From: Methylophilus sp. 14
GTDB taxonomy: Bacteria > Pseudomonadota > Gammaproteobacteria > Burkholderiales > Methylophilaceae
Reading direction: 5' to 3'
Assembly (NCBI RefSeq): GCF_015354345.1
Contig: NZ_JADKYS010000005.1
Location: 62,001 to 126,000, forward strand
DNA length: 64,000 nucleotides
Below, in pieces: positions 1-64,000 of this stretch; position 1 is the first letter of the stretch, and each line of letters opens with the position of its first letter. The position numbers were made by a program, and so were the translations under genes. Under the pieces are notes generated by a model that saw nothing but the letters and a program-made list of their open reading frames with translations, did not search any database and had not been told where the DNA came from.

Positions 1-1
1 C

Positions 2-1318
2 AAGCGTGGCACCGTGCTCAAATTGCAGGACAAAGCCATTTTGCTGGTGAAAAACCATATGCCACCCGCCAAACGCACGCCATTGTCGCTGGTGCCTGGT
101 GCGGTGATCCGGGTTTACCAGCAGAATGACGGCTGGTCAGTGGTGCAATTGCCAGAGGTGGAAAGCGGTTTTATGGCACTCAATCCGGAAACCGGGCAGG
201 TACAGGCCCTGATCGGCGGTTTCAGTTTCCAGCGCAACAAATACAATCATGTGACGCAAGGCCGCCGCCAGCCGGGCTCCAGCTTCAAGCCATTTATCTA
301 CTCGGCCGCACTCGAAAAAGGCTATAGCCCGGCCAGTGTGTTTGAAGATGCGCCTATCAGCTTCACCTCTACCGAAACAGGTAGCAATAGCAGTTGGGAG
401 CCACGTAACTACGATGAGAAATACGCAGGCCCGATGCGCTTGCGCGAAGCCCTGGCACAATCAAAAAACACCATTTCCATCCGCCTGATGAATGCTATTG
501 GTGCCCGCTATGCCCAAGACTACCTGCGCAGATTCGGCTTTGACCCCAAAGATCATCCGGCTTACCTGTCTACTGCGCTAGGTGCAGGCTCTTCCTCAGT
601 CTGGCAAATGGCAGCCGCCTACGCCACCTTCGCCAACAGCGGTTACCAGGTACACCCTTACCTGATTGAAAAGATTATCGACAGCCGCGGCAAGGTGATT
701 CAAGCCGTGCAGGCAGGCAAACATGTGTCGCAACAACGTGTAATCGACCAGCGTAACGCCTTTATCATCACTACCATGCTGCAAGATGTGGTGCGCGACG
801 GTACGGCCAGGGCCGCGCTGTCATTACGCCGCCCGGACATCGCCGGTAAAACCGGTACCACCAATGACCAGTTTGATGCCTGGTTTGCGGGTTATCATCC
901 GAAAGAAGTGGCAGTGGCCTGGGTCGGTTATGACAATCCGCACAACCTGGGGCGTGGTGAGACTGGCGGCCGTGCCGCATTACCCATCTGGATCAATTAC
1001 ATGCAACAAACCCTGACCGGCTTGCCTATCTACCAATACAAAGTGCCTGACGGGGTCTTGCAGTTGAAGGTCGATGCATACACTGGTGCGCAAGTGGGTG
1101 AAGATGACCCTGGCATTTATGAATACTTCTACGAAGAGCATTTGCCGCAATCACAGCCAGAAAACCTGCCAGGCTTGTTTGACCCAGAGGCAGAGCATGC
1201 GCCAGAGGACAACGAGCCGTCTTTTCTGGAGCGTCTGATTGGCGATCATAGCGGTGGCAACAATGAGGACAAAAAGCTGCAGGTAAACCCGGCGGCAAAG
1301 TTACTCAGCCCCAATTAG
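2..1318 (+). CDS. mrcA: Penicillin-binding protein 1A, C-terminal part (5' end outside window)
   Basis: This is the C-terminal part of a class A penicillin-binding protein, which polymerises glycan strands and cross-links peptidoglycan in the periplasm. The reading frame is already open at base 2, so the glycosyltransferase domain and N-terminal membrane anchor lie outside the window. The transpeptidase motifs appear in order: SSFK (SxxK, catalytic Ser) near base 282, SKN near base 461 and KTGTT near base 848. The tail after about base 1130 is acidic and low in complexity. I infer the PBP1A rather than PBP1B subfamily from the GGFSF-x-x-NKYN-type stretch before the SxxK motif. The next gene starts 29 bp downstream. 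Confidence 0.93.
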   Translation, partial: KRGTVLKLQDKAILLVKNHMPPAKRTPLSLVPGAVIRVYQQNDGWSVVQLPEVESGFMALNPETGQVQALIGGFSFQRNKYNHVTQGRRQPGSSFKPFIYSAALEKGYSPASVFEDAPISFTSTETGSNSSWEPRNYDEKYAGPMRLREALAQSKNTISIRLMNAIGARYAQDYLRRFGFDPKDHPAYLSTALGAGSSSVWQMAAAYATFANSGYQVHPYLIEKIIDSRGKVIQAVQAGKHVSQQRVIDQRNAFIITTMLQDVVRDGTARAALSLRRPDIAGKTGTTNDQFDAWFAGYHPKEVAVAWVGYDNPHNLGRGETGGRAALPIWINYMQQTLTGLPIYQYKVPDGVLQLKVDAYTGAQVGEDDPGIYEYFYEEHLPQSQPENLPGLFDPEAEHAPEDNEPSFLERLIGDHSGGNNEDKKLQVNPAAKLLSPN

Positions 1319-1346
1319 AAACGAATTCAACTTAAAGCCTGATGCG

Positions 1347-1988
1347 ATGTTTGACGACTTTTCAAGTGATCTAAGGCAAGAAATAGCACAGTCCGCCGCA
1401 CGCCTGATGTTTGAGGAAGGCATTAGCGACTATGGCCGCGCCAAGCGCAAAGCGGTCAAGCTCATGGGCATACAACAGGATGCACCACTGCCGACCAATG
1501 CTGAGATTGACTCCGCGTTGCGCGAGTATCACGCGCTCTATGCTGATGAAAACGATGCCGCGCACCTGCTGGAGTTGCGGCAAGCCGCCTTGCACACCAT
1601 GCAGTTACTCAAAAAATTTAACCCGCACCTGATTGGCTCGGTGATGGAGGGCACGGCAGGCCCTTACGCAGACACCGATATCCACGTGTTTGCTGAAAGT
1701 GGTAAAGAACTGGAGATTTACCTGCTCAACCAGAATGTGCCTTACCGGCTGGATGAACAGCAATTCCGCATGTCTGACCGTCCTGGCAAGCAAAAACATG
1801 ACCTGGTCCGCAAACGGGTGCCGGTGTTACTGGTGGAAACGCGCTTTGGCACGCAACGCATCAGTGTGTTTGAAACCGATGATATCCGCACCGCACCGCG
1901 TAAAAATGGCGAAAAGGCTGGCATACACCGCATGAACCTGCTGCAACTGACCGAAGCCCTCTCCCCGGGTAAATCCGGCAGTGAATAA
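1347..1988 (+). CDS. Nucleotidyltransferase-like protein of unknown substrate
   Basis: This is a 213-residue soluble protein. Residues 97-111 read GSVMEGTAGPYADTD, which resembles the Gly-Ser plus paired-Asp signature of the DNA polymerase beta-type nucleotidyltransferase fold (G97, S98, D109, D111). The N-terminal 80 residues are helical and charged, and no partner domain is recognised. Such proteins are common in betaproteobacteria, usually annotated only as nucleotidyltransferase or hypothetical. It ends 2 bp from the convergent TolC-family gene. Substrate and pathway are unknown, and the fold assignment rests on this one motif. Confidence 0.6.
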   Translation: MFDDFSSDLRQEIAQSAARLMFEEGISDYGRAKRKAVKLMGIQQDAPLPTNAEIDSALREYHALYADENDAAHLLELRQAALHTMQLLKKFNPHLIGSVMEGTAGPYADTDIHVFAESGKELEIYLLNQNVPYRLDEQQFRMSDRPGKQKHDLVRKRVPVLLVETRFGTQRISVFETDDIRTAPRKNGEKAGIHRMNLLQLTEALSPGKSGSE

Positions 1989-1990
1989 TC

Positions 1991-3712
1991 TTACTGCAAG
2001 CTAATGTGGCCGTGCCCCAGCACGGTGCCGGTTGCATAGGCCATATCGACCAAAGCAACTTGATAGTCACTGATCGCGCGGATTTCTTTCAGTTGTGCCT
2101 CACCTAAACGTGTCAGCGTTTCCAGCACCTCGGTCATAGTGCGCAAGCCTTCATTAAATTGCTTGAGTTCAGCCTCGTAGTTGATACCCGCCACCAGCAC
2201 CTGCTGGCGCGCCGCAATAATGCGTTGCCAGTTTTGTTCGACTTTATCCAGCGTGTCATGAATCTCGCGTTTTACGGTCAATGTTTGCAGCGTTTTGGTC
2301 GTCAGGCGTTGCATGCGCTGTGCCACAGCCCGGTCCAGCTTGGCTTTGCGGGCCTCGTTACTCACTGGCATTTCAAACTTCAAGCCCACCGACCAGTCAC
2401 GATAGCGGCCATCAAATAAGTCCTGGCCAATATCACCAAACCGCTCGCCAGACCCAGACAAAGCACCATATTGATAATCCAGGGTAAACAATGGCAGGGT
2501 CTGGTTTTGCAGGTAATCAATCTGCACCAGGTCAGCACTTAACTTCAACTCTTGATCCAGCAATTCAATACGGCTATCCAGCGCATCGCGGATCAAATGT
2601 GCGCGGTCAAATTCAAACCTAACCAGGTTAGGTGCCGTCATCGGCACCCAGGGCGACTGTCCTGCCTGGTCGTCAGGCAAATCATTAAGCAAAAACTGTA
2701 ATTGCCGTTGGGCCAGTTTGAGATTGGTTTCAGCCACAATCAGCGCTTCCATACGGTCAGCGACACCAATTTGCGCCCGGTTCACTTCGACCGCTGCGGT
2801 CAAGCCTTCTTGCACCCGGCGCTTGACCATGGCCAGGTTCTGGCTGGCATATTCATACTGGTTTTTGCGTACATCCAGTGCCGCCCACGCCTCGTAAAGC
2901 TCCCAGTAAGCCTTGTCTACGGTTGCCACAATGCGTATCGTCTGCAATCGCGTTTTCAGTTGTACGCTATCACGGTCTAACTCAGCGACACGGATGCTGG
3001 CTTCATTGACCTGCGTGCCAGCATTGCGCAACAAAGGCTGGCTAAACGAAAAACGCAGGGCACTGCGATACTGGTCACTGGCGAACTTGCCCAAGCTTTG
3101 GCGGTTTTCCAACGGCGCACTTAAAGTCACCGTACCGCCGGTACGCAAAGGCACTTTGACCCCGGCCTCCACATCCCAGAATTCCTTTTTCTGCGCATCC
3201 AGGTTCAGTTTGGCCAGCTCGCCATTCAGCAAAGCATTGTCTGACTTGATAATGACCTTATCCCCAGACATGGCGGGCGTGTCTTTTTCGGCATATTTGG
3301 CATAGGCAAAAATCACCTGGTCAAACTTGGCCTGCTCTTCGCGCAGCGATTGCCTGGCCAGTTCGGGGTCCATTTTGGCGACTTTGATCTGTAAATTATT
3401 TTGTAGCGCGCGCTGGCGAATATCGGCAATGGTGACTTGGGCACCTTGCCCCTGCGGGGCGATACTGTCAGTTTCCGGGCTATCAAACGGCTTCAACGCA
3501 CTCTTGAGGTCGACGGTCACTGACGACTTGCGTTGCTGCTGTTGCTTGACTGCATCATGCAGCGGCACGCCAGGCTGCTGGCTATAAGATTCCAGCGCAC
3601 GCCCCTCTGATTTTTCCAGACGCTGCCGCGCACGCGTGTCCGTAACGTCATCCGCCCACAGCGTAGCCCATGGCGAGGCAAGGGCTAACAGGGTGACCAG
3701 CCAGCGCGTCAT
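1991..3712 (-). CDS. TolC-family outer membrane channel of a three-gene export system
   Basis: This 573-residue protein has a signal peptide (first 20 residues, ending ...TLWA) and the long heptad-rich helices of the TolC outer membrane efflux family. It would supply the outer membrane exit duct for the ABC and HlyD-type proteins encoded upstream. The mature N-terminus carries about 70 extra polar residues (through roughly position 90) before the first TolC-like repeat, making it longer than the usual 430-480 residues. Its ATG overlaps the stop of the HlyD gene by 4 bp (ATGA), which implies translational coupling. It is the last gene of the operon and abuts a convergent gene. Confidence 0.85.
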   Translation of the reverse strand: MTRWLVTLLALASPWATLWADDVTDTRARQRLEKSEGRALESYSQQPGVPLHDAVKQQQQRKSSVTVDLKSALKPFDSPETDSIAPQGQGAQVTIADIRQRALQNNLQIKVAKMDPELARQSLREEQAKFDQVIFAYAKYAEKDTPAMSGDKVIIKSDNALLNGELAKLNLDAQKKEFWDVEAGVKVPLRTGGTVTLSAPLENRQSLGKFASDQYRSALRFSFSQPLLRNAGTQVNEASIRVAELDRDSVQLKTRLQTIRIVATVDKAYWELYEAWAALDVRKNQYEYASQNLAMVKRRVQEGLTAAVEVNRAQIGVADRMEALIVAETNLKLAQRQLQFLLNDLPDDQAGQSPWVPMTAPNLVRFEFDRAHLIRDALDSRIELLDQELKLSADLVQIDYLQNQTLPLFTLDYQYGALSGSGERFGDIGQDLFDGRYRDWSVGLKFEMPVSNEARKAKLDRAVAQRMQRLTTKTLQTLTVKREIHDTLDKVEQNWQRIIAARQQVLVAGINYEAELKQFNEGLRTMTEVLETLTRLGEAQLKEIRAISDYQVALVDMAYATGTVLGHGHISLQ

Positions 3713-5016
3713 GCCGCTTTGCCTCCGGCCTGGTTCAAGGGTACAGGCTCAGGCGGAATGCGTGGCGGGAAGCCATTGAGCAAGCGCCACAACTCGTAGC
3801 CTATGGTCACGCGCTCAAGCAACACCCAGCCTTTGGCACTGATGCCCTGGCGCAAAAACCTGGCAGACGGCCACTCTGGCGTCCCGGCTTTGTGCACCAC
3901 CATGATACGGAAGTGGCCACTGCCATTGTCCGTCGGGTCGACAAACGAGATTTCACCTTCAAAGGTGCCCACGCCGACCTGTGCCCAGCCTGGGACTTGT
4001 ATCGCGGGCCAACCCTCAAATTCCAGCCGGACACTGCTGCGGGAGGTAATCAGCGGCGCATCACGGCCATCGACCCACAACTCGACCGCGCGCTGCGAGG
4101 TATGTGGCACAATCACTAACAAAGGATCGCCCTGCTTGATAATTTGTGATTGCGAATTCACTGGCAACCGGAAAATGGTGCCATCCCTGGGCGCGACGAT
4201 ACGCTGCATATTTTGCCGCGCCAAGGAAATTTCGGAGTTATGCAGGCTGTTTTCACTGTCTGCGGCTTCGCCACGAATTTTATTGATCACGGCAGAGGTC
4301 GAGTCCAGGTAGGCCTGGGTATCCGAGCGGGTTTGCTGGATATCGGCCGCGGCAGAGCTGGCCTCGGCTTTGGCCGACTGCCATTGTGCCTGCGCACTAT
4401 TGAGGTTGCGGCTGGCGATAATATGATCACGTTCGGCGACTTCAAGATCGCGCTTGGACACCAGGCCATCGCCAAACAGGCGTTGCAGGCGCTGCACTTG
4501 CTGGCTGGCAGCGTCGAGTGTTGCCTGCGCGGCATTCACCGCTTCCTGACTACTGCGGATTTTCTGATTAGCCACATCCAGCTTGTATTGTGCGGCTGAA
4601 ATCTTGGCATCGCGTGCCGCCGTCAAGTTTTGCTTTTGTAGCTCATAAGCACGTAATTCATCCTGCTTGGCGCCAAGCTTGCTTTGCAAATTATCACGTT
4701 GCGCTTCCAGGCGCTGTTTAAAGTTGGGATCCGTATCGGCAATCTCCAACAGCAAATCGCCCTCTTTCACCTGCGAGCCTTCTTGCACGTGCCAGCGATT
4801 AATCATGCCATTCACAGGCGCATCTATGGTCTGCACACGTTCGGAAGGCGAGTAAGCAGTCACCTTCCCCAAGGCCGTCACGTTCTGCTGCCAGGGCAAA
4901 AACAAAAACATGGTTGGCAAGCCTACCAGCAACCAGGCCAGCCGTTTAATCCAGACACGCAAACGCTGCGGCGTTTGCACGGAGCCCATCAAGGTATTTT
5001 GCAATCGATTATGCAT
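3709..5016 (-). CDS. HlyD-family periplasmic adaptor (membrane fusion protein)
   Basis: This 435-residue membrane fusion protein would link the inner membrane ABC protein to the TolC-type channel. It has a short cytoplasmic N-terminus, one membrane helix at about residues 22-45, a biotinyl-lipoyl-like half domain (VNGMINRWHVQEGSQVKEGD), a long coiled coil with Gln/Ala/Asp heptads, the second lipoyl half (IVAPRDGTIFRL) and a beta-barrel. I chose the ATG at 5016, preceded by AGGGGG, over an upstream in-frame start at 5037. The chosen start overlaps the stop of the ABC gene (ATGCATAA). The order ABC-HlyD-TolC resembles type I secretion operons, but no exported substrate gene is adjacent. Confidence 0.87.
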   Translation of the reverse strand: MHNRLQNTLMGSVQTPQRLRVWIKRLAWLLVGLPTMFLFLPWQQNVTALGKVTAYSPSERVQTIDAPVNGMINRWHVQEGSQVKEGDLLLEIADTDPNFKQRLEAQRDNLQSKLGAKQDELRAYELQKQNLTAARDAKISAAQYKLDVANQKIRSSQEAVNAAQATLDAASQQVQRLQRLFGDGLVSKRDLEVAERDHIIASRNLNSAQAQWQSAKAEASSAAADIQQTRSDTQAYLDSTSAVINKIRGEAADSENSLHNSEISLARQNMQRIVAPRDGTIFRLPVNSQSQIIKQGDPLLVIVPHTSQRAVELWVDGRDAPLITSRSSVRLEFEGWPAIQVPGWAQVGVGTFEGEISFVDPTDNGSGHFRIMVVHKAGTPEWPSARFLRQGISAKGWVLLERVTIGYELWRLLNGFPPRIPPEPVPLNQAGGKAA

Positions 5017-6685
5017 GATCGCCCCCTGCCTGGCCACGCTGACTATCCAGCGTCATCATCTGCTGGAATTGCTGCGCAATATGGGGGAAACGGGTTGTCA
5101 CAATCAGCATCCATTGTGACTGGTGGCGCTTGAGCAAGGTCAGCACCTGGTCCAGTTCCTGCTGGCCGAGTCCATCGAGCAAACCATCGATAATCAGTAA
5201 ATCCGGACGCCCTATCATCGCCCTGGCCAACATCAGGCGTTGCAATTGGGTGTAAGTCATGGGTGCGCCATAATCAGTCAATATCGTATCCATGCCTTGC
5301 GGTAACTGGCTGATATCCTCCCACAAGCCCAGCATTTGCAATATTTCGACCATGGCATCCAGGCCAATCTCGGTGCGGGTCAGGCGCAGATTATCCAGAA
5401 TCGAGCCATGCTGCCACTCTACTTTGTTCGCCACCCCTATACGGTCACGCAGATGATCCAGGTTCAACTGGCGTAAGTCTATACCACCATAACTGATATA
5501 GCCTTGTGCAGGCTGCCTGAGTCCGGTCAGCAGCTCGAGCAAGGTGCTTTTACCACTGCCCAATGCACCCAGAATGGCGAGGCTCTGGCCGCGCTGCAGT
5601 TCGAAACTGACCTCACTCATTAATGTTGGTTGGCCGTGATGACTAAACCCCAGGCCAGCCACTTTCAGCGGCTGATACCCCTCCAAGCTGGACTGATGTT
5701 CTCCAGCAGCCTCCACCGGCAAGGTTTCCAACACGCCTAATTTATCGACCGCAGCCAGTAAGTCATAGAAATACTCCAGCTTGGTCACAAAGCGCACAAA
5801 GGCGGACAACACGCCAAAAATAATCAACTCTGCGGCCACAAACTGGCCGAGGTTAATCTGCCCTTTGATCACCAGGGTACCGCCCAGAATCAGCATGCCG
5901 GTACCTATCACCGCATACATGCCCACAGCGCCTATTAACTGCGTCATTAATACGCGAAAATGTTTTACTCTGGCACCCAGATAGTTTTGTGCCAGTATCT
6001 CAGTGTTATCTGTTGTACGTTGCTTTGCACCATAAAACTTGGATAACCATTTATTACGTGCAATGTTTTCCAGCCAAGCAGCCATATCGTATTTGGCCTT
6101 GGATTCTTTAAGGGCGGTGGTTTCTGCCTGCCTGCCTAGCAAAACGACGATGGCCCATAACACTATCAGCATCAGGATCACGAGGATACCGAAATAGAGG
6201 CTATAAAACAGCAAGACCACGCTGCCAATCAAGCCTTGCAGCAAAGCAGTCAGACCAACCGTCAGCAGGGTTGCCACAGATTTTTGCACGGTCTGGATAT
6301 CAAAATAACGGTTTACCAGCTCGACTGGATTGTGCTGGTCATAGACAGAGACATGAATTTGCTGAGTATTTTGCGCAATGAGTAGGCTATGGCGCACAAA
6401 AATGCGGCGCTGTATCAGCTCAACGAGGAAACTCTCAATGGCATAAATCGCCCCCGACAAGGCCAGCAAGCAAAACAGGATAAAACCAACCACATACAAC
6501 GGCTGCAGCACACCACCCATGGTGACGATATTGACCATGGTTTGCACCGCCACCGGCGTCGCAATACCCAACACGCCATAGGCCAGTGTCAGGTAAACCA
6601 GTAGCAGGATATCCTGCTTTTCAAAAGAGGCGAGTTTTAATACCCGTTGTACGGGGCTCAACAAAGAGGGGGTTAGATTTGCCAT
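5009..6685 (-). CDS. ABC exporter-like protein with degenerate ATPase motifs
   Basis: This 558-residue protein has an N-terminal transmembrane domain (residues 1 to about 310, six hydrophobic segments) fused to a nucleotide-binding domain. Walker A is intact (GALGSGKST, near residue 377). The signature motif expected as LSGGQ reads MTYTQ. Walker B ends LLIIDG, so the catalytic Glu after Asp is Gly, and the EPTSALD-type D-loop reads GLLDGLG. The switch His is also absent (IVTTR near residue 530). By family knowledge these losses should abolish or strongly lower ATP hydrolysis. There is no peptidase domain. It is the first gene of the operon and overlaps the HlyD gene. Possible roles are a pseudo-ATPase, a half-site partner, or a divergent secretion ATPase. 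Confidence 0.82.
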   Translation of the reverse strand: MANLTPSLLSPVQRVLKLASFEKQDILLLVYLTLAYGVLGIATPVAVQTMVNIVTMGGVLQPLYVVGFILFCLLALSGAIYAIESFLVELIQRRIFVRHSLLIAQNTQQIHVSVYDQHNPVELVNRYFDIQTVQKSVATLLTVGLTALLQGLIGSVVLLFYSLYFGILVILMLIVLWAIVVLLGRQAETTALKESKAKYDMAAWLENIARNKWLSKFYGAKQRTTDNTEILAQNYLGARVKHFRVLMTQLIGAVGMYAVIGTGMLILGGTLVIKGQINLGQFVAAELIIFGVLSAFVRFVTKLEYFYDLLAAVDKLGVLETLPVEAAGEHQSSLEGYQPLKVAGLGFSHHGQPTLMSEVSFELQRGQSLAILGALGSGKSTLLELLTGLRQPAQGYISYGGIDLRQLNLDHLRDRIGVANKVEWQHGSILDNLRLTRTEIGLDAMVEILQMLGLWEDISQLPQGMDTILTDYGAPMTYTQLQRLMLARAMIGRPDLLIIDGLLDGLGQQELDQVLTLLKRHQSQWMLIVTTRFPHIAQQFQQMMTLDSQRGQAGGDHA

Positions 6686-6747
6686 GGTAAGAGTTATTTT
6701 AGTACAGGCCCACTACATGGATTGCAATGCATTTTATTAAGTTCAAA

Positions 6748-6775
6748 AAAAAACGGCTCAATGAGCCGTTTTCTT
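6748..6775 (-). terminator. Rho-independent terminator of amtB
   Basis: The stem AACGGCTCA/TGAGCCGTT has a tiny loop. On the minus strand it is followed by a run of nine T, between the amtB stop and the ABC exporter start. It separates the nitrogen operon from the export operon. Confidence 0.88.
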
Positions 6776-6789
6776 TTTCACATCATGGA

Positions 6790-8193
6790 TTACAGGCTAT
6801 AAGCACGCTCACCATGCTCTGTTGTATCCAGACCTTCGCGCTCGTATTCTTCACTTACACGCAAGCCTACAACAGCGTCTACAACTTTGTAAAGAATGAC
6901 GCTAACGATACCAGTCCAGATCAATGTCACCACCACAGCGATGATTTGAGTCGTCACTTGACCACCCATGGTCACGCCTTCGGCATAACCGACACCACCC
7001 AAGCCAGGAGCCATCAGCACACCGGTACCCACTGCACCCCAGATACCTGCCAAGCCGTGCACACCGAATACATCTAGTGAGTCATCATAACCCAGCGCAC
7101 CTTTCAGTTTAGTTACGCCCCACAGGCTGACAAAGCTGGCAGTGAAACCCAGGATGATAGAGCCCATTGGACCTACGAAACCACAAGCAGGGGTAATCGC
7201 AACCAGACCAGCAACAGCACCTGACGCTGCACCCAGCATGCTTGGTTTACCACGGAACAGCCACTCAGCCAGAATCCAGCCAATTACCGCTGCAGCCGTT
7301 GCCAATTGTGTGTTGACCAACACCATACCGGCAGTCGCATCGGCAGCCAGTTCGCTACCTACGTTGAAACCGAACCAACCCACCCACAGCAAAGATGCAC
7401 CAATCATCGTCATCACCAGGCTGTGTGGAGGCATTGCTTCTTTACCGTAACCAATACGTTTGCCCAACATCAAAGCACCGATCAAGGCAGCCACACCAGC
7501 GTTGATATGCACAACTGTACCACCGGCAAAGTCTTTAGCACCCAACTCAGCCAAGTAACCACCACCCCAAACCATATGCGCAATTGGGATGTAAGCAAAC
7601 GTCACCCACAAAGCTGTGAACAGCAAGACAGCAGAGAACTTCATACGCTCAGCAAAACCACCAACGATAAGACCTGGGGTCAGTGCCGCAAAAATCATCT
7701 GGAAAGTCAGGAACACATACTCAGGAATCGTGCCAGACAAGCTATCAGTGGTAATGCCTGACAGGAATGCCTTGCTCAAGCCACCAACAATCGCGTTACC
7801 TTCACTAAATGCCATACTGTAGCCGTAAGCTGCCCACAATACAGAAATCAGCGAAAATACTACGAACACTTGCATCAACACGGAAAGCATGTTTTTCTGA
7901 CGCACCAAACCACCGTAGAACAAAGCCAGGCCAGGGATAGTCATCAAAATCACCAACACTGTGGCAATAATCATGAAGGCAGTATTACCAACGTCCAGTG
8001 TTGGCGCTGGTTCCGCTTCAGCTGCTGCTGGCGCGGCTTCTGCAGCAGGGGCTTCAGCCGCCGGTGCTGCTTCAGGTGTAACTGTTTCTTGAACTGTGAT
8101 TGTTTCTGTCACAGTCTCTTCAGCGTAGCTGACTGGGGTTGCCGCCAGGCCAATCAAGGCGACCAGCGATAACATGGAAAGAATTTTCTTCAT
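6790..8193 (-). CDS. amtB: Ammonium transporter AmtB
   Basis: This 467-residue member of the Amt/Mep/Rh family conducts ammonium/ammonia across the inner membrane. It has a signal peptide (MKKILSMLSLVALIGLAATP...), a periplasmic segment rich in Pro, Ala and Glu (about residues 25-65), then eleven membrane helices. The paired pore histidines are visible in IPIAHMVWGGG and FGVHGLAGIWG. The core matches the usual length of about 400 residues, and the excess is the N-terminal extension. It lies 15 bp downstream of glnK, the usual pairing in which GlnK plugs the channel when nitrogen is plentiful. Expression probably comes from the sigma-54 promoter ahead of the porin gene. Confidence 0.97.
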   Translation of the reverse strand: MKKILSMLSLVALIGLAATPVSYAEETVTETITVQETVTPEAAPAAEAPAAEAAPAAAEAEPAPTLDVGNTAFMIIATVLVILMTIPGLALFYGGLVRQKNMLSVLMQVFVVFSLISVLWAAYGYSMAFSEGNAIVGGLSKAFLSGITTDSLSGTIPEYVFLTFQMIFAALTPGLIVGGFAERMKFSAVLLFTALWVTFAYIPIAHMVWGGGYLAELGAKDFAGGTVVHINAGVAALIGALMLGKRIGYGKEAMPPHSLVMTMIGASLLWVGWFGFNVGSELAADATAGMVLVNTQLATAAAVIGWILAEWLFRGKPSMLGAASGAVAGLVAITPACGFVGPMGSIILGFTASFVSLWGVTKLKGALGYDDSLDVFGVHGLAGIWGAVGTGVLMAPGLGGVGYAEGVTMGGQVTTQIIAVVVTLIWTGIVSVILYKVVDAVVGLRVSEEYEREGLDTTEHGERAYSL

Positions 8194-8208
8194 AGCTGAA
8201 GCCCTTTC

Positions 8209-8562
<354 letters not shown>

Positions 8563-8566
8563 TTAA

Positions 8567-8590
8567 CTCTGACGGGCACAATGCCCGCCA
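8567..8590 (-). other. Hairpin between the porin gene and glnK
   Basis: An inverted repeat GGCGGGCA/TGCCCGTC lies between the porin stop and the glnK ribosome binding site. It has no T-run, so it is more likely an RNA-stability or partial attenuation element within one operon than a full terminator. This is inference from sequence only. Confidence 0.45.
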
Positions 8591-8614
8591 GATCTAAACT
8601 TTGTTACTTATAAC

Positions 8615-9529
8615 TTAGAATGTACGGCCAAGTGTGAACACCAGGCGGCCATCGTTTAAGTCTTTTGTTTCAGTAGTACCGTTGATGGAACGGCTAAAGC
8701 TTGTACCGCCGTAGCCACCGCCCCAGTATTTGTCATTGCTTGCTTCAACCCAGTACAAACCAGCCGCCCAGCCTTCACTCTTGCCAATGGCAAAGCCCTT
8801 GCTCAGACCCAACTTCCAGTCAGTATAGTCAGGGTTAGTTTCGTACGTGCCAGGTGCACCGTTAGCGGTCGGGAAACCGGAAGCTTGCAACTTGCCCGCC
8901 ACATTCATGTGACCAACGTGCGCAATCAGAGTCAGATCCCACCATGGCAGTGGATAAGCCGCGTTCAGCTCCATGTACATAGAGCCTTTAGTGCTACCAT
9001 CCCAGCCTGTTGCCTTCTCGGCGCCAAACCAGTCTGTCAGAGTATAGGATACTTTAGCGCTGATCCAGTCATATGACAAACCAAAGTTCAACTCGGTAGT
9101 GTCCCATTTACCACCAGATTTTTTACCTTGGTCAGCAGTCAAACCATCATATTTTTTCCAGGAACCGCCCGGATACATGTATGAGTAAATACCAACGGTG
9201 TAGCCTAACTTCTCCACTGCTGGAATAGTACCGTTGTAGCCTGCATACACGTCAATTTCAGTTTGTGCATCAGGATATGTGTTAGGAGTCACGCCAGAAC
9301 CCCAGATACCAGCGTAAAAACCGCTGGAGTGCGTAATATCCATACCGCCTTGTACGGTAGGTTTGTGCCATGTTTGTGACAAACCACGGAAGTAGTAGTC
9401 AGAAACAAAGCTGATGTTTGCAGTTGCATCCCAACTTGAAGCTTCTTCTTTAGCTTCTTCAGCTGCGTATGAAACTTGTGCAAAAGATAATGCACCCAAA
9501 ACTGCTGTGAGCAAAATAGATTGACGCAT
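8615..9529 (-). CDS. TorF-family putative porin
   Basis: This 304-residue outer membrane protein starts with a signal peptide (MRQSILLTAVLGALSFAQVSYA). The rest alternates polar and aromatic residues in short strands (for example SFVSDYYFRGLSQTW near residues 40-55, typical of the TorF/Gcw_chp porin family) and ends in Phe (LGRTF), as expected for BAM-inserted beta-barrels. It heads the operon with glnK and amtB, so it probably admits a small nitrogen-containing solute or ammonium across the outer membrane. The substrate is not visible from sequence. Confidence 0.87.
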   Translation of the reverse strand: MRQSILLTAVLGALSFAQVSYAAEEAKEEASSWDATANISFVSDYYFRGLSQTWHKPTVQGGMDITHSSGFYAGIWGSGVTPNTYPDAQTEIDVYAGYNGTIPAVEKLGYTVGIYSYMYPGGSWKKYDGLTADQGKKSGGKWDTTELNFGLSYDWISAKVSYTLTDWFGAEKATGWDGSTKGSMYMELNAAYPLPWWDLTLIAHVGHMNVAGKLQASGFPTANGAPGTYETNPDYTDWKLGLSKGFAIGKSEGWAAGLYWVEASNDKYWGGGYGGTSFSRSINGTTETKDLNDGRLVFTLGRTF

Positions 9530-9601
9530 TTATGAGTCCTCTCTCTGTGAAAATCTTTGATCGAATTGTTGTAAACGAGAATGAAACAACATTGACCACA
9601 A

Positions 9602-9617
9602 AGCAAGGCACGTGCCA
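9602..9617 (-). promoter_or_regulatory. Sigma-54 (RpoN) promoter of the porin-glnK-amtB operon
   Basis: On the minus strand the sequence TGGCAC-GTGCC-TTGC is an exact match to the sigma-54 -24/-12 consensus (TGGCAC-N5-TTGC). It lies about 73 bp upstream of the porin start and points at it. Nitrogen-regulated glnK-amtB operons are classically transcribed by sigma-54 with NtrC. I did not find a convincing NtrC dyad in the AT-rich upstream stretch. Confidence 0.88.
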
Positions 9618-9635
9618 ATCCATATAAATAAATTA

Positions 9636-9648
9636 AATCATATAGTTA
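9636..9648 (+). promoter_or_regulatory. Possible IHF site upstream of the sigma-54 promoter
   Basis: AATCATATAGTTA matches the IHF consensus WATCAA-N4-TTR at all but one position and sits in an AT-rich tract about 25 bp behind the -24 element, where IHF normally bends DNA for an enhancer-binding activator. A 13-bp direct repeat (AATAAATTAAATC, 9627 and 9652) overlaps it. In such AT-rich DNA chance matches are common. Confidence 0.35.
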
Positions 9649-9786
9649 TATAATAAATTAAATCCAAAATATTAAAATAACATCGCAATAAATTGTTTTT
9701 AATTGAAAATGGTGTTTATATATTGAGGTAATTATATTTTCAAGCCCGCTATACATGCTAAAATATTGTGCAAAGGAGCCTTCATC

Positions 9787-10035
9787 ATGCTATTCACCAA
9801 TGAAAAAATTAAAGAATTATCTTTTAAAATCAAACAACTAGCGGATTCAAGCCCCATTTCAGAGCTAGAAACCAATTTGCATGCACTATTTCAGGGCGCG
9901 CTCACCAAAATGGAACTTGTTTCGCGCGAAGAATTCGATATTCAATCCGCGTTACTGGCACGCACCCAGCAACAATTAAAAACACTGGAAGAAAAAATTA
10001 GCCAGCTAGAACAGGCACACACAGTCAAAAAGTAA
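9787..10035 (+). CDS. ubiK: Ubiquinone biosynthesis accessory factor UbiK (BMFP family)
   Basis: This 82-residue protein matches the small BMFP/UbiK family. It has an amphipathic N-terminal part and a C-terminal coiled coil (LARTQQQLKTLEEKISQLEQ), which in the family drives trimerisation and membrane association. UbiK supports the cytosolic ubiquinone-biosynthesis complex. I chose the ATG at 9787, which has AAGGAG eight bases upstream, over an in-frame TTG at 9766. comM follows, a neighbour often seen with this gene in beta- and gammaproteobacteria. Confidence 0.85.
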   Translation: MLFTNEKIKELSFKIKQLADSSPISELETNLHALFQGALTKMELVSREEFDIQSALLARTQQQLKTLEEKISQLEQAHTVKK

Positions 10036-10081
10036 AAATTAATTTACAATTGTTAGCATTCTGATATTTCAAGGATGCGAC

Positions 10082-11581
10082 ATGAGTCTGGCGGTGCTAT
10101 ACAGTCGTGCATTGAGCGGCATGGACGCGCCAGAGGTGGTGGTAGAAGTGCATCTGGCCAATGGTTTGCCTAGCTTCACCATCGTCGGACTGCCTGAAAC
10201 AGAAGTGAAAGAGAGCAAGGATCGTGTGCGTGCGGCGATACAAACCGCACAATTTGAGTTTCCTGCACGCCGCATTACGGTCAACCTGGCGCCTGCCGAC
10301 TTACCCAAGGAAGGCGGCCGCTATGATTTGCCCATTGCACTGGGCATACTGGCCGCTTCCGGACAATTACCGCGGCAACATCTTGCCAACTATGTGATTG
10401 CTGGCGAGTTGGCGCTGACAGGTGAACTGCGGCCGATTCGTGGCGCATTAGCCATGACTTATCAACTGCTTCAGGATACATCCAACGCCAGAGCAGCCAT
10501 TCTGCCCCAAGAGAGTGCATACGAAGCCAGTTTAGTAGAAGGCTGCACCATTTTCGCAGCGAACAGCTTGCTCGAGGTGTGCGCCCACCTGTCAGGCAAG
10601 CAATCCCTACCCCAGCATCCGGCAGTCTCAGCCACCCCGCAACGCGAGCAACCAGACTACAATGAGGTCAGAGGGCAGCTACGTGCCAAGCGCGCACTGG
10701 AAATTGCGGCAGCAGGCCAGCATAGTTTGCTCATGAGCGGGCCACCCGGCACAGGCAAGAGCATGTTGGCGCATCGCTTCGTCAGCATTTTGCCCGAGAT
10801 GACGACGCAGGAAGCGCTGGAAAGCGCGGCCATCTTGTCACTGTCCGGACAATTTCCGGTAGCAGACTGGAAAAAACGCCCCTCGCGCGCACCACACCAT
10901 ACCGCCTCGGCCGTCGCCTTAGTTGGCGGCGGCAGCGTGCCCCGCCCCGGTGAAATCAGCCTCGCGCATCATGGCGTGCTGTTTCTGGACGAGCTACCGG
11001 AATTTGACCGCAAGGTGCTGGAGGTATTGCGTGAGCCGCTGGAGAACGGCCACATTACGATTTCGCGTGCCGCCAGGCAGGCGACTTTTCCAGCACAATT
11101 TCAATTGATTGCCGCCATGAATCCCTGCCCTTGCGGCTATTTTGGCCATTACAACCAACGCTGTCGCTGTACGCCTGAGCAAATTTTACGTTACAAAAAC
11201 AAACTTTCCGGGCCGCTTTTAGACCGCATTGACATGAATATTGATGTGCCCGCACTGAAACCTGAGGAGTTGAGCCAGCATCATCCCGGTGAAAACAGTA
11301 GCAGCATGCGCGCCCGCGTGATGCTGGCAAGGCAGCGGCAAATGCAACGCCAGCAAAAACCCAATGCCACACTCGGACCACTGGAGCTTTCAGCGGTTTG
11401 CCAACTCGGCGAACAAGCCAGCCAGCTACTACAAAGCGCCATGCAAAAATTTTCCCTGTCTGCCCGCAGTTATCATCGCATTCTCAAGGTTGGCAGAACC
11501 ATCGCCGATCTGGCAGGCTCAGAACACATCAGCGATGCCCACATTGCAGAAGCGTTACAATATCGGCGTTATGACTATTAG
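10082..11581 (+). CDS. comM: YifB/ComM-family AAA+ ATPase (Mg chelatase-like)
   Basis: This 499-residue protein has the three-part architecture of YifB/ComM: an N-terminal Lon-protease-like domain (about residues 20-140), a central AAA+ module with Walker A GPPGTGKS (about 220-227) and Walker B LFLDELPEF, and a C-terminal Mg-chelatase domain. A Cys-rich loop (NPCPCGYFGHYNQRCRC) characteristic of the family is present. Homologues act as hexameric helicases promoting branch migration during natural transformation. The start at 10082 has AAGGA seven bases upstream. It stands 46 bp behind ubiK. Confidence 0.94.
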   Translation: MSLAVLYSRALSGMDAPEVVVEVHLANGLPSFTIVGLPETEVKESKDRVRAAIQTAQFEFPARRITVNLAPADLPKEGGRYDLPIALGILAASGQLPRQHLANYVIAGELALTGELRPIRGALAMTYQLLQDTSNARAAILPQESAYEASLVEGCTIFAANSLLEVCAHLSGKQSLPQHPAVSATPQREQPDYNEVRGQLRAKRALEIAAAGQHSLLMSGPPGTGKSMLAHRFVSILPEMTTQEALESAAILSLSGQFPVADWKKRPSRAPHHTASAVALVGGGSVPRPGEISLAHHGVLFLDELPEFDRKVLEVLREPLENGHITISRAARQATFPAQFQLIAAMNPCPCGYFGHYNQRCRCTPEQILRYKNKLSGPLLDRIDMNIDVPALKPEELSQHHPGENSSSMRARVMLARQRQMQRQQKPNATLGPLELSAVCQLGEQASQLLQSAMQKFSLSARSYHRILKVGRTIADLAGSEHISDAHIAEALQYRRYDY

Positions 11582-11593
11582 AGGAGTTACGCC

Positions 11594-12097
11594 ATGCATT
11601 TATACGACGTCAGTATCGCGCCATTGTTGCGCACCTTACAAAACCTGAAACACATCCTGCAACAAGGCGAGCTGTATGCTGAACAGAAAAAAGTGGCGCC
11701 GGAAGTACTGCTGAACAGTCGCCTGGCTGTCGATATGTACCCACTGACCAAACAAGTACAACTGGTCAGCGACATGAGTAAAGGCGCGGGGGCAAGACTG
11801 GCCCGATTAGAGATTCCGCAATATGCCGATGATGAAACCAGCTTTGAGATGCTGTATGCCAGAATTGATAAAACCGTAGATTTTCTGGCGCAAATCAAAC
11901 CAGAACAGTTGGAAGGCGCGGCCAGTAAAGAAGTCGTGTTGACCATCCGCAAGGTCGACCTGACGTTTACCGGACTGGACTACCTGGAGAAATGGGTGAT
12001 GCCCAACGTGTATTTTCACACCACCACGGCCTATAACATCTTGCGTCACCTGGGCGTGCCGCTTGGTAAAACCGACTACCTCGGCCAAAAACGCTAA
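11594..12097 (+). CDS. DUF1993 family protein
   Basis: This 167-residue protein matches the DUF1993 family, predicted to form a four-helix bundle of the DinB-like type. It has the family's opening (LYDVSIAPLLRTLQNLKHIL) and the C-terminal pattern with NVYFHTTTAYNILRHLGVPLGK. The function is unknown. The start at 11594 has a strong GAGGAG site and follows comM by 12 bp, so the two are probably co-transcribed. It ends 4 bp before the stop of a convergent gene. Confidence 0.8.
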   Translation: MHLYDVSIAPLLRTLQNLKHILQQGELYAEQKKVAPEVLLNSRLAVDMYPLTKQVQLVSDMSKGAGARLARLEIPQYADDETSFEMLYARIDKTVDFLAQIKPEQLEGAASKEVVLTIRKVDLTFTGLDYLEKWVMPNVYFHTTTAYNILRHLGVPLGKTDYLGQKR

Positions 12098-12101
12098 TCA
12101 C

Positions 12102-12512
12102 TCAGGCAGGTTTGCGCCAATAGCCAACGACGTTTGGCTGCGCCTTTAACATGGCCTGGCGCCGCAGCGTTTCATATGCCTCAGCCTCGGAAACCCCTTG
12201 CTCGTGGGCGATACGCTGCGCTTGCTGATTGGCCTCAGTCACCCAGGCTGGATTCTGCGCATAGCCGCGATCTTGCATGCAGCGATCCAGTACGCGTGAC
12301 TGCCGTGCTGCTTTTTCCAGTTTTTGAAACGGCAATGCTTCAGGGAGACCCGCTGCGGCTTTGCTGGCAATCAGATCACACTGATTAATCGCCTGCGCGA
12401 CATCACTCTGCTGCTGAGTTGGCTCAACCTCGGTCAGAGATTGCCAGTACCAAAACCCCGCATAACCCAGCACACCAATCACCAGCACAACCAATACTCT
12501 CGCAGTTTTCAT
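12102..12512 (-). CDS. Hypothetical membrane-anchored or exported protein
   Basis: This is a 136-residue protein that I do not recognise. It has one hydrophobic N-terminal helix (VLVVLVIGVLGYAGFWYW) followed by a polar, helical and probably periplasmic domain with two Cys (CDLIASK and RCMQDRGY) that could form a disulphide. I chose the ATG at 12512, which has GAGGG six bases upstream, over an ATG at 12536 lacking any site. No domain or operon partner was identified. Confidence 0.6.
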   Translation of the reverse strand: MKTARVLVVLVIGVLGYAGFWYWQSLTEVEPTQQQSDVAQAINQCDLIASKAAAGLPEALPFQKLEKAARQSRVLDRCMQDRGYAQNPAWVTEANQQAQRIAHEQGVSEAEAYETLRRQAMLKAQPNVVGYWRKPA

Positions 12513-12700
12513 AACCAACCCTCGCTCCAATGGCATTGATTGTGCGCCATTTCATGGCAGATAGATAGCAAGGAGATTGTCATCTAAACAATGCATGCAC
12601 TTCACGAAAGCGTCACACAGACTGGTTAACATAGTTTTAATCAATGGCAACATGAATGACCGCCATAAATCAGGATGCCCGACTTAAGAATGGAGCAAGC

Positions 12701-12901
12701 ATGACGTTAATACAGTTATACATACCAGCTAATAAAGGAAAAATCATGAGCGAATGGCAAGATGAGCCACTGACCTACACCGCCAGCATGCCTGAGCTGA
12801 TGACTGCACAGGACATTATGTACCTGGCGGAAGACATTGTGGCTGACAATAATATTCAAGCGATTTACAAACCTGCAGAACTCTCCCTGGAAGTGGTATA
12901 A
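12701..12901 (+). CDS. Small hypothetical protein with two plausible starts
   Basis: Two in-frame ATGs look usable. The one at 12701 follows GGAGCAAGC and gives 66 residues; the one at 12746 follows AAAGGAAAAATC and gives 51 residues. The shorter protein is acidic (MSEWQDEPLTYTASMPELM) and carries DIMYLAEDIVADNN, a compact helical stretch. No family is recognised. It could be an adaptor-like small protein. The two ribosome binding sites spaced 45 bp apart in one frame support translation. Confidence 0.5.
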   Translation: MTLIQLYIPANKGKIMSEWQDEPLTYTASMPELMTAQDIMYLAEDIVADNNIQAIYKPAELSLEVV

Positions 12902-13065
12902 CGCCCAGCGCTGTTGCCCGGCAACCAGCCGCGGCTAATTCGTACCAAATTCACGCAGCACCTCTGCCACGCTACCCTCAGGCCATGCGTCTCGACCACG
13001 CCTAGACACTGACTCAGTGTTTGCCTAAAATAAACCTTCGACCATCACCATCACAGGAGGCAACC

Positions 13066-13158
13066 ATGTTTTTAGGCGCGGTAGGCATCTATACTCTGAT
13101 TGGCGTTGTTGTAGCGATTTGTGTGATTTTGTACCTATTCGCCATCAAGGTTAAATAA
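13066..13158 (+). CDS. 30-residue single-pass membrane protein
   Basis: The ORF encodes 30 residues: a short N-terminus, one hydrophobic helix of about 22 residues (VGIYTLIGVVVAICVILYLF) and a positive C-terminus (AIKVK). The ATG has a perfect AGGAGG five bases upstream, and a strong rho-independent terminator follows 12 bp after the stop, so this is a self-contained transcription unit. It resembles in size the small subunits of respiratory or transport complexes, but the sequence is not one I recognise. A type I toxin is another possibility, without direct evidence. Confidence 0.72.
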   Translation: MFLGAVGIYTLIGVVVAICVILYLFAIKVK

Positions 13159-13170
13159 CTCGCTCAAATT

Positions 13171-13196
13171 AAAAAAGCCCCTGCCGGGGCTTTTTT
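13171..13196. terminator. Bidirectional rho-independent terminator
   Basis: The stem GCCCC/GGGGC is flanked by six A and six T, so it works on both strands: for the 30-codon gene (plus) and for the pilus operon ending in pilY1 (minus). Confidence 0.92.
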
Positions 13197-13209
13197 AATG
13201 CTGTCACGC

Positions 13210-16200
13210 TTACTGTATGAGCTCATGCCAGCTTTGCTTGGTGCCATAGCTGCCATTGGTCTTCTGTTTAAAAATCTCAGTCGACCTGCTCGTCGCCGAG
13301 AGGCCAAACACCTGGTCGTCCAGACTCAGCTGCTGCGGTGTTGGGTCATTACTGCCCGTCACCACCACATGTGGCACGCCATTACCGTCATAAACGATAT
13401 TGAAGCCCACTGCCGGGGTCGTCATGCGCTCGGAAACGATGCCACTGGTCAGCAAAGAGCCGCCTTTTTTATAGTTAAAGAAGTTAAACCAGCCATAGCC
13501 TGCCCCGTTGCAGGCCTCACTGCTAGGCACCATGGTGGGCATCAGCAAAGCACCATTTAACAACAAGGGGTCCAGGTTAACGCGCTCGCCCGCAGGGAAA
13601 TCCAGCACCCAGCCATAGCCGGTGTCAAAGTTGACCGTCCCGCTGGAAGTCACGACACGATCACCACTGAGTGATTGCGTCGTCAGTTGCGCACGCCCGA
13701 TCGCCGTGGTTTGCCCGTTATCTTTAAACGTATATGCAGAGTTCTGTGGGGTGTTTGTCAAATCAGCCGGTTCGAGAAACTTCCCTGTCCCCACCATGAC
13801 CACCTTGTTATTGTCGACCTTACCCAATTCTGGTTGGGTAGTGATTTTTTGCACATTACCACCGCCATCACGCAAGGTCGCAATTTTAGTCACCGCATTG
13901 GTGTTGATGTTAAAGCGCCAGATGTTGCCATTTAAATCACCACCATACACATTCAAGGCCATATTATTTTCAAACATCTGGTCAGCATAGGCCGAGATTC
14001 TGGACAGGCCACTAGGATCGCCAGCACTGCCCTCACCGGTAGAAAGTGTTTTTAACAGACTGCCGGTATTGGCATCGAGCACATACAGGTAACCGCCGCC
14101 ATTCCCGGTTGGCGTGTTAGCGACCAATGTACCGTCATTCAATTTACGCGCATTGGTGCCATTGTTATAGCCCGAAGTCACCAGCACTACCCAGCGGCCA
14201 TCCTGCATTTTAGTCACCAGCGGGTTACCAAAGGTATAACCCAGATTACTATTCTCGCCGGTGCTCTGTGCATAAAACTCCCACAGCAACACGGGGCGAC
14301 CGGGGTTCGTCACATCAATGGCAAAATAGCCACGGCCGCCGCCATTTAAACCGGAAACCAGGATGGTGCGCCACACAGCGCTCTCGCCACTGCAACCAGA
14401 GACACAAACATCAGTGACCACCGGACTGCCATTGACATAATTGGTATGGTAATTGGCGCCATACTCCTTATCGGCCAGATTGGCCAGGTTGGCAATCACC
14501 GGGGTGGGAATAAATGCCCACAACTCATTGCCGTTCTCGGCGTTAAAAGCGTGCAACATACCATCATTGGCGCCCACATAGACCACGCCATTCGGCAAGG
14601 CTTTTCTTAATGCCTTATAGGCTTTATACCCGGCATCCAGATAATCCACATTAGAAGCCTTGAAATAGGCCGGACGTGACTGTGAAATATCTCCCAGCGT
14701 GGCCAAGCGCTCGCGGAAGAGGCGGTTCTCAGCGGTGGCATTCAGGCCTCTGTCTTCATAGGTTTTATTGCCTCTGAGGTAATCAACCAGTTTGCCGACC
14801 TTGTCTGGATCGGTCATCCTGACATCGCTCGCTGGCAAGCCCTGCATCTGGCTCAGCGCTTTATAGCCATTTTCGAGCGTAGTGCGATACTGCACAGGCA
14901 GGTTATCTGCGGTAAACAACACCATGGCATTATTGCCATTAAAGAAAATTTGGCGGTTTGCACCCAGCTGATTCTGCAATTTGCCGATACAACTGCTTGC
15001 AATCGGCACATAGCAGGAGGCTGGCTCACTCATGCCAATGTCTGCGCCTAACGCCCCGCCAGCACTGCCACACGCAGTCTGGTCGGAGTTCGTCGTTTTG
15101 CAGTAAAGTCTGCCATCCTGGCTAGCCGCCGTTGCAGGTGAGGTACATGTTTCTGCGGCCACATTCTCAACGCACCACACGGCGCTTTCTGAGGTTTGCA
15201 AAGAGGTCGTGTTGACCGTGCGTGCCTCCAGATTGCCTGTCCACTTCACGGACTGGTAACTGGCCACATACTGGAAGTTATCCCCATTGGTCGGTGCCAG
15301 GCTACTGGCGGCAGCGGCGGCACTGGCGCCCTGGATAGATTTGATCTCTGACAGGCCTTTTGCCAACGACTCACGTAACAGCTTGGGATTGCTGGCACTG
15401 TAATAGGTGCCGCCTGCGTTTACCGCCGCATGCCACAAGTCATCAATACGGGTGCCATCCTCATTGAGGGTTGGGTCCGGCCAGTTTTTTGCATTGGAAG
15501 AAATATCCTTGAAATCGCCGGAGGTCCGCGTTTTGTAGTCCTCGGTGTAAACCAATGTGCCGTCAATGCCCAGGCCCAAGGTCATGGTTACCATATTCTG
15601 TTTTGGATAATCATTGGTTGTACCACACACAGAAGAGCCTAAGCCCCCAGTACAATTCGAGAACGTATTATCCCGTATATCCGTATCGTAAAAATACTTG
15701 GCCGTATCCGCCAGCGTGTTGGACTTGGCGCTACTGTCGAACTGTGGCCGTGGACTGCTACCGTCCTGGTCACCGATGGCTGTACTATTGATACGGGTTG
15801 GGTTGCTACTGTCGTTCCAGTAACCATCCGTGGTCAGCAAGGTGAAATTAGACTGACAGGCATATTGCATCGGGTCATCATTGCCTAATGTTTTTTTACC
15901 AGCAAAATGCCGCCCTACGCTGGATAGCGCCGTACGCAACGGGGTGCCGCCACTAGCAGACACCGCAAACAGTTTCTGGTACCAGGATTGCTTCTGGCTA
16001 GTGTTAAACGGTGCCAGTGCCAGATAATTGGAACTCGGACTATTAATGGTCACCAAGCCCACGCGATAACGGGAATCCAGCGCCTTGAATGCCTGGCTGG
16101 CTGCCGTTTTCATCGATTGCATCCTTGTACGGTAATACGCCCACCAGTTAGCAAAATTGGTCATTTCCTCGGTAAGCGTACAAGTCGTACCTGCACAATC

Positions 16201-17235
16201 CAGCCTGTCCAGTCCTTTGGCCGTTTTTCCAGGCGCGGTGTAGGCAACATTATTGGAAATCTTGACGTAAACCATGCTGCCGGGGATGTCGGTCGTGGTG
16301 TTGGTCGTCAGTTGAGCAGTGAAGTTGCCGCCTGTCATGGTGACCTGAATCGGGGCGGCGGTATTCACTGGTTCACCGGCGGGCGTAATAATCGTCAGTA
16401 CATTGCCGCTGATATTGACCGTATTGCCGCTCAGATTGCAATTGCCAGACAGACTGGTTCGGCACATATTAGAACGCACTTCACTGGCAAACTGGCTGCT
16501 GTTGTATGAATTGTTGACCGAGACGGTCGTGGATAACAGCTCAATATTATTGATTTTGATGCTTTGTATGGACGCATTGTTGCTGGTCTTGTTCAGCGTC
16601 AGCGTATAAGTGGAGATAGGCCGGCGCAAATTGGTATAAGTATTGCCGTCATTCACGGTGCTGCTGGCATTGCGAATCTTCTGGCAATACATGGAGCCGG
16701 TCAGACTGCGTCTGGTCGCGGCCGTGCTGGTGTTACACCAGCGGATATTAGACGGATAGACATAGACTCCCGTCGCCTCTTTTGCAATCACGCAACTGGT
16801 CAGGCTAGGGGTAGAGCAAAACTCGCCAGGAATAAATGCATAGTAATTAGCGAGGGAGCGGATATCAGTGGTCCCGTTTTTGCCACCGCCCACATCATTG
16901 ACCTCATTTGGCACCGCCGCATAATTGGTCTGATCGGCCATGCTGGCGCCCAGATAGGTCAACGGCGGGCTATATTGCACCTCTGGATTGTAGTACTGCG
17001 TGTTGTAATCCGCATTCTCAAACAACCATGGTGAAGACGAGTTTGACCAGTCAGGCGCATAATCCCAGCCCATACTGCCCGAGTTATCCAGCACAAACAT
17101 GAGATTTGGTTTCACATCCGAACTGCCAGAGGTTTGCAACGGCATGGTCGCCAGATCCAGAAATTCAGCTTGCACAAGCCCTGGCAGCAATATGCCCAGC
17201 CAGAAAAGTTTTTTGATCCAATGTTGGCTTTTCAT
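13210..17235 (-). CDS. pilY1: PilY1-type type IV pilus tip/assembly protein
   Basis: This is a 1341-residue secreted protein with a signal peptide (MKSQHWIKKLFWLGILLPGLVQA). Soon after it, FVLDNSGSMG is a von Willebrand factor A-like metal-site motif (DxSxS). The C-terminal third is a beta-propeller with repeats such as VYVGANDGMLHAFNAENG and VYGGDLNGNIWRF, the PilC/PilY1 domain. In other species the family promotes pilus extension, adhesion and surface sensing. The loop before VYGGDL, Ca-binding in Pseudomonas PilY1, lacks most acidic ligands here. I prefer the ATG at 17235 (GGTGGA upstream); one at 17247 is directly adjacent to the pilX stop. It is last in the operon. Confidence 0.92.
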   Translation of the reverse strand: MKSQHWIKKLFWLGILLPGLVQAEFLDLATMPLQTSGSSDVKPNLMFVLDNSGSMGWDYAPDWSNSSSPWLFENADYNTQYYNPEVQYSPPLTYLGASMADQTNYAAVPNEVNDVGGGKNGTTDIRSLANYYAFIPGEFCSTPSLTSCVIAKEATGVYVYPSNIRWCNTSTAATRRSLTGSMYCQKIRNASSTVNDGNTYTNLRRPISTYTLTLNKTSNNASIQSIKINNIELLSTTVSVNNSYNSSQFASEVRSNMCRTSLSGNCNLSGNTVNISGNVLTIITPAGEPVNTAAPIQVTMTGGNFTAQLTTNTTTDIPGSMVYVKISNNVAYTAPGKTAKGLDRLDCAGTTCTLTEEMTNFANWWAYYRTRMQSMKTAASQAFKALDSRYRVGLVTINSPSSNYLALAPFNTSQKQSWYQKLFAVSASGGTPLRTALSSVGRHFAGKKTLGNDDPMQYACQSNFTLLTTDGYWNDSSNPTRINSTAIGDQDGSSPRPQFDSSAKSNTLADTAKYFYDTDIRDNTFSNCTGGLGSSVCGTTNDYPKQNMVTMTLGLGIDGTLVYTEDYKTRTSGDFKDISSNAKNWPDPTLNEDGTRIDDLWHAAVNAGGTYYSASNPKLLRESLAKGLSEIKSIQGASAAAAASSLAPTNGDNFQYVASYQSVKWTGNLEARTVNTTSLQTSESAVWCVENVAAETCTSPATAASQDGRLYCKTTNSDQTACGSAGGALGADIGMSEPASCYVPIASSCIGKLQNQLGANRQIFFNGNNAMVLFTADNLPVQYRTTLENGYKALSQMQGLPASDVRMTDPDKVGKLVDYLRGNKTYEDRGLNATAENRLFRERLATLGDISQSRPAYFKASNVDYLDAGYKAYKALRKALPNGVVYVGANDGMLHAFNAENGNELWAFIPTPVIANLANLADKEYGANYHTNYVNGSPVVTDVCVSGCSGESAVWRTILVSGLNGGGRGYFAIDVTNPGRPVLLWEFYAQSTGENSNLGYTFGNPLVTKMQDGRWVVLVTSGYNNGTNARKLNDGTLVANTPTGNGGGYLYVLDANTGSLLKTLSTGEGSAGDPSGLSRISAYADQMFENNMALNVYGGDLNGNIWRFNINTNAVTKIATLRDGGGNVQKITTQPELGKVDNNKVVMVGTGKFLEPADLTNTPQNSAYTFKDNGQTTAIGRAQLTTQSLSGDRVVTSSGTVNFDTGYGWVLDFPAGERVNLDPLLLNGALLMPTMVPSSEACNGAGYGWFNFFNYKKGGSLLTSGIVSERMTTPAVGFNIVYDGNGVPHVVVTGSNDPTPQQLSLDDQVFGLSATSRSTEIFKQKTNGSYGTKQSWHELIQ

Positions 17236-17247
17236 CGTTCCACCCAT

Positions 17248-17943
17248 TTAGTTGGAGATAAACGTTTGCAAAAAAGTGACGGTATTTTTGGGTCCGGCGA
17301 TGCGCAGGGTGACCCGGTATAGCGGTGAATCCGAACTGGCGATACAGCGCTTGAAGAGCTCAATATTCGAAATATTATGAGAGCAGTTCTCGCCATTGCT
17401 GGGTGAACTGGCCATCATGCAACGGGAAGCATCACTTAACGCCGCACCATCAGCAATTTCCGCATCGCTGTAATTACACATGCGCTCTACGACATAACGG
17501 ATTTCATTCCCCTGGCGGTCTACACCGTTACGGATTTCATCATTACCATCGGTCTGGCTGGGGGCGAGGCTGCTATTGCCGTCACTCCACGCCATCGTCG
17601 TTAACTGATTGCCATCACACACCAGCGCATCGGGTTGGGTATCAAACTGGCTGCAATTGGCGTAATACCCCAAGCCAGGATGGTGCGCAGTACTCACCGA
17701 CAGCGATACGTTTTTAGCAATGCTCTGCGCAATGCCTTCCAATGCCACATTTGAGGCCGTCGTGGCAGACTGGCGGAACACCATATTGCCGGACAGCAAG
17801 GCATTGGTATCCACACTGCGTATCAGGGCCACCGCCGCAATCGACATCACGGCAAGTGCCAGCAAGGCAAAAAACAGCACGATACCGCTTTGGCGAACCA
17901 AAGGCCTGCGTGCCACCCTGGACGATAAAAGGCTATAGCGCAT
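17248..17943 (-). CDS. pilX: PilX-type minor pilin
   Basis: This 231-residue pseudopilin has a short basic leader ending RQSG, then a hydrophobic N-terminal helix starting IVLFFALLALAV. The Glu at mature position 5, usual in pilins, is absent, which is normal for PilX/GspK-like tip components. Four Cys in the C-terminal half may form disulphides. The ATG at 17943 lies inside the end of pilW (GCGATGCGCTATAG), giving an 11-bp overlap and coupling; an in-frame start at 18024 would overlap pilW too far. It probably primes the pilus tip with PilV, PilW, FimT and PilY1. Confidence 0.85.
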   Translation of the reverse strand: MRYSLLSSRVARRPLVRQSGIVLFFALLALAVMSIAAVALIRSVDTNALLSGNMVFRQSATTASNVALEGIAQSIAKNVSLSVSTAHHPGLGYYANCSQFDTQPDALVCDGNQLTTMAWSDGNSSLAPSQTDGNDEIRNGVDRQGNEIRYVVERMCNYSDAEIADGAALSDASRCMMASSPSNGENCSHNISNIELFKRCIASSDSPLYRVTLRIAGPKNTVTFLQTFISN

Positions 17944-19087
17944 CGCGGTTCCAAATAATGTTTCTGAGCGGGATAGTGGCTTCAAAGCTACGGTAGCGGT
18001 AGCGTTGCCAGTTAGGCACGCCACTTAAGTCAACACTGGCAGGATTGGCATCTGCCTGCCAGATGCACACTCTGCTCACGCCTGCTGCGGCACCATTACA
18101 TGCCTGGCTCACAGTGTTTCTTTGCAGATTGCCGTCCCTGGCGATCACTGCGATGCGGATTGCGCGGATACGGTTACGGTCCATGAGCGCCATGGTCGGC
18201 CCAAAATCACCCGTGGCATCAACCCAGCGATCAACCCGGTTCAAATAAGCGGCAGCGGTGGCGGTGGTCGCCGTGGGGTCTATGGTCTCGGTGATCCCGT
18301 ATTGCGCCTGCAAGGCCACAATATCACTGGCCACGGGTACCGCCGCGCTATTTGGAAATGGCGTGGTGCCGGATGTGCCTCCGGTGCGCGTCAGTTCCAT
18401 GGTGGCATTCACCGTATATTCATACTGATTCCATGCGCCCAAACAAGAAAAGCGCACCCAGTCGGCACCATTCAAAATGCTCACCGGGCTGGCCGTGGGC
18501 GGTGTATTAATTTCAGACAAGGTATTTATGGTGCGATCAGAATTAACTTTTTGCAGGCGGCCAAGGCTGCAATTCGGATTAGTCGGTGTTTGATGAAACA
18601 GCACCACATCATTCTCCTGGCAACCAATCAGGCGTCCATCCAACGTTGGTGCTGTCATGGTCCCCGTGGCGCGCAAGGATGCACCGCCACTAGCAGGATT
18701 GCCATAGCGGATACGTACGATGTCGTTACCAGCACCACCATCCACGATCACCACTGGCGACAGGTTGATTACCACGCCACCCTGGTTAATCGAGGTGTTG
18801 ATCGGGCACAACAAAGGAGATGGGTCACTACTGTTATACAAAGGCAGGCCGTAGCCCGCATTCTGCGCATCGCGCTGTATGTAATACATGGCCAGCACGC
18901 CGCTTGACTGCGCATCTGAACCGCCGGCAATCATGCGTTTTCGCGCCTCAAAGCCACTAAACAAATTGCTGATAGCCAACGTTGCCACCAGACCAATCGC
19001 CAGCCCGACCAGCAATTCAACCAGACTCAGGCCAGCCTCTGCGCGCCCAGGGTGTTGACGTGAGAACATCGCTGAAGGCCGCATCAT
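17933..19087 (-). CDS. pilW: PilW-type minor pilin
   Basis: This 384-residue protein has a prepilin cleavage motif AG|LSLVE (Glu at position 5) followed by a hydrophobic helix (LLVGLAIGLVATLAISNLF). The long C-terminal domain fits PilW, the GspJ-like tip pseudopilin. Its ATG overlaps the pilV stop (ATGA at 19084-19087), and it in turn overlaps pilX. I assign PilW from its length, motif and position. Confidence 0.87.
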   Translation of the reverse strand: MMRPSAMFSRQHPGRAEAGLSLVELLVGLAIGLVATLAISNLFSGFEARKRMIAGGSDAQSSGVLAMYYIQRDAQNAGYGLPLYNSSDPSPLLCPINTSINQGGVVINLSPVVIVDGGAGNDIVRIRYGNPASGGASLRATGTMTAPTLDGRLIGCQENDVVLFHQTPTNPNCSLGRLQKVNSDRTINTLSEINTPPTASPVSILNGADWVRFSCLGAWNQYEYTVNATMELTRTGGTSGTTPFPNSAAVPVASDIVALQAQYGITETIDPTATTATAAAYLNRVDRWVDATGDFGPTMALMDRNRIRAIRIAVIARDGNLQRNTVSQACNGAAAGVSRVCIWQADANPASVDLSGVPNWQRYRYRSFEATIPLRNIIWNRDAL

Positions 19088-19488
19088 GGCATCACATCAA
19101 ACAAATAACTGGACGCATTCACCTGGTGACGGCTACCACCAGGCACCTGCCAGCCAACGGTGACTGTCACCATGGTGTTGGTCAGCGCTGAGAACGTTAA
19201 CGTACCATTAGGCAACTGGGTACTAATTTTGTCCCTGTCGACCTGTGTAATGTAATTTGCGGCATCGCCACCATAGGCCATCATGTTGGCAATATGCGTT
19301 TGTGCAATCAACTGCGCCTCTGCGCGGTAGCGGTTGTCACTACTGTTTTTAATCATGGCACTTTGCAGGCCCACCAGTGCCAGCACACCCATGCTAAAAA
19401 TCACCAGCGCCACCATAGACTCAATCAGCACCGAGCCTTGCTGCAAGCGTATGGCAACAGAACGTTTTTGTCGTGAAAAAACTAACAT
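19084..19488 (-). CDS. pilV: PilV-type minor pilin
   Basis: This 134-residue prepilin has a class III leader cleavage site QQG|SVLIESMVALVIFSMGVLAL, with Glu at mature position 5, and the MVALVIFSMGVLALVGLQ pattern typical of PilV/GspI. It belongs to the minor-pilin priming complex. It overlaps fimT upstream by 7 bp and pilW downstream by 4 bp. Confidence 0.87.
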   Translation of the reverse strand: MLVFSRQKRSVAIRLQQGSVLIESMVALVIFSMGVLALVGLQSAMIKNSSDNRYRAEAQLIAQTHIANMMAYGGDAANYITQVDRDKISTQLPNGTLTFSALTNTMVTVTVGWQVPGGSRHQVNASSYLFDVMP

Positions 19489-19994
19489 GCTCTCGGATCT
19501 CCCACGGTCGAAACGGCCGGATCACACACTTTGACATTGCCACCGGCTGCCAACATCACACGCAACGCGCGGCGCTCCTCACTCTTGACTTGCGTATTGG
19601 TCACATTGACCACTGTCAGCCCCACTGCCGTTGCCGGGTCACGCGTACCAAAGCTGCTAAACACGGCGGTATAGTTATCTGCAGACACGGCTGTATTAGT
19701 AGACGACCCTTCGGTGGCGTTTCTTTGCGTAATCAGCGCCGGGCACCCCGTGACCACGGTGACACAGCCAATTTGCCAGGCACTATTGGTTTGCAAGGTA
19801 AACTTGACCCTGGCATTGCGCTTGATCGCCTCCATCCTGGCTTGCTGCAAACCGCTATGGATAGACTCCGCGACGGTACGAATCTGGGCATTCCCAATCG
19901 AAGTCTGGAAGGCCGGAATCGCAACAGTGGCAAGCGCAATCAATACCGCCATGGCTACCACCAGCTCTACCAATGTAAATCCTTGCTGACGCAT
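19482..19994 (-). CDS. fimT: FimT/GspH-family pseudopilin
   Basis: This 170-residue protein has the leader MRQQG|FTLVELVVAMAVL, a perfect prepilin peptidase site with Glu5, and the downstream IPAFQTSIGNAQIRTVAESIHSGLQQARMEAIKRN signature pattern of FimT/FimU (GspH family). In some species FimT binds DNA through its C-terminus during natural transformation; comM in the same window makes that role conceivable here, as inference. It starts 3 bp after the pilE-like gene. Confidence 0.88.
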   Translation of the reverse strand: MRQQGFTLVELVVAMAVLIALATVAIPAFQTSIGNAQIRTVAESIHSGLQQARMEAIKRNARVKFTLQTNSAWQIGCVTVVTGCPALITQRNATEGSSTNTAVSADNYTAVFSSFGTRDPATAVGLTVVNVTNTQVKSEERRALRVMLAAGGNVKVCDPAVSTVGDPRAC

Positions 19995-19997
19995 GTT

Positions 19998-20408
19998 TTA
20001 GCAAGACCCTGAAGACGAAGTCAGCCAGCACGTGCCACCCACTGTGCCATCAAACTTGGACGTCTTGGCATTATCCTGATTGACGGTAAACTCAAAGTTG
20101 CCCATGTTATTGGCGGCTCTACCAGCAGCCTTCAAGGTATAAGTGGTCGCTGACTGGTTATCAATGCTGTAATCAAAAGACTTGGCATCGCTGGGCACAC
20201 AGGCGAATCCCACATAAGTAAAGTTATCCTGGAAAAATTGCTCGGCCTGCACGCGGCAATTAGCCAGATTGGCAGGTGCCTCGGCGGCGTTACCACTTTT
20301 GACATAGTCCTGATACCCTGGCACGGCAATACTGGCCAGCAAGCCAATAATCGCCACCACTATCATCATTTCTATCAGGCTAAAACCATATTGATTTGGG
20401 CGCTTCAT
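19998..20408 (-). CDS. pilE: PilE-type (minor) type IV pilin
   Basis: This 136-residue prepilin has the leader [22 protein letters not shown], Glu5, and the [21 protein letters not shown] pattern of PilE-like pilins. Two Cys near the C-terminus ([11 protein letters not shown]) make a short D-loop, and further Cys (NCRV, FACV) may form a second bond. It leads the operon, whereas in many genomes pilE closes the fimT-pilVWXY1 set. It could be a minor pilin or the major subunit; position among the minor pilins favours minor. Confidence 0.87.
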
Positions 20409-20468
20409 GATCCAATCCCTTTTTAGATGGCCTTATCATGCAAACAGGTGGCTGTCATGTCCAGCACT

Positions 20469-20503
20469 AGCCGACCAGCGGTTGAGATCAGCCGACAAGC
20501 GGT
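20469..20503. repeat. Tandem operator-like direct repeat upstream of pilE and lptM
   Basis: AGCCGACcAGCGGT (20469) recurs as AGCCGACaAGCGGT (20490), 21 bp apart and so on the same helix face. The pair lies in the divergent intergenic region between the pilin operon and lptM-lysA, a plausible regulator site. No known consensus was recognised. Confidence 0.45.
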
Positions 20504-20575
20504 CAAAAACAGCGACCATAAGCCGTCTGAGGTTTAGTGGTAAAATAAGTCTTTGTTTATATTGGACTGTAAATC

Positions 20576-20710
20576 ATGCCTTCCTGCTGGATGCGATTAC
20601 TGGCTGCGGCCCTGTTATTGGCCCAACTGAGTGCCTGCGGCCTCAAGGGAGACTTGTACATTCCTGAACGCCAATACCCTCAACCTCAACCAAGTAACTC
20701 AACATCGTGA
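20576..20710 (+). CDS. lptM: LptM (YifL-like) small lipoprotein
   Basis: This is a 44-residue lipoprotein with a signal sequence and a lipobox LSAC (Cys21), followed by GLKGDLYIP, the characteristic LptM start (CGLKGxLYxP). LptM binds the LptD/E lipopolysaccharide translocon and helps LptD disulphide maturation. Placement immediately before lysA, with the lysA GTG overlapping its stop (GTGA), is the standard arrangement. A second ATG at 20591 would shorten the signal peptide slightly. Confidence 0.9.
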   Translation: MPSCWMRLLAAALLLAQLSACGLKGDLYIPERQYPQPQPSNSTS

Positions 20711-21951
20711 CCGCTTTTTTGACCCAACAAGGTTTGCTACATGCCGAAAATGTAGCCCTGCGTGACATTGCCCACGCCCATCAAACACCCACTTACGTCT
20801 ATTCACGCGCTGCATTAACTCAGGCCTTTGAGCGCTTTCAGGCTGGCCTGGTCGGCCATGACCACCTGATTTGTTTTGCCGTGAAAGCCAACCCCAGCCT
20901 GGCGATTTTGAACCTGTTTGCCAGGTTAGGGGCCGGATTTGACATTGTGTCTGGTGGCGAATTGGCGCGTGTATTGGCAGCAGGCGGTGACCCGAGAAAA
21001 GTGGTGTTCTCGGGCGTAGGCAAATCGCATGCTGAAATTAAAGCCGCGCTCGAAGCGGGTATTTTTTGCTTTAACGTCGAGTCCGTCAATGAACTGGATC
21101 GCATCCAGCAAGTCGCGGCCAGCCTGGGCAAACAAGCACCGGTTTCATTGCGCGTGAACCCGAATGTGGACGCCAAAACCCACCCTTACATCTCAACCGG
21201 CCTAAAGAACAATAAATTTGGCGTGGCGTTTGAAGATGCGCTGGGTTTGTACGAAAAAGCAGCGCAGTCACCCAACATTGTGGTGCATGGTGTGGATTGC
21301 CATATCGGCTCACAAATCACCGAGCTGTCTCCTTTCCTGGATGCGCTGGATAAAGTGCTTGGCCTGGTGGACGCATTGGCTGCCAAAGGCATTCATATTC
21401 AGCACATAGACGTGGGCGGCGGCGTAGGGATTACTTACAGCGACGAAACGCCACCAGACTTTGCTGCCTATACCGCCGCTATCCTGCAAAAACTGGCAGG
21501 CAGAAACGTGAAAGTACTGTTTGAACCTGGCCGCGCACTGGTGGGTAATGCCGGTGTGTTGCTGACCAAGGTTGAGTACCTGAAGCCTGGCGAATCCAAA
21601 AACTTTGCCATCGTCGATGCCGCCATGAACGACCTGATGCGCCCGGCTTTGTATGACGCATTCCACAACATCACCACCATTGCGCCATCCACGGCTCAAG
21701 CACAAGTATATGAAATCGTCGGCCCGGTGTGTGAAAGCGGTGACTTTTTAGGTCATGACCGCACCTTGACCATTGAGGAAGGCGATTACCTGGCGATTCA
21801 TTCTGCTGGCGCCTATGGCATGAGCATGGCCAGCAATTACAACACGCGTGCCCGTGCGGCAGAAGTGCTGGTCGATGGCGACCAGGTGCATGTGATCCGT
21901 GAGCGCGAGCAAATTGCCGACCTGTTTAAACTGGAACGCACGCTGCCTTAA
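20707..21951 (+). CDS. lysA: Diaminopimelate decarboxylase
   Basis: This 414-residue PLP enzyme catalyses the last step of lysine biosynthesis (meso-diaminopimelate to lysine). The N-terminal barrel holds the PLP lysine in FAVKANPSL, the HIGSQ motif and the phosphate-binding GGGVG. The C-terminal domain has FEPGRALV and CESGDFLG, whose Cys belongs to the active site of the partner subunit. It starts with GTG, overlapping the lptM stop. A clear terminator follows. Confidence 0.97.
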   Translation: MTAFLTQQGLLHAENVALRDIAHAHQTPTYVYSRAALTQAFERFQAGLVGHDHLICFAVKANPSLAILNLFARLGAGFDIVSGGELARVLAAGGDPRKVVFSGVGKSHAEIKAALEAGIFCFNVESVNELDRIQQVAASLGKQAPVSLRVNPNVDAKTHPYISTGLKNNKFGVAFEDALGLYEKAAQSPNIVVHGVDCHIGSQITELSPFLDALDKVLGLVDALAAKGIHIQHIDVGGGVGITYSDETPPDFAAYTAAILQKLAGRNVKVLFEPGRALVGNAGVLLTKVEYLKPGESKNFAIVDAAMNDLMRPALYDAFHNITTIAPSTAQAQVYEIVGPVCESGDFLGHDRTLTIEEGDYLAIHSAGAYGMSMASNYNTRARAAEVLVDGDQVHVIREREQIADLFKLERTLP

Positions 21952-21967
21952 GCATCACTACGCCCAA

Positions 21968-22002
21968 TAAAAAACCGAAGCCTCAAAGCTTCGGTTTTTT
22001 AT
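21968..22002. terminator. Rho-independent terminator between lysA and purU
   Basis: The stem ACCGAAGC/GCTTCGGT with loop CTCAAA has a T-run on the plus strand and an A-run on its 5' side. It ends lysA and can also serve the convergent purU. Confidence 0.92.
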
Positions 22003-22015
22003 TGAGTGAAACAGT

Positions 22016-22870
22016 TTAATCAAAAATCACTGTCTTGTTCGCATAGAGCAGAATACGATGCTCGATATGCCAGCGCACCGCTTTGGACAGCACCACACGC
22101 TCCAGGTCGCGGCCCTTCTGAATCAAGTCTTCCACCTGGTCGCGGTGCGAAATACGTGCCAGGTCCTGCTCGATAATCGGGCCTTCATCCAGCACTTCAG
22201 TCACATAGTGGCTGGTCGCCCCAATCAGCTTCACGCCGCGCTCAAACGCACGGTGGTAAGGGCGTGCACCAATAAACGCGGGCAGGAATGAGTGGTGGAT
22301 ATTGATGATTTTTTGCGGATACCGCGCGACAAAGTCCGGCGACAAAATCTGCATATAGCGTGCCAGCACAATTAAATCCACGCCATATTGGTCAAACAAG
22401 GCAAATTGCTGCGCCTCAACCTCGGCCTTGGTGTCTTTGGTCATGGGCAGGTAGTGGAAGTCGATGCCGTAAAACTGCGCCAGCTTTTCCGTGTCCCGGT
22501 GATTACTGATAATCAGCGGAATATCGCAAGCAAGTTCGCCACTGTGATGACGATGCAACAAGTCAACCAGACAGTGATCGTATTGCGACACCATGATCGC
22601 CATGCGTGTTTTCTGCTCAGACAATTTGAGTTGCCAGGTCATGTCAAAACGTTGCGCGACTGGGCCAAACGCCTGTTCAAAATCGGCCACGGCGACATTG
22701 AAATCGCTCAGATCCCATTCCACGCGCATCAAAAACAGATTATTTTCCGCATCCTGATGCTGGTCTGCGTGTAAAATATTGGCATTGTGCTCATATAAAA
22801 ATTGCGCAATCGCCGCCACAATCCCTTTGGTATCCGGGCAGGTAATCAGCAAAGTAGCAGTGTTTTTCAT
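22016..22870 (-). CDS. purU: Formyltetrahydrofolate deformylase
   Basis: This 284-residue enzyme hydrolyses 10-formyltetrahydrofolate to formate and tetrahydrofolate. It has an N-terminal ACT domain (ATLLITCPDTKGIVAAIAQFL) and a C-terminal formyltransferase-type catalytic domain with the conserved NIHHSFLPAF-x-GA motif and the active-site Asp in GPIIEQD. I chose the ATG at 22870 over an in-frame TTG at 22894. It forms a one-gene unit converging on lysA. In methylotrophs it can link the folate C1 pool to formate, but it is also a general housekeeping gene. Confidence 0.95.
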   Translation of the reverse strand: MKNTATLLITCPDTKGIVAAIAQFLYEHNANILHADQHQDAENNLFLMRVEWDLSDFNVAVADFEQAFGPVAQRFDMTWQLKLSEQKTRMAIMVSQYDHCLVDLLHRHHSGELACDIPLIISNHRDTEKLAQFYGIDFHYLPMTKDTKAEVEAQQFALFDQYGVDLIVLARYMQILSPDFVARYPQKIINIHHSFLPAFIGARPYHRAFERGVKLIGATSHYVTEVLDEGPIIEQDLARISHRDQVEDLIQKGRDLERVVLSKAVRWHIEHRILLYANKTVIFD

Positions 22871-22986
22871 AACATGGGCTTCAACGAGCGACAAAAATGC
22901 AGATTATACCTGATGCCTGCCAGACCTTGTGGTTGACATTGGTTTTCACCCTCGCAATGCAGCAGCATCCTTCACGGAATTGATTT

Positions 22987-23949
22987 ATGCAAACACACAC
23001 TACACCCGATATCGTACTCGCCAATCCACGCGGCTTTTGTGCTGGCGTGGACCGCGCCATCATTATTGTTGAGCAAGCGCTCGAGAAATTCGGCGCACCG
23101 ATTTATGTGCGTAACGAAGTGGTACACAACAAGTTTGTCGTCGGCCAGTTACGTGACAAAGGCGCCATTTTTGTCGATGAACTGGAAAAAATTCCGGCAG
23201 GCAGCATTGTCATTTTCAGTGCGCATGGCGTGTCCAAAGCCGTGCGCGCAGAGGCAGAGTCGCGTGGACTGACTGCCTTTGACGCCACCTGCCCGCTGGT
23301 CACCAAGGTGCACATCGAAGTCGCCAAGATGCGCAATGACGGCCTGGAAATCATCATGATTGGCCACAAAGGCCATCCCGAGGTCGAAGGCACCATGGGC
23401 CAGTCTGAAGCAGGCATGCATCTGGTCGAAACACCGGAAGATGTGGCCGCACTACAAGTGGCAGATCCTGACAAACTGGCTTATGTCACACAAACCACAC
23501 TGTCAGTGGATGACGCCACTCAGGTCATCAATGCCTTGAAAGTGCGCTTTCCAACGATTAAAGCGCCTAAAAGTGATGACATTTGTTACGCCACACAAAA
23601 CCGCCAGGATGCGGTCAAAATCATGGCCAAAGACTGTGACCTGGTGATTATTGTCGGCTCACCCAATAGCTCAAACTCTAACCGCCTACGTGAAGTGGCC
23701 AAAAACCAGGGCGTGGAAGCCTATATGGTCGATAACGCCAGCCATTTGCAAGCCGAGTGGCTCATAGGCAAACGCAAAGTCGGCATTTCTGCCGGGGCGT
23801 CTGCGCCTGAAGTGCTGGTGAAAGAAGTGATTACAGCCTTGCAAAACATGGGCGCCGCCCACGTGGAGGAACTGCAAGGCGTGGTTGAAAACGTCGTCTT
23901 CCAGTTACCCAAGAATTTGGTCAACGCTGAAAAGCGCAATCAAGGTTAA
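22987..23949 (+). CDS. ispH: 4-hydroxy-3-methylbut-2-enyl diphosphate reductase
   Basis: This 320-residue iron-sulfur enzyme carries out the last step of the MEP isoprenoid pathway, making IPP and DMAPP. The three cluster Cys lie in GFCAGV, ATCPLV and ICYATQNR. The catalytic Glu region ([10 protein letters not shown]) and the SSNSNRL substrate-binding motif are present. It stands alone, divergent from purU. Confidence 0.97.
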
Positions 23950-24272
23950 TTAAACTGGTTCAAACCCGCATTCTGGGCAAAAAAAACCCAAGCTCGAGAG
24001 CTTGGGGCAAGCAATATCCTCGGGAAAGGATAATCGGGGAAAAATGCTCATTGTTGTGGTTATATGCAGATGCTGCTCATACTTACATTTTGGAGGTTGC
24101 AAGGTCGCCCAACCTGCAAGCTGAGTGACTATCTCCTTAAATGCATATAACGTGCCAACTCCCAGAAAATCACAACCCATTGATTATTAATTAATTTAAT
24201 TTAAAGCGCAGCGCAAGAGCTACGATTGCTGGCTGAAATAAACCACCACTTTGGTTAACTAAAACCAAGCCA
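23950..24272. other. Gene-free stretch between ispH and czcA
   Basis: These 323 bp contain the terminator listed separately and otherwise AT-rich sequence. A 76-codon minus-strand ORF covers part of it but has no ribosome binding site and runs through the terminator stem, so it was not called as a gene. Confidence 0.6.
23979..24006 (-). terminator. Rho-independent terminator for the metal-efflux operon
   Basis: The perfect stem CCCAAGCT/AGCTTGGG with a CGAG loop is followed by eight T on the minus strand only. It therefore stops transcripts coming from czcA and protects ispH from antisense read-through. Confidence 0.82.
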
Positions 24273-27200
24273 TTACGACTGACGCCGACGTAGATCCGAA
24301 AACAGCGGGAACAACAAGGGCAGCAGCAATAGCGTGAATAGCGTGGCGGTAATCAAGCCACCCACAATCACCACAGCAAACGGTCGCTGCGTTTCTGAGC
24401 CGATGCCATGCGAGAGTGCTGCTGGCATCAAGCCCAAGCCCGCCATCAATGCAGTCATTAAAATCGGGCGCAATCTCGCCACGGCGCCGTCGATGACAGA
24501 CTCGGTCACACTGCGGCCTTCACGCATCAGGTTCTTAATCTGCTCAACCATAATCACACCGTTTTGCACCGAAATACCGGCCAGCGCAATAAAACCCACC
24601 GCCGCAGACACGGACAAATGCAGGCCCGCCACAGCCAAACCTGCCAAACCGCCCACCAGCGTAAACGGAATCATCAGCAACACCAGCAAGGCATTTTTCA
24701 CCGACTTGAACGCCCAGAACAACAACACAAAAATCAGCAAGACGGATAGCGGTACAATCACCATCAGGCGCTTCATGGCACGTTGCTGGTTTTCAAACTG
24801 GCCGCCCCAGGTCATGGTATAGCCAGGCGGCAATTTGACCTGCGCCTTCACCGTTTGCATCGCCTCTTTGACAAAGCTGCCCTGGTCCCTGTCTGTAATA
24901 TTGGCCTTGATCGACACAATGCGTGCGCCCGCCTCGCGGCTGACGCGCGAAGCCCCTTGCTTGATCGTCACCTCAGCCACTTCGCTCAACGGGATACTGC
25001 CGCCACCATTGGGCAAAGCAATCGGTAACTCGTCAATATCGTCAACAGAATCCCTGAACGGCCTATCCAGGCGCAGGGTCACATCAAAATGGCGGTCACC
25101 ATCGTAAAACGTATTGGCGGGGTTACCGGCCAGTGCCGTTTGTACAGTGGTATTCACGTCGCCCACCATCAAGCCATAACGTGACAACTGGTTACGATTG
25201 AGCGTGATATCCAGCTCTGAATTACCTGAGATACGCACCGCCGCCACATCGGTTGCCCCCTGCACGGTATTCATGGCATCGACGACTTCGGCCGCCTTTT
25301 GCTCAAGAATCGCCAGGTCCGGGCCAAAAATCTTGACCGCGATTTCCCCTTTCACGCCAGACAATGCCTCTTCCACACTATCCTGAATCACTTGGGAGAA
25401 GTTGGTCGGCACACCAGGAATCTCATGGATGCGGCGCGACATATCTTTAATCAGCGCTTCTTTATCAGCAAACTTCCATTCGCTATGCGGCTTGAGATCA
25501 GCCAGAATCTCCATGTGATACGGCCCTTTAGGATCCGTGCCGTCATCTGGCCGCCCGACATGCGCCACCACTAGCCGCACCTCCTGGTAGCTATTGAGGA
25601 TTTTCCTGATTTCGCGCTCGACGTCCTTGGTTTTCTCGAGACTGGCAGAAGGCGGTAAATCAACCGTGAGCCAGATATTGCCTTCGTCCAGCTTGGGCAA
25701 AAACTCAGACCCCAGCATAGGCGCAGAGACCACAGACACGCCAAGAATAGCGACTGAAGCAATCACCACCAGTGCCCGCGATTGGCTGCTTTTGAGCAGG
25801 ATATTACGATAGGTTTCTTGCAAGCGATGCATCCAGTCGCTGTGTTTTTCCGCCATGTCTTCGCGGCTCATGGTGTAGGACAGCAAGGCGGGCACCAGGG
25901 TTAAGGTGAGGATAATGGCTCCGAGCAAAGCAAAACTGAGCGTGAATGCCATGGGCGAGAAAATTTTACCTTCCACCCGCTGAAAGGTAAAAATAGGCAG
26001 AAAGGCGGTGATGATAATGGCCTTGGAGAACAGGATGGGATGCCCCATATCAATCGCCGTACTTTTCAAGGTTTGCATACGCCAGGCAAGACCACTGTGG
26101 GTCGGGTTACTGGCATCCGCCATCGCCAGCCGCACCATGAGTGCCTCGACCAGCACCACCGCGCTGTCGATAATAATGCCAAAGTCGACCGCGCCCAGTG
26201 AAATCAGGTTAGCCGACACGCCACGCAGATCCATCACGATAAAGGCAAACAGCAAAGACAGTGGGATAACGGAAGCCACAATCAGCGCAGCCCGCCAGTT
26301 ACGCAAAAACACTACCAAAATCGTCACCACCAGCAAGGCGCCCACAATCAGGTTTTCTGACACGGTATGCACGGTGTGATGTACCAAGCCAGTTCGGTCA
26401 TAAAACGGCACCACCTTCACCCCGGCGGGCAATGATTCATTCACCACCTCCACCTTGGCACGCAAGGACTCAATCACTTTGGCCGCATTTTGACCTTTGG
26501 TCATTAATACAATACCTTCAATGATGTCATCTTGCTGGTTGAACGACACGATGCCTGAGCGCGGCCGGTCACCAATCACCACCTGGCCAAGATCGCTCAC
26601 CAAAATCGGTTTGCCATCACGCGTGTCCACCACCGACTGCGCAATATCATCCAGGCGATGGAATAGGCCAATGCCGCGCACCACCAGCGACTCATCGCCG
26701 CGGTGCATCAGGCCGCCGCCGACGTTGCTGCTGTTATTGCCTACCGCCTGGTTGACTTGGTCTATGCTAACGTCAAATTTTTTCAGGCGATACGGGTCCA
26801 GCTTGATTTGATATTCTTTAACCGTGCCACCAAAACTGGTGATATCGGCCACACCGGGCACCATGCGCAACTGTGGAATAATTTTCCAGTCCTGGATCGC
26901 ACGCACCTCGCGTTGCGGCATGTCCTTGGGCGCTTCAACCAGATAGCGATACACTTCACCGACGGCTGTGGTCAGCGGCGCGAGGGTGGGTTGCAGGCCG
27001 GTGGGCAGGCTCACGCCTTGCAAACGCTCCAGCACTTGCTGCCGGGCAAAATAGTCCTCGGTGCGCTCGGCAAAGGTTAATGTCACCACCGATAAGCCGG
27101 TAATCGATACCGAGCGAATCTGCGCCAGGCCTGGCACGCCGCTCATGCCATGCTCTATGGGTAGCGAGACGACGCGCTCTACCTCTTCGGGTGCCATGCC

Positions 27201-27362
27201 GGGTGACTGCGTCACAATAATGACGTGCACATCCTCCACATCCGGGAACGCTTCAATCGGCAGGTTTTGCACCGCGACCCAACCAAAAATGGTCAGCACG
27301 ACTGCGCCTATGAGTAAAAATACCCGTTGTTGCAGCGAGAAAGTAATTAAGCCTCTTAGCAT
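24273..27362 (-). CDS. czcA: CzcA-type heavy-metal efflux RND pump
   Basis: This 1029-residue inner membrane proton antiporter has twelve predicted helices and two large periplasmic loops. Helix 4 reads DFGIIIDSAVVLVEAL, close to the DFGxxxDGAxxxVEN signature of divalent-cation HME pumps (Zn, Co, Cd, Ni) and unlike the CusA copper/silver type. The Ser after the second Asp and the final Leu deviate from that signature. The N-terminus (LRGLITFSLQQRVFLL) and GISVQNGVIMVEQI are typical. It follows the adaptor gene by 3 bp. The exact metal is not determined by sequence. Confidence 0.93.
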   Translation of the reverse strand: MLRGLITFSLQQRVFLLIGAVVLTIFGWVAVQNLPIEAFPDVEDVHVIIVTQSPGMAPEEVERVVSLPIEHGMSGVPGLAQIRSVSITGLSVVTLTFAERTEDYFARQQVLERLQGVSLPTGLQPTLAPLTTAVGEVYRYLVEAPKDMPQREVRAIQDWKIIPQLRMVPGVADITSFGGTVKEYQIKLDPYRLKKFDVSIDQVNQAVGNNSSNVGGGLMHRGDESLVVRGIGLFHRLDDIAQSVVDTRDGKPILVSDLGQVVIGDRPRSGIVSFNQQDDIIEGIVLMTKGQNAAKVIESLRAKVEVVNESLPAGVKVVPFYDRTGLVHHTVHTVSENLIVGALLVVTILVVFLRNWRAALIVASVIPLSLLFAFIVMDLRGVSANLISLGAVDFGIIIDSAVVLVEALMVRLAMADASNPTHSGLAWRMQTLKSTAIDMGHPILFSKAIIITAFLPIFTFQRVEGKIFSPMAFTLSFALLGAIILTLTLVPALLSYTMSREDMAEKHSDWMHRLQETYRNILLKSSQSRALVVIASVAILGVSVVSAPMLGSEFLPKLDEGNIWLTVDLPPSASLEKTKDVEREIRKILNSYQEVRLVVAHVGRPDDGTDPKGPYHMEILADLKPHSEWKFADKEALIKDMSRRIHEIPGVPTNFSQVIQDSVEEALSGVKGEIAVKIFGPDLAILEQKAAEVVDAMNTVQGATDVAAVRISGNSELDITLNRNQLSRYGLMVGDVNTTVQTALAGNPANTFYDGDRHFDVTLRLDRPFRDSVDDIDELPIALPNGGGSIPLSEVAEVTIKQGASRVSREAGARIVSIKANITDRDQGSFVKEAMQTVKAQVKLPPGYTMTWGGQFENQQRAMKRLMVIVPLSVLLIFVLLFWAFKSVKNALLVLLMIPFTLVGGLAGLAVAGLHLSVSAAVGFIALAGISVQNGVIMVEQIKNLMREGRSVTESVIDGAVARLRPILMTALMAGLGLMPAALSHGIGSETQRPFAVVIVGGLITATLFTLLLLPLLFPLFSDLRRRQS

Positions 27363-27365
27363 GCT

Positions 27366-28517
27366 CTATTTACTCACCGACAAATCAGAGTTCAATAAAA
27401 TCGCCCCGCCAACCACCACACGCTCGCCTGCTTTTAAGCCTTCTTTCACCGTGGCGTATTCGCGGCGCTGCAAGTCCAGCGTGACTTTGCGCTTTTTAAA
27501 ATGCAAGGGCAGCTCTTCAACAAACACATAGCTGTATAAACCTTCAGTAATCAGCGCACTGTTGGGCAAACGAATCACGCGGTGCTGGCTATTATCCAGT
27601 GGCGTGATACGGGCATACATTTCCGGCTTGAGTTTGCCTTTACTATCTACCGTGCAACGCACGGGGATACGACGTGTGGTTGGGTCTACCATGACACCTA
27701 TGGTTTTCACTTCACCATTAAACACTTCATCAGGATAAGCATCCACCTGCACACTGAGCTTCTGACCTTGTGAAATCCGGCTCAACTCTCGCTCAGGCAG
27801 GTCGATACTGGCCCATAAAGAGCCAGGATCCGTGACAATAAATAAAGGACCTGTCCCATCCGGCCGCACTTCACTGCCAGGATTGATTTTACGATCGACC
27901 ACCACGCCGGCAATCGGCGAGCGCACTGCATAATTATCATTGGCTGCTGTTGAAACACCCAGGTTTTTTAATCTCGCACCGGCCCGTTCCGACTCTGCAC
28001 GTGACGTGGCCCAATCTGCCTGCGCCACCTCAACCTCTTTTTTCGCCAGCACGCCGTGATCTACCAGCATACGGCTGCGCTCCAGCGCCTGTTGCTTCAA
28101 CTGCATGTCCGCTTGCGCCTTACGCACATCGGCTACCGCCCCCCCCACATCGGGTGAATCCATCACCAGCAAAGTCTGACCCGTTTTCACGACATCCCCA
28201 ACCTGGGCCTTAATGCTCAACGCCCGCCCGGCCACCGGGGAAAAAATGCGTGCCGTCCGATTTTCATCAAACACAATCTTGCCGTTCAACGGTTCAGTCA
28301 CGGGCACCGGAATCTCATTCACAGGCTCCACTTTCAGACTGTTCAACTGTGGCGACCCTGCGGTGAGCACGATTTCATTGGCGTCACGGGGATTCCCAGC
28401 ATTTTTGTCTGCGGCAGTTGCCTGACCAGCAATCATCAGGGCCAGTACTGCCAACGCAACGCTACGTTTGGCCGCGGCGGTCAATGTCGTGTCAGAATTG
28501 AGTTTGGGCATGGTCAT
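27366..28517 (-). CDS. czcB: CzcB-type periplasmic adaptor of the metal efflux pump
   Basis: This is a 383-residue membrane fusion protein. After a signal/anchor region it has a lipoyl half (GRALSIKAQVGDVVKTGQTLL), a short hairpin, the second half (VRSPIAGVVVDRKINPGSEV), a beta-barrel with TDPGSLWASIDLPERE, and a membrane-proximal domain. TDPGSLW is typical of the CzcB subfamily. It lacks a His/Met-rich metal-binding extension. The start may be 28517 or the ATG two codons later. Confidence 0.9.
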   Translation of the reverse strand: MTMPKLNSDTTLTAAAKRSVALAVLALMIAGQATAADKNAGNPRDANEIVLTAGSPQLNSLKVEPVNEIPVPVTEPLNGKIVFDENRTARIFSPVAGRALSIKAQVGDVVKTGQTLLVMDSPDVGGAVADVRKAQADMQLKQQALERSRMLVDHGVLAKKEVEVAQADWATSRAESERAGARLKNLGVSTAANDNYAVRSPIAGVVVDRKINPGSEVRPDGTGPLFIVTDPGSLWASIDLPERELSRISQGQKLSVQVDAYPDEVFNGEVKTIGVMVDPTTRRIPVRCTVDSKGKLKPEMYARITPLDNSQHRVIRLPNSALITEGLYSYVFVEELPLHFKKRKVTLDLQRREYATVKEGLKAGERVVVGGAILLNSDLSVSK

Positions 28518-28523
28518 AGGCAG

Positions 28524-29855
28524 TTAGTCTTGAGGGGTGAACGCCTGGCGGGTGGCTGCCAGCCAGGCAGAGAGGGATTTGGCATAGTCGGCTTTGACAC
28601 TGACAGACTCCAGTTGCAAGGCGCGTAAAATACGCCGCGCATCCAGCAGGTCCATCACACTCATGGCGCCATGCTGGTAAGCAAACTCGGCAGCATCCGC
28701 CGCCTGCTGTGCTTCACTGAGGATGCTCTGGTCAAAGCGACGATTTTTATCGACAGCGGCCTCTAAATCGGCTTTGGCCCGTCGCATCTCAGCCACGGCA
28801 GCGGCCCGGACCTGCTCTTTGGCTTCCATCGCGCTGGTATAACCGACCTCGGCGCGCGCCGCCTCACCATCATATTGATAATTGGTAAACAAGGGAATAC
28901 TCACCGAGGCACCCACCGTATCTGGCGCAGAGCCGGGCTCTTGCCCTGGAAAATGTTGGTAAGCCAGCGACCAGGTCAGGTCACGGGTTTTAAGGGATTC
29001 AGCCAGTTTTCTCGCCTGTTGCGCCTGCTCCATGCGCGCCTCTGCGGCTTGCACGTCTGAGCGTTGCGGCAACCAGCTGTTTTCTGTCGTGGCCAATTGG
29101 TCGGCCAGCAGGCTAGGCCAAGGGTCGGTCACATACAGTTTGGAAGCATCCTGGTCTTTACCCAGCAAATAGGCCAGCATGGCTTGCGCCTTTTGCAAGG
29201 TGGCTTGCGCCTGCCGTAAATCATTGCTGGCACGCAAGGCATCGACGCGGATACGTGCAACATCGGCAGAGGCCACATCCCCCGCCTTGAGACGCAACTG
29301 CGCGGCCTGCAAAGTCTTGTCATAAGAGCCAACGTTGGCCTGCTGTATTAACAGGGTTTCCTGTGCCAGCTTGAGGTCAAAATAGGCGGTGGCCATCGCC
29401 AGTGCCTGCTGGCGGTAAGTTTCTTTCAAGTCAAACCCTGAAGCCTTGACCGCACTCTCGGCGACCGCCGTGCGCAGCTCGCGCTTGTTGCCGCGCTCAT
29501 AAAGCTGGCTAACCTGCAAAGCGGAGTTATAGGTTTTGTCCCAGAGGCCATTGGCACCACTCTGGTTTTGATTGCCCTGGCCGCGATTGACATTGACGCT
29601 GGAGAGCCCCAGCGATAAGACAGGGTTAGGACGCTGGCCCGCAATGAGAGTATCCGCCTCAGCCTCTTCCACGGCGCGCTTGGCGGCCAGCAATTCACGG
29701 TTGCCTCCAGCAAATAGCTGCTCTGCCTGCTGTAAAGACAATTGATTTAATGCAACGGGATCAGCAATACCACCCGGCGCGGCATCGGCAGCCAGTAAAC
29801 ACTGCACGCTCGTCATAAGCATCACGCATGCCCAGCCTAGCTGACGCCTCAACAT
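28524..29855 (-). CDS. czcC: CzcC-type outer membrane channel
   Basis: This 443-residue TolC-family protein has a signal peptide (MLRRQLGWACVMLMTSVQCLLA). It is the first gene of the three-gene metal efflux operon. The repeat structure (LAMATAYFDLKLAQETLLIQ and YQHGAMSVMDLLDARRIL) matches CzcC. It would form the outer membrane duct for CzcBA. No regulator (CzcRS, MerR or ArsR type) is adjacent; the divergent neighbour is nudB. Confidence 0.9.
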   Translation of the reverse strand: MLRRQLGWACVMLMTSVQCLLAADAAPGGIADPVALNQLSLQQAEQLFAGGNRELLAAKRAVEEAEADTLIAGQRPNPVLSLGLSSVNVNRGQGNQNQSGANGLWDKTYNSALQVSQLYERGNKRELRTAVAESAVKASGFDLKETYRQQALAMATAYFDLKLAQETLLIQQANVGSYDKTLQAAQLRLKAGDVASADVARIRVDALRASNDLRQAQATLQKAQAMLAYLLGKDQDASKLYVTDPWPSLLADQLATTENSWLPQRSDVQAAEARMEQAQQARKLAESLKTRDLTWSLAYQHFPGQEPGSAPDTVGASVSIPLFTNYQYDGEAARAEVGYTSAMEAKEQVRAAAVAEMRRAKADLEAAVDKNRRFDQSILSEAQQAADAAEFAYQHGAMSVMDLLDARRILRALQLESVSVKADYAKSLSAWLAATRQAFTPQD

Positions 29856-29994
29856 TGAATCATTCCCTATGTTCTCTATTATGTTGTTTTTTGATGATAA
29901 TACTGACTACGGCTTACGACAATCTTTCAGCGCATCAAAGATTGAATCGCCTGCCGTCATGGACAAGAAGCTAGCATTTATAGACAATATTTGT

Positions 29995-30450
29995 ATGACA
30001 CACCCCTACAAGATTCCCGTTTCAGCCCTGATTTTGATTCACACCCCGGATTTGCAAGTACTGCTGCTCGAGCGCGCGGACAAAGCAGGCTTCTGGCAAT
30101 CAGTCACCGGCAGCATAGAAGAAGGTGAAACACCCTATGACGCAGCGATTCGCGAAGTGAAAGAAGAGACCGGCCTCAATGCGCTGGCTTACGACTTTCA
30201 GGATTGGCAAACCAGTAATCTCTATGAGATTTACCCGCACTGGCGTTACCGCTACGCCCCCGGGGTGACAGAAAACACCGAGCACCTGTTTGGGCTCTGC
30301 TTGCCAGCCACCCTGCCCGTCACGCTAGCGCCAGACGAGCATACCCGCTACGAATGGGTAGACTGGCGGGAGGCGGCTAAAAAAGTATTCAGCTGGACCA
30401 ATGTCGACGCCTTGAAAAAACTAGGGGAGCACCACCATCTTAGTTTATGA
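29995..30450 (+). CDS. nudB: Dihydroneopterin triphosphate diphosphatase (Nudix)
   Basis: This 151-residue Nudix hydrolase has a complete Nudix box, G-SIEEG-E-TPYDAAI-REVKEETGL. The surrounding sequence (MTHPYKIPVSALILIHT, VTENTEHLFGLCLP) matches NudB, which removes pyrophosphate from dihydroneopterin triphosphate in folate synthesis. The ORF is open upstream to 29869, but I chose the ATG at 29995 because it gives the normal family length. The ribosome binding site is weak. Confidence 0.85.
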   Translation: MTHPYKIPVSALILIHTPDLQVLLLERADKAGFWQSVTGSIEEGETPYDAAIREVKEETGLNALAYDFQDWQTSNLYEIYPHWRYRYAPGVTENTEHLFGLCLPATLPVTLAPDEHTRYEWVDWREAAKKVFSWTNVDALKKLGEHHHLSL

Positions 30451-30451
30451 G

Positions 30452-30486
30452 CAACCGCTTTAATTGGGATAAATCCTAATCGGTTG
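30452..30486. promoter_or_regulatory. Dyad between nudB and nadA
   Basis: The outer arms CAACCG/CGGTTG enclose a second inverted repeat, ATTGGGAT/ATCCTAAT, with one mismatch. The element lies about 50 bp upstream of the nadA start and has no following T-run. It may be an operator or leader hairpin for nadA, or a weak nudB terminator. Confidence 0.4.
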
Positions 30487-30535
30487 TAAAATATGATTTT
30501 TGTGAAAGCCGGGCTTGGCCCGATGTCTGGAAAGC

Positions 30536-31633
30536 ATGCAAACTGCCACCATCCAATTTGAGAAATTTCAAGCCGCGCAAGACGACGACTGTCAGGCGCG
30601 TATTCTGGCTGCCCGCAAGAAACTGGGCAAACGCCTGGTCATTTTAGGTCACCATTACCAGCATGAAAGCGTCTACCGCCATGCAGATTACTCCGGCGAC
30701 TCACTCAAGCTGTCCAAATATTGCGACAGCCTGGATGCCGAATACATCGTCTTCCTCGGCGTGCATTTTATGGCCGAAGTAGCTGACATCCTGAGCCGCC
30801 CCGAACAAATCGTCGTATTGCCAGACCTGGCGGCTGGTTGCTCGATGGCAGACATGGCCAACCTGGCCAAGGTAGAGCGCAGCTACCGTGAGTTGAACAA
30901 AGTGCTCAACTTTGATGAAACCATCACACCGGTCACCTACATTAACTCGGCAGCCGATTTAAAAGCCTTCTGCGGCGAACATGGTGGCATCGTGTGCACC
31001 AGTACCAACGCACCTAAAATCCTCGAATGGGGTTTTAGCCAGCGCGAAAAAATCCTGTTCTTCCCTGACCAGCACCTGGGGCGCTGGAGCGGCCACAAAA
31101 TGGGCATCCCACTCGAGCAAATGCCCGTATGGGACCCAGACCTGCCCATGGGCGGTCTCACCGAGCAACAAATCAGGGATGCCAAAATCCTGTTATGGAA
31201 AGGCCACTGCTCGGTACACCAAATGTTCCGCAAACAGAATATCGACCAGTTCCGCGCCCAACATCCGGACGGCAAAGTGATTTCGCATCCTGAAACGGCA
31301 TTCGAAGTCTGCATCAACTCAGACTACGTCGGCTCAACCGAATATATCCTGCGCACTGTCAGCGAAGCCGAGCCTGGTACCAAGTGGCTGGTGGGCACCG
31401 AACTCAATCTGGTCACCCGCCTGGCTGAAGAAATGAAACCACAAAACAAACTGGTGCAATTTATGAGCCATGTGGTGTGCGAATGCTCAACCATGGCGCG
31501 TATCGACCCGCAACACCTGGCCTGGTGCCTGGAAAACCTGGCCGAAGGCAATGTGGTCAACCAGATCAAAGTGCCAGAACACGAAGCTAAACTGGCCAAA
31601 CTGACCCTGGACAGAATGCTGGCAGTCTCTTAA
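30536..31633 (+). CDS. nadA: Quinolinate synthase
   Basis: This 365-residue iron-sulfur enzyme condenses iminoaspartate with dihydroxyacetone phosphate to quinolinate in de novo NAD synthesis. Candidate cluster cysteines are seen in AGCSMADM, GIVCTSTNA and CECSTM, and LGHHYQ and PDQHLGRW are family motifs. I chose the ATG at 30536 (TGGAAA upstream) over an in-frame TTG at 30515. The stop overlaps the next ATG (TAATG). nadB and nadC are not in the window. Confidence 0.96.
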   Translation: MQTATIQFEKFQAAQDDDCQARILAARKKLGKRLVILGHHYQHESVYRHADYSGDSLKLSKYCDSLDAEYIVFLGVHFMAEVADILSRPEQIVVLPDLAAGCSMADMANLAKVERSYRELNKVLNFDETITPVTYINSAADLKAFCGEHGGIVCTSTNAPKILEWGFSQREKILFFPDQHLGRWSGHKMGIPLEQMPVWDPDLPMGGLTEQQIRDAKILLWKGHCSVHQMFRKQNIDQFRAQHPDGKVISHPETAFEVCINSDYVGSTEYILRTVSEAEPGTKWLVGTELNLVTRLAEEMKPQNKLVQFMSHVVCECSTMARIDPQHLAWCLENLAEGNVVNQIKVPEHEAKLAKLTLDRMLAVS

Positions 31634-32061
31634 TGAGTGACTGCGCACTCTGCCTCCCAACGCCACACGACCTGCTGTGGCAGGACGACTTCTGCCGCGT
31701 GGTATTACTGCACGACGCCGATTATCCTGCCTATTGCCGCGTTGAATTACTGGCGCACGTCAAAGAAATGACCGACCTGCCCCCCGCTGATCGTGCCCGC
31801 ACGATGAAAGTGGTGTTTGCAGTAGAAAGCGCCATGCGTGAAGTGATTCAACCGGACAAAATCAACCTGGCAAGCCTGGGTAATAAAACACCGCATATGC
31901 ATTGGCATGTACTACCCAGATTCGAGAGTGACAAGCACTTTCCGAATAGTCACTGGGGAGAGCCTGTGCGGGATTCCGAGGGGCAGCCACTGAGTGCTGC
32001 AGTCAGGGATCAGTTGCAAAAGATAGTGATTGAGCGTGTGGAATGTGCGCTGAAGTCCTGA
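31633..32061 (+). CDS. HIT-family hydrolase
   Basis: This 142-residue protein has the histidine-triad motif HMHWHVLPR, the nucleotide-binding active site of HIT hydrolases, and the preceding INLASLGNKTPHMH context typical of bacterial HIT proteins. Members hydrolyse nucleotide phosphoramidates or dinucleoside polyphosphates; the substrate here is unknown. Its ATG overlaps the nadA stop by one base, so translation is probably coupled. Confidence 0.9.
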   Translation: MSDCALCLPTPHDLLWQDDFCRVVLLHDADYPAYCRVELLAHVKEMTDLPPADRARTMKVVFAVESAMREVIQPDKINLASLGNKTPHMHWHVLPRFESDKHFPNSHWGEPVRDSEGQPLSAAVRDQLQKIVIERVECALKS

Positions 32062-32098
32062 TCTACTTAATCTCAAATTCTGTTGTTAATTCGATAAC

Positions 32099-32280
32099 CT
32101 TCTTTCGCCTCTAGGCGAGTCACTTTCTGATGCTTGCCCCTCAGAAAGTAACCAAAGAAGAGGGCACCCAGCCATCACGGCCTGCGGCTTCCTTGCGTTG
32201 CTCAACAAAATAAGCGGTCACGAAACTCAACCTAGCGGGCTGCAAAGCCCGCAGCCCACCGCGGGATTCGGACAGTCGCT
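32099..32280. repeat. Left arm of a large structured palindromic repeat
   Basis: This arm contains three hairpins: CGCC/GGCG, ACTTTCTGA/TCAGAAAGT with a loop holding GCTTGC, and GCGGGCT/AGCCCGC. Blocks CGAAACTCAACCT (32221) and GCGGGATTCGGACAG (32261) recur exactly, inverted, in the right arm. The arm is noncoding. Confidence 0.85.
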
Positions 32281-32479
32281 CCCTCTACTCTTATTTTGTC
32301 TCCGCTACTCAGCGTGATGGGATGGGATTATTCTCGCCAAACTGACACTGCCTAAATTGGGAAGTTTTAAAAGCCAGATTCACTTCTTAAAATCACAAAC
32401 CGCTGCGCTCAGTAGGTGTTCGGGGTCCCCATCTGACGCGCCGAGCAACACAGGATTGGCGGGGGATTTCGGTCATCGG
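32281..32479. other. Central spacer of the palindromic element
   Basis: This 199-bp stretch between the two repeat arms has no ORF with a ribosome binding site and no transposase remnant that I can recognise. Confidence 0.55.
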
Positions 32480-32650
32480 CTGTCCGAATCCCGCAGCAGC
32501 TCACGCTTTGTGTGAGCTGCCAGGTTGAGTTTCGATGGCCGCCCGGCAAGCCGAGTAGCACAGGATACAAGCGGAAGCTGGGGTGCATTTCTTTTGGTTA
32601 CTTGTTCTTTGTGCAAGCAAAGAAAAGTAACTCGCTGAAAAAGCGAAAAG
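32480..32650. repeat. Right (inverted) arm of the structured palindromic repeat
   Basis: Read on the minus strand, this is a diverged copy of the left arm. The same order of three hairpins is kept with different stem sequences (CGCT/AGCG, TTCTTTG/CAAAGAA around GCTTGC, GCAGCTCAC/GTGAGCTGC). The shared blocks lie at 32480-32494 and 32522-32534. Short ORFs crossing it were not called. Confidence 0.85.
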
Positions 32651-32749
32651 CAACCCAACAAACAACCACAAAACCCGCGTGGGCATACATACCCACCCTA
32701 CAACGAATAATCTAAAGAACAACCTTTACGACTATCTCACCTTGCCTGG

Positions 32750-32769
32750 ATTCCGGCCTACGCCGGAAT
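32750..32769. repeat. dRS3-like short palindromic repeat
   Basis: ATTCCGGCCTACGCCGGAAT is a near-perfect palindrome within TGGATTCCGGC...GCCGGAATGACG, a form widespread in proteobacterial intergenic regions and similar to the neisserial dRS3 repeat (ATTCC-core-GGAAT). Confidence 0.7.
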
Positions 32770-32776
32770 GACGCAT

Positions 32777-32812
32777 ACAAAAAAGGCGCACCTCTCAGCA
32801 CGCCTTGTTTTA
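32777..32812 (-). terminator. Terminator of the multidrug RND operon
   Basis: The stem AAGGCG/CGCCTT with a loop of about 14 nt is followed by six T on the minus strand, just after the RND permease stop. Confidence 0.7.
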
Positions 32813-32836
32813 CCTTAATGATGACGCCTACAAACA

Positions 32837-35800
32837 TTAAACATGCTTGCGTGCCAATCGCGCCAGCCTTCTCAACCACCCCAGCAAATCATCCACATAG
32901 GTATACAACACCGGAATCACCACCAGGCTTAGCAAAGTCGAGGTTATCAAGCCACCAATCACCGTAATCGCCATCGGTGAACGGAAACTGGGGTCGGCAC
33001 TCCAGCCCAAGGCAATCGGCATCATGCCGGCCGCCATGGCAATGGTGGTCATGATAATCGGCCGGGCGCGCTTATGGCAGCCGTCGATAATGGCGTCAAA
33101 TCGGCTCAATTGACGCTCTTTACGCGCCATGATGGTGTATTCCACCAGCAAAATGGAGTTTTTGGTCACCACGCCCATCAGCATCAACAGGCCAATCACA
33201 CTTGGCATGGAGAAGCTGTTATGCGTCACCAACAAGGCGAAGAAAGCGCCACCTAATGACAGCGGCAACGCACCCAGAATCGTCACTGGCTGCAAGAAGT
33301 CGCCAAACAGTAATACCAGCACGACATAGATGCACATGACGCCGATAATCATGGCGCCGCCAAAGCTGCTGAACAATTCATTCATACGTTTGGCGTCACC
33401 AGCCTCAAGCTGCTTCACGCTAGGCGGCAGGTTTTGCATGGCAGGCAGTTGCTGCACTTCGCGCATAACCTCGCCGATCTGGCGCTTGTTGAGCTCAATA
33501 TCAAAGGTGACATTGCGCATGCGGTCCATACGGTCGATTTGCTGCGGACCGCTGCCCATGCGCACAGTGGCGACGGTTTCCAGGCTGACGCTACCGTTGC
33601 GTGAAGGCACACGCAATTGTGCAATTTCCTGCAAACTGGTACGTACACTAGGCCCCAGACGCACACGAATCGGTACCTGGCGCTGCGGCAAGTTCAATTT
33701 AGGCATGGTGTTGGTAAAGTCGCCCGAGGTCGCCACACGAATCACTTGCGCAATGGACTCCACCGTCACACCCAGTTCGGCAGCTTTGTCGACATCTGGG
33801 ATAATCTGTACCTCTGGCCGTTGTAAGCTGGCGCTGGAAGTAATATTTCCGACGCCCTTCAAGGTGCGCAATTGCTGTTGCAATTGCTGGCTGGCACTGG
33901 TTAAAGCATTGGCATCATCGCTGGCCAGGGTAATTTGCAGCTTCTCGCCGGATTCGCCGATACCGACAGTCACGCGCGCGCCGGGCAGGTTTTTCAAGCG
34001 TTCGCGCAAGTCCGCTTCAATCTCGGATTGCTTTTGTTTGCGCTCGCTACGGTCAGTGAGGCTGATCACCAAACTGCCTTTACGTACATCAGTCGTATTT
34101 TGTGACGCATTTGGCCCGCCGCCGCCCGTGCTGGCAGAGCCTGCTGCGCTAAATACCGCTTTCACTTCAGGATGTTGCTTGACGATCTGTTCGGCCATCT
34201 GCACCACATGCCGCGTTTGCGCCAACGGCGTGCCTGGCTGCAACTCAATATTGACCTTGGTCTGACTGCTGTCAGAAGAGGGCACAAAGCCTTTAGGCAA
34301 CAGCGGCATCAGGCTCAACGAGCCAATAATAAACAAGATGAATCCTGCCACCACGGTTTTGCGGTGTTGCAAGCACCAGCCTACCCAGCGCAAATAGACA
34401 CGCATGGAAGAGGAGTCCTCTTCCTCTTTAGCCGCATGCGGTTTGAGCAGGTAGGCGGACATCATGGGCGTTAACAAGCGCGCCACCACTAATGACCCCA
34501 GAATAGCGATAGCCGCGGTGATGCCAAACTGTTTAAAAAACTTACCCGGAATGCCGCCCATAAAGGCCGTTGGCAGAAAAATCGCCACAAGGGTAAATGT
34601 CGTCGCAATCACGGCAAACCCGATTTCATCAGCGGCTTCCATCGCCGCCTGATAAGGTGTTTTGCCCATGCGCAAATGGCGCACAATATTCTCAATCTCC
34701 ACAATGGCGTCATCGACCAGAATACCCACCACCAAGGCCATGGCCAGCAAGGTCAGCACATTGAGTGAAAAACCAAAGTACTGCATAAAGGCAAAGGTAG
34801 GAATCATGGACAATGGCAAGGCCACAGCCGCAATAATGGTGGCACGCCAGTCGCGCAGGAACCACCACACCACCAAAATCGCCAGCAGCGCGCCTTCATA
34901 CAGCAGGTGCATGGAGCCTTCGTAGTTATCTTCTACCGGCTTGACCATGTTAAACGCTTCGACAATATTGACCTGCGGGTGTAATTGTTCAAACTTTTGC
35001 AACGCCTCACGCACATCTTTAGCCACGGTGACTTCGCTGGTGCCTTTGCTGCGCGTGATTTCAAAACGGATCACCGGCTTGCCATCATAACTGGCATAGG
35101 TGGTGCGCTCGGCATAGGTATCCAGCACCTCGGCCACTTGTGACAACTTGATATGACGGCCATCGCCGAGCGGAATATCAAGATTGCGCACTTCGTCTGC
35201 ACTGTGCAAGGCCCCCAAGGTGCGCACAGACTGGATATTGTCGCCAATATCGCCACGGCCACCAGAGGCATCTTGCTGCACGCGCTTGAGCTGTGCCGAC
35301 ACATCACTGACATCCACATCCAGTCCGGCCATCAAGGTCGGATCCAGGTTGACCTGCACTTCGCGGTCTACCCCGCCAGTACGTGTGATTTTGCCGACCC
35401 CATTGACGGCCAGCATGGCCTTGCTGACTTCGTTATCGACAAACCAGGACAGTTCGCCCTCGTCCATATTATCGGCCGAGGCGACAAAGGTGAGAATGGC
35501 GTTGCCAGAGGTTGTGACTTTGGACACGGTGGGCGTCGTCACGGCGGCAGGCAACTCGGAACGTGCACTATCCACTGCATTGCGTACCAGGTTGAGTGCT
35601 TCTTCACTTTTGGTATCAATGGTGAACTGCACGGCAATGCTGACACTACCATCAGTGATGGTGGTGGTCATATGCTCAATGCCGCCGATGGTCGCAATTT
35701 TGTCTTCAATCTTGCGCGCCACTTCGGTCTCCAGCTGCGGCGGCGCCGCACCTTCCAACGCCGCGCTCACGGTGATGACCGGCAATTCAATATCAGGAAA

Positions 35801-35908
35801 GTTTTGTTTGCCTAACTGATTGAGCGATTTCAGGCCGAGAAAGCTCAGCACCACAAACAGCAAAATCGCCGGAACCGGGTTACGGATAGACCAGGCCGAA
35901 AAATTCAT
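32837..35908 (-). CDS. RND multidrug efflux permease (HAE-1-like)
   Basis: This 1023-residue inner membrane pump has twelve predicted helices. The start (MNFSAWSIRNPVPAILLFVVLSFLG) and helix 4 (VVGILVDDAIVEIENI, with the paired Asp of the proton relay) place it in the hydrophobe/amphiphile RND branch rather than the metal branch. It should extrude organic compounds with the adaptor and outer membrane factor encoded upstream. It starts just after the adaptor stop. Substrates are unknown. Confidence 0.93.
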   Translation of the reverse strand: MNFSAWSIRNPVPAILLFVVLSFLGLKSLNQLGKQNFPDIELPVITVSAALEGAAPPQLETEVARKIEDKIATIGGIEHMTTTITDGSVSIAVQFTIDTKSEEALNLVRNAVDSARSELPAAVTTPTVSKVTTSGNAILTFVASADNMDEGELSWFVDNEVSKAMLAVNGVGKITRTGGVDREVQVNLDPTLMAGLDVDVSDVSAQLKRVQQDASGGRGDIGDNIQSVRTLGALHSADEVRNLDIPLGDGRHIKLSQVAEVLDTYAERTTYASYDGKPVIRFEITRSKGTSEVTVAKDVREALQKFEQLHPQVNIVEAFNMVKPVEDNYEGSMHLLYEGALLAILVVWWFLRDWRATIIAAVALPLSMIPTFAFMQYFGFSLNVLTLLAMALVVGILVDDAIVEIENIVRHLRMGKTPYQAAMEAADEIGFAVIATTFTLVAIFLPTAFMGGIPGKFFKQFGITAAIAILGSLVVARLLTPMMSAYLLKPHAAKEEEDSSSMRVYLRWVGWCLQHRKTVVAGFILFIIGSLSLMPLLPKGFVPSSDSSQTKVNIELQPGTPLAQTRHVVQMAEQIVKQHPEVKAVFSAAGSASTGGGGPNASQNTTDVRKGSLVISLTDRSERKQKQSEIEADLRERLKNLPGARVTVGIGESGEKLQITLASDDANALTSASQQLQQQLRTLKGVGNITSSASLQRPEVQIIPDVDKAAELGVTVESIAQVIRVATSGDFTNTMPKLNLPQRQVPIRVRLGPSVRTSLQEIAQLRVPSRNGSVSLETVATVRMGSGPQQIDRMDRMRNVTFDIELNKRQIGEVMREVQQLPAMQNLPPSVKQLEAGDAKRMNELFSSFGGAMIIGVMCIYVVLVLLFGDFLQPVTILGALPLSLGGAFFALLVTHNSFSMPSVIGLLMLMGVVTKNSILLVEYTIMARKERQLSRFDAIIDGCHKRARPIIMTTIAMAAGMMPIALGWSADPSFRSPMAITVIGGLITSTLLSLVVIPVLYTYVDDLLGWLRRLARLARKHV

Positions 35909-35910
35909 AC

Positions 35911-37101
35911 TTACGCCCCGCTACGCTTGCTCAAGGTGACCACTTGCACAGTGTCGCCATCGTTTAAAAATGCGCCACCACTCAGCACCAATTGGGCGTT
36001 TGCATTCAGGTTGCCCAGTAACTCAATTTGTTCGCCACGCGTGCGGCCGGTTTGTACCTTGCGCTGAACCACTTTGCGCAATCCTTGGGCATCCGCTGCC
36101 GTTAACTCAAACACATAGGCAAAGCCATCGCGATAAGTCACAGCACTTAATGGCACGGCCAAGCCTTGCTGCTGACCAATATCCACTTGTCCCTGCACAT
36201 ACATGCCCGGCTTGGCGCTGTCTTTAGGAATATCCACATACACCAGCGCATTGCGCGTATTGTTATCCACCGTCGGCGAAATCAGGCGCACCTTGCCTGT
36301 CACCGCGTTGCCGCCAGACAAGGTTAAACGTACTTGTTGTCCGGCACGTAACGCCGTTTGCTGATCGGCATTCACCTCCCCGCGCCATTCAATCCGGCCT
36401 TGGCGCACCAGCCGAAACAACTCGGTTCCAGAGGACACCACATTGCCCAGGTTGGCCGAGCGTGACGAAATCACCCCATCATCCGGCGCCACCACTTTGG
36501 TCTGGCGTAAACGGATTCTCTGGTTTTCCAGCTCAGCCTCAGACAATGCCAGGTTTGCTTTCGAAGTTTGCTCGGCAATCAGGTATTCATTAATTTTCTG
36601 GGCCGACAAGGCACCGCTATCTTTAATTTCACGTGCACGGTCTGCATTGCTTTTGGCCTCTGCCAGGGCCGCTTTGTCTTTTTCAACAGTCGCTAGCTGT
36701 TTTTGCAAATCGGCTTTGACTGTTTCATCGGCCAGCATGACCAAGGCCTGGCCTTTGCTCACTTGCGCCCCCACATCGGACAACACTTGCTGAATACGCA
36801 ATCCAGAGATTTCTGCACTCACCAGCGCTTCTTGCCAAGGATAAATGCTGCCGTTAAGCACCAGCGTCATCGGCCATTGCACCACCGCGGGCTGCGTCAC
36901 CTCTACACTCAAAGCAGCTTTAGAGGCCGGCGCCTGTGTGGCTGGGCTAGCCGTCGGCGTGGCGGCCGGTTGACGGTTACCGCGTTTTTCTGCCAGCTCA
37001 GCCTGGTGCAAAGGGTGTTGCCAGAACCACACGCTCACCCCCACCAGTAACGCAGAAATAATGAGAAATGTTGTTTTTTTTGTCAGTTTTTTTGCCATCA
37101 T
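35911..37101 (-). CDS. Periplasmic adaptor of the RND multidrug pump
   Basis: This 396-residue membrane fusion protein has an N-terminal membrane helix (TTFLIISALLVGVSVWFW), an Ala/Pro/Thr-rich linker, a lipoyl half (ISGLRIQQVLSDVGAQVSKGQALV), a coiled-coil hairpin, the second half (VVAPDDGVISSRSANLGNVV) and a beta-barrel. It sits 2 bp before the permease and after the outer membrane factor. The ATG pair at its start follows AAGG. Confidence 0.91.
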   Translation of the reverse strand: MMAKKLTKKTTFLIISALLVGVSVWFWQHPLHQAELAEKRGNRQPAATPTASPATQAPASKAALSVEVTQPAVVQWPMTLVLNGSIYPWQEALVSAEISGLRIQQVLSDVGAQVSKGQALVMLADETVKADLQKQLATVEKDKAALAEAKSNADRAREIKDSGALSAQKINEYLIAEQTSKANLALSEAELENQRIRLRQTKVVAPDDGVISSRSANLGNVVSSGTELFRLVRQGRIEWRGEVNADQQTALRAGQQVRLTLSGGNAVTGKVRLISPTVDNNTRNALVYVDIPKDSAKPGMYVQGQVDIGQQQGLAVPLSAVTYRDGFAYVFELTAADAQGLRKVVQRKVQTGRTRGEQIELLGNLNANAQLVLSGGAFLNDGDTVQVVTLSKRSGA

Positions 37102-37103
37102 GC

Positions 37104-38546
37104 TTACCTTTTTTCCATGGGCTTCAGAGGTTTGCCAGCCTGCTGGGTAGCCTGTGTTTCTAGCCAGTCGCCACCAAATGCCTTATACAAGGCGATCCAC
37201 TGCAAGACCCGGTTCTTTTGCTGCGTAATCACATTGAGTTCAGCGTTGATTTTCTGGCGGCGCGCATCTTCCAGCGACAGCAGATCCAGACCGCCGGATT
37301 TCCAGTTAATTTCAGCCGCTTTAAAATATTGCTGGTATTGCTGCGCACTGGCCTGCTCAGATTGTGCACGTCGCGTGGCGCTGTCCAGGTTAACCAGTGC
37401 CTGCTCGACTTCTTTGACGGCAGTTCGCACGTCTTGTTTGTAAGTCGCGAGCAAGCTGTCAAAGTTAGCCCGCGCCTCGGCGAGGTCTGCACGCAAGGTG
37501 CCGCCATCAAAAATAGGCAATTTGAGCGAGGGGCCATAAGACCAGGAATCTGTACGCGTCACCATGCCGTTAAAATTGGTACGGCGGTAGCCAATCGAAC
37601 CGGTCAACGTCAAGCTGGGGTACATTTGTGCTTTAGAGACGCCAATATTGGCACTGGCTTCGGCCAAGTTGCGTTCATCTACCGCCAGGTCCGGGCGACG
37701 GGTGAGCAAGTTTGCAGGCAGCGCACTGACATCAAACATCGCCGGTTCTGGCATGCCTTTGCCTTTGGCTAAAGCATCGCGCAACGCCGGTTCTGGCATA
37801 TTCGTCAGCTCAACCAATGCTTTGATTAAACCATCACACTCTGCCTGCTGACCATCGAGCGTAGACTCACTGGCGCGCGTCGCTGCCTCTGCCAGCGCCA
37901 GGTCAGACGGAGCAGAGAAACCAGCCTTGGCTGAAATGCCTGTCAAACGCGCGGTCTCGGCACGCGAATCATAAGCCTGCTGCAATGCCTGCACTGAAGC
38001 CTGGCAGGCACGATAATTCACATAGTTATTGGCCACTTCTGCCGCCAGCGTCAGGCGTGCGTCATGCCAGGCAATTTTTTTCGACTCAAGCTGGGCTTTG
38101 GCCGCCTGCTTGGCCGCTTTCACCTTGCCAAACAGGTCAACCTCCCAGCTGGCATCCAGCGACACGGAGTCAATTTCAATCGTGCTGGATGGGAAAGCCG
38201 CATTACCACCACCGCCTTTACTCTTGGTGACGCTGCCTGTGCTGGTTAAATCAGGAATGCCTTGTGCTCGCGCCGACAATACATTGGCACGCGCCACACG
38301 GATATTGGCCAGTGCGATTTCCAGCGAAGGACTTTCTTTTTGCGACTCGGCCAATAACTGGTCAAGCACCGGATCTTTGAATTGTGCCCACCAATCTTTT
38401 AATGCGGCGACATTCCCACTGTGTGGCAAAGGCGCCTGCCATTGCTCGGCAATCACAGGTTTGGGTCGAATATATTCATCAATCACCGAACAGCTTGCCA
38501 GTGGCAAACACAGTAATAGCCAGGCCCAGTGTTTATGACGCTGCAT
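37104..38546 (-). CDS. Outer membrane factor (NodT/OprM family)
   Basis: This 480-residue lipoprotein outer membrane channel has a signal peptide with lipobox LASC|S and then the OprM/NodT pattern (EYIRPKPVIAEQW, LKDWWAQFKDPVLDQLL). It forms the exit duct for the RND pump. Its start overlaps the end of the TetR gene by 14 bp. Confidence 0.92.
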   Translation of the reverse strand: MQRHKHWAWLLLCLPLASCSVIDEYIRPKPVIAEQWQAPLPHSGNVAALKDWWAQFKDPVLDQLLAESQKESPSLEIALANIRVARANVLSARAQGIPDLTSTGSVTKSKGGGGNAAFPSSTIEIDSVSLDASWEVDLFGKVKAAKQAAKAQLESKKIAWHDARLTLAAEVANNYVNYRACQASVQALQQAYDSRAETARLTGISAKAGFSAPSDLALAEAATRASESTLDGQQAECDGLIKALVELTNMPEPALRDALAKGKGMPEPAMFDVSALPANLLTRRPDLAVDERNLAEASANIGVSKAQMYPSLTLTGSIGYRRTNFNGMVTRTDSWSYGPSLKLPIFDGGTLRADLAEARANFDSLLATYKQDVRTAVKEVEQALVNLDSATRRAQSEQASAQQYQQYFKAAEINWKSGGLDLLSLEDARRQKINAELNVITQQKNRVLQWIALYKAFGGDWLETQATQQAGKPLKPMEKR

Positions 38547-39198
38547 GAACTGGCTCCATTCCTTCTAATCCACGTAAAAACAAACTCACCACAAATGCCA
38601 GATGTGCCTCGGCATCCCAGTCCGGCTCGAGCACCCCAAACAGTGCCTTGGTCCGAGGGGTCGCAATCAGCAACTCACAATACGACTCCGCTGCCCGCAT
38701 AAAATCTTGCGTTGGTAGCACGCCTTGCGCCGCATAAAAACGGAAAATATCGGCCAGCATCTGGTGGATGCGCTGCGGGCCGACGGTTTTCATTGCACGT
38801 GATAGCTCGGGGATATGCGACGCCTCGGCAATGCCGATACGGAAAAAAGACAGCATGCGTGGCTCCATCACACGATTGAGTGCGAAGCGGCCAATATCGG
38901 TCAGCACCTGCTGTAATGACTTGTTGTGCAAATCCTCTACCTTAAACATGGCAGACACATCCTGCTCCACCATGTGCCGCATGGCTGCAATCAGCAACTC
39001 ATATTTATTGCTAAAGCGCTCATAAATCGTCCGCGTAGACACGCCGCACACAGAGGCAATATGTGCCACACTGGTTTGCGCCACGCCCTCAGTCATAAAC
39101 AGCTCCAGCGCCTGCTCCAGCAACAATACATGGCGCTCTTGCTCAGTCCCTGACTTGGGGCGACCGACTTTGGTTTTCACTTGTACAGGTTCTAACAT
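38533..39198 (-). CDS. TetR/AcrR-family regulator of the RND operon
   Basis: This 221-residue protein has an N-terminal TetR helix-turn-helix (ALELFMTEGVAQTSVAHIASVCGVSTRTIYERFSNKYEL, about residues 32-70) and a variable ligand domain. It is the first gene of the pump operon, so it probably represses its own operon until ligand binds. The ATG lies directly against a 34-bp palindrome and has no visible ribosome binding site, so the message may be leaderless or poorly translated. Confidence 0.88.
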   Translation of the reverse strand: MLEPVQVKTKVGRPKSGTEQERHVLLLEQALELFMTEGVAQTSVAHIASVCGVSTRTIYERFSNKYELLIAAMRHMVEQDVSAMFKVEDLHNKSLQQVLTDIGRFALNRVMEPRMLSFFRIGIAEASHIPELSRAMKTVGPQRIHQMLADIFRFYAAQGVLPTQDFMRAAESYCELLIATPRTKALFGVLEPDWDAEAHLAFVVSLFLRGLEGMEPVHAAS

Positions 39199-39231
39199 AA
39201 AATAAAAATAAAACGTTTCATTTTTATTTTA
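39198..39231 (-). promoter_or_regulatory. 34-bp palindromic operator candidate at the TetR start
   Basis: The left half TAAAATAAAAATAAAAC and the right half GTTTCATTTTTATTTTA are inverted copies with one mismatch, centred on ACGT-containing sequence. The palindrome touches the start codon of the TetR gene, which fits autorepression. Confidence 0.7.
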
Positions 39232-39358
39232 CCTGCCACTTTGTCAAACTAGCAAGCGATTTGTTGTAACCCGGCAGATACATGCACGCGACGCGCCATG
39301 TTCGCGCGCAGGTTTGCTATACTCGCAGCACTTTTAATTCAGACTGCACTGCACAGGC

Positions 39359-39898
39359 ATGGCCCTTAAATCCACCATTTATAAGATAGACGTCAATATT
39401 GCCGATATGGATCGGCATTATTACCAGCAACATCACCTCACACTGGCCAAACACCCTTCAGAGACAGATGAGCGCCTGATGGTGCGCCTGCTGGCCTTCG
39501 CGCTATATGCCGATGAGTCGCTGCTGTTTGGCAAGGGCTTGAGCGAAGACGACGAACCTGATCTCTGGCAAAAAGACCTGACCGGTGCGATTGAGCGCTG
39601 GATTTGCGTAGGCTTGCCTGATGAGCGCGACATCCGCAAAGCCTGTGGCCGCTCAGCGCAGGTAGTGCAAGTGCTGTATGGCGGCAGGACGGCGGACATG
39701 TGGTGGGAGCAGAACCATAAAGCGGTACTCAAGCTCGACAATGTCACGGTGATTAACCTGCCCGAGACTGAGCAATTAGCTGCCGCCGCTGCGAGAGGGC
39801 TTACCATCAGCTTCACCATTCAAGACCGGCAGATATTGGTAAGTTATGAGGGCGGTAGTTTTGAAATCAGCCCGGTATGGTTAAAAGAAGCCAGTTAA
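39359..39898 (+). CDS. yaeQ: YaeQ family protein
   Basis: This 179-residue protein matches YaeQ throughout (MALKSTIYKIDVNIADMDRHYY, ERLMVRLLAFALYADESLLFGKGLS, WWEQN). The fold is related to PD-(D/E)xK nucleases, but no biochemical role is established. It is transcribed alone, divergent from the TetR operon, and is followed by a strong terminator. Confidence 0.93.
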   Translation: MALKSTIYKIDVNIADMDRHYYQQHHLTLAKHPSETDERLMVRLLAFALYADESLLFGKGLSEDDEPDLWQKDLTGAIERWICVGLPDERDIRKACGRSAQVVQVLYGGRTADMWWEQNHKAVLKLDNVTVINLPETEQLAAAAARGLTISFTIQDRQILVSYEGGSFEISPVWLKEAS

Positions 39899-39899
39899 A

Positions 39900-39926
39900 C
39901 AAAAAGCCAGCATTGCTGGCTTTTTT
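39900..39926. terminator. Bidirectional terminator after yaeQ
   Basis: The stem AAAAGCCAGC/GCTGGCTTTT with an ATT loop has T-runs on both strands. It serves yaeQ and the convergent membrane protein gene. Confidence 0.92.
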
Positions 39927-39940
39927 CATATGAGGGCCGT

Positions 39941-40456
39941 TTAAGGAAAGAGCCGGTGTTCTGCTGGCCAGACCCCACTGTACATGGCTTCCGGATGATG
40001 CCGCATTAACCGCTGGCGCACCTCGCTCAATCTACGCAAAGGCACAGAGACGATCATCAAAATATTGCCCTGCTCAATTTGGGCATAATATGATTTGATA
40101 CGGTAACTAGGTGCGGCCGTCGCCACCGCAGCGGCCCAGGCTGCACATGAAAGCGCGCCCAACACCATGCAATACGGGATCACCATGAGCGTGACCTCGC
40201 CAAACCACCAGGGCACCAAATACGCCAGCATGCCGCCTAACAAGCCGAACACGGCACCAAACACAAACCCCGCCAGCGCACTGTAAACCACATCAGACTT
40301 TTCTACTGCGTTGGCTTTGGGCAAGTTACCCAGGGCCTGTTCATTTTTTGCATGAAAGTGAATGTGATCTTCATCAATTCTCTCCAGCAGCAACTCATTC
40401 ATCATCGCTTGTGCACTTCTAATATTGGGTAAAACAAAATAGAGCCTGCGTCTCAT
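39941..40456 (-). CDS. DUF1269-like membrane protein
   Basis: This 171-residue protein starts with a small alpha/beta-like region (MRRRLYFVLPNIRSAQAMMNELL), followed by two or three hydrophobic segments at about residues 55-115 (ALAGFVFGAVFGLLGGMLAYLV and VTLMVIPYCMVLGALSCAAWAAAVA) and a soluble C-terminal part. This layout matches DUF1269-type proteins of unknown function. The start has AGGAG six bases upstream. The next gene upstream on the same strand ends about 120 bp away. Confidence 0.7.
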   Translation of the reverse strand: MRRRLYFVLPNIRSAQAMMNELLLERIDEDHIHFHAKNEQALGNLPKANAVEKSDVVYSALAGFVFGAVFGLLGGMLAYLVPWWFGEVTLMVIPYCMVLGALSCAAWAAAVATAAPSYRIKSYYAQIEQGNILMIVSVPLRRLSEVRQRLMRHHPEAMYSGVWPAEHRLFP

Positions 40457-40576
40457 GTCGTTCTCCTATCAATATTGCCAGTCGTTCGCTGGTAGAGTTT
40501 TGATAGTGTTTAAACGCAAAGATTCACTTTTTAACACCTGTTGTGCTGGACGGCCTTGCCACCAATAACGCAAGAT

Positions 40577-42229
40577 TTATCTGTCATCCAGCTTACCAAC
40601 CCAGACACTGCGCAACTTGGCCAGCTTATAGCGCAAACCAGCGCCTTCGTTGGAGAGCGCATCGAGAAACAAGGATAAGCGCCGGGATTTAATCACCGTG
40701 TAAAACGTGAGCAAACTGACCGGGACAAACACGATGGAAAAATACGCCAGCTTCTCCATCGTGCTGGCTTGTGTGAGGTCAATCAAATTCATGCCTAGTA
40801 AACCGGTTGTCATGGTGCCGATCAGGCCTAAAATGGTCACAACTGTGAGGCGAACAACCGTATCCGCCTGGCGCTTGATTTCTTCGCCCTCCAAATACTC
40901 GGCCATATCCATAATGCGGCGCCGGGTTTTTTCAAACAGGCTGACGGAATCCAGTTGCTTCAGCATCAGTGTAAACAGGTCTTTGGCCACGGCCTGGTCA
41001 GACACATTTTCAAACCAGTAGCGATGGGTAAAACGTAAAAACACGGCGGTAGCATTGCGGATACGGTTACGGAAATTTTTAACCGAGTCTTCACTTTGGA
41101 TATCCAGGCGACTGATGGCCTGCACCATGCGGTCTGACAACATGAGCAAAGCCGCTTTCTGGAAATGTGCGATTAAAAACAGCAGGAAATACTGGTTCTG
41201 GTAATGACGCTTGATGCCTGTGCGCTCATTGGTAAACACGCGGTGCTGGTGGCTGCCAACGACAACAAAGTTTTGCCCGGTACACATGATGCGGGTAGTG
41301 CTCCACGGGTCTTGCCGGGCTTCGTCCCAATAGCGGTCATAGCAATTATTCTTTTCGAACTCCTGCAAGAAGTGCTCGGTAAACGGCAGGGTTTCCGAAT
41401 GCCATGGCTGGCAGACCAGGCCTAGCCGGATCAGGTCACCACGACTCAGCTGGCTCACATCGTCAAACGACAAATAAGCCATCAGCGGCATGCGCTGATA
41501 TTCAATTTCACGGTAGCGTAGCTCGCCCTGCTGACCGGAGTAATGCGGCACCAACGGATGCAACAACGCCAGCCAGTGCAAGGACACGCAGGGCACATGG
41601 TTTTCTTTCACATAGGCCAGGTAGCGCGCCTTGTCTTCGTAATCTGAACGCGCAATGACTTGTCCTTGCTGATCCAGCCATTCAATCAATTGCGCACAAT
41701 GCCCGCCCTCGCCAGTGTCATCCCAGTAATTAGGATAGGTGCGGCCCAGGCGGTACATTACCTCCATGGCCGACTTGAGTGGCAGGTCTTTGCCCGTCAC
41801 TTCAAATGCCAGCATGGCCACATCAATATCAAAGAAGAAATACAACTCGACATGGGAGACGCGCAAGATGAGCGGCTCCGCCTCGCCATGCAGCGTAATG
41901 CGCACCTGGCTAATATCACTGCGGGTAAAAATATGAATGGGCGACTCACCATAGCCGCCAGACTCGCGGCCATGCTTGCCTTCGCCGTATAAAAAACGCT
42001 GGGCAAATGGTAAAAAGGTGACGAATTCCTGATATCTGGTTTCACTCAGATGCGGCGAATCCTGCAAAAACTCGTCTTGTATCTCGACCCATGGCGAATC
42101 AGGCGCGGCTTTGAGTAGCTGCCAGGGACGGTGCACGGCGCCCGCACTGTGATCGGTCATCAACTGTATCGGCCACAACAGTGTTTGTCGAAAATCTCTT
42201 ACGATACTGCTTTGCAGGTTGTCCGCCAT
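40577..42229 (-). CDS. CorA-like membrane protein with a large N-terminal domain
   Basis: This 550-residue protein has a C-terminal segment that ends in two hydrophobic helices with GLLGMNL between them (GMN at 479-481), the ion-selectivity motif of CorA Mg2+/divalent-cation channels. The helix before it (DSVSLFEKTRRRIMDMAEYLEGEEIKRQADTVVRL) resembles the long CorA pore-lining stalk. The first 350 residues, however, are much larger than the CorA cytoplasmic domain and are not recognised. The C-terminus also extends about 30 residues past the last helix. The ion and direction are unknown. Confidence 0.65.
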   Translation of the reverse strand: MADNLQSSIVRDFRQTLLWPIQLMTDHSAGAVHRPWQLLKAAPDSPWVEIQDEFLQDSPHLSETRYQEFVTFLPFAQRFLYGEGKHGRESGGYGESPIHIFTRSDISQVRITLHGEAEPLILRVSHVELYFFFDIDVAMLAFEVTGKDLPLKSAMEVMYRLGRTYPNYWDDTGEGGHCAQLIEWLDQQGQVIARSDYEDKARYLAYVKENHVPCVSLHWLALLHPLVPHYSGQQGELRYREIEYQRMPLMAYLSFDDVSQLSRGDLIRLGLVCQPWHSETLPFTEHFLQEFEKNNCYDRYWDEARQDPWSTTRIMCTGQNFVVVGSHQHRVFTNERTGIKRHYQNQYFLLFLIAHFQKAALLMLSDRMVQAISRLDIQSEDSVKNFRNRIRNATAVFLRFTHRYWFENVSDQAVAKDLFTLMLKQLDSVSLFEKTRRRIMDMAEYLEGEEIKRQADTVVRLTVVTILGLIGTMTTGLLGMNLIDLTQASTMEKLAYFSIVFVPVSLLTFYTVIKSRRLSLFLDALSNEGAGLRYKLAKLRSVWVGKLDDR

Positions 42230-42327
42230 GATGGATGCCCTTTAGCCGCTTGCTTGGAATGTGGACTATAGCGCGGATTGGCAATACAGAATCAGAGAAT
42301 AAGCGCCGCAAATACCCGCCAAATAAT

Positions 42328-43173
42328 TTAGCCGCAATGTCGATACAAGTCCATCATGGTGCGCCCCGCATTCACCAGTTCGTACACCAGCGTGCCCGCC
42401 CCTGTGAATACAACAAGCAATACCGTCGCCAATATCAGCTTACCCGTACTGAGTGCATGGCCTTTGAGATACATCGCCCATAACCGGGCTGACCAGATCA
42501 GCAGAATCAGCCCTGCCAGTAACTGCAGGCCTGCGGCCAACTTAAATAATGGCCTGTCGGTTACCTGCATGTAAATCGCCTGCAAGGCTGTTAGTTGTGT
42601 TTGAAACTGTGCACCCAAGGCAGCGTTTGGCCGCACTTCACCACTGCTGGCATCGGTTGCGCAAAGCACGTTTTGCTCAATCAAAGGTTTCAGCGTCGCC
42701 ATGCCTTTTTCCAACTGTATCCATGCTTTTGCAGTGACCGGGTCGGCCAGGCTGATATTGGTGAGCGAAGCGGCAAATACCTGTATCACCAGCATGACGC
42801 CGCAGGCCGCGCACATCAGGCCAAAAAAGCGCTGAAAGCCGCTTTGCACACCGGCCACTTTGGCCGCCAGGTAAGCCAGTGCCGACAAGCCCAACAACTC
42901 AAACAACAACCGTATGGCGGCAAATGCATGAGCGGCCATGCCAGCCTCATCGGTCGCCAGTTGCACCGGGTTGGTCATTTCAGGAAACACCACGGCCAGC
43001 ACCAGCGCAATGGTGAAAGAAAGCAGCAAAAAGGCAATCGATTGCTCCAACAGTGCATTCGGGTCATCCGTATTGAGGTGGTCATGCACCAATTGCGATG
43101 GCTGCATCAGCAGGCGGGTAAATTTGCCCAAGTAGGTAGGCAACTCTTTTAATACATCGTCTAACAATGCCAT
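42328..43173 (-). CDS. Hypothetical multi-pass membrane protein
   Basis: This 281-residue protein has about five hydrophobic segments (SIAFLLLSFTIALVLAVVF, LLFELLGLSALAYLAAKVAG, FFGLMCAACGVMLVIQVFA, LAAGLQLLAGLILLIWSA, LILATVLLVVFTGAGTLVYEL). A soluble stretch at about residues 150-210 holds one Cys. The overall pattern is vaguely like Yip1-type proteins, but I cannot assign a family. The start has GAGGTG upstream. It lies about 100 bp upstream of the CorA-like gene on the same strand. Confidence 0.6.
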   Translation of the reverse strand: MALLDDVLKELPTYLGKFTRLLMQPSQLVHDHLNTDDPNALLEQSIAFLLLSFTIALVLAVVFPEMTNPVQLATDEAGMAAHAFAAIRLLFELLGLSALAYLAAKVAGVQSGFQRFFGLMCAACGVMLVIQVFAASLTNISLADPVTAKAWIQLEKGMATLKPLIEQNVLCATDASSGEVRPNAALGAQFQTQLTALQAIYMQVTDRPLFKLAAGLQLLAGLILLIWSARLWAMYLKGHALSTGKLILATVLLVVFTGAGTLVYELVNAGRTMMDLYRHCG

Positions 43174-43287
43174 GGCACACCTCTTTTACACAGACAGACA
43201 TACCTTAACACTGTTGTGACGGCGGCGGCTACTTCTGGCAGCGTTTGCAAGCGGCGCCGAGCAGAGTGTCTGTTGCACGCCACACAG

Positions 43288-43316
43288 TAAAAAGCCAGCA
43301 TCGCTGCTGGCTTTTT
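43288..43316 (-). terminator. Terminator of thiC
   Basis: The stem AAAGCCAGCA/TGCTGGCTTT is followed by a T-run on the minus strand, just after the thiC stop. It is nearly the same stem as the yaeQ terminator. Confidence 0.87.
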
Positions 43317-43334
43317 AGGGGCATGAATCAGGCA

Positions 43335-45358
<2,024 letters not shown>

Positions 45359-45419
45359 CGAATTGTGCTGGAAAACGCCTGATAAGGCAAGCAAAACAAA
45401 GTTTTGCATCTGCCTGCCA

Positions 45420-45447
45420 TTGACAAATAGACAGACCTGTCTACAAT
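45420..45447 (+). promoter_or_regulatory. Sigma-70-type promoter with embedded palindrome
   Basis: TTGACA and TACAAT are separated by 16 bp, close to ideal. The palindrome TAGACAG-AC-CTGTCTA (45428-45443) fills the spacer and enters the -10 box, the classic position for a TetR-type repressor operator. It drives the 136-codon gene starting at 45511. Confidence 0.75.
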
Positions 45448-45510
45448 CACATCACCCGACTACAAAAACATACGGGGTTTATTTCAATTCAGGAACTCAG
45501 GAGAGATCAT

Positions 45511-45921
45511 ATGGAAGTTTTATTAATCGGTGCAGTCGCCTGCGCCATGGCTTTAATTTTGTCAGCATGGTTGATGACGTTTGCGCGCTGGTTCCCCATC
45601 AAAGGCATAGACGGCGACTTTTTGGTCGACTACAAAACCATGATACGGGCCCACGTCGACTATGCCTTGATGGCATTGTTTAACCTGGGATTTTTTGGTG
45701 CAGCCAAGGCAGCCGGCGTAGAGTTGCACCACTTTGCCTGTGTCTGTGTGGCGATTGGCGGCTTTACCAACCCTACCGTGTTTGTGATTGCGGCGTTTGA
45801 CCCTGACTTCTGGAGCAAAACCAAATGGAAAGTGTTCTCCGCCATCAGTTTTGTCATTACTACGGTTGGCTTCGTGACTATCTGCTACCAGTTGCTTTGC
45901 CACGCCTTGTGTGCGCACTAA
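45511..45921 (+). CDS. Small multi-pass membrane protein of unknown function
   Basis: This 136-residue protein has about four hydrophobic segments (MEVLLIGAVACAMALILSAWLM, YALMALFNLGFFGAAKAAG, CVCVAIGGFTNPTVFVIAAF, FSAISFVITTVGFVTICYQLL). His and Cys occur at segment edges (HHFACVC, YQLLCHALCAH), which could bind metal or haem, although this is speculative. The start has a good AGGAGAGATC site. A strong regulated-looking promoter and a terminator make it a single-gene unit. Confidence 0.7.
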   Translation: MEVLLIGAVACAMALILSAWLMTFARWFPIKGIDGDFLVDYKTMIRAHVDYALMALFNLGFFGAAKAAGVELHHFACVCVAIGGFTNPTVFVIAAFDPDFWSKTKWKVFSAISFVITTVGFVTICYQLLCHALCAH

Positions 45922-45941
45922 ACAAGCGTTGCCAAGCTCAC

Positions 45942-45965
45942 AAACCCTGCTTCGGCAGGGTTTTT
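45942..45965 (+). terminator. Terminator with UUCG tetraloop
   Basis: The stem AAACCCTGC/GCAGGGTTT is closed by TTCG and followed by T's, directly after the small membrane protein gene. Confidence 0.92.
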
Positions 45966-46115
45966 CAATGGTGTCGATCGCAATCATTCACGCCGTCACG
46001 CATTGCATAAACTAAGCACGGAATCCTCAATTATTCCGGCATTCGCCACCGCCCTGCTGCCGTTAGACTATAGGTGGGAAGTAGTATAAGCACAGTAACG
46101 CACAAGGCGAATCGC

Positions 46116-49100
46116 ATGGATTGGTACGGTATTTTCTTTTTCAGGGCAGGCGCTCCAACCGCCCTGCTCTATGGTAGCTATGATGGCTGGCTGGTCGTTC
46201 TGTCGGCCGTCGTCGCCATCGGCTCGTCTATTCTGGCGCTGCAATTAACACGCCTGTCACAAAAACAGACTTCTGTGGTGTCACGCCGCTTTTCTATCAT
46301 CGCCAGCTCAGTCTCATTAGGCGCTGGCATCTGGGCCATGCATTTTATTGGCATGCTGGCCTACCAGATCTGCACCCCGGTTTCTTACTACCCCGACGCA
46401 ACGCTTGTCTCAATGATGCCTGGTATTCTTGCCTCATACTATGCCCTTAACTTAATGTCAGAGACACAGATCGACTACCGCAAACTGCTTAAAGGCGGAT
46501 TCGCCGTCGGCGCCGGTATAGGCACCATGCATTACATAGGCATGCTCGCCATGCGTATGGAGCCGGAACTCAAGTTTGACCTGGTATGGGTGCTGGTGTC
46601 TGTCGTGGTCGCGGTGGCCTTATCCACGCTGTCACTGTGGACAGGCATATTCTTAAACCAGAAAGGCAAAATCCCGCCCAAAGTGAGCATCATCCTCGGC
46701 GGCGTACTCATGGGCAGCGCCATCACCGCCATGCACTACACCGGCATGGCCTCTGCGCGCTTTCTGGGAGTCGCCAAACCTGGCTTCAACCCGGACGACA
46801 ACCAGTCCATCACCATGGCACTGGGCATTACGCTGGTCACCATTTTGATTGGCGTTATCGCCACAGCGATTAACGCATTGATACGCTACCGGCAAATGCT
46901 GGCCACCATCCAGGCCAGTGAGACGCGCTTGTCGACCATCCTGGATACCGCAGTAGACGGCATTGTCACCATTAATACCACCGGTGAAATGATCGCCTGT
47001 AATGACGCGGTTGAAAAACTGTTTGGCTGGACCAAGGCAGAGATGAAAGGTAAAAACATTTCGCTGCTGATGCCAGAACCTGATAGCTCCAACCACCTGT
47101 ATTACCTGAAAAACTACCAGGCAACTGGCGAGGCAAGAATTATCGGCGAAGGCCGTGACCTCGATGCCATGCGCAAAGATGGCAGCACGTTCCCGATCAG
47201 GCTGGCGATTGGTGAAGTCAAACTTGCCAACGAAACCTTATACGTCGGCTTTATCACCGACCTCAGCCACCGCAAAGCGATTGAAGAGGCGGTGCGGCAA
47301 AAAGACCAGCAGATCCAGTCTATGATGAACAACATCCCAGGCGTGACTTTTCGTGTCAGCCTGGCAGGTGAATGGAATATCTTGCTGATCAGCGACGCAG
47401 CGCTACAAATGACAGGCTGGCCCGCCAGTGATTTTGTAAGTGGGCAACAACGATTTTCCCCCCTGATACACCATGACGATATAGCGCGTGTAAGGCCAAT
47501 TGCCGTCAAGGCAATTAAACGCTTGGAGAGCTTTGAGGTCGAGTTCAGGATCACCGATCGTAGCGGCCATGAAAAGTGGATTTCAGCCTTCGCCTCGCCG
47601 CTGTTGAACAAAGACGGCGTCCCGTATGCCATGGACGGTGTCTTGCTGGATATTACCGACTCTAAACAAAAGAATGCTGAATTTGAAGGCATTGTGAATG
47701 CCATTAACTACGCCACCAATGTGGCTGAATTTACCATTGATGGCTTTGTCATCAATGCCAACCAGCACTTTCTTGACCTGCTGGGCTACCAACTGGCAGA
47801 GATTCAGGGCCGCCATCACTCTATTTTTTGCCCACCTGATTTTGCGCTGACGAATGCCTACAAACAAAAATGGTCGTCGCTGCGCCGCGGTGAGTTTGTA
47901 CATGGCGAATTTTTACGTTATGGCAAGGCAGGCAAACAAATCTGGATTAATGCCTCGTATAGCCCGGTGCGTGACGTGGATGGCAAAGTGGTTAAGGTAT
48001 TGATGTTTATGATGGACATCAGCGAGCGCAAGCAAATGGAGCGGGACATGCTGGCGGCCAAAGAAACCGCCGAACAGGCCGCCAATGCCAAAAGCACCTT
48101 TCTGGCAAACATGAGTCATGAAATTCGCACACCCATGAACTCGATTATTGGCTTTAGCGAGTTGTTGCTGGATACGCCTATGCAGCCTGAGCAACGTAAT
48201 TATTTATCGACGATCAGCCAGTCTGCCAAGTCATTACTGCATTTGCTCAATGATATTCTCGACAGTGCCAAGCTGGAAAAAGGCATGCTGGAACTGGAGA
48301 TGCTGGATTTCTCCATGCGCGAAATGGTCGATGGCCTGATTTCGTCCCTGTGGTTACAGGCACGCAAAAAACAGCTGGACCTGAAGTTGAATTTAGCGCC
48401 AGAAGCAGCAGGTTACTATATCGGCGCTGAACACCGCATTCGCCAGGTGCTGACCAACCTGTTGGGCAATGCCATCAAATTCACCGAAACCGGCCATGTT
48501 GAACTCAATGTGCACCTGACAGCCACCGGCGAAGTGCAATTTGACATCATTGATACCGGCATCGGGATCGATGAAGACCGGCTGGATGTGATTTTTGAGC
48601 CTTTTACGCAGGCAGATGCCTCGATGAGCCGCCGTTTTGGCGGCACCGGCCTGGGCACCACCATTAGTAAACAATTGGTAGAGTTGATGGGTGGCCGCAT
48701 TACGGCCAACAGCAAAATTGGCAAAGGCAGCTGCTTTTCCGTCACGCTGTCACTGGCAGAAGGCAGTGCGCCGGAGAGTTCAGCGCAAAACGGTGCGTTG
48801 GCATTCACCTTGCCAGCGCTCAACATTCTTGCCGCAGATGATATTGAGCAAAACCGCAGATTGCTCAACATTGTGCTGGAAAAACAAGGTCACCAACTCA
48901 CCCTGGCCAGCAACGGCCAAGAGGTCGTCGACGCCTGGCAAGCCCAGCCATATGACGTGATTTTGATGGATGTGCAAATGCCGGTCATGGATGGCCTCAG
49001 CGCCAGTATGCATATCCGCACACTGGAACAACAGTCCGGCAGGGCCAGAACGCCAATTATTGCATTGACCGCCAGCGTGCTCGAGCAAGACCGGCTGGCC

Positions 49101-49820
49101 GCCGCAGAAGCTGGCATGGATGGCTTTGCGTCCAAGCCGATTGAGCTGCCATTATTACTGGCAGAAATTCAGCGCGTGTTGCAACTGGAAGCGGTCGCAA
49201 TCAGCACCGATACTAGCCCCTCCATGCCTGCAACAACGCATTTTGACCTGAAAAAAGGCATCCAGTTATGGGGCGACCAGCAAACCTACCTGCATGAAGT
49301 CAATGTGTATGTGCAAGAATCCCGCAAACATATCACCACCCTCCAGCAAGCGATTGCTACGCAAGATCACGCCTTGCTTAAACAAATCGCACATGCCAAT
49401 AAAGGGGTGAGCGCCAATCTCGCGTTATTGACTATTCAGGAAAGCTACCATGCCCTGGAACAGGTCAGTGAGGAGCAATGGCATACCTGCCCAGCGCTGG
49501 TGGCACAATTGCAAGCTGACGTGCAGTCACTGCATGCGTCCATCACCCCCTTGCTTTCGCAGCAAACACTGTCCGCCGCCACCGACCAGACAGCCCTGCC
49601 AGCCGGACAATTACTGGATTGGCTGCAAGCGTTACGGACACTGGTCGCCATGAATGAACTGGATGATGCGCTCGTCAGCCAACTGGTTCAACACGCCCCG
49701 GCCAGCTGGCGCACGGCGTTAAACACCATTACGCAGCTATTGAATGACTTTGACTTTGAGCAAGCGACCATGCATATTGACCAGCTACTGGCAATCCAGA
49801 CCCAGGAGGCCTCCTCATGA
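46116..49820 (+). CDS. MHYT-PAS hybrid histidine kinase with receiver and HPt domains
   Basis: This is a 1234-residue membrane sensor. Three MHYT repeats (IWAMHFIGMLA, GTMHYIGMLAMRM, ITAMHYTGMASAR) lie in seven helices at about residues 20-255; MHYT domains are proposed to sense O2, CO or NO through copper. Three PAS domains follow (about 270-640). HisKA contains NMSHEIRTPMNS (His about 668) and is followed by a HATPase domain with DTGIGI and GGTGLG. A receiver has its Asp at about 952 (LMDVQMP), and a C-terminal HPt domain carries AHANKG (His about 1093). I chose the ATG at 46116 (AAGGCG upstream) over a GTG at 46074. It overlaps the HD-GYP regulator by 4 bp. Confidence 0.92.
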   Translation: MDWYGIFFFRAGAPTALLYGSYDGWLVVLSAVVAIGSSILALQLTRLSQKQTSVVSRRFSIIASSVSLGAGIWAMHFIGMLAYQICTPVSYYPDATLVSMMPGILASYYALNLMSETQIDYRKLLKGGFAVGAGIGTMHYIGMLAMRMEPELKFDLVWVLVSVVVAVALSTLSLWTGIFLNQKGKIPPKVSIILGGVLMGSAITAMHYTGMASARFLGVAKPGFNPDDNQSITMALGITLVTILIGVIATAINALIRYRQMLATIQASETRLSTILDTAVDGIVTINTTGEMIACNDAVEKLFGWTKAEMKGKNISLLMPEPDSSNHLYYLKNYQATGEARIIGEGRDLDAMRKDGSTFPIRLAIGEVKLANETLYVGFITDLSHRKAIEEAVRQKDQQIQSMMNNIPGVTFRVSLAGEWNILLISDAALQMTGWPASDFVSGQQRFSPLIHHDDIARVRPIAVKAIKRLESFEVEFRITDRSGHEKWISAFASPLLNKDGVPYAMDGVLLDITDSKQKNAEFEGIVNAINYATNVAEFTIDGFVINANQHFLDLLGYQLAEIQGRHHSIFCPPDFALTNAYKQKWSSLRRGEFVHGEFLRYGKAGKQIWINASYSPVRDVDGKVVKVLMFMMDISERKQMERDMLAAKETAEQAANAKSTFLANMSHEIRTPMNSIIGFSELLLDTPMQPEQRNYLSTISQSAKSLLHLLNDILDSAKLEKGMLELEMLDFSMREMVDGLISSLWLQARKKQLDLKLNLAPEAAGYYIGAEHRIRQVLTNLLGNAIKFTETGHVELNVHLTATGEVQFDIIDTGIGIDEDRLDVIFEPFTQADASMSRRFGGTGLGTTISKQLVELMGGRITANSKIGKGSCFSVTLSLAEGSAPESSAQNGALAFTLPALNILAADDIEQNRRLLNIVLEKQGHQLTLASNGQEVVDAWQAQPYDVILMDVQMPVMDGLSASMHIRTLEQQSGRARTPIIALTASVLEQDRLAAAEAGMDGFASKPIELPLLLAEIQRVLQLEAVAISTDTSPSMPATTHFDLKKGIQLWGDQQTYLHEVNVYVQESRKHITTLQQAIATQDHALLKQIAHANKGVSANLALLTIQESYHALEQVSEEQWHTCPALVAQLQADVQSLHASITPLLSQQTLSAATDQTALPAGQLLDWLQALRTLVAMNELDDALVSQLVQHAPASWRTALNTITQLLNDFDFEQATMHIDQLLAIQTQEASS

Positions 49821-50815
49821 TGGATAACACCGCACAACAAGCAAAAATTCTGATTGTGGATGATGAACCACTTAACCTTAAAGTATTAAAACAGGTGCTG
49901 CAGGACAACTACCGCTTGAGTTTTGCCAAAAACGGCATGGATGCCCTGGAACTGGTCAAAAAAGAAAAGCCCAGCCTCATTTTGCTGGACGTGATGATGC
50001 CGGGCATGACCGGCTTTGAGGTCTGCAGGCAACTCAAAAGTGACCCGGAAACGAACACCATTCCAGTGATTTTTGTCACCGCCCTGGCCGAAGAGGCGGA
50101 TGAATCGGAAGGCTTTGCCGTAGGTGGCGTGGATTACATCAATAAACCGATTTCACCGGCACTGGTACGCGCGCGCGTGAAAACGCACTTATCGCTGGTA
50201 CATATCGATGAACTGAAACGTACACACCTGGAGCTGATCCAGCGCCTGGGCCGTGCCGCCGAGTTTAAAGACAATGAAACCGGCCTGCACGTCATGCGCA
50301 TGAGCCATGTCTCCGGCAGGCTGGCCTTGCAACTGGGCATGGATGCGCACTTCTCAGAACAACTGATTCATGCCGCGCCCATGCATGACATCGGCAAAAT
50401 CGGCATTCCAGACCATGTGTTGCTCAAACCGGGCAAGCTGGATGAGGAAGAACTGGCATTGATGCGAAAACACCCGGAAATGGGTGCAAAAATCCTCGAT
50501 AACTCTACATCACCACTGATCAAGCTGGCCCACTCTGTGGCGCTTTATCACCATGAAAAATGGGATGGCAGCGGCTATCCGTTCGGCTTAAAAGGGGAAG
50601 CGATTCCGATTGAGGCACGCATCGTCGCCGTCGCTGACGTGTTTGATGCCTTGCTCAACAAACGCCCTTACAAGGAAGCCTGGCCAGTAGAACAGGCGGT
50701 GGCAGAAATAGAAACCAATCGTGGCAAACACTTTGACCCGGCCATCGTCGATGCCATGCTGCAATGCTTGCCAGACTTGCTAGAGATTAACAACAACTGG
50801 CTTGAAGAAGATTAA
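49817..50815 (+). CDS. Response regulator with HD-GYP phosphodiesterase domain
   Basis: This 332-residue protein has an N-terminal receiver (DDEP, phospho-Asp in LLDVMMP) and a C-terminal HD-GYP domain (MHDIGKIGIPD, HHEKWDGSGYP, VADVFDAL), the type that degrades cyclic di-GMP, as in RpfG. The metal and catalytic residues of the family are all present, so it should be active. Its ATG overlaps the stop of the hybrid kinase gene (ATGATG), and the kinase HPt domain is the obvious phosphodonor. The output is likely motility, pilus or biofilm control. Confidence 0.93.
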   Translation: MMDNTAQQAKILIVDDEPLNLKVLKQVLQDNYRLSFAKNGMDALELVKKEKPSLILLDVMMPGMTGFEVCRQLKSDPETNTIPVIFVTALAEEADESEGFAVGGVDYINKPISPALVRARVKTHLSLVHIDELKRTHLELIQRLGRAAEFKDNETGLHVMRMSHVSGRLALQLGMDAHFSEQLIHAAPMHDIGKIGIPDHVLLKPGKLDEEELALMRKHPEMGAKILDNSTSPLIKLAHSVALYHHEKWDGSGYPFGLKGEAIPIEARIVAVADVFDALLNKRPYKEAWPVEQAVAEIETNRGKHFDPAIVDAMLQCLPDLLEINNNWLEED

Positions 50816-50825
50816 GTGACTGGCG

Positions 50826-50855
50826 GGAGGGCTGCCATACTCAGGCAGCATCCCG
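50826..50855. terminator. Hairpin between convergent HD-GYP and gatB genes
   Basis: GGG-GCTGCC/GGCAGC-CCC forms a strong stem-loop between the two convergent stop codons, but no clear T-run follows on either strand. It could stop or stabilise both transcripts. Confidence 0.45.
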
Positions 50856-50857
50856 GT

Positions 50858-52303
50858 TTAACCCAGTTTGGCTTTCAGCAACTCGTTGACCTGTGCCGGA
50901 TTGGCCTTGCCTTTGGAGGCCTTCATGCATTGGCCGACCAGCGCGTTAAAGGCTTTTTCTTTCCCGGCTTTATATTCATCGACCATGGCCTGGTTCGCGG
51001 CCAGCACCTCATTGATAATGGCTTCAATCGCGCCAGTATCAGACACCTGCTTAAGGCCTTTGGCTTCAATAATGGCGTCCACCTCGCCCTCACCCGCCCA
51101 CAAACCTTCAAACACCTGCTTGGCCGCATTGTTAGAAATCGTGTTATCGGCAATCCGCTTGAGCAAAGCAGCCAATTGCGCAGCAGACACCGGGCTATCG
51201 ACAATAGATTTTTCCTCGGCGTTGAGCTTGGCTGACAACGCGCCCATGACCCAGTTTGCCGCTTGCTTGGGCTCTGCGCCTGCGGCCACGGTCGCCACAA
51301 AATAATCGGCCTGGCTGCGTGAGGCAGTCAATGTGCTGGCATCGTAGCTCGACAGTTGGTATTCACTCACCAAACGCGCCTGCAAGGCTTGCGGCAACTC
51401 AGGCATGAGCGCTTTTACACGTGCTTTGTCCGCCTCAGTGACTTCCAATGGTAGCAAGTCAGGGTCAGGGAAGTAGCGATAATCGTTGGCTTCTTCCTTG
51501 CTGCGCATGGCGCGCGTTTCACCCGTATCCGGGTTAAACAGCACGGTGGCCTGTTGAATGGTGCCGCCATCTTCCAATGTTTCGATTTGCCACTGGGTTT
51601 CATACTCAATCGCCTGTTGCATGAACTTGAACGAGTTGAGGTTTTTGATCTCACGGCGTGTGCCTAATTTATCAGACCCTTTGGGGCGTACTGACACGTT
51701 AACATCGCAACGGAAGCTGCCTTCCTGCATATTGCCGTCACAGATACCTATCCACTGCACCAGCTCGTGCAGTTTTTTGGCATAAGCCACGGCCTCGGCC
51801 GCGCTACGCATATCCGGCTCAGTCACGATTTCCAGCAACGGCGTCCCGGCGCGGTTCAAGTCAATGCCCGACATGCCTTCAACGGCGCCGTGTACAGATT
51901 TACCTGCATCTTCTTCCAGATGCGCACGCGTGATATTGATTACCTTTTCGTAAGCCTCGGTATTTTTAGTCGCAGGCACCTGGATGGTGATTTTGCCTTT
52001 ACCAACGACAGGCAACTCGAACTGGCTGATCTGGTAACCTTTGGGCAAATCAGGATAAAAGTAATTCTTGCGCGAAAACACGCTGCGTGGCGCCATTTCA
52101 GCCTCAATCGCCAGGCCAAACTTGATGGCACACTCAACGGCTTCTTTGTTGAGTACCGGCAACACACCTGGCAAAGCGATACTCACTTCACACGCCTGCG
52201 TATTTGGCTCAGCCCCATAGGTGGTCGAAGCACCGCTAAACTGTTTGGATTTAGTTTGTAACTGAGTGTGGGTTTCCAACCCGATGACGACTTCCCACTG
52301 CAT
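50858..52303 (-). CDS. gatB: Asp-tRNA(Asn)/Glu-tRNA(Gln) amidotransferase subunit B
   Basis: This 481-residue protein is the kinase/tRNA-binding subunit of GatCAB, which amidates mischarged Glu-tRNA(Gln) or Asp-tRNA(Asn). It has the family start ([22 protein letters not shown]), the core [18 protein letters not shown], and the C-terminal YqeY-like tail domain that grips the tRNA. The gene follows gatA directly. Confidence 0.97.
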
Positions 52304-53785
52304 TTAGATTCCCTCCGGCATACGTGTGTGCCAGTCTGTCACTTGTTGATAGGCGTGGCCGATCTCCAGCATGCGCGCCTCATCAAAATAATTACCAATG
52401 ATCTGCAAACCTACCGGCAGCGCTTTACCTTCACTGTTTTGCGCAAAACCAGCCGGGATACTCATGCCTGGCAAACCGGCCAGATTGACGGCGATGGTAT
52501 ACAGATCTTCGAGGTACATGGCGACCGGGTCGCTGGTCTTCTCCCCGGCTTTAAAGGCTGTCGAAGGGGCAGCTGGCCCCATGATCACATCACAATGCTT
52601 AAATGCTTCTACAAAGTCCTGTGCAATCAGGCGGCGAATTTGCTGTGCTTTGAGGTAGTAGGCATCGTAGTAACCGGCGCTCAAAACGTAGGTACCAATC
52701 AGGATACGACGCTTGACCTCGGCACCAAACCCTTCGGCACGCGACTTCATATACATCTCCATGAGGTCGTTGTATTCAGCCGCACGGTGGCCGTAGCGCA
52801 CACCGTCGTAACGTGACAGGTTGCTGGAGGCTTCGGCCGGCGCCAGTACGTAATACACGGGGATAGACAGATTGTTATTAGGCAGGCTAACTTCAACGAT
52901 CTCTGCGCCGAGTTTTTTGTATTCCGCAATCGCGGTTTCAATCACTTGCGCCACATCGGCACTCAGGCCTTCGGCAAAGTATTCTTTAGGCAAGCCGATA
53001 CGCAGACCCTTGAGCGGCTGCGCGCCAGTCATGTTGGCCAAGCCGCGCGTGTAATCTTCTTTTTCGCGATTAACGCTGGTGGAGTCACGCTCGTCGAACC
53101 CAGCCATGACATTGAGCATCAAGGCACAGTCCTCTGCCGATTTAGCCATCGGGCCTGCCTGATCTAAAGACGAAGCAAATGCGATCATGCCGTAACGTGA
53201 CACCAAACCATAGGTTGGCTTGAGGCCAGTAAAACCACACAGCGATGCTGGCTGGCGAATGGAACCGCCAGTATCAGTACCCGTGGCTGCCGCACACAAG
53301 CGCGCCGCGACCGCTGCCGCAGAACCGCCTGAACTACCACCCGGCACACGATCGAAATCCCAGGGATTTTTTACGCCCCCAAAATAACTGGTCTCGTTGG
53401 AGGAGCCCATGGCGAATTCGTCCATATTGGTTTTACCCAAATTGACCGCACCGGCCGCATCAAACTGGCTGATGACATGCGCGTCATACGGAGAAATAAA
53501 CGTCTCCAGCATTTTTGAGCTACAGGTGGTGCGCCAGCCTTTGGCACAGAAAATATCTTTTTGCGCCAGCGGAATGCCGGTCAATGGGCCGAAATCACCC
53601 GCCGCAATGCGGGCATCTGCCGCTTTGGCCTGCGCCAGCGTTTTGTCTTCGTCGATGGTGACGTAGGCATTGATGGTCGGGTTAAGCTGCGCCATGCGCT
53701 GCAAATAGGCTTGCGTTAACTCAACACTGGAAACTTGCTTGCTGGCCAACTGCTGGCCCAGCTGTTTAAGACTGCTGTTAATCAT
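52304..53785 (-). CDS. gatA: Asp-tRNA(Asn)/Glu-tRNA(Gln) amidotransferase subunit A
   Basis: This 493-residue amidase subunit releases ammonia from glutamine. The amidase signature is visible ([51 protein letters not shown]) with the Ser-cisSer-Lys triad. It is the middle gene of gatCAB, 55 bp after gatC, and gatB follows at once. Confidence 0.97.
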
Positions 53786-53840
53786 AGCGGCTGTATCTGA
53801 AAATTAGTTAATCACGCGTAAAGTCGCGTAGAAAATGTGC

Positions 53841-54128
53841 TTATTCAATGACTTTGGGCACCAGGTACAGGCCATCCTGTGTCGCTGGGGCAATCGATTG
53901 AAACAGCTCGCGCTGGTTGGTTTGGGTAACCACATCTTCACGCAGGCGCTGTGTCACATCTTGCGAGTGCGACATGGGGGTGATACCGGTGGTATCGACA
54001 GCCTGCATTTGCTCGATCAAACCGAGGATACCGGAAAGTTTGTTCAGGGTTTCTTGCGCCTCATTGTCACTCACCTCGATGCGGGCCAGGTGAGCGATGC
54101 GCTTGATATCATCTAGATTCAGTGCCAT
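53841..54128 (-). CDS. gatC: Asp-tRNA(Asn)/Glu-tRNA(Gln) amidotransferase subunit C
   Basis: This 95-residue belt subunit wraps between GatA and GatB. The N-terminal [17 protein letters not shown] and the [20 protein letters not shown] motif are typical. It is first in the gatCAB operon and divergent from mreB. Confidence 0.95.
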
Positions 54129-54253
54129 GTCTGGTTAATTGTCTGTAAGATTTTGAAAGCACGTCTTAATTTCATGTGCGTTTTGCGCTATTATACCTTG
54201 ATTTTATGCCGCACTTAGCGAGCAGTTCTAAAGTCGGAAACTTCACAGGATAA

Positions 54254-55300
<1,047 letters not shown>

Positions 55301-55329
55301 TTCGGGGCAACGTTGGCGCGCACCCGATC

Positions 55330-56409
55330 ATGCTAAAAGGCATACACCAACAGCTTGACCCTCAGGAGTCCCCGGCTTTTTTTATACAGGGACCCAAGCC
55401 TTTCTCACGCCTGATGTTTTTTTGCACACTCTCACTGGTGATGATGGCGGTGGATGCGCGCTTTGACTACCTGAGCCAGGTTCGCCAATGGTTTAGCACC
55501 GCCCTGCACCCGCTGGAAGTACTGGCCAGCGCCCCTAATGAGTGGGGACGCAACATTAACACCTACTTCACCTCGCACAATCAGCTCATTCAGGACAACT
55601 TCAAACTCAAACAACAAGCCTTGATAGACCATGCCGCCTTACAGCGACTGGCCACCGTGGATGCCGAAAACGTACATTTACGCACGCTGCTGGCAGGGGA
55701 TTTGCCCATTATTCCGCAAGCCACGCTAGGCGAAGTATTGCACATGGGGCGCGACCCGTTCAGCAACATCATTACGCTTAACCGCGGCAGCCGCCATGAC
55801 ATCACCCCCGGACAAGCCGTGGTGGATGAACAGGGCGTGGTGGGGCAAATTACACGCGTCTATCCATTCACCAGCGAAGTGACACTGATTACCGATAAAA
55901 AACTGTCGATTCCCATCCAGATTGAGCGCAACCAGTTACGTGCGATTGCTTTCGGCGAGGGCAAGCGTAACACGCTGGATATTCCATACCTGCCCACCAG
56001 TGTAGACATCAAGGTCGGCGACAAATTAGTCACCTCCGGCATTGATGGCGTGTATCCGGCAGGATTGGCGGTGGCCGTCGTCACCCAGATCAAGCAAAGC
56101 CAGGACTCGCCGTTTGCCAAAATCATCAGCCGCCCGATTGCAGGCGTCAACAACCATAAACACGTGCTCATCCTCAAGATGCCAGACACACCTGCCATGA
56201 ACCAGGCCAGCGAAAACCGCCCTGTGCTGCCGCGCAACAATGCGCAACACCTGGACCAGTCGGTGGTGGAAGTACTGCAAAAAAACAACGCCGCCGTTGA
56301 TCCCCATCCGGCCACAGAAACACCCGTTTTAGATGCGGCCCCTGCCAGCCCCGACGGTGGCGCAGCAGCAACACCCGAAAATACGCCTGCCACACCGGAG
56401 CACCCATGA
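55330..56409 (+). CDS. mreC: Rod shape-determining protein MreC
   Basis: This 359-residue elongasome scaffold has a membrane helix at about residues 30-45, a coiled coil (about 70-115), and the periplasmic beta-barrel domain (GEVLHMGRDPFSNIITLNRG, VVGQITRVYPFTSEVTLITD, VTSGIDGVYPAGLAV). The last 60 residues are a Pro/Ala/Thr-rich tail not needed for the fold. It overlaps mreD by 4 bp (ATGA). Confidence 0.95.
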   Translation: MLKGIHQQLDPQESPAFFIQGPKPFSRLMFFCTLSLVMMAVDARFDYLSQVRQWFSTALHPLEVLASAPNEWGRNINTYFTSHNQLIQDNFKLKQQALIDHAALQRLATVDAENVHLRTLLAGDLPIIPQATLGEVLHMGRDPFSNIITLNRGSRHDITPGQAVVDEQGVVGQITRVYPFTSEVTLITDKKLSIPIQIERNQLRAIAFGEGKRNTLDIPYLPTSVDIKVGDKLVTSGIDGVYPAGLAVAVVTQIKQSQDSPFAKIISRPIAGVNNHKHVLILKMPDTPAMNQASENRPVLPRNNAQHLDQSVVEVLQKNNAAVDPHPATETPVLDAAPASPDGGAAATPENTPATPEHP

Positions 56410-56882
56410 AGCCGGTTAAATTCAGCACATTCCTGTTTACCATGCTGGTCGGGCTTACCTTCCAGCTCTACCCCTGGTCCAATACCGGCATCATTATCCG
56501 CCCAGACTTTTTGCTAGTGATTATGATTTACTGGCTGTTGCAAGCGCCCTACCATTGCAACATTGGCTGGGTCTGGTTTGCCGGGCTATTGGTCGATTTA
56601 TCGACTGGCAGCCTGCTCGGACAGCATGCACTGACCTTTGCAGTGACCGCGTTCCTCGGCCTGATTTACCAGCGCCGCCTGGTGCTGTTTAACCGCTGGC
56701 AACTTTATTTATATGTCATCTTTCTGTTTGGTGCGCAACGCGCGCTGATTTTGCTGCTTAAACTATTTGCTGGCGGCGAATTGCCAGACTGGACTTACGG
56801 CTTACCCGTGATTTCCGACCTCATATTGTGGCAATGCATGATTATCTGGTTTGGCGAACTGACCCGCCCGAAGAAGTTATAA
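56406..56882 (+). CDS. mreD: Rod shape-determining protein MreD
   Basis: This 158-residue membrane protein has about five hydrophobic segments and matches MreD (IIIRPDFLLVIMIYWLLQAP, GWVWFAGLLVDLSTGSLLGQHAL). It belongs to the MreBCD-PBP2-RodA complex. Its ATG overlaps the mreC stop and mrdA follows 3 bp later. Confidence 0.93.
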   Translation: MKPVKFSTFLFTMLVGLTFQLYPWSNTGIIIRPDFLLVIMIYWLLQAPYHCNIGWVWFAGLLVDLSTGSLLGQHALTFAVTAFLGLIYQRRLVLFNRWQLYLYVIFLFGAQRALILLLKLFAGGELPDWTYGLPVISDLILWQCMIIWFGELTRPKKL

Positions 56883-56885
56883 GCA

Positions 56886-58817
56886 ATGGGGTATAGCACC
56901 GAACTCAAAAACCACCAAAACGAACAACACAAGTTCAGAGTTCGTCTGGTGTTCTTGGTCCTGATGGTCCTTAGCGCACTCTCTGCGCTGCTTGGCCGTT
57001 TTTACTACCTGCAAGTCTTCCGCTACGACTACTACCAGACTCTAGCGGAGAATAACCGTATTTCGATTGTCCCGATCACACCCAACCGCGGCCTGATTTC
57101 AGACCGTAACGGCATCATTCTGGCGCATAACTTTTTTGTCTATACGCTGGAAATCACCCCCTCCAAAACAGATGATTTGCAGGACACGATTGCCGAACTG
57201 GGTAAGCTGGTCGAAATTTCAGCCACCGATTTAAAACGCTTTAAAAAACTGCGCGCGCAAAGTCACACCTTTGAGAGCATCCCCATCCGCACCCACCTCA
57301 ATGAGTACGAAGCAGCCAAGTTTGCCGTCAATCGCTTCCGTTTCCCGGGTGTTGAGCTCAAATCGCGACTTTTTAGACACTACCCTTATGGCACACTGGG
57401 TACGCATGGCATTGGCTATATCAGCCGTATCAATGAAAACGACCTCAAACAACTCAAAGAGAGCAACCAGCTTTCTAACTATAAAGGCACCGAACATATA
57501 GGCAAGGCCGGTGTAGAACAAGCCTATGAAGCAGACCTGCATGGCATTACCGGTTTCCAGCAGGTAGAAATTGATGCCGATGGCCGCGCTGTGCGTGTGC
57601 TTTCAAGCGCGTCCCCCACGTCTGGCAACAACATTGTGCTGTCCATGGACGCCAAGCTGCAGGAAATCGTCGAGCATGAGTTCGCTGGGCGCCGGGGCGC
57701 ACTGGTCGCCATACAACCGAAGACCGGTGAGGTCTTGGCCATGGTCAGCATGCCATCATTTGATGCCAACCTGTTTGTGGATGGGATTGATTACGATAAC
57801 TGGAACAACCTGAACAATTCACCAGACAAACCGCTGATTAACCGCTCACTCAAAGGCATTTACCCGCCAGGCTCTACCTTCAAGCCTTTTGTGGCATTGG
57901 CCGGGCTGGAGTCGGGCAAGCGCCAGCCGCCTTTCACCATCAGTGATCCAGGCTATTTCATGCTGCCCAACAGCCGCCACCGCTACCGCGACTGGAAGCC
58001 TTCCGGCCATGGCGCCGTTGATATGCGCAGAGCCATTACCGTGTCTTGTGACACGTTTTTTTATGGCCTGGCTGTCGAACTGGGAATTGAGCGGCTGACT
58101 GACTTTGTACGCCACTTTGGATTTGGCGAGAAAACCAATATTGATATCCAGGGCGAGCTGTCCGGCTTGCTGCCTACCCCGGCCTGGAAGCAAAAACGCT
58201 ATAAACAACCGTGGTATATGGGTGAAACCGTTATCGTCGGCATTGGTCAGGGCTATACCCTGGTCACACCCATGCAATTGGCTTATGCCACCGCCACCTT
58301 GGCCAATAGTGGCAAAGCCATTCGTCCACACCTGGTCAACGCCATCGTGGATGCCAAAACGAATCAGGTCAAGATGCTGCCACACACCGTTGCCGACCAG
58401 CTCCCGCTCAATCCGCAGAATCTGGATATCGTCAAATTGGGCATGATGGACGTGACCCGGCCTGGCGGGACGGCTGCAGCCGTCGGTGCCAATGCAGGCT
58501 ATGACATTGCCGCCAAAACCGGGACTGCGCAGGTGGTTGGCATTAAGCAAAATGAGAAATACAACGAAAAACTGATTGCCGAACGCCATCGCGACCATGC
58601 CTGGTTTATTGCCTATGCCCCGGCAGAAGACCCGAAAATTGCCATCGCCGTCATTGTCGAGAATGGTAGCCACGGTGGCTCGACAGCGGGCCCCATTGCA
58701 CGCAAGGCCATGGATTATTACTTGCTAGGCAAAGTACCGGTGGACCCCAATGCAGCCCCCGTGCCTGAAACCACGGTCACCAATGCGCCTGAAGTAGAGG
58801 AGGAGCCTCATGATTAG
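56886..58817 (+). CDS. mrdA: Penicillin-binding protein 2 (elongation transpeptidase)
   Basis: This 643-residue class B PBP is the transpeptidase partner of RodA. It has an N-terminal membrane helix (FLVLMVLSALSALLGRFYYL), a pedestal domain with NRG-L-SDRNG, and a transpeptidase domain with PGSTFKPF (SxxK), SCD and KTGTAQV. The C-terminal 25 residues form an acidic tail. It overlaps rodA by 8 bp. Confidence 0.96.
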   Translation: MGYSTELKNHQNEQHKFRVRLVFLVLMVLSALSALLGRFYYLQVFRYDYYQTLAENNRISIVPITPNRGLISDRNGIILAHNFFVYTLEITPSKTDDLQDTIAELGKLVEISATDLKRFKKLRAQSHTFESIPIRTHLNEYEAAKFAVNRFRFPGVELKSRLFRHYPYGTLGTHGIGYISRINENDLKQLKESNQLSNYKGTEHIGKAGVEQAYEADLHGITGFQQVEIDADGRAVRVLSSASPTSGNNIVLSMDAKLQEIVEHEFAGRRGALVAIQPKTGEVLAMVSMPSFDANLFVDGIDYDNWNNLNNSPDKPLINRSLKGIYPPGSTFKPFVALAGLESGKRQPPFTISDPGYFMLPNSRHRYRDWKPSGHGAVDMRRAITVSCDTFFYGLAVELGIERLTDFVRHFGFGEKTNIDIQGELSGLLPTPAWKQKRYKQPWYMGETVIVGIGQGYTLVTPMQLAYATATLANSGKAIRPHLVNAIVDAKTNQVKMLPHTVADQLPLNPQNLDIVKLGMMDVTRPGGTAAAVGANAGYDIAAKTGTAQVVGIKQNEKYNEKLIAERHRDHAWFIAYAPAEDPKIAIAVIVENGSHGGSTAGPIARKAMDYYLLGKVPVDPNAAPVPETTVTNAPEVEEEPHD

Positions 58818-59907
58818 ACAATGGATAGGCCACTTTATCCGGCATATCGACTCCATTTTGCTGGCCACCGTGCTCATGGTGCTGGTGGTCGCACTGATGG
58901 TGCTCTACAGCGCGTCCGGGCAATCCATGCTCAAAGTCAATGCACAGCTCGTCAATATCGTGGTCATGATGGGCGTCATGTTGCTGGTGGCCAACACGCA
59001 ACCACAGCATATCGAGCGCATTGCCTTACCGGCCTACCTGTTAGGCTTGTCCTTGCTGATTGCAGTCGCCCTGGTGGGAGATATTAGCCATGGCGCCAGG
59101 CGCTGGCTCAACCTCGGCGTGACCAAAATCCAGCCATCCGAACTGATGAAACTGGCCGTGCCTATCATGCTGTCCTGGTATTTCTCCAAGCGTGAGAGCA
59201 TGCTGCGTACCGCAGACTATGTGGTCGCAGGAGTCATTTTGCTGGTCCCGGTATTATTGATCGCGAAACAACCCGACCTGGGCACCGCCACACTGGTGTT
59301 TGCTGCCGGTTTTTATGTCATCTTTTTGGCCGGACTCAGCTGGAAGTTTATTTTTGGCAGCGCCATTGCATTTGGCGCCGCATTGCCGATTTTATGGTCC
59401 ATGTTGCACGATTACCAGCGACGCCGGGTAGAGATTCTCATCGACCCAAGCCAGGACCCGCTGGGCGCTGGTTACCATATTATCCAGGCCACCATTGCCA
59501 TTGGTTCCGGCGGTAGTACCGGCAAAGGCTGGCTCAATGGCACACAGTCGCAACTCGACTTTGTGCCCGAGAGAACGACCGACTTTGTGTTTGCCGTCTT
59601 TGCCGAAGAATTTGGCCTGGTCGGCTGCAGCCTGTTATTGCTGCTATTTACCATTATTATTGGCCGCGCCTTCATTATCGCGTCACAAGCCAAGAGTACC
59701 TTTTCACGCTTGCTGGCAGGCAGCATTGCAGCGACTTTCTTTACCTATTGTTTCGTGAACATGGGCATGGTGAGCGGCATTTTGCCCGTGGTCGGGATTC
59801 CGTTACCACTGGTCAGCTATGGTGGCACGTCACTGTTAACCCTAGGCCTGAGCCTGGGCTTGTTAATGAGTGTGCAATCACACAAACGCCTGGTCGCCAC
59901 AGATTAG
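58810..59907 (+). CDS. rodA: Peptidoglycan glycosyltransferase RodA
   Basis: This 365-residue SEDS-family glycan polymerase has ten predicted helices. Family motifs include GARRWLNLG, IQPSELMKLAVPI, KQPDLGTA and ERTTDFVFAVFAEEFG, ending with the typical GIPLPLVSYGGTSLL. It works with PBP2 encoded directly upstream; the genes overlap. Confidence 0.97.
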   Translation: MIRQWIGHFIRHIDSILLATVLMVLVVALMVLYSASGQSMLKVNAQLVNIVVMMGVMLLVANTQPQHIERIALPAYLLGLSLLIAVALVGDISHGARRWLNLGVTKIQPSELMKLAVPIMLSWYFSKRESMLRTADYVVAGVILLVPVLLIAKQPDLGTATLVFAAGFYVIFLAGLSWKFIFGSAIAFGAALPILWSMLHDYQRRRVEILIDPSQDPLGAGYHIIQATIAIGSGGSTGKGWLNGTQSQLDFVPERTTDFVFAVFAEEFGLVGCSLLLLLFTIIIGRAFIIASQAKSTFSRLLAGSIAATFFTYCFVNMGMVSGILPVVGIPLPLVSYGGTSLLTLGLSLGLLMSVQSHKRLVATD

Positions 59908-59934
59908 GCGCGTCAATACCGATTAAGGAACAGG

Positions 59935-60957
59935 ATGTTTTTTCACTTGCAACGGTTATGCATCATCACGCTGACAATCTGGCTGGCCGCCTGTAGCAGT
60001 AGCATGCCGCCGCGGCAGACCGCGCCTTCAACACCGCCGACAAAACCAGCAGCGAGCAGCCCTGCCAACAGCGCGCCCATGCCTGCCACCAATGCGCCGT
60101 CCAGCACTGGCTCAGTCATGGGCGGCCCCAAAGTGATTAATATAGACCCTAAACCTGAAAGCAGCGGCAATGCCACCGATGGCATAGACCCGAATATTCC
60201 GCTCGAAACCACCATCACACCGAAGGTGGAGCCGATTGTCAAAGGCACGACCAAGCCGTATATCGTCAACGGTGAAACCGTGACGCCTATGTCTGACCTC
60301 AGCACGCCATACACGCAAACCGGGCATGCCTCGTGGTATGGCAAGAAGTTTCATGGCCGCAAAACCGCCAGTGGTGAACCTTATGATATGTTCAAACTGA
60401 CCGCGGCACACCGTACGTTGCCGATTCCGAGTTATGTACGCGTGACCAACCTCAGCAATGGCAAAACCATCATGGCGCGCGTCAATGACCGCGGGCCCTT
60501 TGGCCGTGATCGTATTATTGACTTGTCTTATGCCGCCGCCAAACAGCTGGATATCACCCGCCACGGTTCGGCCCAGGTACAGGTGACATTAATCGACCCC
60601 TCGCAGCCATCAGAGAGCACGGCAACAACCGCGCAACCCACGACAAACACACAAGCACTGCCGCAAGAGACCGTGCAAGTCACGCGCACCATGACCACGG
60701 CAAAACCATTGTCGACCTTGGATGCAAATGGCGTATATGTGCAGCTAGGCGCTTTCGGCCAGGAAGAAAACGCAGACCGCCTGCAACAGCGCATTTTCAG
60801 TGCACGGCCCGAAACACAATCCCTGCTCAACAAAGTGTATAATGGAAAAGTGTTCCAGATTGTTCTGGGGCCTTATCCAGATCACGCATTGGCGACCCAG
60901 GCCGCCAACCAGATGCGTGACCAATTGCAGTTACCCGCGCTGATTTTTTCGCGCTAG
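59935..60957 (+). CDS. rlpA: Septal ring/peptidoglycan-processing lipoprotein RlpA
   Basis: This is a 340-residue outer membrane lipoprotein with a signal peptide and lipobox LAAC|S, a Pro/Ala-rich linker (about residues 25-110), the double-psi beta-barrel RlpA domain (TGHASWYGKKFHGRKTASGE, RVNDRGPFGRDRIIDLSYAAA) with a conserved Asp, and a C-terminal SPOR domain (GVYVQLGAFGQEENADRLQ) that binds denuded glycan. In Pseudomonas RlpA is a lytic transglycosylase. The ATG has AAGGA upstream. Confidence 0.94.
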   Translation: MFFHLQRLCIITLTIWLAACSSSMPPRQTAPSTPPTKPAASSPANSAPMPATNAPSSTGSVMGGPKVINIDPKPESSGNATDGIDPNIPLETTITPKVEPIVKGTTKPYIVNGETVTPMSDLSTPYTQTGHASWYGKKFHGRKTASGEPYDMFKLTAAHRTLPIPSYVRVTNLSNGKTIMARVNDRGPFGRDRIIDLSYAAAKQLDITRHGSAQVQVTLIDPSQPSESTATTAQPTTNTQALPQETVQVTRTMTTAKPLSTLDANGVYVQLGAFGQEENADRLQQRIFSARPETQSLLNKVYNGKVFQIVLGPYPDHALATQAANQMRDQLQLPALIFSR

Positions 60958-61002
60958 TATTTTCCTGTGAGCTGTTTTCTCATTAAGTTTTTTTCTCGTT
61001 AA

Positions 61003-62151
61003 ATGATGACCATGTGGCGTTCTTGTATTGCTTTTCTACTTTCGATTCCTTTGATGACCGTGGCGGCAGAAGCCATCACTGGCAATGTGCCGACCCCAAC
61101 GCTGGCGGCCAAAGCCTTTGTATTGCGTGATGCCAACACTGGCAGCCTGCTGGCGGCTAACAACCCGGATATGCCGGTGGAGCCCGCCTCGCTCACCAAG
61201 GTGATGACGGCTTACCTGACTTTTGAAGCAGTGAAGCAAAAACGCCTGGCACTGACACAAACCTTGCCAGTCAGCCAAAAAGCCTGGAAGGTCGAAGGCT
61301 CAAAAATGTTTATCGACACCACCATGACGGTGACGGTGGATGAGCTGCTGCATGGACTGATTATTCAGTCCGGCAACGATGCCGCCATTACGCTGGCAGA
61401 GGGCATTGCAGGCAGCGAAGAACTGTTCGCGACCCTGATGAACAAAAAAGCCGCGGCGCTGGGCATGAAAAACAGCCACTTCGTCAATGCCACTGGCCTG
61501 CCAGACCCGACGCATACAACAACGGCGCGTGACCTGTCTATCTTGGCCAACGCCTTGATCCGCGACTATCCGCAGGACTACGCACGTTTATACTCACAGA
61601 AGTCTTATACCTATAACAACATCACGCAGCCTAACCGCAACCGCCTGTTGTTTATCGACCCTAGCGTCGATGGCATGAAAACCGGCCACACCGAATCTGC
61701 TGGCTATTGCCTGATTTCTTCCGCCAAACGCAGTGACTTCCGCTTGATTTCCGTGGTCCTTGGCACCACTTCAGATAATGTACGCGCTGCTGAAAGCCAA
61801 AAATTACTTAATTTTGGTTTCCAGTTTTATGAGTCCAAGCTGATTTACGCAGCAGACAAAGCCATTACGCGTCAAAAAGTCTGGAAAGGCACCGAAAGCG
61901 AAGTTGATTTAACGGTCGCCAAACCAGTCTATTTAACATTACCGCAAGGTGAATATGCCAATATGAAGGCGAACCTGCGCATTGCCAAACCACTGGAGGC
62001 GCCATTAAAAGCGCATCAAACTGTGGGCGCAGTGGACTTTAGCCTGGGTGGCAAAGTGGTGCATAGCGTGCCACTGGTGACCTTACATGCCGTTGAGGCC
62101 AGCAATATCTTCTCACGCATGATTGACCAGGTCCGCCTGTATTTGCAGTAA
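61003..62151 (+). CDS. dacA: D-alanyl-D-alanine carboxypeptidase (PBP5/6 type)
   Basis: This 382-residue low-molecular-weight PBP trims the terminal D-Ala of peptidoglycan. It has a signal peptide (to about residue 24), the SxxK motif in SLTKVMTAYL, SGN in QSGNDAAI, KTGHTESAGYC, and a C-terminal PBP5 domain ending in an amphipathic helix (SNIFSRMIDQVRLYLQ) for membrane attachment. Start 61003 and an in-frame ATG at 61012 are both possible. The gene may equally be named dacC. Confidence 0.94.
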   Translation: MMTMWRSCIAFLLSIPLMTVAAEAITGNVPTPTLAAKAFVLRDANTGSLLAANNPDMPVEPASLTKVMTAYLTFEAVKQKRLALTQTLPVSQKAWKVEGSKMFIDTTMTVTVDELLHGLIIQSGNDAAITLAEGIAGSEELFATLMNKKAAALGMKNSHFVNATGLPDPTHTTTARDLSILANALIRDYPQDYARLYSQKSYTYNNITQPNRNRLLFIDPSVDGMKTGHTESAGYCLISSAKRSDFRLISVVLGTTSDNVRAAESQKLLNFGFQFYESKLIYAADKAITRQKVWKGTESEVDLTVAKPVYLTLPQGEYANMKANLRIAKPLEAPLKAHQTVGAVDFSLGGKVVHSVPLVTLHAVEASNIFSRMIDQVRLYLQ

Positions 62152-62197
62152 ACCCTTGTTGTCATAACGCTGAACGAACACAAAGGTAGGTGACCCC

Positions 62198-62485
62198 ATG
62201 ACCCAGCAAGAGCAAACGCCTGCGGCGGAAGAAACCCTGATTGAGTTTCCAACCAACTTCCCGATCAAGGTCATGGGTGAAACGCATGATGACTTCACCC
62301 TTGAAGTCACCCGTGTTATCCAGGGCCATTGGCCAGAATTCGACACGCACCTGATCGAAATGCGGGGCAGCAGCAATGGCAAATACCTGAGTTTGACCTG
62401 CCTGGTGTATGTCACCTCCAAACCACAACTGGACGATATTTATCGCAGCCTGACCTCGCACCCGATGGTCAAGGTCGTGCTGTAA
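62198..62485 (+). CDS. ybeD: YbeD-type DUF493 protein
   Basis: This 95-residue protein matches the YbeD/DUF493 family, an ACT-like fold. Its position between dacA and lipB is conserved in many proteobacteria. It has been proposed to act with lipoate metabolism, but no reaction is known. Residues [14 protein letters not shown] and VKVVL at the end match the family pattern. Confidence 0.9.
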
Positions 62486-62499
62486 CCAGCTTTGCCTCC

Positions 62500-63114
62500 A
62501 TGCCTGTTCTGCAAATCCGCCAGCTGGGCCTGACTGATTATGCGGCCACGCTGGCTGACATGCAGGCCTTTACCGCAGCACGCAGCCAAGACACCCCCGA
62601 CCAGCTATGGGTCACCGAGCATCCACCCGTCTACACATTAGGCCTCAACCGCCGGGGTGTACGCCTGCCGCAAAACAACATCCCCGTGGTCAATGTCGAC
62701 CGCGGTGGCAAGATTACCTACCACGGCCCCGGGCAGCTCATCATCTATTGCCTGATTGATCTGGCACGTAGCCACTTGAATGTGCGGCAACTTGTCTCCA
62801 TCTTGGAAAACAGCCTGATAGAATTTTTGGCCGCGCATGGTATTGCCGCCGAAGCGCGTGCAGATGCACCCGGCGTGTATGTCGCAGGAAAAAAAATCGC
62901 CTCGCTGGGACTACGCCTGAAAAACCAGTGCTGCTATCATGGCCTGAGCTTGAATATAGACATGGATTTACAGCCGTTTGCCGACATTGACCCGTGTGGT
63001 TATGCCGGCATGCAAATGACGCAAACCCGGGACTTAAATATCGCGCTGAATATGACAGAGATCGCAGCAGATTTAACCCAACGATTGAAAGAGAAACTGA
63101 CGCATGTCAGATAA
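62500..63114 (+). CDS. lipB: Octanoyl-[ACP]:protein N-octanoyltransferase
   Basis: This 204-residue enzyme moves an octanoyl group from ACP to lipoyl domains. The motifs [21 protein letters not shown] and [28 protein letters not shown] are typical; the catalytic Cys lies downstream in [12 protein letters not shown] and the Lys in [10 protein letters not shown] chose the ATG at 62500, although the frame is open from 62329, because this removes overlap with ybeD. It overlaps lipA by 11 bp. Confidence 0.95.
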
Positions 63115-64000
63115 TGCCAACCAAGAACATCCGGTCAGCGTACGCCAGGCCAAAAAAGTGGCTGGTGTGAAAGAAATAGACGCCGCCAAAACATCGCGCA
63201 TCCCGATTAAAATCGTGCCGCAACCCATGCTACGCAAGCCGGAATGGATACGCATGAAAGTGCCTGATTCGGCACGTTTCCAGGAAATCAAACAGGTGCT
63301 GCGCGATAACAATCTACACACCGTGTGTGAAGAAGCCAGTTGCCCCAATATCGGCGAATGCTTTAGCGGCGGCACGGCCACCTTTATGATTCTGGGCGAC
63401 ATTTGCACCCGCCGTTGCCCGTTTTGCGACGTGGCGCATGGCAAGCCCTTACCGCCTGACCCAAACGAACCGGAAAACCTGGCGCGTACCATTGCACAGA
63501 TGAAGCTGCGTTATGTGGTGGTGACTTCGGTAGACCGTGATGACTTGCCTGACGGTGGCGCCCAACACTTTGTCGATTGTATCCGCGCCATTCGCGCGCA
63601 ATCGCCGCAGATTAAAATCGAAATCCTGGTGCCAGACTTCCGTGGCCGCCTGGATGTGTCACTCAAAATCCTGCGTGAAGCGCCACCAGATGTCATGAAC
63701 CATAACCTGGAAACCGTGCCACGCCTCTACAAACAGGCGCGCCCAGGCTCTGACTACCAACACTCGCTAGACCTGCTCAAGCAATTCAGCCTGATGTACC
63801 CGGATGTACCTACCAAATCTGGCCTCATGCTAGGACTGGGTGAAACCGATGAAGAAATTATTGAGGTCATGCGTGACTTGCGTGCGCATAACGTCAGCAT
63901 GCTCACGCTGGGGCAATACCTGCAACCTAGCGTGCACCATTTACCCGTGTTGCGCTATGTGACCCCGCAAACCTTCGACTGGTTTAAACAACAGGCCGAC
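63104..64000 (+). CDS. lipA: Lipoyl synthase, N-terminal part (3' end outside window)
   Basis: The first 299 codons of a radical SAM enzyme that inserts two sulfurs into octanoyl groups. The auxiliary cluster motif [12 protein letters not shown] (Cx4Cx5C) and the radical SAM motif CTRRCPFC (Cx3Cx2C) are both complete, with [13 protein letters not shown] and LGLGET as further family marks. The reading frame is open to the last base of the window, and the C-terminal RSSY-type region is missing only because of the window end. Its ATG at 63104 lies inside the lipB end. Confidence 0.97.

Follow-up and report, generated by a model that had tools for sequence, protein, structure and literature searches.

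Among described systems, the REP, BIME and REPIN repeats that go with RAYT (TnpA-REP) come closest to the locus studied here. As far as the available text of PMC3733652 and PMC6006769 goes, these repeats are multicopy pairs of inverted hairpin units, can lie between convergent or co-directional genes, may form hetero-dimers and are present across species. All of these properties, including the inverted pairing of two units, are shared by our element. The REP unit, however, is 20-40 bp long and carries a GTAG or CGTC tag (type names from the available text of PMC3733652), whereas the arms of the element are about 230 nt long, contain a pseudoknot and have an untagged second hairpin (hp2). Replication polarity of REPs is not described in the available parts of these two sources, but the element has it in two genomes. 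IS200/IS605 and its non-autonomous derivatives share with the element end hairpins and, as far as two of the four genomes tested go, a polarity with respect to the lagging-strand template (targeting: PMC6006769, available text); in contrast, the arms of the element are mutually inverted, no tnpA/tnpB lies inside it and no Y1 match was found in G081, a genome of another species. Intergenic repeat families of Pseudomonas fluorescens (50-352 bp in the available text of PMC2718517) were compared by description: several of them have inverted-repeat ends together with a tail-repeat-tail bias, and the same text describes no pseudoknot or replication polarity for them. Finally, the Rfam family TwoAYGGAY (RF01731) is classed as Cis-reg and was predicted to be a CsrA decoy (PMC4333381, available text). 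A link of TwoAYGGAY to a repeat is not stated in the available text of PMC2864571, PMC11701678, PMC4333381 or PMC11661157.

We analysed a palindrome in the window, which is the whole 64,000-nucleotide stretch of Methylophilus sp. 14 (the host) examined here. The element looks more like an undescribed mobile DNA palindrome than an RNA gene, and we put at roughly 50% the probability of a mobile but non-autonomous palindrome of DNA, giant-REPIN-like and single-stranded at forks. Six of its hairpin strings did not occur in the papers available for searching, and no description of the element was found in the available text of the literature on repeats, orientation and pseudoknots.

Results

Two different arms form the palindrome

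The initial annotation had described about 550 bp bounded by two inverted, diverged copies of a unit of about 175 bp. Inspection of the sequence located this inverted homologous pair at 32103-32648, but the non-identical arms measure about 230 nt each in the arm listing (Table 1). An inverted-repeat search recovered 32261-32278 with 32477-32494 and 32221-32236 with 32519-32534, each pair 94% complementary. Folding of 32095-32655 beat 100 of 100 dinucleotide shuffles on both strands (z -9.8 and -9.5), and the region of the A-arm hp2 (32587-32646) folded as single-stranded DNA with a z of -4.1.

From outside to inside, each arm starts with a first hairpin (hp1) and hp2. An A-rich strand comes next, then a short stretch that can pair with the hp2 loop, and finally a long stem with a third hairpin (hp3) at its tip; conserved blocks form the frame, and hp3 is variable. 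The blocks that frame hp3 in the B arm are 32221-32233 and 32261-32275. The three paired hairpins were found in the sequence exactly as the annotation had written them; the loop-flank pseudoknot of each arm was not part of that annotation. In the B arm this pseudoknot is formed by GGGCA at 32162-32166 and the complementary hp2 loop TGCCC at 32135-32139, as seen in the sequence and in the covariation.

Table 1. Coordinates of the window copy (L001) and of adjoining repeats
Feature	Position in window	Strand	Basis
B-type arm, outside to inside	32103..32334	+	arm listing L001:1524-1755
hp1 of B arm (CGCC/GGCG)	32103..32118	+	sequence
hp2 of B arm, near-fixed-sequence hairpin	32119..32152	+	sequence; alignments A1, A2
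A-rich crossing strand of B arm, then GGGCA (32162-32166)	32153..32166	+	sequence; covariation
Long stem of B arm	32172..32320	+	sequence; covarying columns 68-215, 100-188, 105-183
Long-stem pairing, B arm: CCATCACG with CGTGATGG	32172-32179 with 32313-32320	+	sequence
Long-stem pairing, B arm: CAAAATAAG with CTTATTTTG	32206-32214 with 32290-32298	+	sequence
hp3 of B arm (GCGGGCT/AGCCCGC)	32235..32252	+	sequence, inverted repeats, covariation
Middle segment separating the arms	32335..32416		arm limits
A-type arm, outside to inside on - strand	32417..32648	-	arm listing L001:1838-2069:-
hp3 of A arm (GCAGCTCAC/GTGAGCTGC)	32496..32520	-	sequence
hp2 of A arm	32597..32631	-	L001:1999-2052:-
hp1 of A arm (CGCT/AGCG)	32632..32648	-	sequence
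GTAG-type REP-like repeat outside A arm	32675..32701	-	sequence; genome pattern search
CGTC-type REP-like repeat outside A arm	32748..32773	-	sequence

The two arms of the window palindrome, B on the left and A on the right, are of different types. The A family has a GTTACTTTTCTTTG or CATTCTTTC hairpin followed by AGCTTCCGC, and the B family a GTCACTTTCTG or GTTACTTTTTTTGC hairpin followed by GCCATCACGG, with variants lumped into families by our own judgement; hp2 starts with GTTAC or GTCAC. All 26 host copies were composed of one A and one B arm (L031 repeats L001), as were 11/11 pairs with both arms typed in G093, G099 and G081. Within the genus, a B+B site in G019 (L038/L069) and an A+A site in G066 (L066) rule out A+B pairing as obligatory. 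The A+B heterodimer is thus usual, not obligatory.

Some copies carry additional sequence. A hairpin-like insert of about 33 nt (CTAAGTCCAGCAAAGCATCGGACGAAAGTCCTAAG) was present at one shared point of the B arm in L009, L010, L012, L023 and L025, and L018 and L026 had different inserts at this point. Tandem or nested arms, with two '+' and then two '-' hairpins, were seen in L306 (2460-3543), and several arms in succession in L062.

Copies in the host and spread among bacteria

The 3.0-Mb host genome (in 15 contigs) contained 26 near-full copies (L001-L026), among which we counted L018 with a match of 468/591 bases, plus fragments. The window copy had matches in 46 of 100 sampled genomes of the family, host included. 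When one genome per species was scanned for hp2, at least 120 loci were obtained from Beta- and Gammaproteobacteria, Bacteroidota, Selenomonadales, one Oscillospiraceae MAG and one Ignavibacteriae MAG; the pseudoknot hairpin thus recurs in Pseudomonadota, Bacteroidota, Bacillota and the Ignavibacteriae MAG. Because many of these loci are from metagenome bins, one of which yields many loci, claims for a single phylum would require isolates. Named strains among the loci are Chitinophaga skermanii and Segetibacter aerophilus. Many fetched loci had a '+' match to hp2 and a '-' match a few hundred bases further on, as in the window.

The scan itself demanded the near-fixed hp2 sequence. The exact hairpin was found in only 1/397 Pseudomonadota genomes and not in the host, which made it useless for prevalence, and we therefore built a covariance model, whose search did not require exact sequence. 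This model was positive in 74/397 genomes, host included. Nineteen of the 74 positives are weak hits in the single family f47 (E 3e-7 to 1e-3). These hits may have arisen by chance, and without them 55/397 remain.

The phage records searched with the element gave no match. Plasmid records gave three matches, each to the surroundings of the end hairpin (8-10% of the query), and one of the IMG/VR contigs searched had the exact hairpin. No conserved neighbour protein was found to mark the element: the largest cluster of similar proteins comprised 11 of the 120 loci examined, and six of its members lay between 5 nt and >1,700 nt away.

Covariation supports the hairpins and a pseudoknot

To look for covariation without supplying a structure, we calculated mutual information from 90 distinct arms out of 96 found. 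Pairs in hp3, hp2, the pseudoknot and the long stem ranked near the top and were thus recovered by an unbiased measure. The pseudoknot pair in columns 35-62 was Watson-Crick in every cell. Non-complementary columns also occurred among the top pairs, as would be expected if modules are inherited together. In addition, columns 25-42-55 and 26-41-56 covaried (T-A with A, C-G with G), and the third strand (columns 55 and 56) is parallel to the first, as expected of the crossing strand of an H-type pseudoknot. This three-column covariation possibly reflects a triplex register.

Loop-flank complementarity of at least 5 bases was found in 49 of the 106 distinct hairpins among 127 instances (shuffled mean 7.9, maximum 15). 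For alignment A1 we used 80 of 109 listed sequences, and for A2 the 42 of these with equal loop length. In the 42 sequences, the four pseudoknot pairs were paired in 68.5% of cases as against 42.9% after shuffling (0/500), and pairing dropped when the register was slid.

Sites are occupied in some genomes and empty in others

We traced the flanks of five host sites in ten genomes of the same genus, and each site was empty in at least one of them: L001 in G019 and G087; L002 in G019; L004 in G019 and G066; L006 in G066, G099, G087 and G019; and L007 in G075, G093, G087 and G099. No arm was found when 13 fetched empty-site stretches were searched by arm pattern. At the L006 site, G099 and G087 had a lone hp1-like hairpin that looks like a fusion of the left half of the left hp1 with the right half of the right hp1. 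A deletion between short direct repeats could leave such a hairpin, and so could a precursor. In classical MITEs (DDE transposon), terminal inverted repeats come with a target-site duplication. The element does have inverted ends, and inspection by eye showed no such duplication at five sites with diverged flanks.

G081 contained 27 near-full copies. At least 15/20 of its sites were common to the host, with flanks 80-92% identical, which indicates that movement is old or slow rather than recent. The annotation had named copies in syntenic positions, lacking covariation and signs of mobility or transcription, as evidence against its proposal; this applies in part, as syntenic copies were found between the host and G081.

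Placement and polarity with respect to replication

According to crude ORF picks, 17 of the 26 host copies lie between convergent genes, 7 between '++', 1 between '--' and 1 between '-+' genes. By the established relation between GC skew and replication, the G-rich strand corresponds in sense to the leading strand, hence to the lagging-strand template. The A-to-B strand was the G-rich strand in 20/23 host copies (the 3 of 26 without a 20-kb skew being omitted) and in 26/27 G081 copies, with partial copies excluded and the skew interpolated between 20 sampled stretches. In G081 the sign flips with the skew, and the single exception persists when local skew is used. Most of the sites compared are common to the host and G081, so their counts are not independent. 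The corresponding numbers were 10/13 in G093 and 5/9 in G099, where polarity is weak or none. Gene direction does not explain the polarity, because the neighbours of 20 of the 27 G081 copies, set A-left, were mixed (9 '+-', 6 '++', 5 '--' and 0 '-+').

The copy number in the host, presence and absence at orthologous sites, placement mostly between convergent genes there and GC-skew polarity in two of four genomes support the annotation's proposal of a non-autonomous mobile element with structured ends. The polarity in two genomes, the long retention of sites between two species (the host and G081) and the hairpin sequence that is near-fixed across phyla would also suit a polar DNA site that serves the host, through binding of gyrase or a nucleoid protein or as a mark for replication or segregation. 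We consider such a function distinctly improbable, because the element is patchy (46/100 family and 74/397 Pseudomonadota genomes), its sites are empty in relatives and polarity is weak or none in G093 and G099.

Mismatches show no RNA-like excess of G-T

If selection acted on an RNA, G-U would be preferred on one of the strands. Departures from pairing in helices picked by Watson-Crick pairs alone were G-T in 8 and A-C in 11 cases, and cross-phylum stems with one mismatch had 8 and 10, respectively (p 0.81). Pseudoknot rows with at least two of the four pairs gave 3 and 3, and all rows 12 and 10. All these mismatch counts are small. Automatic folds, in which 9 of the 90 arms were untyped, were left out because they favour G-U. 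Eleven tRNAs taken as control gave 18 G-T and 0 A-C, which is a poor control since the program marks only G-T as pairs. Such a balance is compatible with constraint that acts on DNA, or with maintenance through conversion and template switching.

The annotation had offered a structured RNA as the second possibility, and this part was not supported: there was no G-T excess (8:11, 8:10 and 3:3), polarity ignored gene direction, and Rfam searches of the window copy and six host copies matched no family to the element, with no RF01731 match at E up to 1. Relatives of the element nevertheless overlap an Rfam family. RF01731 reached its gathering score in the Pseudoalteromonas plasmid loci L083 and L084, adjoining hp2, and gathering matches lie within arms of relatives. 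The family matched 39/397 Pseudomonadota genomes (31 over the cut-off; none in the host). Of 20 fetched loci, one per genome from these 39, 10 had a match to the hp2 model (E up to 0.1, one of them at E 0.096) directly beside RF01731 on the expected side and strand, and the remaining 10 had none. TwoAYGGAY differs from its Rfam description in that it is here part of a palindromic repeat whose related arms give no sign of an RNA-like wobble excess; its own stem departures (3 G-T, 1 A-C) are too few to judge.

Each arm might be read as an RNA element of 3'-UTRs, such as one that acts as a decoy for CsrA, the role predicted for TwoAYGGAY (PMC4333381, available text). The covariation in the arms, the Cis-reg class of TwoAYGGAY and the placement downstream of genes, owing to which incoming transcription meets the first arm in the outside-to-inside sense, all favour this reading, as do three sites at which, on inspection, the element has a stop codon on one side and a terminator-like hairpin on the other. 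We regard it as quite unlikely, given that G-T is not in excess, that polarity tracks GC skew and not transcription, and that the host hp3 on inspection has no GGA loop.

Some hits to RNA families were noted near copies of the element or its relatives. In the Pseudoalteromonas plasmid record L084, TwoAYGGAY matched seven times within 3 kb, with the strand alternating. Bp1_684 (RF02421), a Burkholderia sRNA family, matched L085 6713-6820 of Caballeronia glathei, where the partner arm (6672-6723) has its outer edge, and its sRNA model may rest on this palindromic repeat. A fluoride riboswitch match at window 32776-32837 (+), between the element and the end of an RND-type gene, scored 20.7 bits and is sub-threshold (gathering 34). 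Similar GGCG..CACCTCTCAG hairpins adjoin other copies (L015 and L022) by eye, and the hairpin is perhaps a repeated terminator.

Whole stem modules differ between orthologous copies

We made 34 comparisons of orthologous arms at 17 site pairs of the host and G081; 2 of the comparisons had no stem and 9 rested on stems <6 bp. The hp3 stems differed in 24/32 comparisons. By hand count, 15/23 differed when both stems had at least 6 bp (A arms 7/7, B arms 8/16); in two of these 15 the difference is only one pair. The two sides of a stem change together, so that conversion between copies could mimic compensatory change. The annotation's observation of paired changes stands, but its conclusion that they imply selection on a folded strand is weakened, because gene conversion could swap a stem module in one event.

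Strand-symmetric mismatches and modules that differ at orthologous sites would be expected even of an inert intergenic palindrome, kept up by quasi-palindrome template switching and gene conversion with no factor that recognises it. This would leave unexplained why hp2 is near-fixed across phyla, why A and B arms usually pair and why copies are polar, and we judge it very unlikely.

Relationship to RAYT and REP sequences

The host has a RAYT on contig C15 (L061 1363-1890, - strand; NF047646, 194.7 bits, cut-off 80), with a PF01797 score below the cut-off of that model and, by eye, GTAGGG-type repeats on both sides. Searching the host genome for the exact GTAG-type pattern gave 9 places, all of them about 30 nt or less from an A-arm end, and the GTAG- and CGTC-tagged repeats lie outside the A arm only. 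At the palindrome-empty site L210 (G066:C1), a CGTC-type REP-like repeat was present alone. RAYT matches were found in 36/100 family genomes (20 over the cut-off), and in 64/74 element-positive as against 151/323 element-negative Pseudomonadota genomes (Fisher p 1.4e-10, from lists typed by hand and uncorrected for ancestry and genome size). Searches for RAYT and Y1 gave no match in G081, G075 and G066, and 7 of the 55 element-positive genomes outside f47 had no RAYT match. Inside the copies, a crude ORF listing contained no ORF of 200+ aa.

RAYT units with long REP ends of their own were seen nested in a palindrome relative (L293 2503-3895) and beside another (L294 2690-4238). The reading of either locus as an autonomous copy of the element was rejected, because the REP ends of the RAYT unit differ from the arms.

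The element could be a giant REPIN in the strict sense, a member of the REP/RAYT system moved by TnpA-REP, perhaps via the REP hairpins beside the A arm. We find this unlikely. It would account for the true host RAYT with its repeats on both sides, for the adjoining of GTAG-type repeats and A arms at 9/9 places and for the association of RAYT with the element, which is confounded by ancestry. Against it are the three genomes and the 7/55 without a RAYT match, the REP ends in L293/L294 that are unlike the arms, and an hp2 without the GTAG tag. As G081 is copy-rich without a RAYT match and the RAYT units in L293 and L294 have their own REP ends, we did not file the element as a REPIN, holding that by analogy it would work like one though not classed as one.

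Discussion

Our preferred reading is a non-autonomous mobile DNA palindrome that resembles a giant REPIN. Two related arms, usually one A and one B, would be joined head to head, and each arm as a single DNA strand would fold into an outer hairpin, a near-fixed pseudoknotted hairpin, whose loop-flank pseudoknot would be crossed by the A-rich strand, and a long stem whose caps can be exchanged. These structures would be the ends recognised by an enzyme supplied in trans. Single-stranded DNA at forks would be the form in which the element moves and in which its copies rewrite one another, and copies would survive where insertion spares promoters, for the most part 3' of genes.

The single-stranded intermediate, the role of the arms as recognition ends, the HUH-type or other trans-acting enzyme and the conversion between copies are what we infer. 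Observed in favour are the anatomy and its covariation, the multicopy and cross-phylum spread, orthologous presence and absence, the usual A+B pairing, GC-skew polarity in two genomes, differing stem modules at orthologous sites and the lack of an RNA-like wobble excess. Observations that speak against it are the missing RAYT and Y1 in G081, G075 and G066, the shared sites, the weak or missing polarity in G093 and G099, the same-type pairs, the failure of the sites inspected to establish a target-site duplication and the failure of the neighbour comparison to find a protein family that marks the element. A wider proposal is more doubtful: that there is a multi-phylum class of mobile DNA with pseudoknotted single-stranded ends, usual A+B pairing, insertion into the lagging-strand template by a putative enzyme and exchange of inner modules, with TwoAYGGAY as one of its arm modules.

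If this reading is true, unexplained intergenic repeats, an Rfam family without an assigned function and a near-fixed hairpin found in several phyla would become parts of a single type of element, the mechanism of which can be tested. Another consequence would be that a motif catalogued as RNA on the basis of covariation can turn out to be DNA, for which the ratio of G-T to A-C departures offers a cheap check.
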